64,000 bases of DNA from Cellvibrio sp. 79 (lineage in GTDB: Bacteria; Pseudomonadota; Gammaproteobacteria; Pseudomonadales; Cellvibrionaceae): assembly GCA_003056245.1 (NCBI GenBank), contig MVDH01000006.1, positions 248,001 through 312,000 of the forward strand. The letters are read 5' to 3'. Position 1 is the stretch's first letter; each line of letters begins with the position of its first letter. Under the pieces are notes generated by a model. The model was not told where the DNA came from. It did not search any database and saw only the letters and a program-made list of their open reading frames with translations. The position numbers were made by a program, and so were the translations under genes. This document shows, piece by piece, positions 1 through 64,000 of this stretch.

Positions 1-12
1 GCTGGCGGCAAC

Positions 13-474
13 CTAGTAATCGCCAGATGTATTGGCAAAAGCCGCTTGTATATGTCGACTGGAAAAACCTCTTGAGTGTAAAAAGCGCATTTGTTTGGCT
101 TTTTCACGCCCATCACTAGGGAGTTGATGAAAACGTTTATTACGAACCTCCTGCGCGAGCAAAGACCAGCTAGCATCTGCCTCATCAACTAATGAATTAA
201 TCAATGGTATTGCTATACCACGGTCACGTAGCTCCAGCCTGATTAATACACTCCCCTTGCCTTGACGCTGCCTCATTGCAATAAACGCTTCTGCAAAGCG
301 CTCGTCTGACTGCAGGTTTTGCTCTATTAATATTGCAATTGCTTGAGTGATCAATGTTGAATCAGAAAATTTACGCCCCAATTTTTCGATCAGTTCTTCC
401 ACAGAATGCTCACGCATAGCCAGCATATTCATAGCGGCAAGGCGCACATCAGAAAGAGTAACTTGCTCAGACAT
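13..474 (-). CDS. recX: Regulatory protein RecX
   Basis: 153-aa ORF directly downstream of recA on the same strand; RecX-like sequence (AMNMLAMREHSVEELIEKLGRKF; RFAEAFIAMRQRQGKGSVLIRLELRDRGI). Confidence 0.93.
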   Translation of the reverse strand: MSEQVTLSDVRLAAMNMLAMREHSVEELIEKLGRKFSDSTLITQAIAILIEQNLQSDERFAEAFIAMRQRQGKGSVLIRLELRDRGIAIPLINSLVDEADASWSLLAQEVRNKRFHQLPSDGREKAKQMRFLHSRGFSSRHIQAAFANTSGDY

Positions 475-585
475 AAATTATTTTCCTGATAACATTCGAT
501 TACAAAATCCATTAAGCATTTTTGCTCAATTAACACCCAAAAAAATGGCCGCAATCGCGGCCACTCTTCCCATATTCATTTACAT

Positions 586-1170
586 CTATTTTGATACAGT
601 TTGCACGGGCGGGAAATAAGCAATTACCTCTGTTACCGCTTTGCTTAACACCTCGCGTTGCTGTTGTGGAGCCATACCACGACTCAAACGTTTTTCTGAA
701 ACGCCTCGCCAAATAGGCTTTTCTGTTTTTGCATCAACAATATCAACAATCAAACTACCCTGGTTATATACTCGCAATCCTGCACCGGGACCGTGAAAAA
801 ACGGACTCGGGTAACGATAATAACCACGACCATAAAATCCAAAACCATAAAGATCGTCATAACTGCGCGGATCTATTTTCTCTTCCACCACCACATGGTA
901 GCTCACAATAAAATCCGGTTTTGCACCTGCAGCAGCACTTTGATAACGCTTCGTCAGCTCACTTTGCAATGCTGAATGAATATGGCCAAGCGTGAAGGGG
1001 GAAATCAGAATATTTTCTTTAGTGTCTTGTTTGGTCTCCGCCACATTAAAGGTTTTAAGTGCTGAGAAATCATAGTCAGCCTGATGATCAGTCTCTACAT
1101 ATGGTTGGGTAGTACAGCCTGCAAATAATAATGAACTGCATAATGCAATCAACAAAGTAAACTTTTTCAT
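586..1170 (-). CDS. DUF4136-type lipoprotein
   Basis: Start reassigned to internal Met (MKKFTLLIALCSSLLFAGCTTQ) with a lipobox signal peptide; DUF4136-like pattern (DHQADYDFSALKTFNV...GFYGRGYYRYP...LIVDIVDAKTEKPIWRG). Confidence 0.8.
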   Translation of the reverse strand: MKKFTLLIALCSSLLFAGCTTQPYVETDHQADYDFSALKTFNVAETKQDTKENILISPFTLGHIHSALQSELTKRYQSAAAGAKPDFIVSYHVVVEEKIDPRSYDDLYGFGFYGRGYYRYPSPFFHGPGAGLRVYNQGSLIVDIVDAKTEKPIWRGVSEKRLSRGMAPQQQREVLSKAVTEVIAYFPPVQTVSK

Positions 1171-1305
1171 ACCTGCCTCGATTTCACTAATCATGGAACT
1201 TAAATGCCCTATCCTATTATTAATGCTGGATTTTTTTGACCCGCTTTCAATAACTAAAATCAGAATACTGAGCACAACGAACACTGGCAAGAAGAATTCT
1301 GTAAT

Positions 1306-1343
1306 AAAAAGCCCCCGCTGTGCAGACACCGGGGGCTTTTTAT
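1306..1343 (-). terminator. Rho-independent terminator downstream of recA
   Basis: aaaaagcccccgctgtgcagacaccgggggcttttt: GC stem flanked by A/T runs just after the recA stop. Confidence 0.8.
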
Positions 1344-1358
1344 GTTTTATACAAAGAA

Positions 1359-2399
1359 TCAGGCTTCAATATCTTCTGCGTCACCGCCGCTTGCACTTAA
1401 TGAGAGTGCCGGTGTCGCCAAAAGTTCAGAGCGAACTTTTTGTTCCAACTCTTGCGAAACAGCAGGATTTTCCTGCAGGAACTTCATTACATTATTTTTG
1501 CCCTGACCAATTTTGTTGCCCTGGTAGCTATACCAGGCCCCCGCCTTATCGATCAAACCCAATTTAACTCCATAATCAACTACTTCACCCATGCGGTTAA
1601 TGCCCGAACCATACAGGATCTGGAATTCGGCCTGTTTAAATGGTGGCGCTACTTTGTTTTTAACAACTTTTACACGAGTTTCAGAGCCAATAACCTCCTC
1701 CCCCTCTTTTACTGCACCAATACGACGAATATCCAATCGCACAGATGCATAAAATTTCAATGCGTTACCGCCGGTAGTAGTTTCAGGGTTGCCGAACATG
1801 ACACCGATTTTCATCCGGATCTGGTTAATAAAAATCACCAGACAGTTGGCATTTTTAATATTACCGGTGATTTTACGCAGCGCTTGGGACATCAAACGCG
1901 CTTGCAAGCCTACGTGATGATCCCCCATCTCACCCTCAATTTCAGCACGAGGTGTCAACGCCGCTACCGAGTCGACAACCAGCACATCAACTGCACCAGA
2001 ACGTACTAGCATGTCAGTTACTTCCAGAGCCTGCTCGCCGGTATCTGGCTGGGACACGATCAAATCTTCAACATTTACGCCCAATTTGGTGGCATATATA
2101 GGATCGAGCGCATGCTCCGCATCGATAAAGGCACAAGTACCGCCCTGGCGCTGGGCTTCAGCAATAACTTGTAATGTAAGAGTGGTTTTACCGGAAGATT
2201 CAGGCCCGTAAATTTCGATAATACGTCCTTTGGGCAAGCCGCCAATACCGAGTGCGACATCCAACCCCAATGATCCGGTAGAAATCGCAGGAATCACTAA
2301 ATCTTCGCGATCCCCCATACGCATAACAGTCCCTTTGCCGAATTGACGTTCGATTTGACTCAACGCCGCTTGTAACGCCTTTTCTTTATTAGCATCCAT
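1359..2399 (-). CDS. recA: Recombinase RecA
   Basis: [30 protein letters not shown]..., Walker [10 protein letters not shown], canonical RecA throughout; start at MDANK. Confidence 0.99.
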
Positions 2400-2517
2400 T
2401 TCACACCTCAACTTATGCAATGAAAAACTTATGACAATGATTCTTATGGGGCTGGCGCAAGTATTGTTGCGGCCATGAACGTACTATACAGCAAAAAGCT
2501 GTACGCGCAACCAGTAC

Positions 2518-2533
2518 CTGTTAATTTATACAG
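2518..2533 (-). promoter_or_regulatory. LexA (SOS) box upstream of recA
   Basis: ctgttaatttatacag = CTGT-N8-ACAG, about 120 bp upstream of the recA start; the minus strand also reads TTGCGC-16 bp-TATAGT just downstream. Confidence 0.8.
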
Positions 2534-2573
2534 CATCATTTTCAATTTGCACGAAGCCTGCCGCAAAAAATAC

Positions 2574-2599
2574 AAAAGCCACCGCTGAGGGTGGCTTTT
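2574..2599 (-). terminator. Rho-independent terminator
   Basis: aaaagccaccgctgagggtggctttt inverted repeat after the 2624 stop. Confidence 0.7.
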
Positions 2600-2623
2600 A
2601 AGGCTGATGGAAAAGCAATTCAC

Positions 2624-3184
2624 CTATTTAACCTGCGGGGACATCCAGTCAACCACATCTTTACTGAGATCATTGAGGCACTTACGCGTTGCGGAACAGA
2701 CAGTAGTCCCAGTACTTCCCATATCCGTTACATTGGTAGAGGGGGTAAATTCATTCAGGGTCATAATTGCGCATGTATGTTTGGCCGTAACCATGTCCTT
2801 ACCTTTTACCAATGCAACAGTAACCTGAACCTTCGGCAAGTTAGAGTTCTGCCTTGTCCCAAATTGACGCTTTTCATCGCCAAGCACTAATTGCTCTATA
2901 TCGATTGCCAGTACCGGTATTGTGCCATTGCGAATTTTATCTGCCGTATTAACCGGCTCCAGCCTGATACCGTTTTCATGCGATTCATCAACAAGATTAC
3001 TGACCAATACCTTGTCTATGTCACAAGGATATTCAGATTGTTTGTATTTATAACCTTCAACATTAAAGCCGAGGTTCTGATTGACATAAACCAGAGGTGC
3101 TTGTGCATCCAAGGGAGCTGGCTCGGATTTGGCCAACGCCACTAACGGACATGCAAACATCAGAATGAGTAGTGATAATTTCAT
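2624..3184 (-). CDS. Secreted protein of unknown function
   Basis: Signal peptide MKLSLLILMFACPLVALA; no recognised family. Confidence 0.7.
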   Translation of the reverse strand: MKLSLLILMFACPLVALAKSEPAPLDAQAPLVYVNQNLGFNVEGYKYKQSEYPCDIDKVLVSNLVDESHENGIRLEPVNTADKIRNGTIPVLAIDIEQLVLGDEKRQFGTRQNSNLPKVQVTVALVKGKDMVTAKHTCAIMTLNEFTPSTNVTDMGSTGTTVCSATRKCLNDLSKDVVDWMSPQVK

Positions 3185-3483
3185 AGCCTTACCTTTTATG
3201 GTGGTGATCCGGGGGACACTCATCATTACAGCGGAGGATGTGTGTGAGCTCAATATATGGCAAACACAGAAGGAGACACTGACCATCCAAAAACTTCACA
3301 CTTACCTTTTGCTTACCAAAATTTTCCGTATACAAATCAATAATATAGAAACAGCTAAAAGATGGGCATCACTTGTCTTATTCAATGTGGTTCTTGCAAA
3401 ATTATACTTATGGTCAACGCTTGGGTAACACCTGACGATCACACATAAATCAATAAGAAAAACTTACCGCGAAAGGTACTACT

Positions 3484-5640
3484 ATGCTGACGGCAACAGG
3501 TTCCACACCTGTAACAGGCTTAAATCCGGAAACCGGTTTTATGTTGGGTGAGGTTAAAGTCTCTCCATCGCACAATACCCTATGGGCTCGCGACCACAGT
3601 ATTAAAGTGCAACCTAAAGTAATGGCGGTATTACATTACCTTGCACGAAATCAACAGCGGGTCATTAGCAATGAGGAATTGATTGAGCAGTTGTGGGCCG
3701 GCCGAGTGGTTACCCACGGTTCGGTACAGAAAAGTATTAACGCGTTGCGAAGCGCCCTGAATGAGCTAATTGGCGACCGGGAGTTTATTGTTCATTACTC
3801 AAAGCGAGGATATCAACTGAATGTAGAACCGCAATTCCTGGCTCCGGAAGTTGTCGACTCTCCAAATGTGGCTACTGCCATTGAACTCGGGAAAGCGTTT
3901 GCGTCGGTTCAACCTAAATGGCGCCCGGCAATCTGGACGATTATTTTATTGATCGCCCTATTCTCGATTTATCACAGCATTAATTGGAGCACGATTTTTC
4001 TCCCCAATGATCATAAAACCATTTTCCAAACAGCTCAGGGCTACACCAATGAAACAGGACATGAGCGCAATCCAACACCTCACCCTGACAATCAGCATCT
4101 CGCCTATATTCGCGAGAAAATGAACACCGATAAGTCGGATGAAGGTGAAAGTGACATTGTGATTCGCAATTCATCCGGGCGAGACTGGCAAGTCGCCAGC
4201 AGCAACGGAATCTGGTTCAAAATGGCGTGGTCACCGGCCGGTAAAAACCTGGTCGCTATTGAAATCAAACGCCGTAATGAATCCCCGATTGGAAATCAAT
4301 TTTACCAACCAGTTAATTACCTTTATTCATTTCATATTTTTGCGCTGGATCTTGCTAAAGAACAATTATTGGAAAAACAACAACTCAGCCAATGGCAGGG
4401 CAGAATTCTGAGCGTGACCTGGTGGGATGAAAATACATTGGAAATCGTGGCCAAACAGGGACCCAATGCCGGTAATGGTCGCTATCGCTATGCTATTCAG
4501 GATCAGCAACTGAAATTGCTGGATGAAGTTGAAGGTGCCATAAACCCGATTGCCAGCACCATTCTTAATCAAAAAACGGCGCTTGCAAGTTTGTATAAAA
4601 ATAAAGTCCGCATTGATTTTCTTAATGCCGAACAAGATTCCATTAACAGAGTACAGTTGGATGTAACCGCCGCCGATATCAGCTGGATTCCTGATGGCAG
4701 CGGTATATTGGTATATGCCGAAGAAGAACGGAAATTATTCGCCGTTTATTTAAATGGCAAACAAGTTCCTATCCCTTTGGCTGAAACAAAAGATAAAAAT
4801 TTTTCCAACCCTCATTACAGCACAGATGGCAACGGTATTTATTACACCGAGGAAAAGCGCAGCTCAAATATAATGCTGGTATCACCAACCGGTTTAGAAA
4901 CCCGACTAACTAAAAATACCAATTTCAATTACGCAGCCAGCTTTTCACCGAGTGGCAAGAAAGTCGTTTATGCTTCGGTACGCAATAATCAAATTCAGTT
5001 ATGGCTAGTGGAAAATGGTCAGGAACGTCAACTCACCACCCAAGCGATTCCATCAAAAATCGATTCGATTATTTGGTCGGATGATAGTGAGCACATCATT
5101 TTTAATTCAGGCAATCAACTTTATCACCATAATTTATTAACTAACATCACCGAACTTCTGCTGACGGATGCTAATAAACTCGAACCCATTGCCTATTACC
5201 CCGGCAATAATCGCCTCTTCGCTATTAAATATAATGGTGATAGTAGAAACCTGTGGCGCATTGAAGGAAAACAACAAAAACAACTTACATTTGGCGCTGT
5301 GGGCTCTGTTATCGAACATCGGGGGGACATATTATTTCAATATGTCAGTGAGAATGGTCTTTGGGCTTTTCGCAATAAAGATGATTCACTTGAACAAATA
5401 ACTACACACCTGAACGCATACAGCAAGCTACTTAAAGCTGATACCAGCGGCGTTTATTTTATGCTGGGAGGTGTTTGCCAGGAATCGGATGTTTTTCATT
5501 GGAATTACGCAGATTCAAACAAAACCACATTTTTTCCGCAAAAAAATAGCGATGTTTCTACTACATCATTTAACGCTGAAAAAGGTCTGCTACAGACGGA
5601 ATGCTATTTACCAGAAGCCAATATAGTTTTACTGAAATGA
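3484..5640 (+). CDS. CadC-like transcriptional regulator: N-terminal winged helix, TM helix, C-terminal TolB/WD-like beta-propeller
   Basis: OmpR/CadC-type DNA-binding domain (VQPKVMAVLHYLARNQQRVISNEELIEQLWAGRVVTHGSVQKSINALRSAL), TM WTIILLIALFSIYHSI, repeated S-x-DG/SPSGKK-type blades. Confidence 0.88.
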   Translation: MLTATGSTPVTGLNPETGFMLGEVKVSPSHNTLWARDHSIKVQPKVMAVLHYLARNQQRVISNEELIEQLWAGRVVTHGSVQKSINALRSALNELIGDREFIVHYSKRGYQLNVEPQFLAPEVVDSPNVATAIELGKAFASVQPKWRPAIWTIILLIALFSIYHSINWSTIFLPNDHKTIFQTAQGYTNETGHERNPTPHPDNQHLAYIREKMNTDKSDEGESDIVIRNSSGRDWQVASSNGIWFKMAWSPAGKNLVAIEIKRRNESPIGNQFYQPVNYLYSFHIFALDLAKEQLLEKQQLSQWQGRILSVTWWDENTLEIVAKQGPNAGNGRYRYAIQDQQLKLLDEVEGAINPIASTILNQKTALASLYKNKVRIDFLNAEQDSINRVQLDVTAADISWIPDGSGILVYAEEERKLFAVYLNGKQVPIPLAETKDKNFSNPHYSTDGNGIYYTEEKRSSNIMLVSPTGLETRLTKNTNFNYAASFSPSGKKVVYASVRNNQIQLWLVENGQERQLTTQAIPSKIDSIIWSDDSEHIIFNSGNQLYHHNLLTNITELLLTDANKLEPIAYYPGNNRLFAIKYNGDSRNLWRIEGKQQKQLTFGAVGSVIEHRGDILFQYVSENGLWAFRNKDDSLEQITTHLNAYSKLLKADTSGVYFMLGGVCQESDVFHWNYADSNKTTFFPQKNSDVSTTSFNAEKGLLQTECYLPEANIVLLK

Positions 5641-5740
5641 CAGTTAATAAAATCTACATGTATTGAGATATGCCCAGCTTGCGCATTACTGGAAAGGCGA
5701 GGATGCTGAGCAGGAAGAGATTTTTTGCTGCAGAAAAAGC

Positions 5741-6220
5741 TTAAAATTTCAACGCACCTTCCAGCGCAAAAGCCACCGCTTGTTTTTGTATCGCAACCCG
5801 GTCGCCAGCAAACTTTTTTAATTCAGTCTTAATCTCTTTATTTGCGGTAACCCATGCAAACCAAACTGTACCTACCGGTTTTTCAGGTGAACCTCCATCC
5901 GGACCAGCAACACCACTGATAGCGACAGCAATATCAGCTTGCGCAAGAGCAAGAACACCGCGCGCCATTTCAACCACCACAGCTTCACTGACCGCACCTT
6001 CGCGCTCCAATGTCGCTGCACTTATACCAAGCAATTTTTGTTTGGCAGAATTTGCGTAACAGACAATGCCATATTCGAACCAACCGGAGCTGCCCGGAAC
6101 AGTTGTAATTGCTGCCGCAACTCCACCACCGGTACAAGATTCAGCCGTGGCTATCCGCCAGTTTCGTTGCAGCAGTTGTGCACCAAGATGTTGGCTCAAT
6201 TGCAATAGGTATTTATCCAT
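5741..6220 (-). CDS. pncC: Nicotinamide-nucleotide amidohydrolase PncC (CinA C-terminal domain family)
   Basis: ATAESCTGGGVAAAITTVPGSSGWFEYGIVCYAN...ISGVAGPDGGSPEKPVGTVWFAW; start at MDKYLLQLSQHLG. Confidence 0.93.
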   Translation of the reverse strand: MDKYLLQLSQHLGAQLLQRNWRIATAESCTGGGVAAAITTVPGSSGWFEYGIVCYANSAKQKLLGISAATLEREGAVSEAVVVEMARGVLALAQADIAVAISGVAGPDGGSPEKPVGTVWFAWVTANKEIKTELKKFAGDRVAIQKQAVAFALEGALKF

Positions 6221-6373
6221 TGATGTACCTGTTAAAAGTAAATAATGACGGTAGTGTGCCGGCAAATATATATGGATGCCAGCCCAACCCCCCTTTGGCC
6301 CCAGATAACTTTTCAGCCACAGACAATAACGCGATCTATACTCCAAGCCATAACCTACGGTGAGATACTGAAC

Positions 6374-7978
6374 GTGCAAACCATTCCTGGATACCACATA
6401 AAAGCCCAGCTTGGCGAAGGCGGTATGGCCAAAGTTTACCTGGCGATACAAAAGTCGCTCGATCGGCAAGTGGCAATTAAAGTGCTGGATGCCAGCCTGA
6501 ATCAGGATGATCTTATCCAGAAACAATTCGAACAGGAATCTGTTTTGGTTGCGCAGCTCAATCACCCTAATATTATCCAGGTGATTGATAAGGGAGTCAG
6601 TGATGAGAAACTTCCCTATTTCGTAATGCTCTATATTAAAAGTGTTTCGCTCGAAACCATTTTGCCGCGCACAGATGTCAACCTGGGCCGCAAGTTGGAT
6701 ATCCTCATTCAGTTATGTAGTGCCCTTGCCTATGCACATCGCAACGGGATTGTGCATCGCGACATAAAACCGGCGAATGTATTGGTGGATTATGATGGCC
6801 GCGCGTATTTAATGGATTTTGGAATTGCCGGTTATTTCACTGCCAATAAACAAGTTGTCACCGGAGGAAATGAAAGGCAAGAACCAGAAATAATAATGGG
6901 TACAAGTGCCTATATGGCTCCTGAACAACGCGAAGGAATTTCACAAACCAGTTATTTGAGTGATATCTATTCGCTGGGCGTATTGATTCATGAATTTATT
7001 TACGGTGTCACTCCATTACAGGCAACCCGGCAAACTTACCAATCATTCAATAATGACCCTGCTGTTAGTAAATTTGCCCAGGCAAATAAATTACAATCGT
7101 TGATTGAGCAATGCATCCAACCTGTTCCTGCACAACGTCCGATTTCAGTTGAAAATATTCGCCAACAATTATTATTAATTGCCCAAGGCAAACACCTTCA
7201 TACCAATCGCTGGGGGGTTGAATCCACGCGCGACAACATTCCTCCCAATTACACACTATTGGATGTTTTAAAAGAAAATCCTTTTGGTGCGACTTATCTG
7301 GTAAACGATCCTAACCGCCAACGCTTTCTGGTAATAAAAAAACAATCGCTGGATCATCTTGGTAATGCACCGCAATTTGCCGCCAAATTAACGCAGATTC
7401 AACATCCGCATATTGCGCGGGTTTACGGTACTGGCAAGAATCCGCGTGTATTTATTATTGCGATGGAATATTTACCTGGCGGGAATTTACAGGAGCGACT
7501 GAGCCAAACGCTTAATATCGGTCAATGCCTGGTGCTAGCCCAACAATTGGCTAATGCGCTCGCTTGTGCTCACTCTTATGGGTTGATCCATGGCAATCTG
7601 CGCCCCAGCAATATTTTATTTGCCGAAAAAAATCATTTGAAATTAACTGATTTTGGTTTTCCCCCGCATAGCTATGGTGAGGATACCCATTGGTATCATC
7701 CCGCGAACGAATCGGTTTCAACAGCGACCGATATTTATGCAATGGGTGTAATTTTGTTTCAACTCATTACAAACGAACTACCAACCAATCATTGGCTGGG
7801 CTTAAAAAATCGCTGGAAACTGCGAAAGCTACCCACCACCTTGCGCAAAAACATTCTTCATATGCTACAAACCAACCCTAAAAAACGGTTGAAAACAGCG
7901 GAACAGGCAGCAAATATTTTTACTGTTTTGCAGGGGAATCAAAAAACATACGTGCTGCAAAAAATGGCCGGCAATTAG
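6374..7978 (+). CDS. Ser/Thr protein kinase with second, degenerate kinase-like domain
   Basis: Domain 1: GEGGMAKVYLA, VAIKVLD, HRDIKPANVL, DFGIAGYF, APEQRE. Domain 2: LVIKKQ, HGNLRPSNIL, DFGFPPH. GTG start at 6374 proposed after ggtgag; upstream ATG at 6245 also open. Confidence 0.88.
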   Translation: MQTIPGYHIKAQLGEGGMAKVYLAIQKSLDRQVAIKVLDASLNQDDLIQKQFEQESVLVAQLNHPNIIQVIDKGVSDEKLPYFVMLYIKSVSLETILPRTDVNLGRKLDILIQLCSALAYAHRNGIVHRDIKPANVLVDYDGRAYLMDFGIAGYFTANKQVVTGGNERQEPEIIMGTSAYMAPEQREGISQTSYLSDIYSLGVLIHEFIYGVTPLQATRQTYQSFNNDPAVSKFAQANKLQSLIEQCIQPVPAQRPISVENIRQQLLLIAQGKHLHTNRWGVESTRDNIPPNYTLLDVLKENPFGATYLVNDPNRQRFLVIKKQSLDHLGNAPQFAAKLTQIQHPHIARVYGTGKNPRVFIIAMEYLPGGNLQERLSQTLNIGQCLVLAQQLANALACAHSYGLIHGNLRPSNILFAEKNHLKLTDFGFPPHSYGEDTHWYHPANESVSTATDIYAMGVILFQLITNELPTNHWLGLKNRWKLRKLPTTLRKNILHMLQTNPKKRLKTAEQAANIFTVLQGNQKTYVLQKMAGN

Positions 7979-7996
7979 CACTCCAGCGTCATGATT

Positions 7997-9517
7997 TTAC
8001 GCTTTATCAACCACCGGGCTTTCGAGGGGCACCAACTCAAGAGTTAGACCGCTGGAAATTGCTGCCGGTGGTCCACGCCTGACCTTTGGACCTCCCGTTG
8101 GCGGGGCAACGGTAGTTTGTCGCGCTTGCCGCTGCAGTTCCAACTCAACTTTTTTTGCTTCAGCACGCCGTGTTAGCTGCATCGCCATTTGGCGACACTT
8201 ATCAGCCTGTGCTTGCATGTTAGGCAAATCACCTAGACATTCAGCCAATAATGTGTAGGCAGCTGGCAAATCTGCGTAATCCGGATATAACTTATGCATG
8301 CCATTGAGCATTTTTACAGCCGGCTTTAAATCACCTTGCTGACGCAAGAATGTAGCGAGCTGTACACGCATTGCTGGCGAGTCGGGTAAATAATCCGGCA
8401 CCAGCAAAGTGATTTGTTTAAATGTGGATGTGAGTTTATCAAAACGTTTTTTGCGCAATAAAAATTCCAGATATGTCAGACCATAATCCGCCATCAACGT
8501 TTGCTTTTTGCACACATATAACAATTCAAAAAAACGATCAAAAAAATTAGCTTCGTTGGGAAATTGTTTGAAGGCTTGATAATACAACCCCACTAACCGC
8601 TCGTAATCACCCTCCTTTAAAAGCACGTCCATATTTGCGTTTACACGTTCAAGATCACTTCGTTCCGATTGTTCATCATCTTCGTCGGAGCGTGCGCTGT
8701 AACCTAATTCCTGTTGATACTGAAATAGCATGTACCCCATTAAATGGAACATTACTACCGTATAAAAATTTGAAACCACCGATTGAACCAATACCCCACC
8801 CGCCGGAAGGATTGCACCAATCCATTCGTGCAACACACCCACCGAAGTAATCATGATCAACATAAAAACAATCAATAATCCATATGGCAACCCAATTGCT
8901 GTTATTAATCCAATAGCCGCAATTGGGTTGAGTGCTGCGAACATATTTTCGGTTTGCGCAAAGCGTATTAATACCGCGGGGAAACTCACTGCCGCAATAA
9001 CACCTAACACTCCACCCAACGCAACACCTACGAAATAAACAGCCAAACCAGCGAACACCGTCATTACAATCGTGATTAAAATCAGCTGGAATAATAATTT
9101 AATTCCTCCCTGATAAGCCTCCATTACATCGGGTGCTTTCATTTCCCCCAGCGCGGTGCGCTCAAGGCAGGTAAAACTGTATTTCAGCATTGCGCCCGCC
9201 GCAAACAAATACAACACGAGCGATAAAACCCACAAAAATGGCATGACAACTGCGATTACTGACAAAAGAGAAGTAATAACAATTAAACTCATGGAAGAAG
9301 AATTTAACGGATATTTAAATGCTTCGTTCAAGCGCCGCCAAAATGGCGTTACGGTGTTCGCAGAACCCAGGCTTTCAAGCACTGAATCACATAAAAAGCA
9401 ATGCAGGGTATGACGCTTGTTTTTTTCGTCATTGACGCAACAATCACATTGGTGGATATCGCATTGGCGACAATAATAAGTAGCACCATCCATGGGATGA
9501 TATTTACAGTAATCCAC
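7997..9517 (-). CDS. B-box-like zinc-finger / multi-TM / TPR-like protein
   Basis: N-terminal CKYHPMDGATYYCRQCDIHQCDCCVNDEKNKRHTLHCFLC; central hydrophobic helices; helical-repeat C-terminus. Confidence 0.75.
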   Translation of the reverse strand: MDYCKYHPMDGATYYCRQCDIHQCDCCVNDEKNKRHTLHCFLCDSVLESLGSANTVTPFWRRLNEAFKYPLNSSSMSLIVITSLLSVIAVVMPFLWVLSLVLYLFAAGAMLKYSFTCLERTALGEMKAPDVMEAYQGGIKLLFQLILITIVMTVFAGLAVYFVGVALGGVLGVIAAVSFPAVLIRFAQTENMFAALNPIAAIGLITAIGLPYGLLIVFMLIMITSVGVLHEWIGAILPAGGVLVQSVVSNFYTVVMFHLMGYMLFQYQQELGYSARSDEDDEQSERSDLERVNANMDVLLKEGDYERLVGLYYQAFKQFPNEANFFDRFFELLYVCKKQTLMADYGLTYLEFLLRKKRFDKLTSTFKQITLLVPDYLPDSPAMRVQLATFLRQQGDLKPAVKMLNGMHKLYPDYADLPAAYTLLAECLGDLPNMQAQADKCRQMAMQLTRRAEAKKVELELQRQARQTTVAPPTGGPKVRRGPPAAISSGLTLELVPLESPVVDKA

Positions 9518-10946
9518 GTTCTGCTCCTTGTGTTAGCTGGGCAGCTAAAGATTCATAATGCGCTTTCTTCTGACTGTCACGCAAACGCTGGAATGACGCC
9601 GCTAATTTAGTGGCAAATATCGAAAGTGCCGGACTTCCTGATTTCATCCGCAATAACTCATTAAACACTTGCTCGGCAGATGACGGATTTTCCAAAGCTG
9701 TAAACTGCATTCCCAATTTTAATGCCGACTGCTCATTAAGCTGTGAATGCACTTCCGGATTCTCTTGCCAGACTTTATCCAGTTTTTTAATTTGCTCCGG
9801 CGTCAGTAATGGCAAGGTGAGCAGGGTTAAAGCAGATTGCTGGAAGGTTTCACCGCGTGCGATCTTTAACAGATTGTAGCGAACCATTGCCAACTCAAAA
9901 TCTTGGCCTTGTTGCTGAATCAACCCATCAACCAACAGCAGAGCTTTTTCAAAACGAAACCGTTCAATATTTTCATAGATTTCTGCCAATTGTCGTTGGC
10001 GAGGATTACCAACTTGCTCGGACTCAATATAGGTATTATTAAATACCGACTTATTCAATAACCACGCGATACCAATTAAGGTGGCACCCGCAACAAAACC
10101 ACCAGCATGCGCCATAAAAGCCACATTTGACCCGGAATCAAACTGGTAGCTGTAAATTTCCTTACCTATATAAAACGGCAGAATCAATAACGCTGGCGCA
10201 CGGAAGTAGCCCACAAAAAAGAAAAACCAATAGAAAAATTCAATTTTCTTCCACCGAAATACCGCGAGATACATAGCCATTACACCTGAAATAGCACCGG
10301 AGGCACCAACTAGTGGAACGGTACTACTCCAATCTGATGCAGCATGCGCAAGGCCACCGGCTACACCAGACAAGATATAAAATGCTAAAAACCGCCAATG
10401 ACCTATTGCGGCTTCTACTGCAAAACCACAGACAATCAAAAAGAACATATTCCCCAGCAAATGCATAATATCGCCATGCAAAAACTGGTGAGTAAATAAT
10501 GAAGTAATCGTCAAGTTAGCAGGTGTTAAACCATTGGCAATATAACTCACTGATTGCACACGTTTGTGCATCAACTCGCGTTGAGGACTCCACTCATCAT
10601 AAAAATCAGGATTGAAATGCGCGCGGGCGTTTTGTTTTAAATAGCCATAAAAATCCGCACGCATCAACATATCACCGATAACGGTGGCAGTATCATCATC
10701 ATTTATCGCTGTGCGATATTCATCCAACAATTCATTTTCATTTTGCGCTTTCAAATACCCTTCAAAGACCGGCCACTCGCGCTCAAAATAGCCCTGATTT
10801 TCATATTGGGTCATCACATCAAAGAGCTTGGGCGTATCACTACTCTGGTATAAAAAAAATACCATCACATTGATAAAGACCAATCCACATAACACCAAGG
10901 GTGCATGCCGCCAATCCAATTGTTTTTCAGTGGGCACAATGATCAT
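9504..10946 (-). CDS. Rhomboid-family intramembrane serine protease
   Basis: HQFLHGDIMHLLGNMFFL, catalytic GASGAISGVMAMY, HAGGFVAG; long C-terminal helical extension. Confidence 0.93.
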   Translation of the reverse strand: MIIVPTEKQLDWRHAPLVLCGLVFINVMVFFLYQSSDTPKLFDVMTQYENQGYFEREWPVFEGYLKAQNENELLDEYRTAINDDDTATVIGDMLMRADFYGYLKQNARAHFNPDFYDEWSPQRELMHKRVQSVSYIANGLTPANLTITSLFTHQFLHGDIMHLLGNMFFLIVCGFAVEAAIGHWRFLAFYILSGVAGGLAHAASDWSSTVPLVGASGAISGVMAMYLAVFRWKKIEFFYWFFFFVGYFRAPALLILPFYIGKEIYSYQFDSGSNVAFMAHAGGFVAGATLIGIAWLLNKSVFNNTYIESEQVGNPRQRQLAEIYENIERFRFEKALLLVDGLIQQQGQDFELAMVRYNLLKIARGETFQQSALTLLTLPLLTPEQIKKLDKVWQENPEVHSQLNEQSALKLGMQFTALENPSSAEQVFNELLRMKSGSPALSIFATKLAASFQRLRDSQKKAHYESLAAQLTQGAERGLL

Positions 10947-11095
10947 TTTTTATTTATTGATTCCTTTGGTAATACAAAACCGAAAACTACAATAGCCAGG
11001 CAATTGATGTGCCGTAGATTCTAGCCAAACTTTGCGGCACAGGCAGTTAATTTAGCATTTTCACCGTCCACAACCCCAGATCCAATAATGCTCAT

Positions 11096-11242
11096 GATAA
11101 AAGGTAATTTAATACCCATTAAATGAAAAAAATAACTTTAAAAGGTAATTATAAACCCAATATTGATTTTTAATTTAATAGCTATTAAATTACCCTTAAA
11201 ATCAATATTTATCTTTTATAGGTCATAAAAAACCTATTATAG
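11096..11242. promoter_or_regulatory. Palindromic operator/promoter region of hipBA
   Basis: 22-bp perfect palindrome TAATTTAATAGCTATTAAATTA (11171-11192) nested in 12-bp arms AATATTGATTTT/AAAATCAATATT (11159-11170/11198-11209), plus ATAGGT-N8-ACCTAT (11218-11237) and repeated aaaaggtaatt...accca motifs. Confidence 0.7.
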
Positions 11243-11250
11243 TTAATACT

Positions 11251-11610
11251 ATGAACTTAAATACACTAAGCAATACCGCAATTGCAGCCGAACTGGGTAA
11301 TCGCCTGGAGCGCTTGCGCCTACAGCACAACCTGACCCAGCAAGCACTGGCGACAGAAATAGGCATTACTCCAAAAAGCTATCGCCAGTTAGTAGCAGGC
11401 GGAGGAAAACTGGAAAACATGATTGCAGCATTGCGCGCGCTCAATGCATTGGAGCAATTAAATAATTTTCTGCCAGAACCGCCACCAAGCCCTCTGGAAC
11501 AACTGAAGTTACGAGGGAAACAACGGCAACGCGCCAGGCAAAAGCAATATCCAAATGGACAAGAAAACCCCGACCAGAACCGTATAGAAGAACAAGGGCT
11601 GGATTGGTAA
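11251..11610 (+). CDS. hipB: HipB-like XRE-family antitoxin
   Basis: HTH_XRE sequence (NRLERLRLQHNLTQQALATEIGITPKSYRQLVAGGGKLENMIAALRAL) immediately upstream of hipA. Confidence 0.85.
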   Translation: MNLNTLSNTAIAAELGNRLERLRLQHNLTQQALATEIGITPKSYRQLVAGGGKLENMIAALRALNALEQLNNFLPEPPPSPLEQLKLRGKQRQRARQKQYPNGQENPDQNRIEEQGLDW

Positions 11611-12926
11611 TGCAAAACCTTGCGGAAGTCTGGTTATGGGACAAAATGGTAGGTGCCCTTGCCTGGTCACCGGAAAATCGGCTTGCCAGTTTTGAGTACA
11701 CGCCAGAATGGGTAGAAACTGCAGTACAAATTTCTCCTTTACACATGCCAACTCATATAAATGGCCAACGTATCTTTCAATATCCCGGGCTAAACCCTGC
11801 AACCTACAAAGGGTTACCAGCCTGCTTTGCCGATACCTTGCCCGATGATTTTGGCAATGCCGTTATTAATGCCTGGCTCGCACGCATAGGCCGCGATTCA
11901 CAAAGTTTTAATCCGTTGGAACGATTGCTCTACAGTGGAAAACGCGGCATGGGCGCACTTGAATACGCCCCGGCTTTACGCCAGGTAATAAAAAGTACCA
12001 ATGACAAACTTGAACTGGAATCACTTATTCAACTGGCACAACAGGTTCTGGACCAACGCACTGGTGCCAGTAGTAGTTTGCATCAATCAAATAACGATGA
12101 TTTGACCGCAATATTACAAGTAGGTACATCTGCCGGCGGCGCACGCGCCAAAGCATTGGTCGCAATTAATAAGAACCGAACAGAAATTCGCTCCGGACAA
12201 GTAGACGCCCCTGAAGGTTTTGAGCATTACCTATTAAAATTTGATGGTGTGGTTGAACACAGCAACCAACGCGAAACCTTTGGCGATCCACAAGGTTTCG
12301 GGCGCATGGAATACGCATACTATTTAATGGCGAAAGAGGCGGGCATTAATATGTCACCCTGCGAATTACTCATCGATGGATCACGCGCACACTTTCTTAC
12401 CAAACGCTTTGATCGAATAGGCAACCACAAATTGCATTATCAATCACTGTGCGCCATGGATCATGCCGATTTCAAACAACCAGGTTACTACAGCTACGAA
12501 CAACTTTTCAGTGTTGCGCGGCAATTGCGCCTGAACCGTGCAGATGCGATAGAAATTTACCGTCGTATGGTATTTAACATTGTTGCGCGCAACCATGATG
12601 ACCACAGTAAAAATTTTGGATTTCTATTACCCGGCCCTCGCACCAACTGGCAATTGGCTCCGGCATTTGATATCGCGTACAGCTACAAACCCGGTTCCCC
12701 CTGGGTGAACTCACATCAACTCAGTATGAATGGAAAGCGCGATAATTTTGTAATGGAAGATTTTCTCGACACCGCTAAACTGGTTAGCAATTTTACTAAA
12801 GAAGCAAAAGCGATAATCCGACACGTCGTTGATGTTGTAAACCAGTGGGAGAAGTACGCGGAGCAAGCGGCAGTTAAACCCGAGTTTGCCAACAAAATAA
12901 AACAACATTTGCGACTCAAGTGGTAA
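11610..12926 (+). CDS. hipA: HipA-family Ser/Thr kinase toxin
   Basis: GTSAGGARAKALVAIN, LTKRFDRIG, FNIVARNHDDHSKNFGFL, LAPAFDIAYS; TAATG overlap with hipB. Confidence 0.93.
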   Translation: MQNLAEVWLWDKMVGALAWSPENRLASFEYTPEWVETAVQISPLHMPTHINGQRIFQYPGLNPATYKGLPACFADTLPDDFGNAVINAWLARIGRDSQSFNPLERLLYSGKRGMGALEYAPALRQVIKSTNDKLELESLIQLAQQVLDQRTGASSSLHQSNNDDLTAILQVGTSAGGARAKALVAINKNRTEIRSGQVDAPEGFEHYLLKFDGVVEHSNQRETFGDPQGFGRMEYAYYLMAKEAGINMSPCELLIDGSRAHFLTKRFDRIGNHKLHYQSLCAMDHADFKQPGYYSYEQLFSVARQLRLNRADAIEIYRRMVFNIVARNHDDHSKNFGFLLPGPRTNWQLAPAFDIAYSYKPGSPWVNSHQLSMNGKRDNFVMEDFLDTAKLVSNFTKEAKAIIRHVVDVVNQWEKYAEQAAVKPEFANKIKQHLRLKW

Positions 12927-12969
12927 CCCGCAATTACCACTGCACTATTTTTTGATAAGGAAACCCATT

Positions 12970-14157
12970 ATGCATTTCAGCACTATTGTTTTTTTTGTAT
13001 TACTCGCGTTTTTTACCTGGCGAGGCTACCAAAAGGGATTTATTGGCTCAATTACTCGTATTCTCGCATTGATTGTCGCCTACCCTGCGGCAATTTTTTT
13101 CACACGCCCTTTTGCCAAATGGTTAATAGCGAATACGTCACTGGATGGCCTTCTAGTGTATTTTATTGCCGGAACGACCATTTTTTTAGTATTAAGTTTG
13201 TTGATAACATTGCTACTCAATCTCCTGGCTAAATTAATTCCAGATAATCAAGCTACAGCACTGGGCTCCAGAATCGGCGGAGCTGGAGTGGGGGTATTTA
13301 TGGGAGCTATTATCGGGCTAATTGTTGTTTACGGCTTGGGATTGATTATTACCCCAACACCAGCGCCCCCAATAATTGCAGCACCTAACGTATCTGCCAA
13401 TCATCAACAAAACCAATCAAGCACAAACACCAATACAGCGCCCGGCATCCCGCGAATAAATGATTTGGAGAAAAGTAGAGATTCATTTATCGAAGCCAGC
13501 GCCAAAAAATTAATCGGCAATGCTGCCGCAGCAGCCGTTGATTTAGCACTGGATGATAAAACCACCACACAAGTTACTAAAGCATTTGTACAAGATCCGC
13601 AATCCATGCTCACTCATGTTCAACAAGTAACAAGCAACGGGCAGTTACAAGAATTGATGGCAGATGAAGGTATCCAGTCCATTATGGCAACCGGCGATAC
13701 CCAGGCGCTGATGCGCGATCCTGCTTTTAAAGAGTTAATGAGCAATCCCAGTGTGCAAGCACTCATGACACAGTCAGATGTAGACGGTGCTACCGGATCA
13801 AAAGCCGCCGCCGAGAAAATGATTACCGCCTGGAATCGTGTGCAAACGCTTAAACATGATCCACGTGTTATCGCAATAATCAGCGATCCGGAATTTCAAC
13901 AACAATTAAATTCACCCAACAAATTGCACTTGATGATGAACCCCAAATTAAACCAGCTCACCGAAATTATTTTCAGTAGCGATACAATGCCAGCAAACGG
14001 GATGAGCAAATATCGGGTACAAGATTTAAATCAAACTAATCAGGTCGCAACGCCTACGGAAGTAGCAGAAGAGGAAGAAAAAGCGCCTACTAAAATTTAT
14101 CGCTGGACAGATGAAAATGGGCACGTACATTATTCAGACAAGCCTGTTAAAAATTAA
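12970..14157 (+). CDS. CvpA-like membrane protein with C-terminal DUF4124-like domain
   Basis: N-terminal TM helices CvpA-like (FFVLLAFFTWRGYQKGFIGSITRILALIVAYPAAI); C-terminus IYRWTDENGHVHYSDKPVKN. Confidence 0.82.
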   Translation: MHFSTIVFFVLLAFFTWRGYQKGFIGSITRILALIVAYPAAIFFTRPFAKWLIANTSLDGLLVYFIAGTTIFLVLSLLITLLLNLLAKLIPDNQATALGSRIGGAGVGVFMGAIIGLIVVYGLGLIITPTPAPPIIAAPNVSANHQQNQSSTNTNTAPGIPRINDLEKSRDSFIEASAKKLIGNAAAAAVDLALDDKTTTQVTKAFVQDPQSMLTHVQQVTSNGQLQELMADEGIQSIMATGDTQALMRDPAFKELMSNPSVQALMTQSDVDGATGSKAAAEKMITAWNRVQTLKHDPRVIAIISDPEFQQQLNSPNKLHLMMNPKLNQLTEIIFSSDTMPANGMSKYRVQDLNQTNQVATPTEVAEEEEKAPTKIYRWTDENGHVHYSDKPVKN

Positions 14158-14159
14158 AT

Positions 14160-15080
14160 CTAATAAATTTTAGGCTGGCCTTCTGGTCGCGTTTTAAAAC
14201 GCGGCTGCGCCCACAGATACTGCTCAGGTACTTTTAAAATTTCCTGCTCAAAATATTCGTTAATACGACGGGCATCGGCGAGTTCATCGCCACTAGGGTA
14301 ATTTTCAAATGCGGGATGAATGACAACCTGATAGCCTCGGTTATTTTCAAGGCGATATTGAGAGAAGGGAATAATTTTTGCGCGCCCCATCCGGGCAAAT
14401 GTTGCAGTCGCGGTCACTGTTGCTGTAGGGATGCCGAAGAAGGGAACAAATACAGAAATTTTTTCGCCCATATCACGATCCGGTGCATACCAAATCATTC
14501 GCCCTTTGCGCAACTGCGTTACCATCGCACGCACATTATCACGAGCAAAGGCGATGCCACCCGGCGCATAGGCTTCGCGTCGCACTTTTTGCACATAATC
14601 AAATACCGGATTTTTATGCGGTGTGTACATGCCGTCGTAATTAACGTAAATCCCCAACATCGCACTGCCAATATCAAGCGTGGTCAAATGCATACTCAAT
14701 AACATCGCTCCCTGTCCTTCCGCTTTTGCCTGTTCGACATGCTCAATACCAGAAATCGTAAATAATTTGCGCAGCCGGGATTTCGCCCAGAAAAAACCAA
14801 TGCCCGTTTCAAAAACAGCAATTGCAGTAGATTCAAGATTCTTTTTCAAAAGCACTTCAATTTCTTCGGCTGATTTACTAGGAAAGCATAACTGCAAATT
14901 CGTACGGGCCATTACCACACGTTTCTTATTTAGATTCAGCAACGGGGTCAACGCACGCGCCATAACCATTTGCCATGAATACGGTAACTGCGCAATTAAA
15001 AACCATAGACCGAAACCTATCCAGGTGGGCCAATAACGAGGAGCCAGTAAAGCGCGGGAAAAATCAGAAGCAGTGGACAT
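14160..15080 (-). CDS. lpxL: Lipid A biosynthesis acyltransferase (LpxL/HtrB family)
   Basis: LLSMHLTTLDIGSAML, YTPHKNPVFDYVQKVRRE, ARDNVRAMVTQLRKGRMIWYAPDRDMG, WAQPRFKTRPEG. Confidence 0.9.
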   Translation of the reverse strand: MSTASDFSRALLAPRYWPTWIGFGLWFLIAQLPYSWQMVMARALTPLLNLNKKRVVMARTNLQLCFPSKSAEEIEVLLKKNLESTAIAVFETGIGFFWAKSRLRKLFTISGIEHVEQAKAEGQGAMLLSMHLTTLDIGSAMLGIYVNYDGMYTPHKNPVFDYVQKVRREAYAPGGIAFARDNVRAMVTQLRKGRMIWYAPDRDMGEKISVFVPFFGIPTATVTATATFARMGRAKIIPFSQYRLENNRGYQVVIHPAFENYPSGDELADARRINEYFEQEILKVPEQYLWAQPRFKTRPEGQPKIY

Positions 15081-15165
15081 AGGTAATCGATAATTTAGGG
15101 AAAGTAGAATAATTATAACGACTCAGGCGCAAAGCGCCTAATAAAGCAAAATTTTCAGCGTGACG

Positions 15166-15189
15166 AGCCCATGCTTGCAAGCATGGGCT
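15166..15189. repeat. Perfect 24-bp palindrome (hairpin, possible terminator)
   Basis: AGCCCATGCTTGCAAGCATGGGCT equals its own reverse complement; a second small IR aggcgcaaagcgcct lies at 15125-15139. Confidence 0.7.
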
Positions 15190-15213
15190 TCACCTAAATG
15201 AGTGAAAACCAGA

Positions 15214-15984
15214 TCAAAAGTTATAAACCAGATTTACAAATGTGGTGGTATCCGTTTTCTCTTTTCCAGGCGCAACATCCGTATCATTGGCAACCGCAAA
15301 ACCCACCTTCATTTTCATTGCTTCCGTAATTGAGGTAGATAAAGAGGTTTCAGATTGGGTACGGGTATTATCAGAACCCGATTCAACACTAATGGTTTGC
15401 TTGAACTCTGCTGTTGCAGTGATTTTCCATTCGAGCGCAGTCGCTGCACGCAACATTGCACCAGACTCATCCATTAATATATCGGGAATAAGCGGGTCAT
15501 CGCTTTCAATGACTTTTTCTCCTTCAAAATAACCCGGACCTGCCTCCACAAACCAATTAAGCCGTGGGCTGGAATAAAGCCAATCACCATAACCAAGAGC
15601 AATGGTCGTGTAACTACGATAAGCACCAAAATTGTCGCGGGTATGCGAACCAAAACCAAATAGATAGGCCTTTTCTACACCGATTAAATAAGCAAATTTA
15701 GCCGAGCCAAAATATTTTTCTGCTGTTTTTTCCTTGCTCGTCGTTCCATCGTCCTGGGTCACTTCATCCTCTTTAAACAATGAGCTGAGAATGTATTGGT
15801 TCTCCCACTTTTCCAGATTTTGTTTCGCATCCAATTTAATCTGAACGCTGGTAGTTTCGGTATTTCCCGAGGTTGCTATAGCCCCCAGATCCACTTCGAT
15901 ATCCCATGGGCGCTTTGGTTCATCTGCGGCAAAAGCCGCTGCCGAAATAATCGACAATACGAGAGCAGTTGATATTTTTTGCAT
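15214..15984 (-). CDS. DUF481-family outer membrane protein (YdiY-like)
   Basis: Signal peptide MQKISTALVLSIISAAAFAADE; EVDLGAIATSGNTETTSVQIKLDAKQNLEKWENQY; terminal Phe (VNLVYNF). Confidence 0.88.
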   Translation of the reverse strand: MQKISTALVLSIISAAAFAADEPKRPWDIEVDLGAIATSGNTETTSVQIKLDAKQNLEKWENQYILSSLFKEDEVTQDDGTTSKEKTAEKYFGSAKFAYLIGVEKAYLFGFGSHTRDNFGAYRSYTTIALGYGDWLYSSPRLNWFVEAGPGYFEGEKVIESDDPLIPDILMDESGAMLRAATALEWKITATAEFKQTISVESGSDNTRTQSETSLSTSITEAMKMKVGFAVANDTDVAPGKEKTDTTTFVNLVYNF

Positions 15985-16049
15985 AAATTTAATTCCTGTT
16001 ACCGCTTTTGGAAGGGCAGACCTTAGCATAAAAATACTAAAGCCCAAAT

Positions 16050-16080
16050 AAAACGACCGGCACTTTAGCCGGTCGTTCCA
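16050..16080 (-). terminator. Rho-independent-like terminator
   Basis: acgaccggcactttagccggtcgt inverted repeat after the DUF2789 gene. Confidence 0.65.
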
Positions 16081-16099
16081 ATACAGGAAGGGAAATTAA

Positions 16100-16324
16100 T
16101 TAGTCGCGCAATAAACAATTAAGCTCATCCACAACTTCAGCCCAATCAGAATACTCCTGACGAGCCTCACGCAGGAATGCCGCTTGCTCGGCAGTCCAGA
16201 AGGTTGCGCTAGCCAACGGCTCGGCTTGCGGTAATGGGCGATGCTTTTCAATAAAAGCATCCATTGCGGCGGGAGAGTTAGGCAGACCAAGCTTGGCAAA
16301 AAGATCACTCAATGTGTAAAACAT
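16100..16324 (-). CDS. DUF2789 family protein
   Basis: MFYTLSDLFAKLGLPNSPAAMDAFIEKHRPL...FWTAEQAAFLREA. Confidence 0.85.
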   Translation of the reverse strand: MFYTLSDLFAKLGLPNSPAAMDAFIEKHRPLPQAEPLASATFWTAEQAAFLREARQEYSDWAEVVDELNCLLRD

Positions 16325-16467
16325 GCGGCCCTCCTGTCGATATTTATGGAACAATCCAAAATAGCAAGCTAGCACTACAATCAGTAACGATAAATTGCAG
16401 ACGACAAACTGTAAAATAGTTTCATCAATAGAATAACGTTACTCGCAGCCAGTTTCCTAGTTTATTT

Positions 16468-17346
16468 TTATTGCTGCCGCGACAGCGCATCAAGAGCCTC
16501 GTCTTTTTGCTGCCACAATGTATTTACCCATTGCTGAAAACGCGCGCGAAACTCCAGATCCCCTTCATAATCACCCAATAAATCTGCCGGTATAGGGACT
16601 TGCCGCACCTGAACACGAATGGTCTTTACGTTGCCGCACACATAATTCCAATAGCTGGGAATTCCCCCTTCGTAATGGATGGTCAAATCCAGTAATTGAT
16701 GCAACTGGCCATCCATAGCATTGAGTGCAAACGCCAAACCGCCGGCTCTGGGCATCAACAAATGCCGATATACAGAATTTTGTTGCTGGTGCTTTTCCGG
16801 AGTAAAACGGGTGCCTTCCAAAAAGTTAATAATGGTTACCGGATGATGACGAAAACGCGCGCAGGCTTTGCGAGTGCGCGCCAAATCCCTGCCCTTAAGC
16901 GATGGATCGCGGGCTATCGCCGCCTTGGAATGTCGGCTCATGGAAGGAAAATCCAGCCCCCAAAGCGCCAAACCCAATACCGGCACCCAGAGCAGGCTAC
17001 GCTTGAAAAAGAATTTTACTCCGGGAATTCGAGTGCCAAAGGTTCGCACAACAATCAGTATATCCGCCCAGGCTTGATGATTTGCCACCAGCATGTACCA
17101 CTCTTTGGAATCGAGATTTCCCACACCGTCAATTTCCAGCCGCGTAGGTAGAAGCCAGTTTTGCTGCACATTATTCACACGAATCCAGAAATTTGCCGAT
17201 GCATCCAAACAAGGATTGAGCAAATGCTGCCAGGCAGGAATAGGAATTAAACGCAACAGCGCAAAGAAGACAATAGGAACAGTCACCATAATAATAGTGA
17301 TGGAGAAAATCGCCGTAACTAAAACACCGCGTAAGCTGGCAAACAT
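16468..17346 (-). CDS. PlsC-type acyltransferase (YihG-like)
   Basis: ANHQAWADILIV (H-x4-D), FLEGTRFTPEK, PRAGGLAFAL. Confidence 0.88.
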   Translation of the reverse strand: MFASLRGVLVTAIFSITIIMVTVPIVFFALLRLIPIPAWQHLLNPCLDASANFWIRVNNVQQNWLLPTRLEIDGVGNLDSKEWYMLVANHQAWADILIVVRTFGTRIPGVKFFFKRSLLWVPVLGLALWGLDFPSMSRHSKAAIARDPSLKGRDLARTRKACARFRHHPVTIINFLEGTRFTPEKHQQQNSVYRHLLMPRAGGLAFALNAMDGQLHQLLDLTIHYEGGIPSYWNYVCGNVKTIRVQVRQVPIPADLLGDYEGDLEFRARFQQWVNTLWQQKDEALDALSRQQ

Positions 17347-17432
17347 AATGTGAACCCAGGGCAAAAATCAGAGTCAAAACCGGCGCGTATTTTTGTCTAT
17401 TCCAACGTTTGGATCAACTTGAGGGATGAACC

Positions 17433-18062
17433 ATGAAGAAATTATGGGCCGAACATCGAGGTTTTATCGTTTTTTTTGCGCTCATGTTTTGTTTTCGCAG
17501 TGCGATTGCAGACTGGAGCGATGTTCCCAGCGGCTCAATGAAACCAACGCCGGTTGAAGGCGACAGGATTAGCATCAATAAAATGGCTTATGATTTACGC
17601 ATTCCATTTTCCCACATTTCACTTTATAAAATTGCTGACCCGGTGCGTGGCGATATTGTTGTGTTCGATTCAAAGGCAGCGGGCAAACGCCTGGTTAAAC
17701 GCGTTATAGGATTACCCGGTGACACTATTGCCATGGAAAATAACCGCCTGCTAATTAACGGTCAGAAAGTTGATTACCAACCACTATTAGCTGATGACCA
17801 ACTGGAGCTGCTGCCCGGTAAAAACCATTATCTTCGCGTTAACTCAAATTCATCACGCTATGCCACTTTCGATCCGGTAACTGTGCCAGCAGGCCATTAC
17901 CTCATGCTTGGCGATAATCGCGATAACAGTGCTGATTCACGGGTAATAGGTTTTGTACCACGCAATGAGTTAGTGGGGCGCTCACGCGGAGTAGTATTGT
18001 CACTCGATTACGACAACTATTTTTTACCCCGCAACGAACGCTTTTTTAAAGAATTACAGTAA
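17433..18062 (+). CDS. lepB: Signal peptidase I
   Basis: S26 motifs: VPSGSMKPT (Ser), KRLVKRVIGLPGD (Lys), GDNRDNSADSRVIGFV. Confidence 0.92.
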   Translation: MKKLWAEHRGFIVFFALMFCFRSAIADWSDVPSGSMKPTPVEGDRISINKMAYDLRIPFSHISLYKIADPVRGDIVVFDSKAAGKRLVKRVIGLPGDTIAMENNRLLINGQKVDYQPLLADDQLELLPGKNHYLRVNSNSSRYATFDPVTVPAGHYLMLGDNRDNSADSRVIGFVPRNELVGRSRGVVLSLDYDNYFLPRNERFFKELQ

Positions 18063-18094
18063 TTGCCTGCAGCTTGCGCGGCTATTTATCAAGG

Positions 18095-18631
18095 TCAATG
18101 CTCTCGAAAATAGTCGCGTATCTCCAACCAATCATTCACTCGCACATCAGTTACCTCCAACACATTATGGCTGGCGGTGTATAAAATACCCTGCCCCACA
18201 AACCCTTCAAAATGACGCGAGCTATCGTCAATTAAAAAGTCCGCTTGTACTACATTTTTCTTACCGCAAAAAATAAAATTCATCGGTGATAAAAACGGTA
18301 AATGTTTACGTAGCCAATCATACTTTGCAGCAAATGATGTGGGATGCTCCATCGCCGCCGTAGCAATTACGATCTCGTAACGTTCATGCAATTCCTCAAT
18401 AATTTCAATGGCGTGGGGGTGTGGTGGGATTTCTTCAAAAAACGCAGGATTATCGGGATAAGCTCGCACTCTGGCCACATGGGCATCCGGGACCTTTTGG
18501 TAAATTTTGGTCGCGTGTAAATCCGCTTTGGTGAGGTTTTGCTGAAACTCAGTGTTGTACCAATCGAGATGGCGAGCCAGGGTATCGCAAATAGTCTCGT
18601 CCATATCGATCGCAATACGTTTGCGCATCAT
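18095..18631 (-). CDS. 5'(3')-deoxyribonucleotidase (NT5C-type HAD hydrolase)
   Basis: IAIDMDETICDTLARHLDWYN, IIEELHERYEIVIATAAMEHP, FLIDDSSRHFEGF. Confidence 0.88.
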   Translation of the reverse strand: MMRKRIAIDMDETICDTLARHLDWYNTEFQQNLTKADLHATKIYQKVPDAHVARVRAYPDNPAFFEEIPPHPHAIEIIEELHERYEIVIATAAMEHPTSFAAKYDWLRKHLPFLSPMNFIFCGKKNVVQADFLIDDSSRHFEGFVGQGILYTASHNVLEVTDVRVNDWLEIRDYFREH

Positions 18632-18681
18632 TACTCCTTACATTAAAAAAACAGTGAGAAAATTAAAAAACATGGAGAAAA

Positions 18682-18706
18682 AAATCCCCGCACAGAGCGG
18701 GGATTC
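18682..18706 (-). terminator. Rho-independent terminator of fabV
   Basis: aatccccgcacagagcggggatt followed on the minus strand by T-rich sequence. Confidence 0.75.
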
Positions 18707-18714
18707 AGTATTAC

Positions 18715-19890
18715 CTAAAAGTTGGTTTGCACCAGCGGGGTTGTTTCAGCGTCGTAATCGACAGTTTTTAAACCAAAGCCAAATAGCCGCAAGAACTCAG
18801 CTTTGTAACCTTCAAAATCAGTTAACTCAAACAAATTTTCTTCTGTAACTTTATCCCAGATTTCTTCTACTTTGCGCTGCACAGAAGGATCCAATTCCAA
18901 CTCATCCACGCGGTAACGATTGCCATCATCCAGACGCGGGTTACTTGAAAACAGGCACTCGGTAAACAAGCGCTGGATTTGTTCAATACAACCTTCGTGA
19001 GTGCCCTGCTCTTTCATCACTTTGAACAAAATTGCCAAATATAAAGGCATTACCGGAATAGCAGAGCTCGCTTGGGTCACAACTGCTTTCAAAACAGCCA
19101 CGCGTGCATTACCACCGTGTTTTTCACTCAGGGTCTTCGCAGCGCGGTCCAAATCTTCTTTCGCCTTACCAATAGTCGCTTTGCCATAAATTGGCCAGGT
19201 TAATTTATCGCCCAGATAAGTGTAAGCAACTGTCTGGAAGTTATCGCTCAGCAAATCAGCGCCTTTAAGGGCGTCAATCCACAACTCCCAATCCTCCCCG
19301 CCCATTACCTTAACGGTGTTGGCAATTTCTTCATCAGATGCCGGCTCAATAGTGACATCAGAAATTTTCAAGGTGTCTGTGTTCAGGTTTTTGGAGGTGT
19401 AGGATTTACCGATTGGTTTCAATACCGAGTTAAAAACCTCACCGGTTTTTGGATCGGTACGACGTGGGGATGCGAGGCTGTAGATCACCAGGTCTACTTT
19501 ACCGATACCGTTTTTCAGGGTTTCAATAACTTTTTCTTTGCAAGCATCAGAAAATGCATCGCCATTAATCGTTTCTGCGTATAAACCTTCTGCTTTAGCT
19601 GCATCGTGAAAAGCAGAAGTATTGTAGTAACCAGCAGTGCCCGTTTTTGCTTCGCTTGGCTCCTTCTCGAAACATACGCCCAAAGTATCTGCACCACCAC
19701 CAAACGCGGCAGTAATACGGGAAGCCAGACCAAAACCGGTAGAGCTACCCAGCACCAGCACCTTTTTCGGTGCACCGGCAACGGAACCTTTGGCCTTGGT
19801 AAAAGCGATTTGCTCTTGAACATTGGCAGCACAACCTTGTGGGTGCGCATTGGTACAAATAAAACCGCGAACTTTTGGCTTGATAATCAT
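18715..19890 (-). CDS. fabV: Enoyl-[ACP] reductase FabV
   Basis: [61 protein letters not shown]. Confidence 0.97.
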
Positions 19891-20068
19891 GGGTTTGTCC
19901 TGTGCTAATCGATTGAAGTCTAATCCGGGCAACCTGGCCCATAAGAAAAGGCCGCCATTATAGGGCCTGAAAGCCAGAATGTCCTACAGCTCCAAACACC
20001 TGAAACTCTGGTTATCATCTAGGCTATAGTGAGCTTGAAAAATAATCCCTGTTAAAAGGAACAGCCTT

Positions 20069-20479
20069 ATGCTTTATGCGATGTTTGCTTTGGTATTACT
20101 TTCCCTGGGCGTGGCGTTTCGTATGCTTTTTTTACGTGTGAAAGCCATCAAAACCGGTCAAGTCAGAATCAGCCAATTTCGCTTGAACACCGGTGAAATG
20201 CCCGCAGATATCGCGCAAGCTGCAAAGAACTACAGCAATCTGTTTGAAATTCCAGTCCTGTTTTATATTGCCGGGACTATCGCCATCGCAATGGATGTTG
20301 AGTCACTCGCGATGGTTGTATTTGCCTGGCTCTTCGTTGTATCGCGTCTAGTGCATAGCTGGGTTCACCTCACCTATAACAATGTTATTCATCGCATGTG
20401 GGCATTTATGGCAGGCAATATTTGCCTTGTGATTATTTGGGGAATGTTGTTGCTGAAACATTCACTTGGCTGGGTGTAA
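20069..20479 (+). CDS. MAPEG family membrane protein
   Basis: AAKNYSNLFEIPVLFYIAG, ARLVHSW-like VSRLVHSWVHLTYNNVIHR. Confidence 0.85.
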   Translation: MLYAMFALVLLSLGVAFRMLFLRVKAIKTGQVRISQFRLNTGEMPADIAQAAKNYSNLFEIPVLFYIAGTIAIAMDVESLAMVVFAWLFVVSRLVHSWVHLTYNNVIHRMWAFMAGNICLVIIWGMLLLKHSLGWV

Positions 20480-20626
20480 TCAAGCGCTACTCATCTTTAC
20501 ACTCGCGCCAGATTTGCAATGATCGGCTTTCAGTTAAAATGCGCCGCTCACAAGAATGCAGCGCATTTGCAAAACAACGTTGCAACTCCAGGTCTGCAAA
20601 TCACCACCAACGGCACAGGATCAAGA

Positions 20627-21640
20627 ATGATTACTCACGAACCCAACCCGCTTTACGTCGCCAATACCGAACGCTACAAAACCATGAAATACCAACGCTG
20701 CGGTAAAAGCGGTTTACGCTTGCCACGTTTGTCATTGGGCCTTTGGCAAAACTTTGGTGCAGTTGACTCCCAATCCAACGCCCGCGCGATGTTGCGCCGT
20801 GCTTTCGATTTAGGTATTACCCACTTTGATTTGGCGAACAATTACGGACCTAACTTTGGTTCTGCCGAGCAAACATTCGGCAATATTTTTGCGCAGGATT
20901 TTGTGCGTTATCGCGATGAATTAATTATTTCCAGCAAAGCCGGTTATGACATGTGGCCTGGTCCTTATGGCATTGGTGGCTCGCGCAAATATCTGGTGAG
21001 CAGCTGCGATCAAAGCTTGAAGCGTACAGGCCTCGATTATTTTGATATTTTTTATCACCACTGCATGGACCCGGAAACACCTATCGAAGAAACCATGCAA
21101 GCATTGGATTTCATTGTCCGCTCTGGCCGTGCATTATATGTGGGAATTTCTAATTACCAGCCAGCACAAACCAAAGAAGCTGTGCGCATCCTGCGCGAAT
21201 TGGGCACGCCATTATTAATCCATCAACCACGTTACAATATGTTTGATCGCTGGATTGAAAATGGCTTAACTGATGTTTTAAAAGAGGAAGGTGTTGGTTC
21301 AATTGTGTTTTCCCCGCTAGCACAAGGTGTACTCACGAATAAATATTTAAATGGAATTCCTGCTGACTCGCGCGCTGCTCGTCCTGAATTGATTTACTTG
21401 AACAACAAAGACATTACCCCGGAAAAAATCCAGAAAGTACAAGTACTCAACGCAATCGCAGAATCTCGCGGTCAGTCACTGGCACAAATGGCCATCGCCT
21501 GGACGCTGAATAACGAAGCAGTCACCACCTGTCTCATCGGCGCCAGCCGCCCTGCACAAATCGATGATTCAGTGGCGGCTTTAAATAATTTGAGTTTTAG
21601 TGCGGAAGAATTAGCGAAGATTGATAGCATCGTGAAGTAA
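20627..21640 (+). CDS. Aldo/keto reductase, YghZ (L-glyceraldehyde 3-phosphate reductase)-like
   Basis: MKYQRCGKSGLRLPRLSLGLWQNFG, FDLANNYGPNFGSAE, SSKAGYDMWPGPYG, DYFDIFYHHCMDPETPIEE. Confidence 0.92.
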   Translation: MITHEPNPLYVANTERYKTMKYQRCGKSGLRLPRLSLGLWQNFGAVDSQSNARAMLRRAFDLGITHFDLANNYGPNFGSAEQTFGNIFAQDFVRYRDELIISSKAGYDMWPGPYGIGGSRKYLVSSCDQSLKRTGLDYFDIFYHHCMDPETPIEETMQALDFIVRSGRALYVGISNYQPAQTKEAVRILRELGTPLLIHQPRYNMFDRWIENGLTDVLKEEGVGSIVFSPLAQGVLTNKYLNGIPADSRAARPELIYLNNKDITPEKIQKVQVLNAIAESRGQSLAQMAIAWTLNNEAVTTCLIGASRPAQIDDSVAALNNLSFSAEELAKIDSIVK

Positions 21641-21660
21641 TTTTTTGCTAAAAATCTAAA

Positions 21661-21688
21661 AAAATCGGCCCTTATGGGCCGATTTTTT
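21661..21688 (+). terminator. Rho-independent terminator
   Basis: aaaatcggcccttatgggccgattttttt. Confidence 0.85.
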
Positions 21689-21785
21689 TCCTTTCCTGGG
21701 AAACGGAAAAAAACCTATTTCAAATGAAAATGTATAGACTAATAATTAACAGCTACCGCGGATATATGAGGTGGATTGAAGACTT

Positions 21786-21959
21786 ACGATTTTTCTTAAA
21801 AATTCCTATTACATTATTTGAATTCAAAAAACGATGTCACCGTAAGCCGACCCGTCGCAGGGTTGGGGTCAAACGATTTTTCTTAAAAATTCCTATTACA
21901 TTATTTGAATTCAAAAAACGATGTCACCGTAAGCCGACCCGTCGCAGGGTTGGGGTCAA
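21786..21959. repeat. Perfect 87-bp tandem duplication (21786-21872 and 21873-21959)
   Basis: acgatttttcttaaaaattcctattacattatttgaattcaaaaaacgatgtcaccgtaagccgacccgtcgcagggttggggtcaa occurs twice head-to-tail without mismatch. Confidence 0.97.
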
Positions 21960-22677
21960 AATTATACGCGTTCCCGATTTTCCCGCTGTGAAGGCTCGTT
22001 CCCCTGTACATGAGCAATCGATTAAATACCGCATCGAATGAGGCGATCTCTTCAAATTGATCGGTAGAGCCATGGATATAGCCTTCCGGGTATGCCTCTT
22101 CTGAAGGGTATCGTTCTTGTATTTTTTCGGCGTAACGGGGATAGCGTTGCTCATCAACATATTCAAAGTTCGTTGGCCGATGCCGATACAACGAGGTTCC
22201 CGTATCCGGAACCGATTGCAGATAATGCACAAACGCCAAACCCTTGCGCGACAGCGAATCGAAATGCGGGATTCGCTGCAATAAACCCAGATCCTCTTGG
22301 CGCGTTGTGATTATCGAAAATGTGGAAACAGCCGTCTTGATTTGCCTTACTTCCAAATGAAAAAACTGTTCCATAAAGAAACCAAAATGCTTAACAAGCG
22401 CCAGGGTGTATTCCCGCGGAATTTGCATACGAACGCCAGGATAAAACGAGTCTGCGCGCGCAAACTCATTGATCTGTACTGCACGTTCTTTTAACGCCAA
22501 AGCGCCTTTCAAATAGTTATCAACGAGTAGAACTTCCTGTTGTTCATTGCCAACTTTATAGCATTCAATGTTGGCATCCTCGCACAGCCCGTACTCAATC
22601 GGTCCCATACCATTCTCGATATTGTTAACGCCCAATACTGTTAGTGCCCAATACGTCCTGTAAAAACCAAAAGACAA
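21901..22677 (-). CDS. DUF6445-like protein of the TonB receptor/SapC/halogenase cluster
   Basis: 258-aa ORF after the halogenase-like gene; true start may be 22608 (MGPIEYGLCED). RGTSLHSGKI...NFDPNPATGRLTVTSFFEFK C-terminus. Family call from memory. Confidence 0.7.
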   Translation of the reverse strand: MSFGFYRTYWALTVLGVNNIENGMGPIEYGLCEDANIECYKVGNEQQEVLLVDNYLKGALALKERAVQINEFARADSFYPGVRMQIPREYTLALVKHFGFFMEQFFHLEVRQIKTAVSTFSIITTRQEDLGLLQRIPHFDSLSRKGLAFVHYLQSVPDTGTSLYRHRPTNFEYVDEQRYPRYAEKIQERYPSEEAYPEGYIHGSTDQFEEIASFDAVFNRLLMYRGTSLHSGKIGNAYNFDPNPATGRLTVTSFFEFK

Positions 22678-22689
22678 ACAAACCTGTTG

Positions 22690-24198
22690 TTAAACGGGTG
22701 GCCTTGCCTTGCAGAATTGATTGATAAATTCTTGATGGGACGGCATTGCCGTTACTTTTTTATGGACGTCGTCCTTCAGGAAGGCCAGGAAACCTTTTAG
22801 TTCCTTTTCTTCCATCATGTCGACAATCGGATGGTAGGCGGTCGGCATAATCCCCTGCCCCATCATGACCTGGACCCAGGAATCGTTTAAAAATAATTCT
22901 TTGTCTTCGAGCGTAATGGCACCGGTGTCTTTGAATAATTGTATGCGGCGCGCCAGGATCTCCGGTATTTCCATATTCTTGCAATAACGCCAGAAATCGG
23001 TGTCATCCCGTTGGGTTGCGTGGTAATGCAACACCACAAAATTACGGGCGCGATCCATTTCTTCACTGGATTGCCGGTTAAATTCATCCACATTGGACAG
23101 CGAAATTTCATGTTGTGGAAAATACCGCAGCAAGCGATAAATCGCCGACATCGCCAAATGGATTGAAGTGGATTCAAGCGGCTCAATAAAACCGGAGGCA
23201 AGCCCAACCGCAATACAGTTTTTGTTCCAGGATTTTATGCGGCGGCCTGTTTTGTATTTAATCACGCGCGGTTCGGTCACCGGACGGCCTTCCAGATTGT
23301 TCAACAGCGTGTGGATGGCTTCATCATCGGAAACATGCCGGCTGGAAAAAACCAACCCATTTCCTGATCGGTGTTGCAGCGGAATACGCCACTGCCAGCC
23401 AAAGTCGTGCGCGATTGCCTGGGTGTAAGGCCGTGGCGAGCGCACGTTTTCAGTTTGCAGCGCAACCGCCGAATCGCAGGGAAGATAATGACCGTAGGGC
23501 ACATAGGGTGTGTTTAACGCACCATCGATCAACATGGCTTTGAAGCCGGTGCAATCCAGGAATAAATCGCCTGCTATTTCTTGCCCGTCTTTCAATAACA
23601 ACGACGTGATATAACCATTCTCTGGCGAAATATTGACTCTCTCAATAAACCCTTCAACATGCTTCACGCCGAGTTTGGTAGAAAACGCTTTCAAATAATC
23701 TGCATATAAATTGGCATCAAAGTGATAGGCATAATTAATCCCATCATGTTCACCGCTACACTTTTCCAAACGTGCGGCTTTGGATTCAGGGCAGTAATCC
23801 CCAAAGGGAACATTGATACCGTATTTTTTTCCTGCAAACCAAAAATGCTGGAATTGGCAGGCCCAGCATTCTTTTCCGGTGAGCCCAAACGAGTGAAAGT
23901 ATTTATCGCCTTTGTTAGCCCAGTGACTGAACTCAATACCTAATTTAAACGTGCCTTGAACCTGGGCCATGAGCTCCTGGTCATTAATGCCCAACAGCTT
24001 ATGAAATACGCGCAAGGTGGGAATCGTTGCCTCGCCCACACCAATTCGCCCAATGTCGGGCGATTCAATCAGGGTGATATTCAGGTTTTTTCCGAGCACC
24101 TTGGAAATAGCGGCTGCCGCTAACCAACCCGATGTTCCGCCGCCCGCAATAACAATGTTGCGAATAGTGTTCATTGCTGTATGTTCGTTCATATCCAC
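22690..24198 (-). CDS. Tryptophan halogenase-family flavoprotein
   Basis: IVIAGGGTSGWLAAAAISK (FAD), GVGEATIPTLR, GTFKLGIEFSHW, and the WxWxIP motif (GWQWRIPLQHR). Confidence 0.93.
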   Translation of the reverse strand: MDMNEHTAMNTIRNIVIAGGGTSGWLAAAAISKVLGKNLNITLIESPDIGRIGVGEATIPTLRVFHKLLGINDQELMAQVQGTFKLGIEFSHWANKGDKYFHSFGLTGKECWACQFQHFWFAGKKYGINVPFGDYCPESKAARLEKCSGEHDGINYAYHFDANLYADYLKAFSTKLGVKHVEGFIERVNISPENGYITSLLLKDGQEIAGDLFLDCTGFKAMLIDGALNTPYVPYGHYLPCDSAVALQTENVRSPRPYTQAIAHDFGWQWRIPLQHRSGNGLVFSSRHVSDDEAIHTLLNNLEGRPVTEPRVIKYKTGRRIKSWNKNCIAVGLASGFIEPLESTSIHLAMSAIYRLLRYFPQHEISLSNVDEFNRQSSEEMDRARNFVVLHYHATQRDDTDFWRYCKNMEIPEILARRIQLFKDTGAITLEDKELFLNDSWVQVMMGQGIMPTAYHPIVDMMEEKELKGFLAFLKDDVHKKVTAMPSHQEFINQFCKARPPV

Positions 24199-24229
24199 GC
24201 TCTTTTTTACTCATTGTTCGTAGGCTAAC

Positions 24230-24946
24230 TTACTTCATTTTTGCGTTTTTGATATCAATCAACGTTTGTATGTTATTCACCGAGTCAGCAACGTTATAGG
24301 CAAGCGACAAGAAACCGGATTTGTGTAATTCAACTATCGCCTCATTTTCCAATGCCATCAGCTTTTCAATATGCACGGTATAACCGGCATCAAATTGAAA
24401 CGTAGTTCCATGGCTCAAGTTAATTTCCAACCTGACCCGCTCCAGAAGATCGTATTTTAAAAAAGCGTCAATCATGGGCTCAAGTAGTTCTGAACCTTTG
24501 TGCCGCGCGAACAATACATCCCTGACTTCATCCAAGGTAGTGGAGCTGGTGCCATCCTCATTAAACAGTGCGGGTGTTGCGTGTTGCTGGATTCTTGAAT
24601 CATTCAGGTCCACATAAGCGACGAGCCGTTGTTCGGTTTCCTGTTGCTGAAGCCCGATCATAAAAGGACCTTGCTTCATCGCGAGCGGAATGTAACGCGT
24701 GCGCCAGGTTGAGTTTTCGTCCAGGAAGAGATTTTCATGTTGCTCAAACCCTAACAAAACGACTGGCAAAAAGCGGCCGGTTTCAGAATCTTTGCGAAAG
24801 AGAATGGGGTATTCCCGTTGAGCCCTGGCAAATTCGTTGGGCATTATCATCACGGCGCCTGTCTGGTGCCCGTATTCAGCGCCGTACTTTTCTGTGTACC
24901 CAAGGGTTTTATGTTGCTCAACATTTAGCGGTTGAAAGTTTTTCAT
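24230..24946 (-). CDS. SapC family protein
   Basis: MKNFQPLNVEQHKTLGYTEKYGAEYGHQTGAVMIMPNEFARAQREYPILFRKD...LPVVLLGFEQHENLFLDE. Confidence 0.88.
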   Translation of the reverse strand: MKNFQPLNVEQHKTLGYTEKYGAEYGHQTGAVMIMPNEFARAQREYPILFRKDSETGRFLPVVLLGFEQHENLFLDENSTWRTRYIPLAMKQGPFMIGLQQQETEQRLVAYVDLNDSRIQQHATPALFNEDGTSSTTLDEVRDVLFARHKGSELLEPMIDAFLKYDLLERVRLEINLSHGTTFQFDAGYTVHIEKLMALENEAIVELHKSGFLSLAYNVADSVNNIQTLIDIKNAKMK

Positions 24947-24987
24947 TTTATTGTCCGTTGTGCTTGCTTGACCTGAAATGTGTGACC

Positions 24988-25021
24988 TAAAAAAATGCCG
25001 CTCATAGAGCGGCATTTTTTT
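24988..25021 (-). terminator. Rho-independent terminator between TonB receptor and sapC
   Basis: aaaaaaatgccgctcatagagcggcattttttt. Confidence 0.85.
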
Positions 25022-25041
25022 CTAACATCAACTGAAAACGA

Positions 25042-28000
25042 TTAGAAGTTGTAACGTGCAGACAGCGCGTAACGAGCTTCCAATACATCGACGTACCTTA
25101 CCTGGTTTTTAGTACGACCGTAGGTTTTCTTATCCTCACCCAACACGTTAGTACCTTCCAAAGCCACAGTGAAATCATCAGTGATTTTGTAGCCTATGTT
25201 GAAGTCAACCTGGCCGTAGTCTTCGGTAAACTCAGGCTCACCACCACCGGCGTTCGGATTACTCAGGAACTTGTCACGCCAGTTGTACGCAATACGTGCT
25301 TGCCATTGGTCTTTTTCATAGATACCAATCAGGTTAGCCGAATCACTCAAGCCCGCTAACGCAAATTGACTAGCCGCACCCGGTTCTGCAGAGAGGTCAA
25401 AGCTAAAATCGCTATTCACGATCGTATAGTTAGCCTGGATACCAAAACCGCTGTCACCGAAGAAGTGTTGACCGGCGAATTCCCAACCGTTCAGCACCGC
25501 GTCGTTAGAGTTTACCGGTATGGTAGTAACGTTGGTAACACTTGGATCACCCGCTACCGCTACGATATCTACACCGTCCTTATACTGCAGGTAACCCGCC
25601 TCAGTGTTCGACGCAAGACCGCCAACGCCGCACAATTGGGCTGCTGTAGTATTAATACAGCCATTATCGGTGCCGTTCATTCGAGCAACCTGCTCGAACA
25701 AATTCCGCTCGTTCACTGGCAGGCCAGCCGCTTTCAATGCATCCACAGCTTCGCGCGCGCGCAAACCATTACTTGGATCCAATGTACCGGCGTACGTCAC
25801 ATCAATTTCTTCAGTACCAATAAAGTTAGGTACGCGCTTATCGAAGAAACCAATAGACACATAATCGGTATCGTTGAAGTAATACTCAACCGAGAGGTCG
25901 ACGTTGTTAGACTCAATCGGGTTCAGCTTAACGTTACCGTTGCCAATAGTACCCAGTGAGCCACCAGCCAACAGTGGGCCACCTCTTGGTGGATTGCCTG
26001 CCGCGCCTTCCTGAAGATCATTGAAGTTTGCACGGGAAATCGTTTTACTGGTGGATGCACGCGCAATCAGTTCATCACTAAGATGGAAAGTTAAGTCCAC
26101 ATTAGGAAGCACATTATCGTAATCGTAAGTGCTAACCGTGTAAGGACGCGCGCCAGCTACACCAATAGCCTCATTATTGAAGTCCCTATCGGATTGCCAG
26201 GTGAGCTTTCTTGGCGAAACCCGTGAGTAAGACTCTACATCGGTAGTTTCATAACGAAGGCCAGCTGACACATCCACCGCTATACCACCCAACTCCCCGG
26301 TGAGGTTGGTTTCAATATAGGCGGCCATGACGTCTTCAACAATCTTACGGTCAGTGCTGTCAATCGGGTTGGCGGCATAAGCAGTTTTACCCGGAGACTC
26401 AGCAAACATTTGTCTGGCTACGCCATTGAAGTTAGTCACGCGCACGCCGGTAATGTTTGAGGTCGCTTTATCCCCATTGTTACCCGCCTTGGCAAACAAC
26501 TCTTTGGCTCCCGCTGACAGGTTAGAGTTATAACCATCGAAATAATCGTTGAAGTTAATGAACTCAAACCAGTTAGGGTTAATATCACCCGCGGCTGCAA
26601 CACTCCAGCCGCCTTTCATGGTGGCATTGCCAATGTCAGATTGCTTTTGAATCGATTCAGTTTGCAGTGAACTGATACCAAAGTTGATAGAGCCCGAATC
26701 CGAGAACTCATATTTACCAGAAACCTTGGCTTCTTCAACATCTTGCCACGAACGCGCATTCACCAACTGGCTAATGGTAGAACCTACATCGCTCTTCTGG
26801 ATAGCACCGTTTTTCACAACGCTTGCAATCAGTGGCATGTCGCCGCTCATATCCAAACCTTGAGCCAGCAAGGTGTTTACACCGATACCCAGCGTAATGT
26901 TTGAGCCTGGTGCATTGTAAGGGGTTGCGCTTGATTCAGCCTTGTGAGCATCAAACGCAAAGCTCAACTCATCAGTCGCTTGATAGGTCAGGTTAAAGCC
27001 GACGTCATCCAATTGGTTCTCAACGGAACGTAACGAGTTTTTCAGCGCGATATCGCGAGGTGCGCCGCTTGGATTCGCCTGCCACACATAAAGAGGGGAT
27101 TTACTAATGGGGCTGTTATCCCACTGCACCGCATTCGTTGGCCATGCACCATCAGAGAACCATAACGAGTAAATCGCGTGTTGCGATTGGGTTTTGGTGG
27201 TGACACTCAGCGCATCCAGTGTGGCGGTGATTTTATCGTTAGGTCTGTATTGTAATGTCAACAAGGCGTTGTCACGCTCACGCGATGTATCCGTGTGGAA
27301 GAAGTTCGCTTCTTGTAAACGGGTAGCCAAGTCACCGGTTCCTGGCTCCAAATCCGTGGTTCCGGGTATGAAACTGGCCTTGGTTGGCTCGTTAACGACA
27401 ACAGCACCTGGCGTATAACCGCTGTTGAATATATCGCCGCCGGAGTAGCGTTGTTGCTTATCACCCCAGCCACCATTTGCAAAGCCGGAGCGCCCACTGT
27501 CACGCTCTTGATGAGCTAATGACAAGGATGCACCAAACGTCTCATTAGACCAGCTAACGAAACCCGATGCTTCCGGCGTGACGTCGTCACCAATATCGTT
27601 AGACTCATCCATTAGCGCCTTAGCGCCAATCGATGCCTTAAATCCTTCATAATCGAATGGCTTGGCGGTAGAAAGATTTATCGTTGCACCAATACCACCG
27701 GTAGGAACACTTGCCTTCCCGGTTTTGTAAACTTGCACACCTGAAACAGACTCAGAGGCAATGTTGCTCATATCAAATGAACGAGTACTCTCAACATCAC
27801 CGCCTTCAATAACGGCAGCTGATGACAATTGACGACCATTCAAAGTAACCAGGTTGTACGCAGGACCAAAACCACGGGCAGTGATCTTCGCGCCTTCACC
27901 ATTATTACGATCAATAGAAATACCGGTGATACGCTGCAACGATTCAGCCAGGTTTGAGTCCGGCATTTTACCGAGATCTTCTGAAGAGATCGCATCAACA

Positions 28001-28185
28001 ACACCCGCTGCGTCACGTTTGACATCTACTGCGCGAGTCAAAGAACCGCGAATACCTGTTACCGTTACCTCTTCAACAACTGAATCATCTTGAGCATAGG
28101 TCATACCACTGAAGCTGGCAGCAACGGCAGCAGAAGCAACTGCGGCGGCCAGGAGTTTTTTCTTAAATGTGATTGTGTTTTGCAT
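25042..28185 (-). CDS. TonB-dependent receptor (Xanthomonas/Caulobacter-type)
   Basis: Signal peptide; EEVTVTGIRGSLTRAVDVKRDAAGVVDAISSEDLGKMPDSNLAESLQRITGISIDR; terminal ALSARYNF. Confidence 0.95.
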   Translation of the reverse strand: MQNTITFKKKLLAAAVASAAVAASFSGMTYAQDDSVVEEVTVTGIRGSLTRAVDVKRDAAGVVDAISSEDLGKMPDSNLAESLQRITGISIDRNNGEGAKITARGFGPAYNLVTLNGRQLSSAAVIEGGDVESTRSFDMSNIASESVSGVQVYKTGKASVPTGGIGATINLSTAKPFDYEGFKASIGAKALMDESNDIGDDVTPEASGFVSWSNETFGASLSLAHQERDSGRSGFANGGWGDKQQRYSGGDIFNSGYTPGAVVVNEPTKASFIPGTTDLEPGTGDLATRLQEANFFHTDTSRERDNALLTLQYRPNDKITATLDALSVTTKTQSQHAIYSLWFSDGAWPTNAVQWDNSPISKSPLYVWQANPSGAPRDIALKNSLRSVENQLDDVGFNLTYQATDELSFAFDAHKAESSATPYNAPGSNITLGIGVNTLLAQGLDMSGDMPLIASVVKNGAIQKSDVGSTISQLVNARSWQDVEEAKVSGKYEFSDSGSINFGISSLQTESIQKQSDIGNATMKGGWSVAAAGDINPNWFEFINFNDYFDGYNSNLSAGAKELFAKAGNNGDKATSNITGVRVTNFNGVARQMFAESPGKTAYAANPIDSTDRKIVEDVMAAYIETNLTGELGGIAVDVSAGLRYETTDVESYSRVSPRKLTWQSDRDFNNEAIGVAGARPYTVSTYDYDNVLPNVDLTFHLSDELIARASTSKTISRANFNDLQEGAAGNPPRGGPLLAGGSLGTIGNGNVKLNPIESNNVDLSVEYYFNDTDYVSIGFFDKRVPNFIGTEEIDVTYAGTLDPSNGLRAREAVDALKAAGLPVNERNLFEQVARMNGTDNGCINTTAAQLCGVGGLASNTEAGYLQYKDGVDIVAVAGDPSVTNVTTIPVNSNDAVLNGWEFAGQHFFGDSGFGIQANYTIVNSDFSFDLSAEPGAASQFALAGLSDSANLIGIYEKDQWQARIAYNWRDKFLSNPNAGGGEPEFTEDYGQVDFNIGYKITDDFTVALEGTNVLGEDKKTYGRTKNQVRYVDVLEARYALSARYNF

Positions 28186-28544
28186 GAACTTAATCCTCGA
28201 ACCGTTATTGTTATCGTAACTCGCTGTAGTGCAATGCCTCTGTAGGGCGACAACTTCGAGCCAGTTACCTCACTGGTCTTGCTTATTTAGGGATCAATAA
28301 TAGGGAGCTACTACTAATCCCGACGGTATATTCAGGGGTTCACACAAATCAGGCGTCCGAATAGACATCAATTAATTAAGGTGGGAAGTTCGAAAGAACG
28401 TACTTTAGTAGGATTGATAAAAAACATTGATAATCAATAAGTTGAAAAATCATATTTAAAAAGTGGGATGAAAAAAAGATTAACTTTCTTACAGATGATT
28501 CAAGTTCTGGGAAACTTCCCACATTTGTACGCGCAAATTTTGAA

Positions 28545-28573
28545 CAAAAAAACCCGACTGGGTCGGGTTTTGT
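28545..28573 (-). terminator. Rho-independent terminator of dps-like gene
   Basis: aaaaaaacccgactgggtcgggtttt. Confidence 0.8.
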
Positions 28574-28603
28574 GTATTTTACCAATTAAATTTTTTGCCG
28601 AAA

Positions 28604-29071
28604 TTATTCAAGCAGGCTGCGCAACATCCACGCCGTTTTCTCATGCAACTGGATACGCTGGGTAAGTAGATCCGCAGTGGCTTCGTCATGTGCAGCTTCA
28701 ACAGTCGAGAATAAAGAGCGTGCTGTACGCACCACAGCTTCTTGTCCTTCAACCAACAATTTGATCATTTCTTGCGCTTTTGGAATTCCCTCTTCTTCTT
28801 TAATGCTACTTAACGCCGCATATTGTTTATAGGTTCCCGGTGCAGGCAAACCTAACGAACGAATACGTTCTGCAACCAGATCAACCGCCAGTGCTAACTC
28901 AGTGTATTGAGTTTCAAACATCAAGTGTAAGGTTTGGAACATCGGGCCGGTAACATTCCAATGAAAGTTATGGGTTTTCAGATAGAGGGTGTAGGTATCA
29001 GCCAACAACCGGGATAAACCATGGGCGATTTCCTCGCGTTGTGATTGGGAAATTCCAATATCGATATTCAT
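28604..29071 (-). CDS. Dps family DNA-protection/ferritin-like protein
   Basis: [53 protein letters not shown]. Confidence 0.93.
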
Positions 29072-29183
29072 AGTAACTCCTTAGCTGAACATTTGATTTA
29101 AAAAAACTATTAAGTAAACGAACTATAGATACAGACAACCGAAGTCGCTATTTGGTTTTCCCTATGAATCAAATTAAAAATTT

Positions 29184-29651
29184 TCAGGATTCTTGATAAC
29201 CCATCAATATCCAATCGCGTCCGCGCGCACGATACTTTTGATAATTGGTCAAAATATCCGCTGGGCAATGATCAGGATTACGTTCAAAACCAAGCCGGTA
29301 ATAAAATTCGGTTAGATGAGGCAGCGCAAAACAATAACACCCCAAAGGGGCAATACGAGGTTTGCATTCAAGCATCAGGTGGCTGGCCAATCCGTGCCCT
29401 CTTATTTGCGGATCAACCAATAAGTTGCGCAACCAATAATGCCCGGATGGCTGCGGAACAAACCGCGCGGCGGCTACAAAATCGCCTGCTGCATTTGCCA
29501 AAACAAACACCTGCTCATTAACTGCACATTTTACTTTATAACCATGATTGCGATAAAAACGATCTACCAACGCCAAACGCGCTGGTTCAATCGCTTGAAA
29601 GAGGAAAGGAAAAAAAACTGCAGATTGGGATGCATCGCGAACAGACATCAA
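29184..29651 (-). CDS. GNAT-family N-acetyltransferase
   Basis: LVDPQIRGHGLASHLMLE acetyl-CoA motif; ATGA overlap with the upstream VWA gene. Confidence 0.82.
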   Translation of the reverse strand: MMSVRDASQSAVFFPFLFQAIEPARLALVDRFYRNHGYKVKCAVNEQVFVLANAAGDFVAAARFVPQPSGHYWLRNLLVDPQIRGHGLASHLMLECKPRIAPLGCYCFALPHLTEFYYRLGFERNPDHCPADILTNYQKYRARGRDWILMGYQES

Positions 29652-31648
29652 CTTTTATCTTTATCACCGGGCTCTTCCATATTATCTAACGGAAAAAGAT
29701 TATCGGCCATTAAATCATCAGGTAACTTCACATCAGCCTCCCCGTTATTACTCATGGGGATGGTTCCCATATCGGCCTCATCCGATACGTCGATAACCGT
29801 TTTTTCCGGCGGGGTACTTGCTGGTTTTTGCAAACTGCTCACGTCAGTCTTCAGCGTTTTTTCGATCTCATCATCTGCATCTTTATTTTTTCCGCCGGCG
29901 ATCAGGCGATAAACAAAATACCCTAGGATAATGACCAGCAAATTACCAATCCCGATCCCGACATATAGCCAGAGATTGGACTCTTCTTCCGGCTTCACCT
30001 CAGCTTCCGGTTCTGGCTCGTGGGCAATGGATCCCCCCGCACTCGATTCCGCTGAAGAAGAGGCAACCTCACTGGCCGGATGTTCCGCAGCCAATACGCT
30101 GGCCTCATCCGGAAAATCAAAACTATCGGCTTTAATGGATTCAGTTAACGGGCTGCCATCAATTTGTTTTCCTGTGACGTTTAAACTGATCTCGTAATGT
30201 GCAGTTTGCACAGGAGTAAAGGAGAATTCCCAACGCTCGTTGGCAATCGTGTTTAAATCGCGTTCAAGATTATTGGCTTTGGAGTTTTTAATGATTGCCT
30301 TGACGGCCGTTGCCCCTACATCAACGACTTCAACATCGGCAGTCAATTTGTAGTTGTACACTTTTTTCCCGGATGACTCATCGAGTGTTTTTTCCAACTT
30401 GAATGATGAGTCAGAAATATTCAGGTGATGAATAAATTCGCGCTTGAAGGTTTTACCGTCAATCAGGATTTTTACATCGTATTCACCCTGACCATTAAGC
30501 CCCTGTAGCTGTTGATGGAAAATCCCATCGTCCGGTGCGCCCATTGTTAACGGAGTCGATTTCACCTCTGGCGATTTACCACCGGAAATTAATACCTCAC
30601 CGGTTAACAAATTAAGGAAATCTTTATTAACTATCGTTTTGCCGTTTTCCTGGAAAGAATAGGCCAAATCCAGTGCTTGACTTGATTTGATGTTGCTTTT
30701 CATCGGCTGCACGGTCAATTGCAGGTTACTGACCACGGTAACACGGCTGCCCGGTGCCATGTCTGTTTTAACTTTCCACTGCCCTGCTTGCGGATGCTGG
30801 ACCGTAATCAAATCGTATTTATCGGTGCGATACCAATTCACATTACTTTTCGGGTCAGTACCACTAAATTCTTTGCCATCCGGCGCGACAATAATCGTGG
30901 CAGGAACCTCGGCGCGGCGAAAAATTAATGCCGTAAATTCCTGGATGCTGCTATCCACCAGAAAACCATTTTCATCCAGGGGCACACGTTCTGCGGGAAC
31001 GGCCTGATCGAAAATGCGCAAGAAGGTGCTCATCAATTCATCGGCGGTGTCCGCTACTTCAGAAATGCCATCGGTAGCGATGGATAATTTTTTCATCAAC
31101 TCCTGATCAGAATCGCCCGATAACGCAATCGTATGAATTCGATAATCTGACGCTTTCAGGCGCGGCAATAATTCAGTAAGCACGCGTTTCCGTTCATTGA
31201 GATTCTCAACCGCTTCTTTGCTGATATCCACCACACCATCCGTTAGCAAAATAATATTGCGGCGATAATCTGTTGCAGGCGTTGCGTAATCTTCAGCGGC
31301 CTTTTCCAGAGCGCCGCCAATATTGGTAAACATCGCAATTGAATTAATAGTATTGGCTTTTTGCGAGCCTTCAGTGCGCCAGGCTTGGTCAACCACGCGA
31401 TGGGGAACCAACATATTGACGGATTGACCGAAGGTCCAGATACCGGCTTTGCTGTTATCCGGCAACAACCGCACAATCAAATCCACGGCCGGTTTGCGCA
31501 AGTTTTGCGGGTCGGTTTTTTTCATACTGCCGGAAATATCAATTACCACACGCACATCTGCCGGCAATGGCTTGGCGATTTCGCCAGCCCACCCCGGGCT
31601 GCACATTAACAGCGCAACAGAAATCAGATAAAAATACAGCTGGCGCAT
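29648..31648 (-). CDS. VWA-domain protein with C-terminal TM
   Basis: Signal peptide MRQLYFYLISVALLMCSPGWA; MIDAS DISGSMKKTDP; C-terminal TM LWLYVGIGIGNLLVIILGYFVYRL. Confidence 0.88.
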   Translation of the reverse strand: MRQLYFYLISVALLMCSPGWAGEIAKPLPADVRVVIDISGSMKKTDPQNLRKPAVDLIVRLLPDNSKAGIWTFGQSVNMLVPHRVVDQAWRTEGSQKANTINSIAMFTNIGGALEKAAEDYATPATDYRRNIILLTDGVVDISKEAVENLNERKRVLTELLPRLKASDYRIHTIALSGDSDQELMKKLSIATDGISEVADTADELMSTFLRIFDQAVPAERVPLDENGFLVDSSIQEFTALIFRRAEVPATIIVAPDGKEFSGTDPKSNVNWYRTDKYDLITVQHPQAGQWKVKTDMAPGSRVTVVSNLQLTVQPMKSNIKSSQALDLAYSFQENGKTIVNKDFLNLLTGEVLISGGKSPEVKSTPLTMGAPDDGIFHQQLQGLNGQGEYDVKILIDGKTFKREFIHHLNISDSSFKLEKTLDESSGKKVYNYKLTADVEVVDVGATAVKAIIKNSKANNLERDLNTIANERWEFSFTPVQTAHYEISLNVTGKQIDGSPLTESIKADSFDFPDEASVLAAEHPASEVASSSAESSAGGSIAHEPEPEAEVKPEEESNLWLYVGIGIGNLLVIILGYFVYRLIAGGKNKDADDEIEKTLKTDVSSLQKPASTPPEKTVIDVSDEADMGTIPMSNNGEADVKLPDDLMADNLFPLDNMEEPGDKDKS

Positions 31649-31865
31649 GAGGGTTCCTGTTAATAAATCGATATTTGCAAAAAGCAGGCAAAACCTACCC
31701 GCATCGGATGTTATTGCCATTAGTTATAGCAGCAAGCAGCCAATTCGCCATTTTTGACAGGATTGGAATTTGTAAAAGGAAGCAGCTTATGAAGGCGGCT
31801 CATTAATAGAAACCGATTGGCATTTAATAAGGAGGGATAAATAAAAAATAGCAGAAGGCAGACAT

Positions 31866-31893
31866 AAAAAAGCCAGCAAGGTGCTGGCTCCTG
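31866..31893 (-). terminator. Rho-independent terminator
   Basis: aaaaaagccagcaaggtgctggct read on the minus strand ends in a T run. Confidence 0.75.
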
Positions 31894-31909
31894 GCGAAAT
31901 TTCAATTAA

Positions 31910-32413
31910 CTAACGAATAGCCCGGATAGGCTCTCCCTGCAGGAGTTCATCGCGTGCAACACGTTCTTCACGCGATAACCCACGGCCAGAACTACGCTCA
32001 TTACGCTGCTGGTTGTAACTGTAATCCCCATCATCTTCATAAGAGTTCTGCTGGTACGCATAGTACTCTTCCTGCTTTGGGCGGCGATGACGAGTTAGCA
32101 TCTGGTATATCAATGACAGCACCTGCGCAATCGCCCAAATTCCCAACATCACCTTAAGCAACGGCTTGATGACAACAAAACCGCCGTCCAAATAACCAAA
32201 TACCAGGGTGTAAATTCCCGGCGCCATGGTCATTTTTTCCTGATCAATCGCGTAAGGGGTGAACAACAGCACCATAACGGTAATCACCATAAAATGAGTA
32301 ACCGCCCGCCCCAGTTTACGAAACAACAACCAGGCTGCCAGCGAACACCCCAGCGCACCGGCAAGGTAAAGTGCCCATGCGTATTGATATTCAGTCATAT
32401 TTTCCATTAGCAA
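31910..32413 (-). CDS. Small multi-TM membrane protein, unknown
   Basis: Hydrophobic N-terminal half, charged C-terminal tail; in line with ycgN-ycgL-rnd. Confidence 0.65.
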   Translation of the reverse strand: MLMENMTEYQYAWALYLAGALGCSLAAWLLFRKLGRAVTHFMVITVMVLLFTPYAIDQEKMTMAPGIYTLVFGYLDGGFVVIKPLLKVMLGIWAIAQVLSLIYQMLTRHRRPKQEEYYAYQQNSYEDDGDYSYNQQRNERSSGRGLSREERVARDELLQGEPIRAIR

Positions 32414-32441
32414 TATCTCCAGGCATTTATTGCTACAAGCA

Positions 32442-32885
32442 TCAATTCACCCAACGAACGACATAATCTTCAAGATCATCGGGATTCACCGACGCCTCAT
32501 GAAGCACTCGACCACGCACAGAAACACCCGCACTATGAATGCTATCCGGATCACCGGATACCAGCGGATGCCAATCAAATAACGGGATGCCATCTGCGAT
32601 AAGGCGATACGCACAAGTCTCCGGCAACCAATAAGTATCTTTCACGGTTTCCGGAGTAAGCACCGCACAAGCGTCAACCAGTTGCTGGCGATTAGTGTAT
32701 TCCTGGCAACGACAGGTGTCATGATCCAGATAACGGCAAGCGACTTTGGTGTAGTACACATCACCGGTGTCCTCATCTTCCAGTTTATGCAGGCAGCATT
32801 TGCCACAGCCATCGCACAGGGATTCAAACTCCTCTGCCGACATCTGCTCCAGTGTTTTTGCTAACCAGAATACTTGTTGTGCCAT
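32442..32885 (-). CDS. YcgN family cysteine-cluster protein (UPF0260)
   Basis: FESLCDGCGKCCLHKLEDEDTGDVYYTKVACRYLD...DTCRCQEY. Confidence 0.93.
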   Translation of the reverse strand: MAQQVFWLAKTLEQMSAEEFESLCDGCGKCCLHKLEDEDTGDVYYTKVACRYLDHDTCRCQEYTNRQQLVDACAVLTPETVKDTYWLPETCAYRLIADGIPLFDWHPLVSGDPDSIHSAGVSVRGRVLHEASVNPDDLEDYVVRWVN

Positions 32886-32891
32886 ACCGAA

Positions 32892-33188
32892 TTAATGACC
32901 AGATAATTTTGAGTTAAGTGCGCGAATGCGCGCTGCATCTGCATCTTGCTCAGCGCGCGGCGGCATCTGCAAATAAAAACCCTTTTCTTCCAAACTTTCC
33001 GCCACTTTTTCCACGCTGGCATGCGCCAGCTTTTTACCCGGCGTTAATAGCAACACCATCGCCTGTTGTGGCTTGCCAAATAATTTTAATAAATCTTCCG
33101 GCACCCGGCTCAAGCCCTCCTCTTTTTTTACATAGAGGTACATACCTTCTTCTTTTGGGCTACGGTAAATTTCACAGATAATTTTCAT
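32892..33188 (-). CDS. YcgL domain protein
   Basis: CEIYRSPKEEGMYLYVKKEEGLSRVPEDLLKLFGKPQQAMVLLLTP. Confidence 0.92.
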   Translation of the reverse strand: MKIICEIYRSPKEEGMYLYVKKEEGLSRVPEDLLKLFGKPQQAMVLLLTPGKKLAHASVEKVAESLEEKGFYLQMPPRAEQDADAARIRALNSKLSGH

Positions 33189-33218
33189 AAATGGCTTTTA
33201 TGTTAAACATTAAAATGA

Positions 33219-34358
33219 TTAGGACAAAACCTGGCTTTGCGCAACACGCAGCAAGCCTTCACCTATCAGCCCGAAACGCCAGCCGTGCAAACGCATGGGT
33301 AATTGATATTCACCGCCCTTCATACCAGAACGCACAATGAATTCGTAATCCTTTTTGCGAATCAAAATTTCAGCAGGAATCTGTTGTTGCTCGGCAAATT
33401 CGCGCACAAAATTTTTCAGGTTTTTCATCAGCGGGCCTTCGCTTTGTGCAAGCGGAGGATCCAGGCGTGCGGGCCACGTAGTCTCATCGGTATTCAGCGC
33501 TGCACCTACAATTTGCAAAATAGTTTCACCATCATTTTTAACAGTGCGCGAAGGAATATCCGGCACCTTTTGCAACTGGGCTAGGTCCTGTACTTTTTTG
33601 CGCGCGATTTCCCACAAGGTTGGCTCTTTAATTAAACGATTGCGCGGAATATCCCGCGCACGCGCTTCGCGCTCACGCCAGATACACAATTCACGCAAGA
33701 TCGATAATTCCAGCGGACGCAATTTCCAGGCAAAACCAACTTTCTGGTAAGCATCGGAAAATTCTTCGGGTTTAAGCGCATTAGCCACTAAATCGGCGCA
33801 ATCGCTTTTCACCCATTCCAAACGACCATTGGCTTTTAACAATTGCAATAATTTGCCGTACACCACCAACATATGCGCCACATCCAACGCCGCATATTTT
33901 AATTGCGCAAGACTTAAGGGGCGTTGCAACCAATCGGAGCGGGTTTCATCTTTCGGAATTTCAGTATTGAGTAAATTTTTTACCAGGGATGAATAACCCA
34001 GACTAAAACCTAATCCCGCAAACGCAGCCGCAATTTGAGTATCGAACAAAGGCGCAGGCACAACACCTAACCAACGTTGGAATACCTCCAAATCCTCCGA
34101 GCAGGAATGCAATACTTTGGTGACAGCCGAATCAAGCATCAATCGACGCAACGGTTCTTTGTTTTTAATTGCCAATGGATCAATTAAATAACAACCTTTG
34201 CCATCACCAATTTGCAGTAAACCGGCAATCGGATAAAACGTTTCGCTGCGCATGAATTCCGTATCTACAGCAATCGCCGCCTGTTGCTGCCACATAGCGC
34301 AAAGCTCAGCTAATTGATCGTCCTGATCAATCCAGATGGGGTCAGTTGGAATTAACAT
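33219..34358 (-). CDS. rnd: Ribonuclease D
   Basis: AVDTEFMRSETFYP, LQIGDG, LHSCSEDLEVFQ, DVAHML exonuclease motifs plus HRDC region. Confidence 0.95.
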   Translation of the reverse strand: MLIPTDPIWIDQDDQLAELCAMWQQQAAIAVDTEFMRSETFYPIAGLLQIGDGKGCYLIDPLAIKNKEPLRRLMLDSAVTKVLHSCSEDLEVFQRWLGVVPAPLFDTQIAAAFAGLGFSLGYSSLVKNLLNTEIPKDETRSDWLQRPLSLAQLKYAALDVAHMLVVYGKLLQLLKANGRLEWVKSDCADLVANALKPEEFSDAYQKVGFAWKLRPLELSILRELCIWREREARARDIPRNRLIKEPTLWEIARKKVQDLAQLQKVPDIPSRTVKNDGETILQIVGAALNTDETTWPARLDPPLAQSEGPLMKNLKNFVREFAEQQQIPAEILIRKKDYEFIVRSGMKGGEYQLPMRLHGWRFGLIGEGLLRVAQSQVLS

Positions 34359-34396
34359 TAGGTAATTATCTAAACAATTAAAAATATCGACACAAT

Positions 34397-35008
34397 TTAT
34401 AAACTGCGGCGCGACGAAAACGCGTGCGCGAGCGTACCGCCATCAATAAATTCCAGCTCGCCACCGAGCGGGACGCCATGGGCGATGCGCGACACCGTGA
34501 CATTCAAATTTTTAGCACGCTCGCTGATGTAATACGCGGTAGCTTCGCCTTCCACCGTTGGGTTAGTCGCAAGAATAACTTCGCGCACACGGTCTTCAGG
34601 ATGCTCGGGATCATCTTGTAATAGTTTTATTAATTGATCGACGCCAATATCTTCCGGGCCGATACCATCAATTGGAGAAAGGTGGCCAAGCAGTACAAAA
34701 TATTTACCTTGATAGGTTCCCGCTTGCTCAATCGCCAATACATCGCCTGGTGTTTCCACCACACACAACAAGGTGTTATCGCGGCGGGTATTTGCACAAA
34801 TGCCACAAAATTTTTGCTCGGTAAGCGTGCGGCAACGTTGGCAACGACCAACTCCAGCAACCGCTTTTTGTAAACTCGCCGCAAGGCGCTCTGCCCCTAC
34901 ACGGTCGCGCTCCAATAAATGCAACGCCATACGCTGGGCAGATTTAGGGCCAACACCTGGCAAGCAACGCAGCGATGCCATAAGTTCGTCGATCAGCGGA
35001 CTAAACAT
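34397..35008 (-). CDS. recR: Recombination protein RecR
   Basis: [36 protein letters not shown]; zinc finger [16 protein letters not shown]. Confidence 0.97.
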
Positions 35009-35051
35009 GTAAATTACTTTTTAGTGGGAAATTAATTGGTTTTTCTCAATC

Positions 35052-35372
35052 TTAAAATGGCATTTTAAAATCAGGCGGGATTCCCATACCTGCTGTCATC
35101 TTCGACATCTGGTCGCGATTCTGTTGCTCGATCTTACGCACGGCATCATTCACCGCAGCAGCAAGTAAATCTTCCAGCATTTCTTTATCTTCCGTCATCA
35201 GGCTATCGTCGATGCTTACACGCTTCACATCGTGACGGCCAGTCATCACCACCGAAACCAAACCTGCACCGGCTTCGCCTGTCACTTCAGCTTTAGCCAG
35301 GTCTTCCTGCATTTTTTGCATGTTGGCCTGCATCTGCTGGGCCTGTTTCATTAAATCGCCAAGACCTTTCAT
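35052..35372 (-). CDS. YbaB/EbfC nucleoid-associated protein
   Basis: [58 protein letters not shown]. Confidence 0.96.
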
Positions 35373-35419
35373 AGCGCCCTCTTTTCAAAAATAAATTTAA
35401 AGTGAATTGATCAAAAAAT

Positions 35420-37447
35420 TTAGTTCACCGGCTGGATGGTATCTTCACGCAAAGTCGCACCAAATTGTGAAATCAACTGTTGCACAATCGGATCATTTTT
35501 AATGGCATCTATCGCCTGCAATTGACGCTCTTCGCGTAAACGGATTGCCATCAATGCCGGTGTTTCTGCGGTAACTGTTCCCAACTGGATACTGACACGG
35601 ATCGCCTCGGTAAAATAATCGGTAAGCAAATCCGCCAAACGTTTTTCATGGCTTACATCAAATAGTGTGCTGTTTTTTTCATCCAGCACAAACTGGAACG
35701 CATTGCCCTGCCTACCAATTAACTGGCAGTTAGCCACAGTGCTTTGCAAAATTCCGGTAACTCCCAGCCCCAAATAAATTTCAGTCCAATCCTGCGGGCC
35801 CGCTTGCTCATAGGGAACTTTGCGCAGTGGTTTCGCGCGCACCGGTTCAGGGACTACCGGTTTTACTACTGGTACCGGCACTGCAGCAGGAACAGCCGAT
35901 GAGTTAAATACAGAATCAAGTATGGCCGCGGCAGGCGGCTGAGCCGCCTCAGACTTTTTTGGCTCATCTACCCCGCTAGCTGGCGCAGGCGCTTCGTAAT
36001 AGGCAGGAGCCTGCGCATATTCGGCGTATTCATCATCAGGAACATTATCGTATGGCCCATAAAACGGCGGCGGCTCGGGCATCGCCAGTTGAGCAACTGC
36101 TTGCGGGGCAACTTGCTGTGGCGTAACCACCGGAGCGTTTACGGGTGCAACAGGAGCACTTGCCTGATTAATCGCAGGCGCCGCCGGGGATTGAACCACT
36201 GCCGCCGGCTGGGCGACAGGTTGAACTGGCTGTTGTGCTTGCACTGGTGGTGTTGGTACAGCAGAAACTTGTGGAGGAACAGTTGCAGCAACAGGATTAG
36301 CTGCCGCCGGTTTTATCGGTGTGCTGGATTGCGGCAATGCCTGGGTCGGCATATCGATTACGCCCTGCGGCTTGAACGCCAGCATCCGCAATAACACCAT
36401 TTCAAATCCGGCGCGCGGGTCGGGTGCCAATGGCAAATCGCGACGACCTAGCAATGCGGTTTGATAAAAAAGTTGTACATCTTCCGCCGGAAGCTGTTGC
36501 GACAATTGCAGGATACGTTCACGGTCACCGTGACTGTTATCAACCGCTTCAGGCAATGCCTGCGCAATTGCAATGCGATGCAACACGGCCAGCATCTCCG
36601 CCAGCGCACTGGCGTAATCCGGCGCTTGCTCGGACATACGCTCCACCGCCGCTAGCACCGCGCGGCCATCGTAACTGGCCAGCGCAGTCACTACATCGTA
36701 AACCGCCGTCTGGTCGATAGTGCCCAACATCGCACTGACTTCAGACTCGGTAATTTTGCCCGAACCGTAGGCAATCGCCTGATCAGTAAGGCTCATTGCA
36801 TCGCGCATACTGCCATCGGCAGCGCGGCCTAAATGCCACAGAGCCGAATCTTCGTAAGGCACCAATTCCTGTTCCAGTACGAATTTTAAATGCTGGACAA
36901 TGCGCTCGGGGTTCATGTTTTTCAGGTTGAACTGCAAACAGCGCGACAGGATGGTCATTGGCAATTTTTGCGGATCAGTAGTCGCCAACAAAAATTTCAC
37001 ATGGGGTGGAGGTTCTTCCAGGGTTTTCAGCAGCGCGTTAAAGCTGCTGTTAGAGAGCATATGGACTTCATCGATCAGATAAACCTTGTAGCGGCCACGA
37101 GTCGGGGCGTACTGGACGTTTTCCAGCAACTCGCGCGTATCTTCCACTTTGGTACGCGAGGCAGCGTCCACCTCAATCAAATCGACAAACCGGCCTTCCG
37201 CAATCTCGCGACAACTTGAACATTGGCCACAAGGTTCCGAACTAACACCGGTTTCACAATTAAGGCATTTGGCCAGAATCCGCGCGATGGTGGTTTTCCC
37301 CACACCGCGAGTACCGGTGAAAAGATAAGCATGGTGCAGGCGGTTATGGTCCAGGGCGTTAATCAGGGCCTGGAGTACATGCTCCTGCCCCACCATTTCG
37401 CGGAAAACCCGCGGACGCCACTTGCGCGCCAGAACTTGATAGCTCAT
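35420..37447 (-). CDS. dnaX: DNA polymerase III subunit tau (and predicted gamma by frameshift)
   Basis: MSYQVLARKWRPRVFREMVGQEHVLQALINALD, GTRGVGKTTIARILAKCLNC, DEVHMLS. Confidence 0.98.
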   Translation of the reverse strand: MSYQVLARKWRPRVFREMVGQEHVLQALINALDHNRLHHAYLFTGTRGVGKTTIARILAKCLNCETGVSSEPCGQCSSCREIAEGRFVDLIEVDAASRTKVEDTRELLENVQYAPTRGRYKVYLIDEVHMLSNSSFNALLKTLEEPPPHVKFLLATTDPQKLPMTILSRCLQFNLKNMNPERIVQHLKFVLEQELVPYEDSALWHLGRAADGSMRDAMSLTDQAIAYGSGKITESEVSAMLGTIDQTAVYDVVTALASYDGRAVLAAVERMSEQAPDYASALAEMLAVLHRIAIAQALPEAVDNSHGDRERILQLSQQLPAEDVQLFYQTALLGRRDLPLAPDPRAGFEMVLLRMLAFKPQGVIDMPTQALPQSSTPIKPAAANPVAATVPPQVSAVPTPPVQAQQPVQPVAQPAAVVQSPAAPAINQASAPVAPVNAPVVTPQQVAPQAVAQLAMPEPPPFYGPYDNVPDDEYAEYAQAPAYYEAPAPASGVDEPKKSEAAQPPAAAILDSVFNSSAVPAAVPVPVVKPVVPEPVRAKPLRKVPYEQAGPQDWTEIYLGLGVTGILQSTVANCQLIGRQGNAFQFVLDEKNSTLFDVSHEKRLADLLTDYFTEAIRVSIQLGTVTAETPALMAIRLREERQLQAIDAIKNDPIVQQLISQFGATLREDTIQPVN
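35933..35960 (-). other. Predicted programmed -1 ribosomal frameshift signal in dnaX
   Basis: Minus strand: in-frame CCA AAA AAG TCT GAG; A_AAA_AAG at 35960-35954, then GTC TGA in -1 frame, then stem AGGCGGC-TCA-GCCGCCT type hairpin (35933-35949). Confidence 0.85.
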
Positions 37448-37593
37448 GCCGGATGCTGCTCTCTTGCCAAAAAGGACGAATGAAAAATCAGGCGGCGATT
37501 ATAGCGATGCAGGGCGGAAATAGACACCAAGTGCGCAAATCAAATAACGTTAATTCAGCGGGAATAATGGATTTAAACAGCAGGAAGTTAGGA

Positions 37594-37702
<109 letters not shown>

Positions 37703-37834
37703 ATAGCGCTTGCGTTGATAACCGGGCGGCTATCGCAAGAGGCGCGCATTATCATCACTTTGCCCTCCCAATGCAAGGTGGAATTTTGCATTTACCTTTT
37801 TGAACAATTGTTGGCCCGCATTGAACAACTGTTG

Positions 37835-37947
37835 ATCCGTAGGGGCGCAATTTATTGCGCCCTGGTTTCTTGTCTCCCTTTGATGTGATTCCCCATCAAT
37901 CAATTGCCGCAATTTTTTTGGGCGCAATAAATTGCGCCGCTACGGAT
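37835..37947. repeat. MITE-like element with ~28-bp terminal inverted repeats
   Basis: Left ATCCGTAGGGGCGCAATTTATTGCGCCC; right GGGCGCAATAAATTGCGCCGCTACGGAT, whose reverse complement differs from the left arm at one base. Confidence 0.85.
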
Positions 37948-38113
37948 TGAAAATATGCGTACAGTATTTCGGCAAAACATGACCAATTGCCTGTTATTAC
38001 AAAGATTTTTCCGCAGTGGCACCCATTGCAATTCCCTTTTTCGCCTCTATCATCTAGGCTTCACAACGGTATTTATTCGTCAAATCAACTTCACAAGGTT
38101 CAGGAGTATTTTT

Positions 38114-38611
38114 ATGGCAACAGTGACTCTCAAAGGAAATCCTTTCAATACCAACGGTAATTTGCCAGCGGTCGGCGGTAAAGCACCTGCTTTTAAACTG
38201 GTAAAAACCGATCTTTCTGAAGTTTCCTCTGGCGATCTGGTTGGCAAGCGCGTTGTACTTAATATTTTCCCAAGTGTTGATACTCCAACCTGTGCACAAT
38301 CAGTACGTACCTTTAATGCCCAGGCTAGTGCACTCGACAACACTGTCGTGATTTGCGCATCACAGGATTTGCCATTTGCATTGGCCCGTTTCTGCGGTGC
38401 TGAAGGCTTGGACAAAGTGATCCCCGCTTCAGCATTCCGTTCCACTTTTGCAGGTGATTACGGCGTAAAACTGATCGATGGCCCACTCACCGGTTTAACG
38501 GCACGCGCTGTTGTTGTGTTGGATGCAGAAGGTAAAGTGCTGCACACTGAATTGGTGAGCGAAGTTGCCCATGAGCCAAACTATGATGCCGCACTGAAAG
38601 TTCTTGCTTGA
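38114..38611 (+). CDS. tpx: Thiol peroxidase
   Basis: [64 protein letters not shown]. Confidence 0.96.
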
Positions 38612-38632
38612 TTGCAACCCGGTTATTGAAAT

Positions 38633-38661
38633 AAAAACGCCAGCCTCGCGCTGGCGTTTTT
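38633..38661 (+). terminator. Rho-independent terminator of tpx
   Basis: aaaaacgccagcctcgcgctggcgttttt. Confidence 0.85.
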
Positions 38662-38917
38662 ATTTCACAGCGCGATAGCATCAATTCTTTTCCGCCCATC
38701 ATTTCCTCACTTTTCCTACTAACTACCTAAAGCTCCATTAAATACTTTTCTTTATTGCCAAAAACTCTTAAAAACAAACGTCTTTTTTATCAACAACTCT
38801 GCCTGATAAATAGTCACTGCCTATACTCAAGCCAGGAACCACGGGGTTTCAGGGGAAGATACCCATTGGAAAACCGCGAATACAGTTCAGCCTGGGTAAT
38901 CAAGGGAGCCGTAGCGG

Positions 38918-40378
38918 ATGCCACCTCAGGGCAATTCAAACCTCAAACAGCCGACGTATATACGCGAGTTACTGGATGCAGTGCCTGCAGGCATTATCGT
39001 GACCCACCAGGACGGCCGTATCAGTTACCTCAACGCCGAAGCCGAACGTTTATTTGGTTATCAGCGCGCAGAGCTGATTGATAAAAATATCGATCAATTA
39101 CTTCCCGATCGCTTCAGCCGCAACCATGCGCAATTGCGCCAAAGTTATATCGACCAACCTTCCACTCGTTACATGGGCGCCGGTCGCGATCTTTACGGCA
39201 AGCGCAAAGACGACAGTGAATTCCCACTTGAAATTGGTTTGCGCTCATTGGTTTCCGATGGCGAGCAATTTATCGTCGCAACTATCGTCAACATTACCCG
39301 CCGCAAACAATTGGAAGATCGCTTGCGCAAAGTCATAGAAGCATCCCCCTACGGCCAGTTACTTGTCGATGAGCGCGGCATTATCCAAATGATCAACCCC
39401 AGCTTGTTGAAATTATTTGGTTACTCAATAGAAGAATTACTGGGAAAATCCATGGATATTTTATTGCCTGAGCGTTATCGCGAAGGCCATGAAAAATTAC
39501 GTGCAGGTTATGTACAAAAACCCAGCTTGCGCCCAATGGGTTTAGGCCGTGATTTAACGGGTCGTCATAAAAGCGGTACTGAAATTCCTATCGAAATTGG
39601 TTTAAGCCAGGTGGAAAGCGATACTGGAAATCTAACACTCGCCGTGGTTACCGATATCTCCGAACGCAAACGCCTGGAATTAAATTTAAAACAAGCCAAT
39701 GCACATCTGGAAGAATTTACTTACGTTGCATCGCACGATTTGAAATCTCCTCTGCGGGGCATTAGCGATCTAGTGGAATGGATCCACGAAGATCTCGGTG
39801 ACGACACTCCTGAACCCGTCAAAAAAAATATAGACCGGATTCGTGTACGCATTGGACGCATGGAACGCCTGATTGAAGATTTATTGCTATACGCCCGCGC
39901 TGGCAAGCGCGCAAAAGAATCCACGATCATTAATGTAGAAGCATTAATTACCGGGATCATTGAAATGCATCCGATTCCGGATACTTTTTCCATTGAACAA
40001 GAAATTTACATTAAAGAAATTACCGCCGCAAAAATTCCACTGGAAACTGTATTGCGCAATTTGTTTAGTAATGCATTGAAACATCACACTGGTGTGAACC
40101 CTCGCATCATCATTAGCGCTGAGGCGAGCGGCAGTTATTGCTTATTTAAAGTGACCGATAATGGCCCCGGTATTCCCAAAAATGCGCAGGAGCGAGTCTT
40201 TCGTTTATTCCAGACATTAAGCACTACTGAAAGTGGTAGCGGCATTGGCCTGGCGTTAGCCAAGCGCCTCACCGAAAGCCACGGCGGACAAATAGAATTG
40301 ATCAGCAACACCGATAACCCTGGCTGCAGTTTTCATGTGTGGTGGCCGCGCTTTGCGAGGAAAGATATCGATGAGTAA
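38918..40378 (+). CDS. Soluble PAS-PAS sensor histidine kinase
   Basis: Two homologous PAS units (..MGAGRDLYGKRKDDSEFPLEIGL / ..MGLGRDLTGRHKSGTEIPIEIGL), HisKA VASHDLKSPLRG, HATPase NALKHH, DNGPGIP, GSGIGLALAK. Confidence 0.93.
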   Translation: MPPQGNSNLKQPTYIRELLDAVPAGIIVTHQDGRISYLNAEAERLFGYQRAELIDKNIDQLLPDRFSRNHAQLRQSYIDQPSTRYMGAGRDLYGKRKDDSEFPLEIGLRSLVSDGEQFIVATIVNITRRKQLEDRLRKVIEASPYGQLLVDERGIIQMINPSLLKLFGYSIEELLGKSMDILLPERYREGHEKLRAGYVQKPSLRPMGLGRDLTGRHKSGTEIPIEIGLSQVESDTGNLTLAVVTDISERKRLELNLKQANAHLEEFTYVASHDLKSPLRGISDLVEWIHEDLGDDTPEPVKKNIDRIRVRIGRMERLIEDLLLYARAGKRAKESTIINVEALITGIIEMHPIPDTFSIEQEIYIKEITAAKIPLETVLRNLFSNALKHHTGVNPRIIISAEASGSYCLFKVTDNGPGIPKNAQERVFRLFQTLSTTESGSGIGLALAKRLTESHGGQIELISNTDNPGCSFHVWWPRFARKDIDE

Positions 40379-40802
40379 TACATCCAAAGTTAATATTTTA
40401 ATTGTAGATGACGATGATGTTGCGGCGGAATCCGTAGTGCGTAGTTTACGCAAACATGCGATGGATTTTCCTATCACACTGGCGCGCGATGGTCTGGAGG
40501 CACTGGAAATTTTACGCAACCAGCATAATGAATTAGTGATTGATAAACCTTATTTAATTCTCCTGGACCTGAATATGCCGCGCATGGACGGTTTTGAGTT
40601 TTTACAGGAAGTCCGCGGTGATGAAAATCTGCATGACAGCATTATTTTTGTGTTGACTACTTCGGATGCTGACTCTGATCGAACTCGCGCTTATCGCCAG
40701 AACATCGCTGGTTATATGGTGAAATCAGCCGTAGGTCCACAATTCGCGAAGCTTGCGAATTTGCTGGACAATTATCGCAGCACCGTCAGCTTGCCCGCTT
40801 AA
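40371..40802 (+). CDS. Single-domain response regulator (Rcp1-like)
   Basis: ILIVDDDDVAAESVVRSL...YLILLDLNMPRMDGFEFLQEVR...FVLTTSDADSD; ATGAGTAA overlap with the kinase. Confidence 0.92.
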   Translation: MSNTSKVNILIVDDDDVAAESVVRSLRKHAMDFPITLARDGLEALEILRNQHNELVIDKPYLILLDLNMPRMDGFEFLQEVRGDENLHDSIIFVLTTSDADSDRTRAYRQNIAGYMVKSAVGPQFAKLANLLDNYRSTVSLPA

Positions 40803-40853
40803 CAGATTAAATATTCCAACGACAGCAGAAGCAACGCACGAGGTAAGCAGAGC

Positions 40854-43358
40854 ATGCCTGATAGTTACGGAACCCATCAATCGTTATTGCTTCTTTTGAT
40901 TGAAGATGACGATGTTGATTTGGAAAAAATGAATCGCCTGCTCCGTAAAACGCTGCTGAAGTTGCGCATCATGGAATCCAATTCAGCAAAACATGCACTT
41001 GGATTACTACAACAATATCAATTCGATTGTGTAATTGTGGATTACCAACTTAAAGATGCAGTCGGCTCTGAATTAATCCAGAAAATACTTAATCATAAAC
41101 CGACCCCCACACCAGTTATTATGGTAAGCGGCAATACCGATGAACGCGTGATTGCCGATGCTATGCGCGATGGATTATTTGATTATCTGCCCAAACGCAG
41201 CCTTGATGCAGAACTATTGCGCAAAACATTACAAGCGAGTCAATTGTGGGCAGACGCCGAATACCAGGCGCGTGAAGATCGGCTCAGGTTTAATCAGCTC
41301 GCCGAAGGTTTACCGCAACTCACCTGGACATGCCTGTCCAGCGGGCGTTGCGATTTTCTCAATCGCCGCTGGTGCGAATACACCGGTATTCCCGCAGAAA
41401 AACAATTGGGTTTTGGTTGGCTGGACCAAGTACATCCGGATGATCGTGATTACTTAATGAAAGCCTGGGAACAAGCAGTGGAATCCGGCAAGGAAATGTT
41501 TGTCATCTTTCGCATTCGCCGTCACGATGGTGAATATCGCTGGTTTGATACGCGCGCCATACCGCAAAGAAATGACAGCGGAGAAATTATTCGCTGGCTG
41601 GGCAGCAACACGGATATCACCGATGTAGAACTTACCCGCCAGGCATTAGCGAATAGTGAGCAGCTGTTTCAAGCTGTTTTTGATTATGCCCCACTGGGAA
41701 TGGTGCTGGTAAATCTTAAAGGAAGCATCATTCAGATTAATCCCGCACTGTGTCAAATACTGGGTTACGACAGTCATATTTTTAATAATGATCGCGAGCC
41801 ACTTCCCACCGAGTTAAATAAATTTATTGGTTCGCAAGATGTGGAAAAAACCTATTTTCAATTGGAAAAATTGCGCACCAACAGTATCCGCTTTGTACAG
41901 TTTGAAGCGCAGCTGGTTACCCGAAACACTCACTTTGTCCCAACCCTGGTTAGCGCTGCATTTATCAATAAATTTAACGATGAATCCTGCTATCTGTTGC
42001 AAGTGTATGATTTATCCGAGCGCAAACGCTACGAATCGCAACTGATAAAACTTGCTCATTACGACACATTAACCGGCTTGGGCAACCGAGCCAAACTCAA
42101 TCAGGAAATTGAATTTCTGATTCAAAAATCCCATCGCAGTGCAGCACCTTTTGCTGTACTTTTTGGCGATGTAGATCACTTTAAACAAATCAACGATGGC
42201 CTTGGGCATGAAGCTGGCGATCAACTGTTAAAAATAATTGCGCGGCGCCTGCAAAAATCATTACGCCACGAAGACAGTGTATGCCGTTTGGGTGGCGATG
42301 AGTTCGTCATCCTATTGCAAGATGTCACCAAATTTGAAGCGGTAGTAGCAGTTGCGGATAAACTTATCAAAAAAATAAAAAAACCGGTCAAACTGGGCCC
42401 GAATCGGGTTCATATCGGAATGAGTTTCGGCATAGCACTCTACCCCACCGATGGGAACGATGCAAAAACATTGCTACGCAATGCAGATAGTGCCCTCTAT
42501 GAGGCAAAAGCAAAAGGACGTAATTGTTACCAGCTTTATCGCAAGGAACTAACTGAATACGTTCATAATCGTTTATTGCTGGATACTGACTTGCGCAAAG
42601 CGATTAGCAATCGCGAGTTTGAACTGTATTATCAACCGGTCATCAATCTGGATAATGGCGATATTGTTTCCGCTGAAGCGTTAATTCGTTGGCACCACCC
42701 CACACGCGGCATGGTTCCGCCGGACGAATTTATATCTTACGCACAGGAAACCGGTTTAATTGTTGCGATGGGTGAATGGATTATCCAGCGCGCCTGTGCA
42801 CAGGCCATGGAATGGGAAAAAGCGGGGTTTCCGCTTGCAGTGTCCGTGAATATTTCAGCGCGCCAGTTTGTACAACAAAACCTGATTACTGTCATTGAGC
42901 AAGCACTCATCGCATCCAAATTTCCGGCTGATCGCTTGATTATCGAAATTACCGAGCAAATGTTTTTGGAAAACACTGAAAACAATTTGCGCCAAATTAG
43001 CGAACTCAAAGCCATGGGCATTAAAATTTCACTGGATGACTTTGGTGTTGGTTATTCATCGTTGAGTTATATTATTCGCTTTGCACCGCAGTATTTAAAA
43101 ATCGACCGGTCTTTTATCAATCGTATTGGCACAGCCAAAGAACATGACGAAATGATTAAAGCGATTATAGGGTTAAGTAAAATTATTCCGATGCAAATTG
43201 TTGGCGAGGGAATTGAAGAAGCTAGCCAGCAATACTTCTTGCATGGACACGGCTGCAACCTCGGCCAGGGTTATCTGTTTTCGCGCCCACTCCCACAGCA
43301 AAAGTTACTAGAATTTTTCCCGGCATACACATCCCAAAAACCCGCAAAAATTGCGTAA
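40854..43358 (+). CDS. REC-PAS-PAS-GGDEF-EAL c-di-GMP protein
   Basis: REC (LLLIEDDDVDLEKMNRLL), GGDEF ([12 protein letters not shown]), EAL (EALIRWHHPTRGMVPPDEF; DDFGVGYSSLSYI; GEGIEE). Confidence 0.95.
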   Translation: MPDSYGTHQSLLLLLIEDDDVDLEKMNRLLRKTLLKLRIMESNSAKHALGLLQQYQFDCVIVDYQLKDAVGSELIQKILNHKPTPTPVIMVSGNTDERVIADAMRDGLFDYLPKRSLDAELLRKTLQASQLWADAEYQAREDRLRFNQLAEGLPQLTWTCLSSGRCDFLNRRWCEYTGIPAEKQLGFGWLDQVHPDDRDYLMKAWEQAVESGKEMFVIFRIRRHDGEYRWFDTRAIPQRNDSGEIIRWLGSNTDITDVELTRQALANSEQLFQAVFDYAPLGMVLVNLKGSIIQINPALCQILGYDSHIFNNDREPLPTELNKFIGSQDVEKTYFQLEKLRTNSIRFVQFEAQLVTRNTHFVPTLVSAAFINKFNDESCYLLQVYDLSERKRYESQLIKLAHYDTLTGLGNRAKLNQEIEFLIQKSHRSAAPFAVLFGDVDHFKQINDGLGHEAGDQLLKIIARRLQKSLRHEDSVCRLGGDEFVILLQDVTKFEAVVAVADKLIKKIKKPVKLGPNRVHIGMSFGIALYPTDGNDAKTLLRNADSALYEAKAKGRNCYQLYRKELTEYVHNRLLLDTDLRKAISNREFELYYQPVINLDNGDIVSAEALIRWHHPTRGMVPPDEFISYAQETGLIVAMGEWIIQRACAQAMEWEKAGFPLAVSVNISARQFVQQNLITVIEQALIASKFPADRLIIEITEQMFLENTENNLRQISELKAMGIKISLDDFGVGYSSLSYIIRFAPQYLKIDRSFINRIGTAKEHDEMIKAIIGLSKIIPMQIVGEGIEEASQQYFLHGHGCNLGQGYLFSRPLPQQKLLEFFPAYTSQKPAKIA

Positions 43359-43529
43359 GCCTGTAATCCCATCAATTCGTTGTGAAGCACAGTCAGATCA
43401 CGACTTCTAATTGGCGAATAACGACGTATTACTTGCGAAATTCAAAGCCACAATCGGGATAGTAGCTTGAAGTTATAGCAACCACATAAACTCAACTTAA
43501 ACCATCCTAACAATGAAGCTGGTGTATTG

Positions 43530-43982
43530 TTATAGCTCTTTTGATTTAACCAAATTTATTACACTATATTCATGACTACCCTCATGAACACTCCACCAAT
43601 GTTCATGTATCAGAAATTTTGTAGGGCTATACTCTACAACTTTCCATGTGCAGTAGTCTCGAACAAACCCCAAATACTTAATTTGTTCTAAATGCTCCTT
43701 TGTTCGTACAAAACAGATAAATCCTTCTGCAACATACCAACCATAGTAATAATTGCCGAAGCTATCGTCTGCAATCTGGCAATTTTCTGATGATCTTGTG
43801 TATTTTCCGCTTTGCTTGAAACCAATAAACCCATTCTCTCTACAGTTTTCAGGGCCCGTACTATAATCCCACTCACCTACTAAATTACTTAGTATCCTGG
43901 CATCTTCAGAACTGACTAATTTCAAATTTTGTGAACTGCAACTTACCAAAACGATAAGCACAAGAATATGTAATATCTTCAT
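43530..43982 (-). CDS. Putative lipoprotein, unknown
   Basis: Lipobox-like MKILHILVLIVLVSCSSQN; 150 aa. Confidence 0.65.
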   Translation of the reverse strand: MKILHILVLIVLVSCSSQNLKLVSSEDARILSNLVGEWDYSTGPENCRENGFIGFKQSGKYTRSSENCQIADDSFGNYYYGWYVAEGFICFVRTKEHLEQIKYLGFVRDYCTWKVVEYSPTKFLIHEHWWSVHEGSHEYSVINLVKSKEL

Positions 43983-44042
43983 GTTACTCCTTGAACCATA
44001 ACACTTTGATAATCCATTTTTTTAAGTTGGATTGTTACTTTT

Positions 44043-44453
44043 TTAATGAACTGGTTTTCTATTTAGAATTTCAAGAATTTCTTTACTTACGGCATCTTCA
44101 TACAATCTATGAATTACCGAAGTTCCACTACCAGCATAAACATAGTTAATATTTTCCGGCTTAAATATTATGTATGTGCGAGCAAGAGAAAACTCAATGC
44201 CACAATCATCATATGATGTTCTTATGATAGTAGTGTCTGGCATTTTACCTTTGATCACATTATGCACTTTCATCTTCACTTCAACATAGTCATCTCCGTT
44301 CGAGTTTTTTGCAATCTTGCCTTCAGTTACAGTTGCAATAAAAATTGCCTCAGCAGAGTTAATTTTATGTGCATAACTCTCATACGGAAACGAACAAGAA
44401 AAAGCTTTTGGAATAGCAATGACACATAACAAGCCAAAAATCAGTTTTTGCAT
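44043..44453 (-). CDS. Secreted protein, unknown
   Basis: Signal peptide MQKLIFGLLCVIAIPKAFSCS; paired cysteines. Confidence 0.65.
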   Translation of the reverse strand: MQKLIFGLLCVIAIPKAFSCSFPYESYAHKINSAEAIFIATVTEGKIAKNSNGDDYVEVKMKVHNVIKGKMPDTTIIRTSYDDCGIEFSLARTYIIFKPENINYVYAGSGTSVIHRLYEDAVSKEILEILNRKPVH

Positions 44454-44633
44454 ATTGATCTTGTAATATTTAACATTTAATAGGGCGCAAACGCTTAGTT
44501 ACATTATTTAATGAAAGTTTAAGTTAAGGGGCAAGTAAAAAGTAGAAAAAGCATAGGTCATTCCGGCGAGGATTAAAATAACACCGGCTTTCATTTTTTT
44601 GCCTTTTATTGACACTCCCATACCCCTCCACTA

Positions 44634-44740
44634 ACCTGCTCACACTGTAGTTATGGCAGCTGGACGGGACTCCCTTCGGGCTGGCCGGTGTTGAGAACCC
44701 TGTTTCAGTCCGCCTCCATAAATCTGAACGTGTGACAGCG
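44634..44740 (+). ncRNA. Candidate structured RNA / 5' leader element upstream of thioredoxin-like gene
   Basis: Closing pair CTG(C)TCACAC...GTGTGACAG, nested TTATGG...CCATAA and GGAC...GTCC, internal CCCTTCGGG; GC-rich in an AT-rich non-coding stretch. Strand inferred from the downstream gene. Confidence 0.4.
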
Positions 44741-44805
44741 GCTTCATGCCAAACGTAAAAAACAACAAGTTACTAACGCCACCTTTCAAGTAAGCGGGAA
44801 TTTTT

Positions 44806-45282
44806 ATGAAAACTTTATTTGTTTTTGTCCTGACTGTTGTTACCTCCTTTGCCTTCGCATTGGGCGATAAAGATTACAACAAGAAATATGACCCCAACCG
44901 CAATTCAGTTGCTGACTTTGAAGCAGCAAAGAAAGATGCCAAGGCAAGTGGAAAATTAATTCTGGTTGAGTTTGGTGGTGACTGGTGTGTATGGTGTCAT
45001 CGTCTGGAAAAATTTATTACATCGAACCCGGAAATTAACAGCGGCATTGATGATGTTTTTATTTTCCTTAAAGTGAACGTGAGCGATGAAAACAAGAATG
45101 AAGAATTTGTTAGCCAATTTCCGAAAATAAAAGGTTATCCATTTTTTGCAATAACCGACAGCAATGGAACTGTTATTGGCACCCAGTACACAGGGAGCCT
45201 TGAAGCAGGTAAAGGATATTCAGTCGATAGGTTCAAAGAATTTATAGCCAAATGGAAAGCGGTTCAGGCAAATCAGAAATAG
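44806..45282 (+). CDS. Secreted thioredoxin-like protein
   Basis: Signal peptide; VEFGGDWCVWCHRLEKF (CxxC); KGYPFFAITDSNGTVIG. Confidence 0.85.
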   Translation: MKTLFVFVLTVVTSFAFALGDKDYNKKYDPNRNSVADFEAAKKDAKASGKLILVEFGGDWCVWCHRLEKFITSNPEINSGIDDVFIFLKVNVSDENKNEEFVSQFPKIKGYPFFAITDSNGTVIGTQYTGSLEAGKGYSVDRFKEFIAKWKAVQANQK

Positions 45283-45363
45283 ATACCAAATTGGAAAATC
45301 GAAGGCAGCGAAAGTTGCTTTTTCTACATCATCCATTGAGCGCTAATTCTTAGCCTATTTATT

Positions 45364-47445
45364 TCACCATTCCCACTGCCACACCAAACTGGTTTCGCGC
45401 CCGCGATTGGGAACTGCGCCAACAATACCAACACCTTGTGGTGCCGTGGCATAGGCTTTATCAAATACATTTTTCGCCGCCAACGAGAGGCTTTGTGTGC
45501 GATTAAACTGGTAACGCAATTGGCTGTTCGCGTACCAATAAGCGGCCAATGGTGCGCGTTGATTGACAGCAAGTGGATATTCACGCTGATTATTGTAGAC
45601 TGCAGAAATATTCCAATTCCACTGTTCCTGCTGATAGTTTAACCCCACAGAGCTTAATCTATCAGCTTCACGAAAATAGGAATCCGGCAAGTTATACATA
45701 CTGCTGTAATGAGTACGCAGCATCCAGCTGTCATTTATTTGCCAATCAAAACGAAAACCCCCACCGTAATTTTCCTGGTCCCTACCATTAATATAAGTGC
45801 GAATACCATTTTTAAATCCGGCTCCAATCGGGCTTTCGTATTTATTGTGATAAACAGTTGCTCCCAAGGTAATACTATTCCAGGAGCCCAACCACAAAAG
45901 CTCGCTGGTCTTTACCACTTCGCTGCCCAGACTCGGATTGCCTGCTATCAACGGATTATTTAGCAAACCGGTTTCAGAAAAACTGGGAGCCCGAAAAGCT
46001 TCGCCGTAAAGCGCTTTAAATGTGTGACGCGCATTTAATTGATGAACAATTCCTATGCGCGGGCTGGCACGACTCCCAATCATTTCATAATGGTCATAAC
46101 GCACACCGGTCGTTAACCGTGTATCTGGTGTGAGGTTATACAACCATTGGCTATAGAGCCCGCTTATATTTCTTGAATCGCGCGCGCCGCTTGCGGTCGC
46201 ATGCTCGAAGTTACCGTAGTAATTAATAGGAAATTGTTTACGCACCAATTGCCCCATGTCGTAATTGTTATAGGCTTGGGCCTCGGTCTCAGTTTCGCGC
46301 TGCCACTCAACACCAAATTGCGTACTTAACCGTGCATTAATCTCCAGGTCGTTCGCCAGATTGAATTGATAAGCCTCACCAAATAATCTCACCTTCGCCA
46401 GCATAGGATCATTGCTGGCGGGTTGACTCAACTCAATGAGATCACCGGCTTCAAACAACATCGCATGAAAATACTGGCGCATATCCCGATAGCCAACGGA
46501 TGCGTTTATTTTCCAATTATCCATCGGCTCAACGCGTTGTTCAAAACGGAGTAGACGCGCCTCTTGACGGTAAAAATTAAAATCGTTATTTATTTTTTCC
46601 AACACATAAAAATCTTCTGCATCTGCACGCGAGAAAAAAGCTTGCAGCTTGCTATTGCCGTAACTAAGGTTCCAATCAATTACCGTCTCTTCACGCGGAT
46701 CATGCGTATTTGTGCCATTGATATCGTAGGATTGACCATCGTCTGCGGATAATCGGGTGTATAAATTGGTTTGCCAGTTGCCAGACTCGTGTGACAAATT
46801 GATATCAGCTGTGCGTTTGCGGTTTTCTCCCAGGCCTATGCGTAAAGCACGTGCTTGTGTGCGGCTGATAATATTGATGACGCCGGTAAATGCACCTGAA
46901 CCATAAATAGCCGATGCCGGGCCACGAATAATTTCAATGCGCTCAATATTAGCCAGTGGGTAAAGCACGAGTGCGCTATCTGCGCCGCCCGAACGAGGAT
47001 CGGTAAAGGTTCGGCCATCCACCAATAATAAAATTTCACGGGAACGTATGCCCTGGCGTCGCCCGCGAATGCTGTAGGAATAGTTGATCGGGGAATCGGC
47101 ACTGCGATTTACCTGCATCCCCGGCACTAGCGCTAATAATTCATGCAAGTAATCAAGGCCCAACACATCCAATTGCTGACGAGTAAATACTGTTGTGGAA
47201 GACGGTACCGTTTTAATCGACTCCTCACGCAAAGTTGCGCCGGTAATATTCACCTGCATGAGCTGCTCCAGATTCATTTCAAACAACTCATCCTGATTAG
47301 CATGCACTAGCATTGTGATGAATATGAGCATAAAACTGAACGTTGTTTTGATAAAAAATTTTCCTGAAAAAATATGATCCCTCAATGAAAAATTAAGTGA
47401 TATGGGATAAAAAATACCGGGCATGATGAATTTTCGTTTACTCAT
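45364..47445 (-). CDS. TonB-dependent receptor, paralog 1 of 3
   Basis: MNLEQLMQVNITGATLREESIKTVPSSTTVFTRQQLDVLGLDYLHELLALVPGMQVNRS; GPASAIYGSGAFTGVINIISR; PNRGRETSLVWQWEW. Confidence 0.92.
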   Translation of the reverse strand: MSKRKFIMPGIFYPISLNFSLRDHIFSGKFFIKTTFSFMLIFITMLVHANQDELFEMNLEQLMQVNITGATLREESIKTVPSSTTVFTRQQLDVLGLDYLHELLALVPGMQVNRSADSPINYSYSIRGRRQGIRSREILLLVDGRTFTDPRSGGADSALVLYPLANIERIEIIRGPASAIYGSGAFTGVINIISRTQARALRIGLGENRKRTADINLSHESGNWQTNLYTRLSADDGQSYDINGTNTHDPREETVIDWNLSYGNSKLQAFFSRADAEDFYVLEKINNDFNFYRQEARLLRFEQRVEPMDNWKINASVGYRDMRQYFHAMLFEAGDLIELSQPASNDPMLAKVRLFGEAYQFNLANDLEINARLSTQFGVEWQRETETEAQAYNNYDMGQLVRKQFPINYYGNFEHATASGARDSRNISGLYSQWLYNLTPDTRLTTGVRYDHYEMIGSRASPRIGIVHQLNARHTFKALYGEAFRAPSFSETGLLNNPLIAGNPSLGSEVVKTSELLWLGSWNSITLGATVYHNKYESPIGAGFKNGIRTYINGRDQENYGGGFRFDWQINDSWMLRTHYSSMYNLPDSYFREADRLSSVGLNYQQEQWNWNISAVYNNQREYPLAVNQRAPLAAYWYANSQLRYQFNRTQSLSLAAKNVFDKAYATAPQGVGIVGAVPNRGRETSLVWQWEW

Positions 47446-47447
47446 TA

Positions 47448-49454
47448 TTAAAACTGCCAGTTTATCTTTACGCTGGCTTCGCGCCCGCGATTCGGTACAC
47501 CACCAACCAATCCTGTTCCTTGCGAAGGTGTTGAATAGTTTTTATCAAATGCATTTTTTACCGCAAGCGCCACGCTGGTTGATGAGTTGATTTGATAAAG
47601 CAATTGGGTATTGCCGTACCAATAAGCATCCAATTGCGCGCGCCGGGTTGAAGTGAGTTGATAACCACGCTCACCTTGATAAATGGCGGAAAAATTCCAG
47701 TTCCAGTTATCACGCTGGTAATTCACGCCCATGGAGCCCAGTGAATCCGCTTCGCGGAAATAGGCATCGGGTAAATCATGGAATGAATTTGCCTGGATGT
47801 TGAACATCCAGTGCGTATTTATTTGCCAATTAATACGGCTGCTAATGCCATAATTTTTTTGTCGGGCACCATTAATGTAGGTGCGAGTGTTGCCCATAAA
47901 TCCGGCGGTAACCGGTTTTTCATATTGGTTGTGGTAAATGCTTGCACCGAAGGTTAATTGATCCCAGATTCCATACCATAATATTTCACTGGATTTTACC
48001 GTTTCACTTTCCAGATTCGGGTTGCCAATCAATACCGGATTATTTAGCAAATGCGTTTCACCAAATGTAGGGGCGCGAAATGCTTCGCTGTAAAATAATT
48101 TTATCGTGTGCCGTTCGTTGACTTGATGGACCAAAGCAAAACGCGGACTGGTGCGAGTATCCAGGGATTCATAATCATCGTGGCGCAAACCAACGGTCAA
48201 GCGTGTATCGTCAGCTGGCTGATAAAGCCACTGCGCATAAATTCCCGATACATCGCGCGATTGTTCCCCACCGACGATGGTTTCGTGTTCACTATCACCG
48301 TAATAGGTAATCGGGGATTCCCGACGCGCCCATTGCGCCAAATCGTAATTATTGTAGGAGCGCGCGCGTATTTCGCGCTGGTGTTGCCATTCCAGGCCGA
48401 ATTGCATGCTGAGCAATTCATTGATATTCACATCATTGGCGACATTAAACCGGTAGGCTTCGCTTGATAATAAACCCCGCGTTAATAGCGGCGCATTACT
48501 GGCCGGTTGGCTATTACCAGCCAGTGATCCGGCGGGCAAGATGATTCCTTTTAATTCCTGCTCTGCATATTCATGACCCAGCGCGAGATTTATTTTCCAG
48601 GCACTGGTTGGGTTTAATTCCTGATCAACACGCACATGGCGATAGACTTGCCAATAGTTGTTGTAATCATTGTTAACTTTTTCCAACACATAAAAATCTT
48701 CTGCTTCTTGCTCGGAATAAAATGCCTGCACCCGGGTTTTACGATATTTCACATTCCAATCCACTAACATTTCCTGATGCGGATCCTGCGTATTTTGATT
48801 ACCGATATGGTAAAGCTGCCCGTCATCAGCAGCGAGATGCGAGTATAAATCTGTTTGCCAATCGCCGGATTTCGCCGAGAGATTAATATCCGCCACACGT
48901 TTGGCATTGTCGCCCAAGCCGATTTTCAGCTGGTTGGTTTGTTGGCGACTGACAATATTAATAACGCCCGAAAATGCACCGGAGCCATAGATGGCAGAAG
49001 CCGGGCCGCGCATAATTTCAATGCGCTCGATATTCGCCAGCGGATATAAATGCATCGCCGATTCAATTCCGCCGGAGCGCGGATCGGTAAATACGCGACC
49101 ATCAACTAACAACAATACTTCGCGCGATTGGCCGCCCTGGCGCCTGCCACGAACGCTGAAAGAATAACTGCTGGGGCTATCGCCAGAGCGAGTGACTTGA
49201 AATCCGGGCACAAGATTCAATAGTTCGTGCAAATAATCCAAACCCAGTGCTTCCAATTGCGCGCGCGTATATACCGTAGTTGATGACGGAACCGTTTTGA
49301 TCGATTCCTGGCGCAACGTGGAACCGGTGATGCTGACTTTCAGCAATTGCTCCAGATCCATTTCAAGAATGGTCTGTTCATCGGCGTAAACCGGCTTTAC
49401 TGCTAGCATTGCCACTGCGATGAAAGCTGCCAGGATATGTTTTCTCTGGGTCAT
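47448..49454 (-). CDS. TonB-dependent receptor, paralog 2 of 3
   Basis: MDLEQLLKVSITGSTLRQESIKTVPSSTTVYTRAQLEALGLDYLHELLNLVPGFQVTRS; PNRGREASVKINWQF. Confidence 0.93.
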   Translation of the reverse strand: MTQRKHILAAFIAVAMLAVKPVYADEQTILEMDLEQLLKVSITGSTLRQESIKTVPSSTTVYTRAQLEALGLDYLHELLNLVPGFQVTRSGDSPSSYSFSVRGRRQGGQSREVLLLVDGRVFTDPRSGGIESAMHLYPLANIERIEIMRGPASAIYGSGAFSGVINIVSRQQTNQLKIGLGDNAKRVADINLSAKSGDWQTDLYSHLAADDGQLYHIGNQNTQDPHQEMLVDWNVKYRKTRVQAFYSEQEAEDFYVLEKVNNDYNNYWQVYRHVRVDQELNPTSAWKINLALGHEYAEQELKGIILPAGSLAGNSQPASNAPLLTRGLLSSEAYRFNVANDVNINELLSMQFGLEWQHQREIRARSYNNYDLAQWARRESPITYYGDSEHETIVGGEQSRDVSGIYAQWLYQPADDTRLTVGLRHDDYESLDTRTSPRFALVHQVNERHTIKLFYSEAFRAPTFGETHLLNNPVLIGNPNLESETVKSSEILWYGIWDQLTFGASIYHNQYEKPVTAGFMGNTRTYINGARQKNYGISSRINWQINTHWMFNIQANSFHDLPDAYFREADSLGSMGVNYQRDNWNWNFSAIYQGERGYQLTSTRRAQLDAYWYGNTQLLYQINSSTSVALAVKNAFDKNYSTPSQGTGLVGGVPNRGREASVKINWQF

Positions 49455-49469
49455 GTTTTTTTTAGCATT

Positions 49470-51509
49470 TTAAAATTGCCAATCCATACCGACGCTGGCT
49501 TCCTGGCCGCGATTGGGCACTCCGCCCGGAATTCCTACCCCCAATGCCGGGCTGGAATAGGATTCATCCAATAAATTTTTCAAACTGATCCTGAAACGTG
49601 TTTCAGGGCTAAAGCTGTAACTCAATTGGCCATTCACCAACCAATAATTTTCCAGATCACCTTTTTGATTGGCAGTAATCAAATATTGTCGCGCGCCCTG
49701 ATAACTTGCCGATAAATTCCAGTTCCATTGCCCGTGCTGATAATTAATAACTGCTGCGGCTAAATGTTCTGCTTCGGCAAACGCAGAATCGGGCAAATCA
49801 TAAAGATGCGTATAACTCACCCGCAGCAACCAGCGCGAATTTAACTGATGATTCAAATCAAATGATGCGCCCCGGGATTCCTGATCCAAACCGTTAATGT
49901 ACATGCGCGTACTGCCCTGGATATCGGCGAGGATGGGATTTTCGTAGCGGCTAAAAAATCCCGCTAATTCCAAACTGGTTCGTTTACCTGCGGCGATCCA
50001 CGCGAGATTCCAGGTTTTAACCAATTCATGATCCAGATCGGGATTACCCACTAAAAAAGGATTATTGAGTAAAGCAACTTCTACGAAATTCGGTGCGCGA
50101 AAAGCCTCACCGTAAAGCAACTTTACACTGTGAATATTATTGAGTTGATGTACTAATCCCAAACGCGGACTGATGTGATCGCCGATGCTTTCGTAATAGT
50201 CGTAGCGTCCTCCTAACGTCATGCGCGTTGTTCGGGTTAGATCATAAATCCATTGACCGTACAGGCCAGTGGTTTCGCGTGAAATTGCTTTCTCGACAAT
50301 TACCGAATAATCAAAGTTTTCAAAGTAATTTACATTACGTCGCCGGGTAATTACCTGAATCAAATCGTAATTCGTGCGTCCATGCGTTTCATCTTCTTGC
50401 GCGCGTTGCCAATCAACACCAAATTGCACATTACCCTGCTCCGCCAGATTTAATTCATTTGCCAGCGTTAATTGGGTTGCATGCGCATTAAACGTAACCT
50501 TCGCCAACACCGGTTCGCGACTGGTGGGGCGACTGACTTGAAGCAGCGCGCCGGGTTCGGTTATCGGCGCATGAAAATGTTGTTCGCCATCGCGATACGC
50601 CAGCGTCAGTTTTGTATTCCAGTTTGCTGTTGGTTGAAATGATTGTTCCAGACTCAAATGACGAAATTGCTGGCGATATTCATTAAAACCATTGCGCACT
50701 TTTTCCAGCGTATAAAAATCATCGCCTGCAAGGCGATACCAAGCAGCTTGTATTCGACTCGTATCATTGTGTAAATCGACATCAATATCCAATTCACGGC
50801 GCGGGTCACTGGTTTCCCGATTGCCGCTCAACTGATAAGTTTGCCCATCATCACCGTAAGTGTGGAAAAACACATTGCTTTGCCAATCATCAAATTGCTC
50901 TGACCAATGCCAATCCAACTGGTGGCGATTGTCGCTACCCAATCCTGCTTTTACACTGGTTTCACCTTGCCGGCTGATGACATTGATAACGCCGGTATAC
51001 GCACCCGAACCGTAGAGTGCTGAACCTGGCCCCTGAATAACTTCAACGCGCTCGATTTGTGCGAGAGGAAATAAAGAAATTCCGGTATCCGCGCCCACTG
51101 CACGTGGATTGCCAAACAAACGTCCATCTACCACTAATAAAATTTCCAGTGCACGATTTCCCAAGCGGCGGCCGCCGGAACTGTAGGTGTAATTGAACGG
51201 GTTATCGGCATTGCGACTCACTTGAAAACCGGGAACCAAACGCAGTAATTCGTAGAGATAATCCAGGCCCAGCCGATCAATTTGATCACGCGTAAAAACA
51301 GTAACAACGGAGGGAACGGTTTTGAGCGATTCTTCAGTCAGGGTGGCGCCGGTTACCGGAACGTCCAGTAACTCTTCCAGATTTAATTCGAGATAGGCAA
51401 GGTCATTTTCGTCGGCATGGCACACGCTGGAACAGCAAAACGCCAGTATCCAGAGAACCGGAATACAAATAACCGGAACACACGATGAAAAAATTTTCCT
51501 GCTACCCAT
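49470..51509 (-). CDS. TonB-dependent receptor, paralog 3 of 3
   Basis: LNLEELLDVPVTGATLTEESLKTVPSVVTVFTRDQIDRLGLDYLYELLRLVPGFQVSRN; PNRGQEASVGMDWQF. Confidence 0.93.
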   Translation of the reverse strand: MGSRKIFSSCVPVICIPVLWILAFCCSSVCHADENDLAYLELNLEELLDVPVTGATLTEESLKTVPSVVTVFTRDQIDRLGLDYLYELLRLVPGFQVSRNADNPFNYTYSSGGRRLGNRALEILLVVDGRLFGNPRAVGADTGISLFPLAQIERVEVIQGPGSALYGSGAYTGVINVISRQGETSVKAGLGSDNRHQLDWHWSEQFDDWQSNVFFHTYGDDGQTYQLSGNRETSDPRRELDIDVDLHNDTSRIQAAWYRLAGDDFYTLEKVRNGFNEYRQQFRHLSLEQSFQPTANWNTKLTLAYRDGEQHFHAPITEPGALLQVSRPTSREPVLAKVTFNAHATQLTLANELNLAEQGNVQFGVDWQRAQEDETHGRTNYDLIQVITRRRNVNYFENFDYSVIVEKAISRETTGLYGQWIYDLTRTTRMTLGGRYDYYESIGDHISPRLGLVHQLNNIHSVKLLYGEAFRAPNFVEVALLNNPFLVGNPDLDHELVKTWNLAWIAAGKRTSLELAGFFSRYENPILADIQGSTRMYINGLDQESRGASFDLNHQLNSRWLLRVSYTHLYDLPDSAFAEAEHLAAAVINYQHGQWNWNLSASYQGARQYLITANQKGDLENYWLVNGQLSYSFSPETRFRISLKNLLDESYSSPALGVGIPGGVPNRGQEASVGMDWQF

Positions 51510-51539
51510 CTGTCCTCCTTCGCGTTGAATAATGTCGGC

Positions 51540-54011
51540 TTAAGGATTGCCACTCCATTGCTGCAACCAGGATTCAAATTGCGCAACGGGTAAAGGTTTG
51601 GAGAAATAATAGCCTTGCATAAGGTTGCAGCCCTGATGCGAAAGCACTTCCGATTCACCAGCAGTTTCTACACCTTCCGCGATAGTTTCCATGCCCAATG
51701 ATTCTGCCAAGCGAATAATGGATGCAACGATGGCGAGCGACGCGCTGTCGGTTTGCATATCGCGCACAAATGATTGATCAATTTTGAGAATATTTACCGG
51801 CAGGCGACGCAAATAATTCAAGCAGGAAAAACCGGTACCAAAATCGTCGATGGCAATGCGATAGCCGAAATCGCGAAAGGCTTGCAACACTTGAATCGAT
51901 ACTTCCATATCCGACATCAGCATACTTTCGGTGAGTTCCAATTCCAGTGAACTGGGCGCAGTACCCGCTTGTTCCAGAATGCCTTGCACTTCATTCAGAA
52001 AACCGGCTTGATGAAATTGCAGTGCCGAAATATTTACGCTCACGACTAACTCACCAAATCCTGCGGCATGCCAGCGTTTTACCTGACGCGCGGCTTCGGC
52101 AATTACCCAGGCGCCCAGTGGAATAATCAAACCAATTTCTTCGGCGATAGGAATAAAATGATTGGGTGGTACCAGACCACGTTCCGGATGGCGCCAACGC
52201 ACTAACGCTTCAGCACCATAAACGCGTTTGCTACGCACATCGATTTGCGGTTGGTAATGTAATTCAAATTGACCTTGATCCAGTGCGGAGCGCAAATCAT
52301 ATTCGAGTTTGAGTCGATCAAGGGTACGCGCATTGAGAATAGGTGTGTAGAACTGATAATTGTTGCGGCCTTTTTCTTTAGCGAGATACATCGCTGCGTC
52401 TGCGTTTTTAATTAACGTACTCGGCGTATCACCGTCATCGGGATAAACAGCAATGCCGATGCTCGGACTTAAATGCAGTGGCATGTCTTCCAGTGTGTAG
52501 GGTTTTAACAATTCCTCGCGCAATTTAATTGCCACTTCGGCGAGGCTGCGTTCGTCGCGTACACGTGGCAAGAGCACCACAAACTCATCGCCGCCCAAGC
52601 GCGCCACAGTGTCATCGTTGCGTACCGCCGCACTCAGGCGCGTGGCGGTTTGCCGCAATATCTGGTCGCCAGCAGCGTGGCCCAGTGAATCATTAATATT
52701 TTTAAAACGATCAAGGTCAATAAATAAAATGCCGACTTTTTCTTTGCGGCGTTTGGCGGTGTTGATCGCCATTTCCAGACGGTCATTCAGTAGCGCGCGA
52801 TTGGGCAACTCGGTGAGGCTGTCGTGATGCGCGAGAAAATCGATGCGTTCGCGCGATTTTTTTCGCTCGGAAATATCACTGAAAATGGCGATGTAATTTT
52901 CCGGTTGTCCTTCGGCATTTAACACCTGGCTGATGGAATACCAGGTAGGGAAACGCTCACCATTTTTACGCCGATTCACTAATTCGCCTTGCCAGTAACC
53001 GCGCTCTTTTAATACCGAGACCAGATTGCGGAAAAAACCGTGGGAATGAAGTTGTGCGCCGATTTTGGCGGTATCCACCCCCAAGACTTCCTCTTCGGTA
53101 AAACCCATTATTTTTTCATAGGTTTTATTCACCAGTACAATACGCAATTTTGCATCGGTAATTAAAATAGCTTCGTTGCTGCCTTCAAATACTTTGGCCC
53201 ATAAACGCAACTCCGCTTCCTGCTGTTTGCGCTGGGTGATATCACGCACGACCATGACCATTTCATCGCGTTCGCGCAAAATCAAACGCGCTTCCCAGGT
53301 GCGCAGATGATTTTTTTGCGTCCAGTCAAATTCTGCTAACTGCTCGCCCTGCCCCGCAAATACGCGGCGGATGGAGGCAGCCAAAGTACGGTATACCGGC
53401 CCGGGTAGATGGCCCTCACCCGTTTTTGGATCGTGAACAACCCATTCTTCCATGTCATTAACATAAGCACCCACTTGCATATCGATCACATGCCCATCGC
53501 GATCTATGCGCAAAATAATATCGGGAATACCGGCGAGCAACGCACGGGTTTTACCTTCGCTGATACTGACATCGCGAAAGGCTTTACTCGCGCGCAAAAT
53601 AAACTGGATGCGATAAGGTAAGGTGCCCCAACTCACCGGTTTGGTGATGAAATCTGTTGCACCGGATTCATAGGCGCGATGAATGGAATCAATATCATCG
53701 AGGCCGGTGACCATCGCAATGGGTAAATCTTTTCCTCCCGGTGACGCCAATAATTCGCGGCACAAATGAAAGCCGTCGCCATCGGGCAACAACACATCCA
53801 ATAAAACAATATCGGGGCGACGCTCACTGAATTTTGCGCGCGCACTGGCGCAATCGGCGGCTTCTATTACGTTGTAGCCAGCGCGCTCCAGCGTAATACT
53901 GGTGGTCAAGCGTGCGGCCTCATCGTCTTCAACAACTAATACCCATTCACGGCCCGGTGCGTCGCCAAGCGTAATTTGCTGAGGTTTGATTTCAGTGCCG
54001 GGGGTTTTCAC
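51540..54011 (-). CDS. REC-PAS-PAS-GGDEF-EAL response regulator
   Basis: REC ([28 protein letters not shown]...[14 protein letters not shown]), GGDEF ([13 protein letters not shown]), EAL ([41 protein letters not shown]). Confidence 0.95.
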
Positions 54012-56740
54012 TGATTTTTCTCCTCCTGCTCCAGCAGGATTAACGCCTGCAATGACAATTCATAAAGGGTTTGAATAGTTTTCAGTTGGGCGTCAATTTT
54101 TTCCAACACGTTTTGCCGCGCACAGGCTTCACATTCACGGCAGGCAGCGGCCAATTCCACAAGCCCCAAATTCGCTGCACTGTTTTTAAAATTGTGTGCA
54201 GTTTTATAAATTGATTCGGCATTGCGCGCGGTAACAGCCTCCGTTAGCTGCCGTAATAAACCGGGACTGGTTGCACGGAATAATTCGATAATTCGCAACA
54301 GTAAACCTTCGCGTAATTCACGCAACTGGCGAATAATTTGTTGATCGATCTCGATAATCGGTTCAGTGGCTTCAGCAATAACCGGTGCGGCGACAGCATC
54401 GGCTGCCGCTTGCCAACCATCAGCCAGTTGTTCTTCGCGAGTGGGTAACCAGCGCGCGAGCAATTCGTGCAATTGCTGTTGGGAAAAAGGTTTGCTCAGG
54501 TAATCATCCATTCCGCGCGCGAGGCAATTCTCGCGGTCACCGCTAATGGCATTTGCGGTCAACGCAACAATCGGTATCGAGGGCAACCCGAGTTCGCGCT
54601 CGCGTTCGCGAATGCGTGCGGTTGCCTCGAAACCATCCATCACCGGCATCTGGCAATCCATCAGGATCAAATCAAAACTTTCGACGTGGCAAATATCTGC
54701 TGCTTCCTGCCCGTTGTTGGCAATTTTCATCGTCACACCTAGCCGTTGCAGCATGACGCTCGCAACTTCCTGGTTCACCAGATTATCTTCCGCCAACAAA
54801 ACGCGCCCGGCGAGCCGTTGCAATTTATGTTCGCCGTTCGCCAATTCGATGACCGCCGGTGTGCGCAAACTGAAATCACCGGCCAACACTTGCGCAATCA
54901 AATTATGTAATTCCGATTGGCGCACGGGCTTGAGCAGCAAAGGTGCGCGCCGTGTGATTTCCGGGCGCGCCGCCATACCGGCGGAGCTCAACACAATAAT
55001 GGCCAGATTGTTAAAACGCGCATCGCCCGCCAACGCATCCAGCAATTGACCGCCGTCCATTTCCGGCATGGCCCAGTCAGTCAACATCAGCTCAAACGGT
55101 TTGCCTGATTGGTATTGCCGGTGCAGCAAAGCGATTGCCTCCGGCGCCGAGGATGCCATCACTGGAATCATGCCCCAGGATCTGAGCCAGTAATCCAGGA
55201 TTTCCCGGTTGGTGGGGTTGTCATCTACCACCAGCGTATGCAGTTTTTCGAAACCATCGACGAGTTGGTAATCGCGCGGATCTTCCACTCGCTGTACATC
55301 CAGCTCAAAGTGAAACCGGCTGCCCTCACCCGGCGTGCTGGTCAACTGGATTTCGGCGCCCATCATTTGCACCAGCCGCTGGGAAATGGTCAAACCCAAG
55401 CCGGTACCGCCGTATTTGCGCGCCATGGAAGAGTCGGCCTGCGTAAACGATTGGAACAGGCGCCTTTGTTGTTCCTGGCTGATCCCAATACCGGTATCGC
55501 GCACACAAACCCCCAAGCGCACCCGGTCACCCGCGTCAGCTATCAGGCTCACCGCAATTTCCACTTCACCGGACTCGGTAAATTTGATGGCGTTGCTCAA
55601 GAGGTTGGTAATGACCTGCCCCAGACGCGCTGAATCCCCCACCACCGATAATGGCGGCAACGGCGTTTTGCACAGCAATTCAAGATGCTTCCCCTGGGCA
55701 ATCGGTGCATAGCGTTCGGCAATATCCTCCACCAGCAGGTTGAGCTGGAACGGGCGATATTCGAGTTCCAGTTTGCCGGCTTCGATTTTGGAGAAGTCCA
55801 GAATGTCATTGATGATCAACAACAAGTCTTCACTGGAGCGGCGCGCCACGCGGGCAAAGCGTTTTTGTTTGGAATCCAGTTCGGTATCCAGCAACAGCCC
55901 CGTCATCCCCATAATGCCATTCAACGGCGTGCGGATTTCATGGCTCATTACCGCCAGGAATTCGCTCTTGGCTTTGCTCGCCGCCTCGGCCTGAACGCGG
56001 GCGGTTTCCAGCTCCAGGGTGCGGGCGATAACCCGTTGCTCCAGATGTTCGTGATGCAGGCGCAATTCGGCGTCCTGGTTTTCGATGCGGTCCAGCATAT
56101 TATTGAACCGCAGTGTCAGCCGGCCCACTTCATCCTGGGCGGCAGGCAATGGGGCGCGCTCGCGATAATTGCCCTCGTGGCCGATTCGCTCCGCCAGTTC
56201 GCTGAGCTTGCCCAGTGGCCGCAGTACCGAAGTGATCAACACCCGCGATAGAAACCCGCAAGTCAGGATCGCCACCAGGGCAATCAACAGAATCCAGATA
56301 AGCTGCCCGTAAAACTCCTGCCGTAACGGCTCCAGGGTGACATCCAGCTCAAGTTGGCCCAGGTTTTCCCCCTCCCAGCCCACATTCACTTTCACCTGGT
56401 TATCCACGGACATAACCGGCCCAGAACTGCGGTATTCAGCCAGCAATTGGCCATTGTCCAAGCGTAGGCGCGCCGACAACACCTTGGATTCCACCCGTAA
56501 CGCCTTGAGCGTTTGGCTGGCGGCCTCAGCATCAACAAACATACTGGGCGCTCCCAGATTGATGGCGGTCGCTTCCGCCAGCACCTGCATCTGCTTATTA
56601 ACCTGATCGCAAACATAATTGTATTGCTGCCAGCTACTGGCGAGGCTTGCCCCCAGCACAGCAATACTGGTGAGCAGCATGGTTAACAAGCCAATGCTGC
56701 GCGCGAGTGAGGTTGATTTTCGTGAGGGGAAACCGGGCAT
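54008..56740 (-). CDS. Hybrid histidine kinase: CHASE8-like periplasmic sensor, HAMP, HisKA, HATPase, REC, REC, Hpt
   Basis: Two TMs around [66 protein letters not shown]; two REC domains ([22 protein letters not shown]); Hpt [12 protein letters not shown]. Confidence 0.93.
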
Positions 56741-57276
56741 TAGCTGGCACCTCCCGGTTTTTTGGCCAGCTTGAGCAATTGGCTACTGACTTTGACACCC
56801 GCTTGTTTAATGGCGGAATCGTTAATGGTGAATTCGATGCGGTCTTCCCGGGTACGGGTCAATACTATTCCCGCCCGTAAATCTTCCTGTTTGGGATCAT
56901 CAATAACCAGTAGCACCCCTTCGGGCATGACTGCTGGCAGTGGAATGTCGGCACCGGTGATGGGTACATAAATCAAATGGCAACGACCGGCATTCTGCTC
57001 GAGTTCGCTGGCGTCATCGACAAATAATACTTTGATGGTGACTTTTTGGGTGCTCTTGCTATCAATTTGTATCAGGGATTGACGGGTAGCGTCACGGGCA
57101 CCAATAGCGCACAGGATCAACTCATTACCCTGATTCGGCCATTCAATAAACTTGAGGAAGTTATAGACAAACGCCACACGCAACCCGGCCTCGGACGCCT
57201 GTGCCGATACACTCAGACTTTGTATCAAGAACATGAACCCCACGCCGGACACCAGGCATCGGCGCAAACTGTTCAT
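56740..57276 (-). CDS. YfiR/DUF4154 family periplasmic protein
   Basis: Signal peptide; [88 protein letters not shown]. Confidence 0.92.
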
Positions 57277-57550
57277 CAACCCCAACCACGCAACCAAACT
57301 CACCTCCCCTGGCTCCATAGCAGCTATGGAGTAAGGCGATTAATCAAATACCGAAGGAAACTTGCAGGACAATAACGGGAACACCACAACCTGCGAGCAC
57401 TAACCTTATAAGAAGTAATAAACCCTATGATTCATCAATCACTTGAGAATAGACCAGAGATCCGTTGACGGCGAAAACAATCCACTGGGCAAACCCTGAT
57501 CGCTAAGTGGTATCATGGCCGCCCTTCCGAATTACCCGAATGGTTTTGCT

Positions 57551-58399
57551 ATGTTGTTGTTTGTCGATAACCTCACCAATGTCGATTTCAGTTTCCTTGA
57601 CCCGCTGCGCGGACTGCTGGGTGAAACCTGGCTGGCAAATGTGCGCCTGCTCGGCGAGTTGGATGAGCAAGGCATGGTGTGCGACTTCGGCACCGTCAAG
57701 AAAATCACCCGCAAATGGCTGGATGACGAACTGGATCACCGCCTCGCCGTACCGGTGCGCTCACCTAACATTCGCATCACTGAAGACGGTAACTACATCA
57801 CCATCGAATGGAAATTCGGGGCCAGGGGCGAATTTATCAGCACGCGCTCACCGCGCGATGCGATCGCCCTGGTTGATGCCGAAGTGTTAACGCCGGAAAC
57901 CGTTGCCGCCTGGTGCATTACCCAACTGAAACAACATTTCCCGGTCAGTGTGCGTTTGGAGCTGGATTTCACCAGCGAGCCTATTGATGGGGCTTACTAT
58001 CACTACAGCCACGGCTTGAAAAAACACCTGGGCAATTGCCAGCGCATCGCCCATGGCCATAAATCGCGTATTGATATTTGGGCCAACGGTAAAAAATCGC
58101 CATTGCTGGAACAACATTGGGCCGATGAATGGGAAGATATTTATATCGGCACGCGCGAGGATATTGTCGGCAAACCGCAATTCGATGACATTGATTATTA
58201 TCGTTTTGCTTACGATGCCCAACAGGGCCCGTTTGAAATTACCCTGCCCCAACGCTGCTGTTATTTAATTGATACCGACAGCACCGTGGAATTTATTGCC
58301 TGGCACATCGCGCACAAAACCCGCCAGGCAAATCCGGAAACGTTTATTCGTGTGAAAGCCTATGAAGGGATTGGTAAAGGCGCTATCGCCGAAGCGTAA
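57551..58399 (+). CDS. 6-pyruvoyl-tetrahydropterin synthase/QueD-like protein
   Basis: MLLFVDNLTNVDFSFLDP; NCQRIAHGHKSRIDIW histidine motif; internal ATG at 57551 preferred. Confidence 0.75.
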   Translation: MLLFVDNLTNVDFSFLDPLRGLLGETWLANVRLLGELDEQGMVCDFGTVKKITRKWLDDELDHRLAVPVRSPNIRITEDGNYITIEWKFGARGEFISTRSPRDAIALVDAEVLTPETVAAWCITQLKQHFPVSVRLELDFTSEPIDGAYYHYSHGLKKHLGNCQRIAHGHKSRIDIWANGKKSPLLEQHWADEWEDIYIGTREDIVGKPQFDDIDYYRFAYDAQQGPFEITLPQRCCYLIDTDSTVEFIAWHIAHKTRQANPETFIRVKAYEGIGKGAIAEA

Positions 58400-58420
58400 G
58401 CGTTTAGCTCCTCACCAGCA

Positions 58421-58786
58421 TTAACGCAGCAGCATTAAAAACGGCACCAGCGTTAACGCCGTAACAAAAATAATGGCGCAGACCAATAATAAAAAACGAA
58501 TGGGCTGCGCACAAAAACGTTGCCACAACGTTGGGATCTGCCCGGCCTCTACCAATTCGGCATAGGTCGCTTGCTGTTGCGCAGAACGTTGTTGTTGATA
58601 ACTACGGATTAATTCGCGCGCGGTCTCTTCCTGCGAATTATCCGCCAGCCATATTGCATCCAACCCCACCCGGAAAAAACCGGCATCCGTTTCGTAATAA
58701 CGGATCTGGTTTTCATCCAGCAATGCCCGGATTTCCTGCGCTTCATCGGCGGGAACCTGGGCAAGTTTGAACAATAATCTGGCCAT
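58421..58786 (-). CDS. Small membrane protein (DUF6164-like)
   Basis: MARLLFKLAQVPADEAQEIRALLDENQIRYYETDAGFFRVGLDAIWLAD plus C-terminal TM. Confidence 0.72.
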   Translation of the reverse strand: MARLLFKLAQVPADEAQEIRALLDENQIRYYETDAGFFRVGLDAIWLADNSQEETARELIRSYQQQRSAQQQATYAELVEAGQIPTLWQRFCAQPIRFLLLVCAIIFVTALTLVPFLMLLR

Positions 58787-59007
58787 AAATCATCAGTCAC
58801 TCGTCATGCGGGTTGCGCAGCATAGCAGTATTAATCCGCCAATAAAAATTGGCTGCTATAAGGCAAATCACCGGTGTTCGCTGATAAAGATCAATCACCC
58901 TTCAATAAAAGCCACCGGCTTGGGTGAACGGTTTCAATTTTTATTGTCATAAAGCTATGATCAGATGAACATCAATTCCATCGCACCTCCAAGTACAGGA
59001 ATATGCT

Positions 59008-60123
59008 TTGCTCTACAGGATCGAACAGGATGCTGACCAAACCGAATCCCGCAGTGAGTTATACCTGACGGGCGATTGGCATTTGGGAAAAACACCCGCG
59101 GCATCCGAATTGATTGCCGCACTACCCGCACAATGCCGGGAAATAATTCTTAACACCGGCGAATTAAAACAATGGGACTCCAGTCTCGCCGTTATGCTGT
59201 TACAACTAACACGTCATTGCGAACAACACGATATTCAGTTGGATCTACAACAAACATCTGAAAGCTTGCGTGAATTGCTCAAACTTGCCACCAGCATTCC
59301 GCCCTATCAATCAACCGAGGCAGACAACAAATCCAGCCTCCGTCAGAAAATAATAAAAGCACTGCGGGTTTTGGGCCAATCTGTTGAAGTTACGTTGGGG
59401 TTTATCGGCGAAGTCGCCATTGCATTTGGTAATTGGGTACGCGGCAACGCCAAAACACGGCGCCAGGATATTTTGTTTTTTGTTGAACAATCCGGTCCTC
59501 GCGCATTGGCAATCGTCACCCTGATTGCATTGCTGGTCGGCATGATTCTCGCTTATTTAGGTTCAGTGCAATTACGCCAATTGGGCGCGCAGGTTTATGT
59601 CGCCGATCTGGTTGCCATTGGAATGGTGCGCGAAATGGGCGCATTAATGACTGCAGTCATTATGGCGGGCCGCACCGGGGCCGCTTATGCAGCGCAATTG
59701 GGCACCATGCAAGTCAACGAAGAAATTGATGCGCTAAAGACCATGGGCATTTCCACCATGGAATTTTTAGTATTGCCGCGTTTAATCGCGTTGGTTTTAG
59801 TCATGCCATTACTATGCATTTACGCCGATGCCATCGGGATTGTTGGCGGCGCGATTGTGGCGACCAGCATGGATGTCAATTTCCTGCAGTATATTTTGCA
59901 AACCCAGGGCGCTGTGGATTGGGTAGATATTTCCGTAGGGTTAAGCAAAAGTATTTTTTTTGGAATTTTGATTGCATTGGCCGGATGCCAGGCTGGTATT
60001 TATTGCGGCCGCAATTCCGATGCGGTTGGAATGGCGGCAACGAATGCGGTAGTGCGCGCGATTGTTTATCTGGTTGTCGCTGATGCGGCATTTAATATTC
60101 TCTACGATAAAATGGGAATTTAA
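59008..60123 (+). CDS. MlaE-family ABC permease with N-terminal STAS-like domain
   Basis: MlaE core (AIGMVREMGALMTAVIMAGRTGAAYAAQLGTMQVNEEIDALKTMGI); TTG start. Confidence 0.92.
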   Translation: MLYRIEQDADQTESRSELYLTGDWHLGKTPAASELIAALPAQCREIILNTGELKQWDSSLAVMLLQLTRHCEQHDIQLDLQQTSESLRELLKLATSIPPYQSTEADNKSSLRQKIIKALRVLGQSVEVTLGFIGEVAIAFGNWVRGNAKTRRQDILFFVEQSGPRALAIVTLIALLVGMILAYLGSVQLRQLGAQVYVADLVAIGMVREMGALMTAVIMAGRTGAAYAAQLGTMQVNEEIDALKTMGISTMEFLVLPRLIALVLVMPLLCIYADAIGIVGGAIVATSMDVNFLQYILQTQGAVDWVDISVGLSKSIFFGILIALAGCQAGIYCGRNSDAVGMAATNAVVRAIVYLVVADAAFNILYDKMGI

Positions 60124-60125
60124 TT

Positions 60126-60887
60126 GTGGCCGACTCAACTGCTTTTATCAGCGTACACGACCTGAGCATCGGTTACGGTAGCCGGGTCGTGCAAGAACAT
60201 TTGAATTTCGAGATTCAAAAAAACGATATTTTTTTTATTATCGGTGGCAGCGGTTGCGGTAAAACCACCCTGTTAAAACACATGATTGGTTTGCTCGCCC
60301 CCAGCAAAGGTGAAGTGCTTTATGAGGGGATAAATTTTTATAAATCCGACGAAGAAACCCAATTACAGTTAATGCAACGCTGGGGAATTACTTATCAATC
60401 CGGAGCATTATTTTCCAGTATGTCACTCGCTGAAAACGTAGCCCTGCCCTTGCAGTTATATACTGATTTATCTGAAGCACAAATTGCGGAAACCGTTGCG
60501 TATAAATTAGCGCTGGTAGGTTTGGCCGGTTATGAAAAATTCTATCCGTCCGAATTGAGCGGTGGCATGCATAAACGCGCCGGACTCGCGCGTGCTATTG
60601 CGCTGGATCCGCAGCTATTATTTTTCGATGAGCCTTCGGCCGGATTGGACCCAATCAGTTCCCTGCGCCTGGACCAATTGATTGTGCAAATCTGTAAAGC
60701 ATTGAATTCCACCGTTATTATTGTGTCACATGAGTTACCGAGTATTTTATCCATAGGAACCAACTGCGTATTTCTGGATGCGCAAGCGAAAACCATGCTG
60801 GATTCCGGTGATCCCAAACAGTTACTGGAACACAGTGAACAGGAAAAAGTGCGGCAATTTTTAAGTCGCGCAGGTACAGCGAATTGA
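60126..60887 (+). CDS. MlaF-like ABC ATPase
   Basis: Walker A GGSGCGKTT, signature ELSGGMHKRAGLARA, Walker B LLFFDEPSAGLDP. Confidence 0.95.
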   Translation: MADSTAFISVHDLSIGYGSRVVQEHLNFEIQKNDIFFIIGGSGCGKTTLLKHMIGLLAPSKGEVLYEGINFYKSDEETQLQLMQRWGITYQSGALFSSMSLAENVALPLQLYTDLSEAQIAETVAYKLALVGLAGYEKFYPSELSGGMHKRAGLARAIALDPQLLFFDEPSAGLDPISSLRLDQLIVQICKALNSTVIIVSHELPSILSIGTNCVFLDAQAKTMLDSGDPKQLLEHSEQEKVRQFLSRAGTAN

Positions 60888-60890
60888 ACA

Positions 60891-60942
60891 ACTACGGTAA
60901 ATTAAAAAACTACGGTAAATTAAAAAGTACGGCGAATTAAAT
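60891..60942. repeat. 18-bp short tandem repeat, two perfect copies plus one degenerate
   Basis: actacggtaaattaaaaa at 60891-60908 and 60909-60926, then gtacggcgaattaaat. Confidence 0.85.
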
Positions 60943-60975
60943 CAACAGCGCAGCGGCGAAGAACACAGGAGTTTT

Positions 60976-61950
60976 ATGGGAAAATCCAAGTCTGTTGTAA
61001 TAGGTGCATTTATTGCCGGTGCGATTTTACTGGTCTTTATTGCATTGCTATTTTTTTCCGGTGGCCAACTCTTTTCACACAAAGAGCGAGTCATTATGTA
61101 CTTTACCGGATCAATACAAGGCTTGCAGGTTGGTGCGCCGATTAAATTAAAGGGAGTGGTACTCGGCGAAATTACCGAGATACAAATCAATTTCCAGAGC
61201 GATGATAAAAACGTGCTCACTGCTGTCACCGCCGATCTCGCGCTGCAACGCATTAATCGTAAAGGCGGCGACGTAGATCAGGAGTTTTTTGCAGAAGCCA
61301 TTACCCGTGGCTTGCGCGCCCAGCTGAATTATCAAAGTTTCCTGACCGGCTTGTTGTATGTGGAGCTGGATTTTTTCCCTGACACACCATCACAAATTTA
61401 TGGGTTCCAAAATGATCTATTGGAATTGCCTACGATTGGTACCGAGTTCGAAGAAATTGCCAAAACACTACAAGACCTCAATATCAAAGGTGTCATTGAT
61501 AACCTGGAAAAATTAAGCGCGAATATCGCCAAACTGGTTGAGAGCGGCGCAGTTGAGGAAACACTGGGCAGTGTGAAAAACGCCGCAGATTCAATCGATC
61601 AAACAGCTATTGGTTTGCGGAACGATGTCAACAATATCAGCCGGGATTTAACTAAAACAACAGGAGAGTTGACAACTTTATTAAAATCGCTCAATCAACA
61701 AGCCCCCGAAATTACAAACAACCTGAACAAAACATTGGTATCGTTGCAAAAAAGTATGGATCAATTCAATACAACGGCACAATCAATAGATACTACGTTT
61801 GCTGAAGATTCACCGCTCGTATATCAATTAAATCGCACACTGAAAGACGTTAGTCGTTCAGCCAACGCGTTGCATAATTTAAGCGATACCATTGAGCAAC
61901 AACCGGAATCGTTATTACGCGGCAAACAATCTGTGGATGGGGAGAACTAG
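60976..61950 (+). CDS. MlaD/MCE-domain protein
   Basis: N-terminal TM; FTGSIQGLQVGAPIKLKGVVLGEI MCE motif; long C-terminal helical region. Confidence 0.93.
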   Translation: MGKSKSVVIGAFIAGAILLVFIALLFFSGGQLFSHKERVIMYFTGSIQGLQVGAPIKLKGVVLGEITEIQINFQSDDKNVLTAVTADLALQRINRKGGDVDQEFFAEAITRGLRAQLNYQSFLTGLLYVELDFFPDTPSQIYGFQNDLLELPTIGTEFEEIAKTLQDLNIKGVIDNLEKLSANIAKLVESGAVEETLGSVKNAADSIDQTAIGLRNDVNNISRDLTKTTGELTTLLKSLNQQAPEITNNLNKTLVSLQKSMDQFNTTAQSIDTTFAEDSPLVYQLNRTLKDVSRSANALHNLSDTIEQQPESLLRGKQSVDGEN

Positions 61951-62532
61951 ATGCTCAATAAAATGCTGTTGCTATTTATGGTGATCGCGCTCTGCGCCTG
62001 CAAAAGTTCACCCCATCGGGAATATTTTGCACTAAGTGCGACCGAGGCAGACTTTAAAGTCACGGAACAAACACCGGTAAACCATATTATCGGTATCGGG
62101 CCAGTGACCATTCCGGAATATCTACATCAAAATAAAATCAGTTTCTGGAAAACACCGCAACAATTAGTATTGCTGGATAACAACTACTGGGCCGAGCCTT
62201 TGGAGCGTGGAGTTATCCGCGTATTGGCATTGGAATTACAAGCCGCACATCGTGATTGGCGCGTATTGCAATTCCCCTGGGCCAACAACCAACGTCCGCA
62301 ATACTCGCTTAAAATCGACATTCAACGGTTCGATGCCTTTGCCGATCACGCTATAATTGAAGCCACCATCGACTGGATAAACCTGCAAACCAAAACCGTA
62401 GCCAGTAGCCAGCGAATAAAATTGCGCCAGGATTCCAAAGCAAATCCAGCTGCCATCGCCCAAGTATTTAGCGCATTGCTGCAACAATCCGCTCGTACAA
62501 TTACCCCGCCACCACTGCCCTTTAGCAAGTGA
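61951..62532 (+). CDS. ABC-type transport auxiliary lipoprotein (PqiC-like)
   Basis: Lipobox MVIALCACKSS; GIGPVTIPEYLHQNKISFW...NYWAEPLERGVIRVLALEL. Confidence 0.88.
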   Translation: MLNKMLLLFMVIALCACKSSPHREYFALSATEADFKVTEQTPVNHIIGIGPVTIPEYLHQNKISFWKTPQQLVLLDNNYWAEPLERGVIRVLALELQAAHRDWRVLQFPWANNQRPQYSLKIDIQRFDAFADHAIIEATIDWINLQTKTVASSQRIKLRQDSKANPAAIAQVFSALLQQSARTITPPPLPFSK

Positions 62533-62656
62533 TAGTTTTATCCTCGCACCCATTTTTTAATTAACGTCTAGACTCTGTAGGCATAGCAATTACAGAGTCT
62601 GTTGGTTAACCAGCCAAACAATTTATTCAACGCCACTTTGGCGAAGGATGGATGTT

Positions 62657-64000
62657 ATGCCGCAATTTGATCGCTCACTACCGGAAAACTTGCAAGAACT
62701 TCACGCCCTGGCCCTGGATTTATATTGGAGCTGGAATCACGCCAGCGATGAGCTTTGGTGCCAGATTAATGCCGACATCTGGAATTACTCCCACAATCCG
62801 ATTCTGGTATTGCAACTTACCAGCAATGAGCATTTTGCCCAACTCGCGAATGATAAAAATTTTCTGTCACTGTTAAATAAATTGATCGATGCGCGGCAAA
62901 AATATTTGCAAGAACCTGCCTGGTACCAACGTCAACATCCGAATTCTCCCGTGCGTTGTGTAGCCTATTTCAGTATGGAATTTGGCATTTGCGATGCACT
63001 GCCGCTTTATGCCGGTGGCCTGGGCATGCTGGCGGGCGATTATCTAAAAACAGCAAGCGATTTGGGCTTGCCGCTTGTCGGTGTTGGTTTGTTATATCAG
63101 GAAGGTTATTTTCGCCAAAGTATTAGCCGGCAAGGCTGGCAACAGGAAACCTATTTGTATAACGACCCCGGCAGTTTACCCCTGCAACCACTGCGCGCCG
63201 CCGACGGCAGCTGGTTAATTATCAAAGCGCATTTTCTTTGCCGCGAAGTGTGTTTCCGCGTGTGGCTCGCGCAAGTCGGGCGAGTGAAATTATATTTGCT
63301 GGATAGTAATGATCCGCGCAATTTACCCAGTGATCGCGGCATCACCAGCAAACTTTATGGCGGTGGTAGCGAATTGCGCATGGTGCAGGAAATTGTGCTG
63401 GGCATTTGCGGTTGGCGCTTATTGGAAAAATTAAATCTTGATGTCGATATTTGCCACTTGAACGAAGGCCATGCCGCCTTCGCCACACTCGAGCGGATCC
63501 GCCATTATTGCAAACGCCACAACTGCGATTTCTGGCAAGGGCTGTGGGCAACGCGTATGGGCAATTTATTTACCACGCACACACCGGTGGAAGCCGGGTT
63601 TGATCGCTACCCCGCCGAATTATTGCGCCGCTACGCGGATAACAGCGGAGCAGAAATGGGAATTACGGTAGAAGATGTGATCGCGTTGGGCCGTGCAAAT
63701 CCAAAAGATGAAAACGAGCCGTTTAATATGGCGTGGCTCGCGATGCGCACGTGCGCCCATAGCAATGGTGTTAGTGCATTACACGGTGCCGTTAGTCGCC
63801 GTATATTCCAGCCGCTGTATCCGCGCTGGCCGGAGTGGGAAGTTCCCGTGGGCCATGTCACCAATGGCGTTCATATTCCTACGTGGGATTCCGCCCTCGC
63901 CGATCAACTCTGGACACAAGTTTATGGCAAAGACCGCTGGCGCAAAGACCCGGCGCAACTTAATCCAAAGCGCCTGGATGAAGTCAGTGACCAGCAGCTC
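62657..64000 (+). CDS. glgP: Alpha-glucan phosphorylase (GlgP-type, partial, runs off window)
   Basis: MPQFDRSLPENLQELHALALDLYWSWNHASDELW...VAYFSMEFGICDALPLYAGGLGMLAGDYLKTASDLGLPLVGVGLLY; 448 open codons to the window edge. Confidence 0.92.
   Translation, partial: MPQFDRSLPENLQELHALALDLYWSWNHASDELWCQINADIWNYSHNPILVLQLTSNEHFAQLANDKNFLSLLNKLIDARQKYLQEPAWYQRQHPNSPVRCVAYFSMEFGICDALPLYAGGLGMLAGDYLKTASDLGLPLVGVGLLYQEGYFRQSISRQGWQQETYLYNDPGSLPLQPLRAADGSWLIIKAHFLCREVCFRVWLAQVGRVKLYLLDSNDPRNLPSDRGITSKLYGGGSELRMVQEIVLGICGWRLLEKLNLDVDICHLNEGHAAFATLERIRHYCKRHNCDFWQGLWATRMGNLFTTHTPVEAGFDRYPAELLRRYADNSGAEMGITVEDVIALGRANPKDENEPFNMAWLAMRTCAHSNGVSALHGAVSRRIFQPLYPRWPEWEVPVGHVTNGVHIPTWDSALADQLWTQVYGKDRWRKDPAQLNPKRLDEVSDQQL

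Follow-up and report, generated by a model that had tools for sequence, protein, structure and literature searches.

A TonB receptor, SapC, halogenase-type and DUF6445 gene cluster of Cellvibrio sp. 79 as a form of a conserved receptor-linked cassette

The minus strand of the window (the whole 64,000-nucleotide stretch of Cellvibrio sp. 79 DNA analyzed here) carries at positions 21901-28185 one form of a gene cassette whose association with a TonB-dependent receptor is real and conserved. The flavin-dependent halogenases (FDHs) of the BrvH/Xcc4156 group gain fixed genomic partners, namely TonB receptors of a single clade together with SapC and either one or two 2-oxoglutarate (2OG) oxygenases, and a predicted chemistry can now be assigned to the DUF6445 family from its sequence motif and modeled fold.

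Gene layout and conservation of the cassette

All four consecutive minus-strand genes listed for this region by the earlier note are present at the coordinates that it gave, and their families were confirmed by Pfam and NCBIfam profiles. In the direction of transcription these are the genes for a TonB-dependent receptor of the TonB-Xanth-Caul type (25042..28185, 1047 aa), a SapC family protein (24230..25015), an FDH of the BrvH/Xcc4156 type (22690..24198, 502 aa from a GTG start) and a DUF6445 protein (21901..22677), separated by gaps of 12-31 bp. The most likely start of DUF6445 is the ATG at 22608 and not the TTG at 22677, because the predicted 235-aa product has the length common to its closest relatives; for SapC, the ATG at 24946 is likewise the most likely predicted start. 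An in-frame ATG also lies just 3' of the GTG start of the FDH gene. The layout fits a single predicted transcription unit, because the gaps are 12-31 bp and terminator-like hairpins occur on both sides. One of these, with 14 pairs and a T run, lies 3' of DUF6445 (21658..21689, minus strand), and the other separates the receptor gene from the Dps gene upstream of it (28549..28571, minus strand); such sites number 13 in the region vs. 8.5 +/- 2.5 expected, hence the hairpins are only suggestive. The presence of a hidden RiPP-type precursor within the operon was ruled out, since the intergenic gaps are too small.

The cassette is flanked in the window by genes for Dps, an acetyltransferase and an aldo/keto reductase. 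No glycan-active enzymes adjoin the receptor gene, as they would in a polysaccharide utilization locus; no glycan or aromatic-catabolism gene adjoins the locus, no biosynthetic cluster lies near the FDH gene, and no flavin reductase is encoded beside it.

The earlier note had named an absence of conserved linkage as a result that would speak against this cluster, and the neighborhood analysis found the opposite. Named genomes supplied 80 DUF6445 loci, of which 52 have the complete set of receptor, SapC, Cupin_8/JmjC oxygenase, FDH and DUF6445 genes, nearly always in that order, and 44 receptor operons consist of exactly SapC-JmjC-HAL-DUF6445. Dozens of related bacteria share this gene order, and the linkage is far above chance. 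The canonical cassette has a fifth gene, encoding the Cupin_8/JmjC oxygenase. In the window the remaining four genes follow the cassette order on one strand, and the Cupin_8/JmjC gene is absent between SapC and FDH, both here and in the eight closest Cellvibrio-type relatives (L175-L182). No sensor or regulator gene was found within the conserved cassette among the loci compared. A literature search, with most subscription journals outside its coverage, returned no paper containing both 'tryptophan halogenase' and 'SapC'.

Elsewhere, the cassettes are flanked by GH94, GH5 and GPH symporter genes, by GH3, ManD and esterase genes, by XylB, or by GH97, and one further locus (L040) has nag-type neighbors as judged by reading the sequence. 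The cassette-bearing receptors thus adjoin genes for xylan, beta-glucan, alpha-galactosides or amino sugars. It is unlikely that the substrate is peculiar to a single glycan, because the same cassette accompanies receptors located beside different glycan genes.

Predicted chemistry of the FDH and DUF6445 proteins

The FDH matches the Trp_halogenase family (PF04820, E=3.5e-179), and its closest solved structures are 6y1w (8.7e-165), 9luq (2.1e-151), 6frl (BrvH, 4.1e-133) and PrnA (5e-95). Alignments with PrnA, BrvH and Xcc4156 located each motif reported by the earlier note: the FAD-binding motif GGGTSG of the GxGxxG form (24127..24144, minus strand; residues 19-24), the lysine in GTFKLGIEF (Lys85, 23944..23946, minus strand), which aligns with PrnA K79 and BrvH K83, and the WxWxIP motif as WQWRIP (23380..23397, minus strand; residues 268-273). 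The catalytic Glu342 (23173..23175, minus strand), followed by the neighboring Ser343, aligns with PrnA E346 and BrvH E349. A missing or misaligned lysine or glutamate had been named as a reason to doubt the enzyme; in the alignment, Lys85 and Glu342 match PrnA K79 and E346. Both residues are also kept in all 17 FDH paralogs of the same genome and in all 117 collected homologs. The assignment as a flavin-dependent halogenase is thus supported by every sequence feature, and its active site is predicted to be intact. The suggestion that this may be a true FAD-dependent halogenase is supported in this respect.

The invariance of the halogenase-specific lysine and glutamate (117/117) argues against another reading, in which the natural role of the FDH-type protein is that of a flavin monooxygenase or an oxidative protein maturase similar to LodB or QhpG, and its use of halide in vitro is a side activity. 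Soil and freshwater contain little bromide, which would suit such a role. The slow turnover of indole by BrvH (2.5 mU/mg; PMC5945002) would suit it too. A weak NCBIfam similarity to LodB and QhpG points the same way but is sub-threshold (23 vs. the cut-off of 400 bits and 21 vs. 240 bits, respectively), and these scores, far under the cut-offs, led us to reject membership in the LodB/QhpG maturases. Given also that the K83A substitution abolishes BrvH activity (PMC5945002), we regard a non-halogenating role as distinctly improbable.

The nearest solved relatives, BrvH and Xcc4156, have solvent-open active sites and accept indole but not free tryptophan; a peptide has been suggested as the substrate in both studies (PMC5945002, PMC7336383). 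This literature bears out the earlier note, which called the substrate and role unresolved. BrvH places bromine at C3 of indole, and none of the C3-substituted indoles tested was accepted (PMC5945002), which is evidence against peptidyl tryptophan being the target of this enzyme. The acceptance of indole by both enzymes (PMC5945002, PMC7336383) would also be compatible with a signaling role, in which the cassette produces or breaks down an indole-type signal, halogenated or hydroxylated, that reports which receptor is active. However, a signal would be costly at three to five enzyme-type genes for each receptor and 17 FDH paralogs per genome, and the conserved cassette has no visible sensor or regulator, so we consider this role highly improbable.

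The DUF6445 protein (PF20043, E=3.2e-65) carries the signature H115-x-D117...H207...R225, in which the histidine and aspartate of the HxD pair are conserved in 87 of 87 family members, the distal histidine in 86 of 87, and R225 in 87 of 87; these residues correspond to an HxD...H facial triad and a basic 2OG-binding residue. The AlphaFold2 (AF2) model (pLDDT 97.4) has PHD2, NO66 and P4H as its top Foldseek matches, and nearly all matches with E<0.001 are 2OG-type oxygenases, in line with a double-stranded beta-helix. DUF6445 is thus a predicted Fe(II)/2-oxoglutarate dioxygenase, and the 'unknown chemistry' given for it before can be replaced by this assignment, on the basis of the HxD...H...R motif and the Foldseek matches.

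Receptor, SapC and candidate clients of the cassette

The receptor matches TIGR01782 (E=5.2e-167) and has plug (PF07715) and barrel (PF00593) domains and, as judged by eye, a Sec-type signal peptide; family profiles gave no match to an N-terminal signaling domain. Comparisons within the genome were based on searches and 20-kb stretches. All five SapC-linked receptors of this genome form one clade, which includes the window receptor (SH-aLRT 99) and has no member without SapC and FDH. Within this genome, SapC is thus paired exclusively with a single clade of receptors. At least three FDH paralogs (L030, L031, and L037) have no receptor within ~9 kb. The FDH and receptor distances within the genome are uncorrelated (Mantel r=0.13, p=0.15), indicating no tight one-to-one co-evolution; the r=0.84 obtained when all 85 pairs are pooled is confounded by the history of the species, and tight co-evolution was thus rejected.

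Two possible signs of receptor modification were considered. Enrichment in tryptophan was rejected, since its content in receptors beside an FDH is not raised (1.50% vs. 1.62% in unlinked receptors, p=0.81). A single clade-specific conserved tryptophan, W342, is found in 95% of dereplicated SapC-clade receptors, 0% of unlinked receptors and 14% of FDH-only receptors; it marks the SapC clade and is missing from most FDH-only receptors, so it was not accepted as the conserved modified residue and remains a lead.

SapC takes its name from an S-layer-associated gene of Campylobacter fetus. The window protein is a clear family member (PF07277, E=1.4e-58) with no signal peptide seen, and its AF2 model (pLDDT 96.9) has no match in the PDB below E=0.1; the structure searches revealed neither a solved nor a viral counterpart of the fold. 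Outside receptor clusters, SapC genes adjoin ORFs of >=850 aa in 28 of 44 cases vs. 19 of 149 control ORFs (p=1e-10). These giant neighbors are probably secreted proteins, and the two non-receptor loci examined carry export genes (OEP/HlyD or ShlB). Receptor-linked and other SapC proteins are separated on the SapC tree by 3 changes, compared with ~17 in shuffles.

Because SapC, FDH and DUF6445 have no visible export signal, all three companion proteins would be cytosolic. The FDH may take FADH2 from a general flavin reductase, together with O2 and halide, and halogenate an exposed aromatic group of a large substrate that its open active site would accommodate, the DUF6445 dioxygenase would hydroxylate the same target or a neighboring one, and SapC could modify the exported client or act on it as a targeting or chaperone factor. 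The most economical client would be the not yet exported receptor precursor, or else a peptide or aromatic partner that the cassette receptors have in common, rather than any single glycan. We tentatively propose, with somewhat less than even confidence, that the cassette is a tailoring module of the cytosol whose target is the receptor precursor or such a shared partner. The occurrence of one cassette with different receptors and the association of SapC with exported clients speak for this proposal, whereas the uncorrelated FDH and receptor distances, the FDH paralogs remote from any receptor, the unraised tryptophan content and the rarity of W342 in FDH-only receptors speak against it. The narrower version, in which halogen and hydroxyl groups are added to the TonB receptor itself or to another exported surface protein prior to export, is unlikely by our estimate. 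If the receptor were the target, this would represent a new type of modification of bacterial surface proteins; if the receptor or another surface protein is modified, enzymatic protein halogenation would be a routine modification of receptors in many glycan-feeding Proteobacteria.

Alternatively, the receptor could import aromatic-bearing oligosaccharides (e.g., hydroxycinnamate-decorated hemicellulose) or a related aromatic, which the FDH and 2OG oxygenases would modify in the cytosol. The open substrate pocket, the halogenation of free indole by this FDH family (PMC5945002), and the fact that several genomes have cassettes close to xylan and mannonate/xylulose genes are consistent with this route. 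However, the cassette also occurs with beta-glucan, alpha-galactoside and amino-sugar genes, which have no obvious common aromatic, the window locus lacks any neighboring glycan or aromatic-catabolism gene, and SapC pairs as well with exoproteins, which import nothing. We therefore see modification of an imported aromatic as a possible but rather doubtful route.

Comparison with known systems

For SapC, the likeness to the Campylobacter fetus protein is at the level of the family match (E=1.4e-58), and the window copy adjoins a TonB receptor. DUF6445 has its fold class in common with PHD2/EGLN1, NO66 and the prolyl 4-hydroxylases (Foldseek E=5e-5, probability 1.0), together with the HxD...H...R residues; TM-scores of 0.44-0.48 and 11-13% identity to PHD2 place it in the same superfamily but a different family.

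Among the halogenases, PrnA and RebH belong to the same family and have the same catalytic residues as the window FDH (E=5e-95 to PrnA). However, the long loop that covers free tryptophan in these enzymes is absent from the window FDH, which has a gap opposite PrnA 440-453, as do BrvH and Xcc4156. A free-tryptophan halogenase of the PrnA/RebH type was rejected for this reason. The authors of the Xcc4156 study propose an analogy between their enzyme and the peptide halogenase MibH, with a peptide substrate in the open site (PMC7336383); the window operon differs from the MibH system in that no precursor-peptide gene fits its 12-31 bp gaps. The closest counterparts are BrvH (PDB 6frl) and Xcc4156 (PDB 6y1w), for which indole activity has been measured (PMC5945002, PMC7336383) and to which the window FDH is related by sequence. 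Both are similar to it over the full length (E=4e-133 and 9e-165, respectively), and all three proteins share the FAD motif, WxWxIP, the catalytic lysine and glutamate, and a short loop in the 450 region that leaves the active site open.

The window locus and the wider cassette

Four consecutive minus-strand ORFs occupy positions 21901-28185, with the coordinates and strand assigned to them in the earlier note, and encode, with very strong family scores, a TonB-dependent receptor (TonB-Xanth-Caul subfamily), SapC, a Trp_halogenase-family flavoprotein (the flavin-dependent halogenase, FDH; 22690..24198, minus strand), and DUF6445. The genes are likely transcribed as a single unit, since 26, 31, and 12 bp (counted from the listed starts) separate neighboring genes and the block is flanked on each side by a terminator-like hairpin. 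The flanking genes, encoding Dps and an acetyltransferase upstream and an aldo/keto reductase downstream on the opposite strand, look unrelated to the cassette, and a family search found no glycan-active gene among them. An exact tandem duplication (two copies of 87 bp, 21786-21960), which looks recent, overlaps the DUF6445 gene at its 3' end; the stop codon (21901-21903) falls within the right-hand copy, so the left copy lies downstream of the gene as a non-coding remnant.

Linkage of these genes, whose absence the earlier note took as grounds against its reading, is conserved. A scan of named genomes led by DUF6445, which measures partners per DUF6445 and not DUF6445 frequency per partner, yielded 80 loci, of which 52 contain the receptor, SapC, a Cupin_8/JmjC oxygenase (JmjC), FDH, and DUF6445, almost always in this order. 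Such five-gene loci were found in Rheinheimera, Paraglaciecola, Catenovulum, Gilvimarinus, Microbulbifer, Pseudoxanthomonas, Lysobacter, and Luteimonas, and the exact order SapC-JmjC-FDH-DUF6445 occurs in 44 receptor operons. The eight loci most closely related to the window locus (DUF6445 identity 75-89%), from Cellvibrio and related assemblies, share with it the receptor-SapC-FDH arrangement lacking JmjC between SapC and FDH; thus, the window locus is a JmjC-less variant of the wider cassette. Some of these relatives have an additional FDH, and one has a second SapC and JmjC downstream. At another locus (L170:6090-9118), DUF6445 adjoins a TPR-sulfotransferase (Sulfotransfer_3) gene in place of the halogenase, suggesting that DUF6445 is active in other modification settings too.

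Receptors, halogenase paralogs, and SapC contexts

The host genome (5.7 Mb) encodes 29 strong TonB-Xanth-Caul receptors, 17 full-length FDH paralogs (loci L007-L023), each retaining the catalytic Lys and Glu, six SapC, and three DUF6445 proteins. Twelve receptors are each adjoined by at least one FDH paralog, with one gene intervening at locus L036, while at least three paralogs (loci L030, L031, and L037) have no receptor nearby. The five receptors accompanied by both SapC and FDH constitute one clade (SH-aLRT 99) with no other host receptor inside. The two FDH sequence classes, WQW-type and WIW-type, are each scattered over several receptor classes, and FDH and receptor distances among host paralogs are not correlated (r=0.13, p=0.15). 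In locus L040 (9328-11552), a receptor and a WIW-type halogenase are followed by a small 2OG-FeII_Oxy_5 protein and, directly downstream, by genes that by eye resemble amino-sugar catabolism; L033, another receptor-FDH locus of the host, carries a JmjC_2 oxygenase.

SapC was found in 54 of 369 gammaproteobacterial genomes surveyed, and receptor-FDH clusters hold 18 of the 67 SapC genes whose neighborhoods were read, including those of the window genome. Elsewhere, SapC tends to have very large neighbors: an ORF of 850 aa or more lies within 3 kb on the same strand in 28/44 cases vs. 19/149 control ORFs (p=1e-10). Two of these large ORFs have DUF4214 domains, the others tested gave no clear Pfam match, and export genes (OEP, HlyD, or ShlB) adjoin two of these SapC genes. 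Receptor-linked and other contexts are nearly separate on the SapC tree (3 changes vs. about 17 when shuffled). From the large neighbors, the export genes, and these two contexts, we infer that SapC serves exported surface proteins, the receptor being one kind. The confident SapC model (pLDDT 96.9) matched no solved or viral structure. At L114, L117, L121, L123, L126, L130, L145, L159, and similar loci, SapC lies beside ORFs of ~2000-2600 aa in which few or no Pfam domains were matched, and some of these loci also hold type I or two-partner secretion genes; SapC may be linked to an exoprotein system that has yet to be described. A lone host SapC gene (L042, C11:178317-178988) lies away from any receptor, halogenase, or giant ORF.

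Predicted chemistry and candidate clients

DUF6445 is predicted to be an Fe(II)/2-oxoglutarate dioxygenase. H115-x-D117 and R225 are invariant in 87 members, with a distal His in 86; the best PDB matches of its AlphaFold2 model (55-sequence alignment, mean pLDDT 97.4) are PHD2 (E=5e-5, probability 1.0), NO66, and prolyl hydroxylases, and its TM-scores to PHD2 (0.44-0.48) indicate membership of the same superfamily but of none of these families. The HxD...H triad is kept in all 69 JmjC companions examined. Given this assignment, the JmjC triad, and the additional 2OG-type oxygenases at L040 and L033, an FDH-type enzyme with one or two putative 2OG oxygenases by a receptor is a recurring theme.

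Cassette-bearing receptors adjoin GH94/GH5/GPH genes, GH3 with mannonate dehydratase and acetylesterase, xylulokinase, or GH97. One glycan is unlikely to be the cassette substrate, because the cassette accompanies receptors near such diverse genes and the amino-sugar-like genes of L040. No export signal was seen by eye in the FDH, SapC, DUF6445, and JmjC proteins. Our preferred explanation, a tentative one, is that the cassette enzymes would tailor, in the cytosol, something common to these receptors, for which the receptor precursor would be the simplest candidate. The more specific claim, halogenation of the receptor itself by the cassette FDH, appears improbable. In sequence tests of the receptor idea, tryptophan content was not raised in receptors beside FDH. 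W342 in the window receptor is shared by 95% of the dereplicated SapC-clade receptors and by none of the unlinked ones, but most receptors with FDH and no SapC lack it, and many other residues are equally SapC-clade-specific. BrvH brominates indole at C3 and refuses C3-substituted indoles (PMC5945002), a regiochemistry that disfavors peptidyl tryptophan as the target. BrvH and Xcc4156 are reported to have an open active site and to accept indole but not tryptophan, and a peptide has been proposed as their native substrate (PMC5945002, PMC7336383). The main rival, which we consider doubtful, is that the cassette enzymes act on an imported aromatic.

The individual gene families of the cassette are known, and annotators are used to seeing them together; no paper mentioning both SapC and tryptophan halogenase was found in the searchable literature. 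New here are the ordered five-gene cassette, the DUF6445 assignment, and the exclusive SapC-receptor clade. Alignment to PrnA bears out the FDH motifs read in the earlier note, as the FAD motif, K79 (K85 in the window FDH), and WxWxIP are all retained, together with E346 (E342), so that the flavoprotein is, as judged from its sequence, predicted to be a real halogenase; the BrvH mutant K83A, at the position of K85, is dead (PMC5945002). Its nearest solved relatives are 6y1w (Xcc4156), 9luq, and 6frl (BrvH), and the PrnA loop covering free tryptophan is missing from the window enzyme, as from BrvH and Xcc4156.
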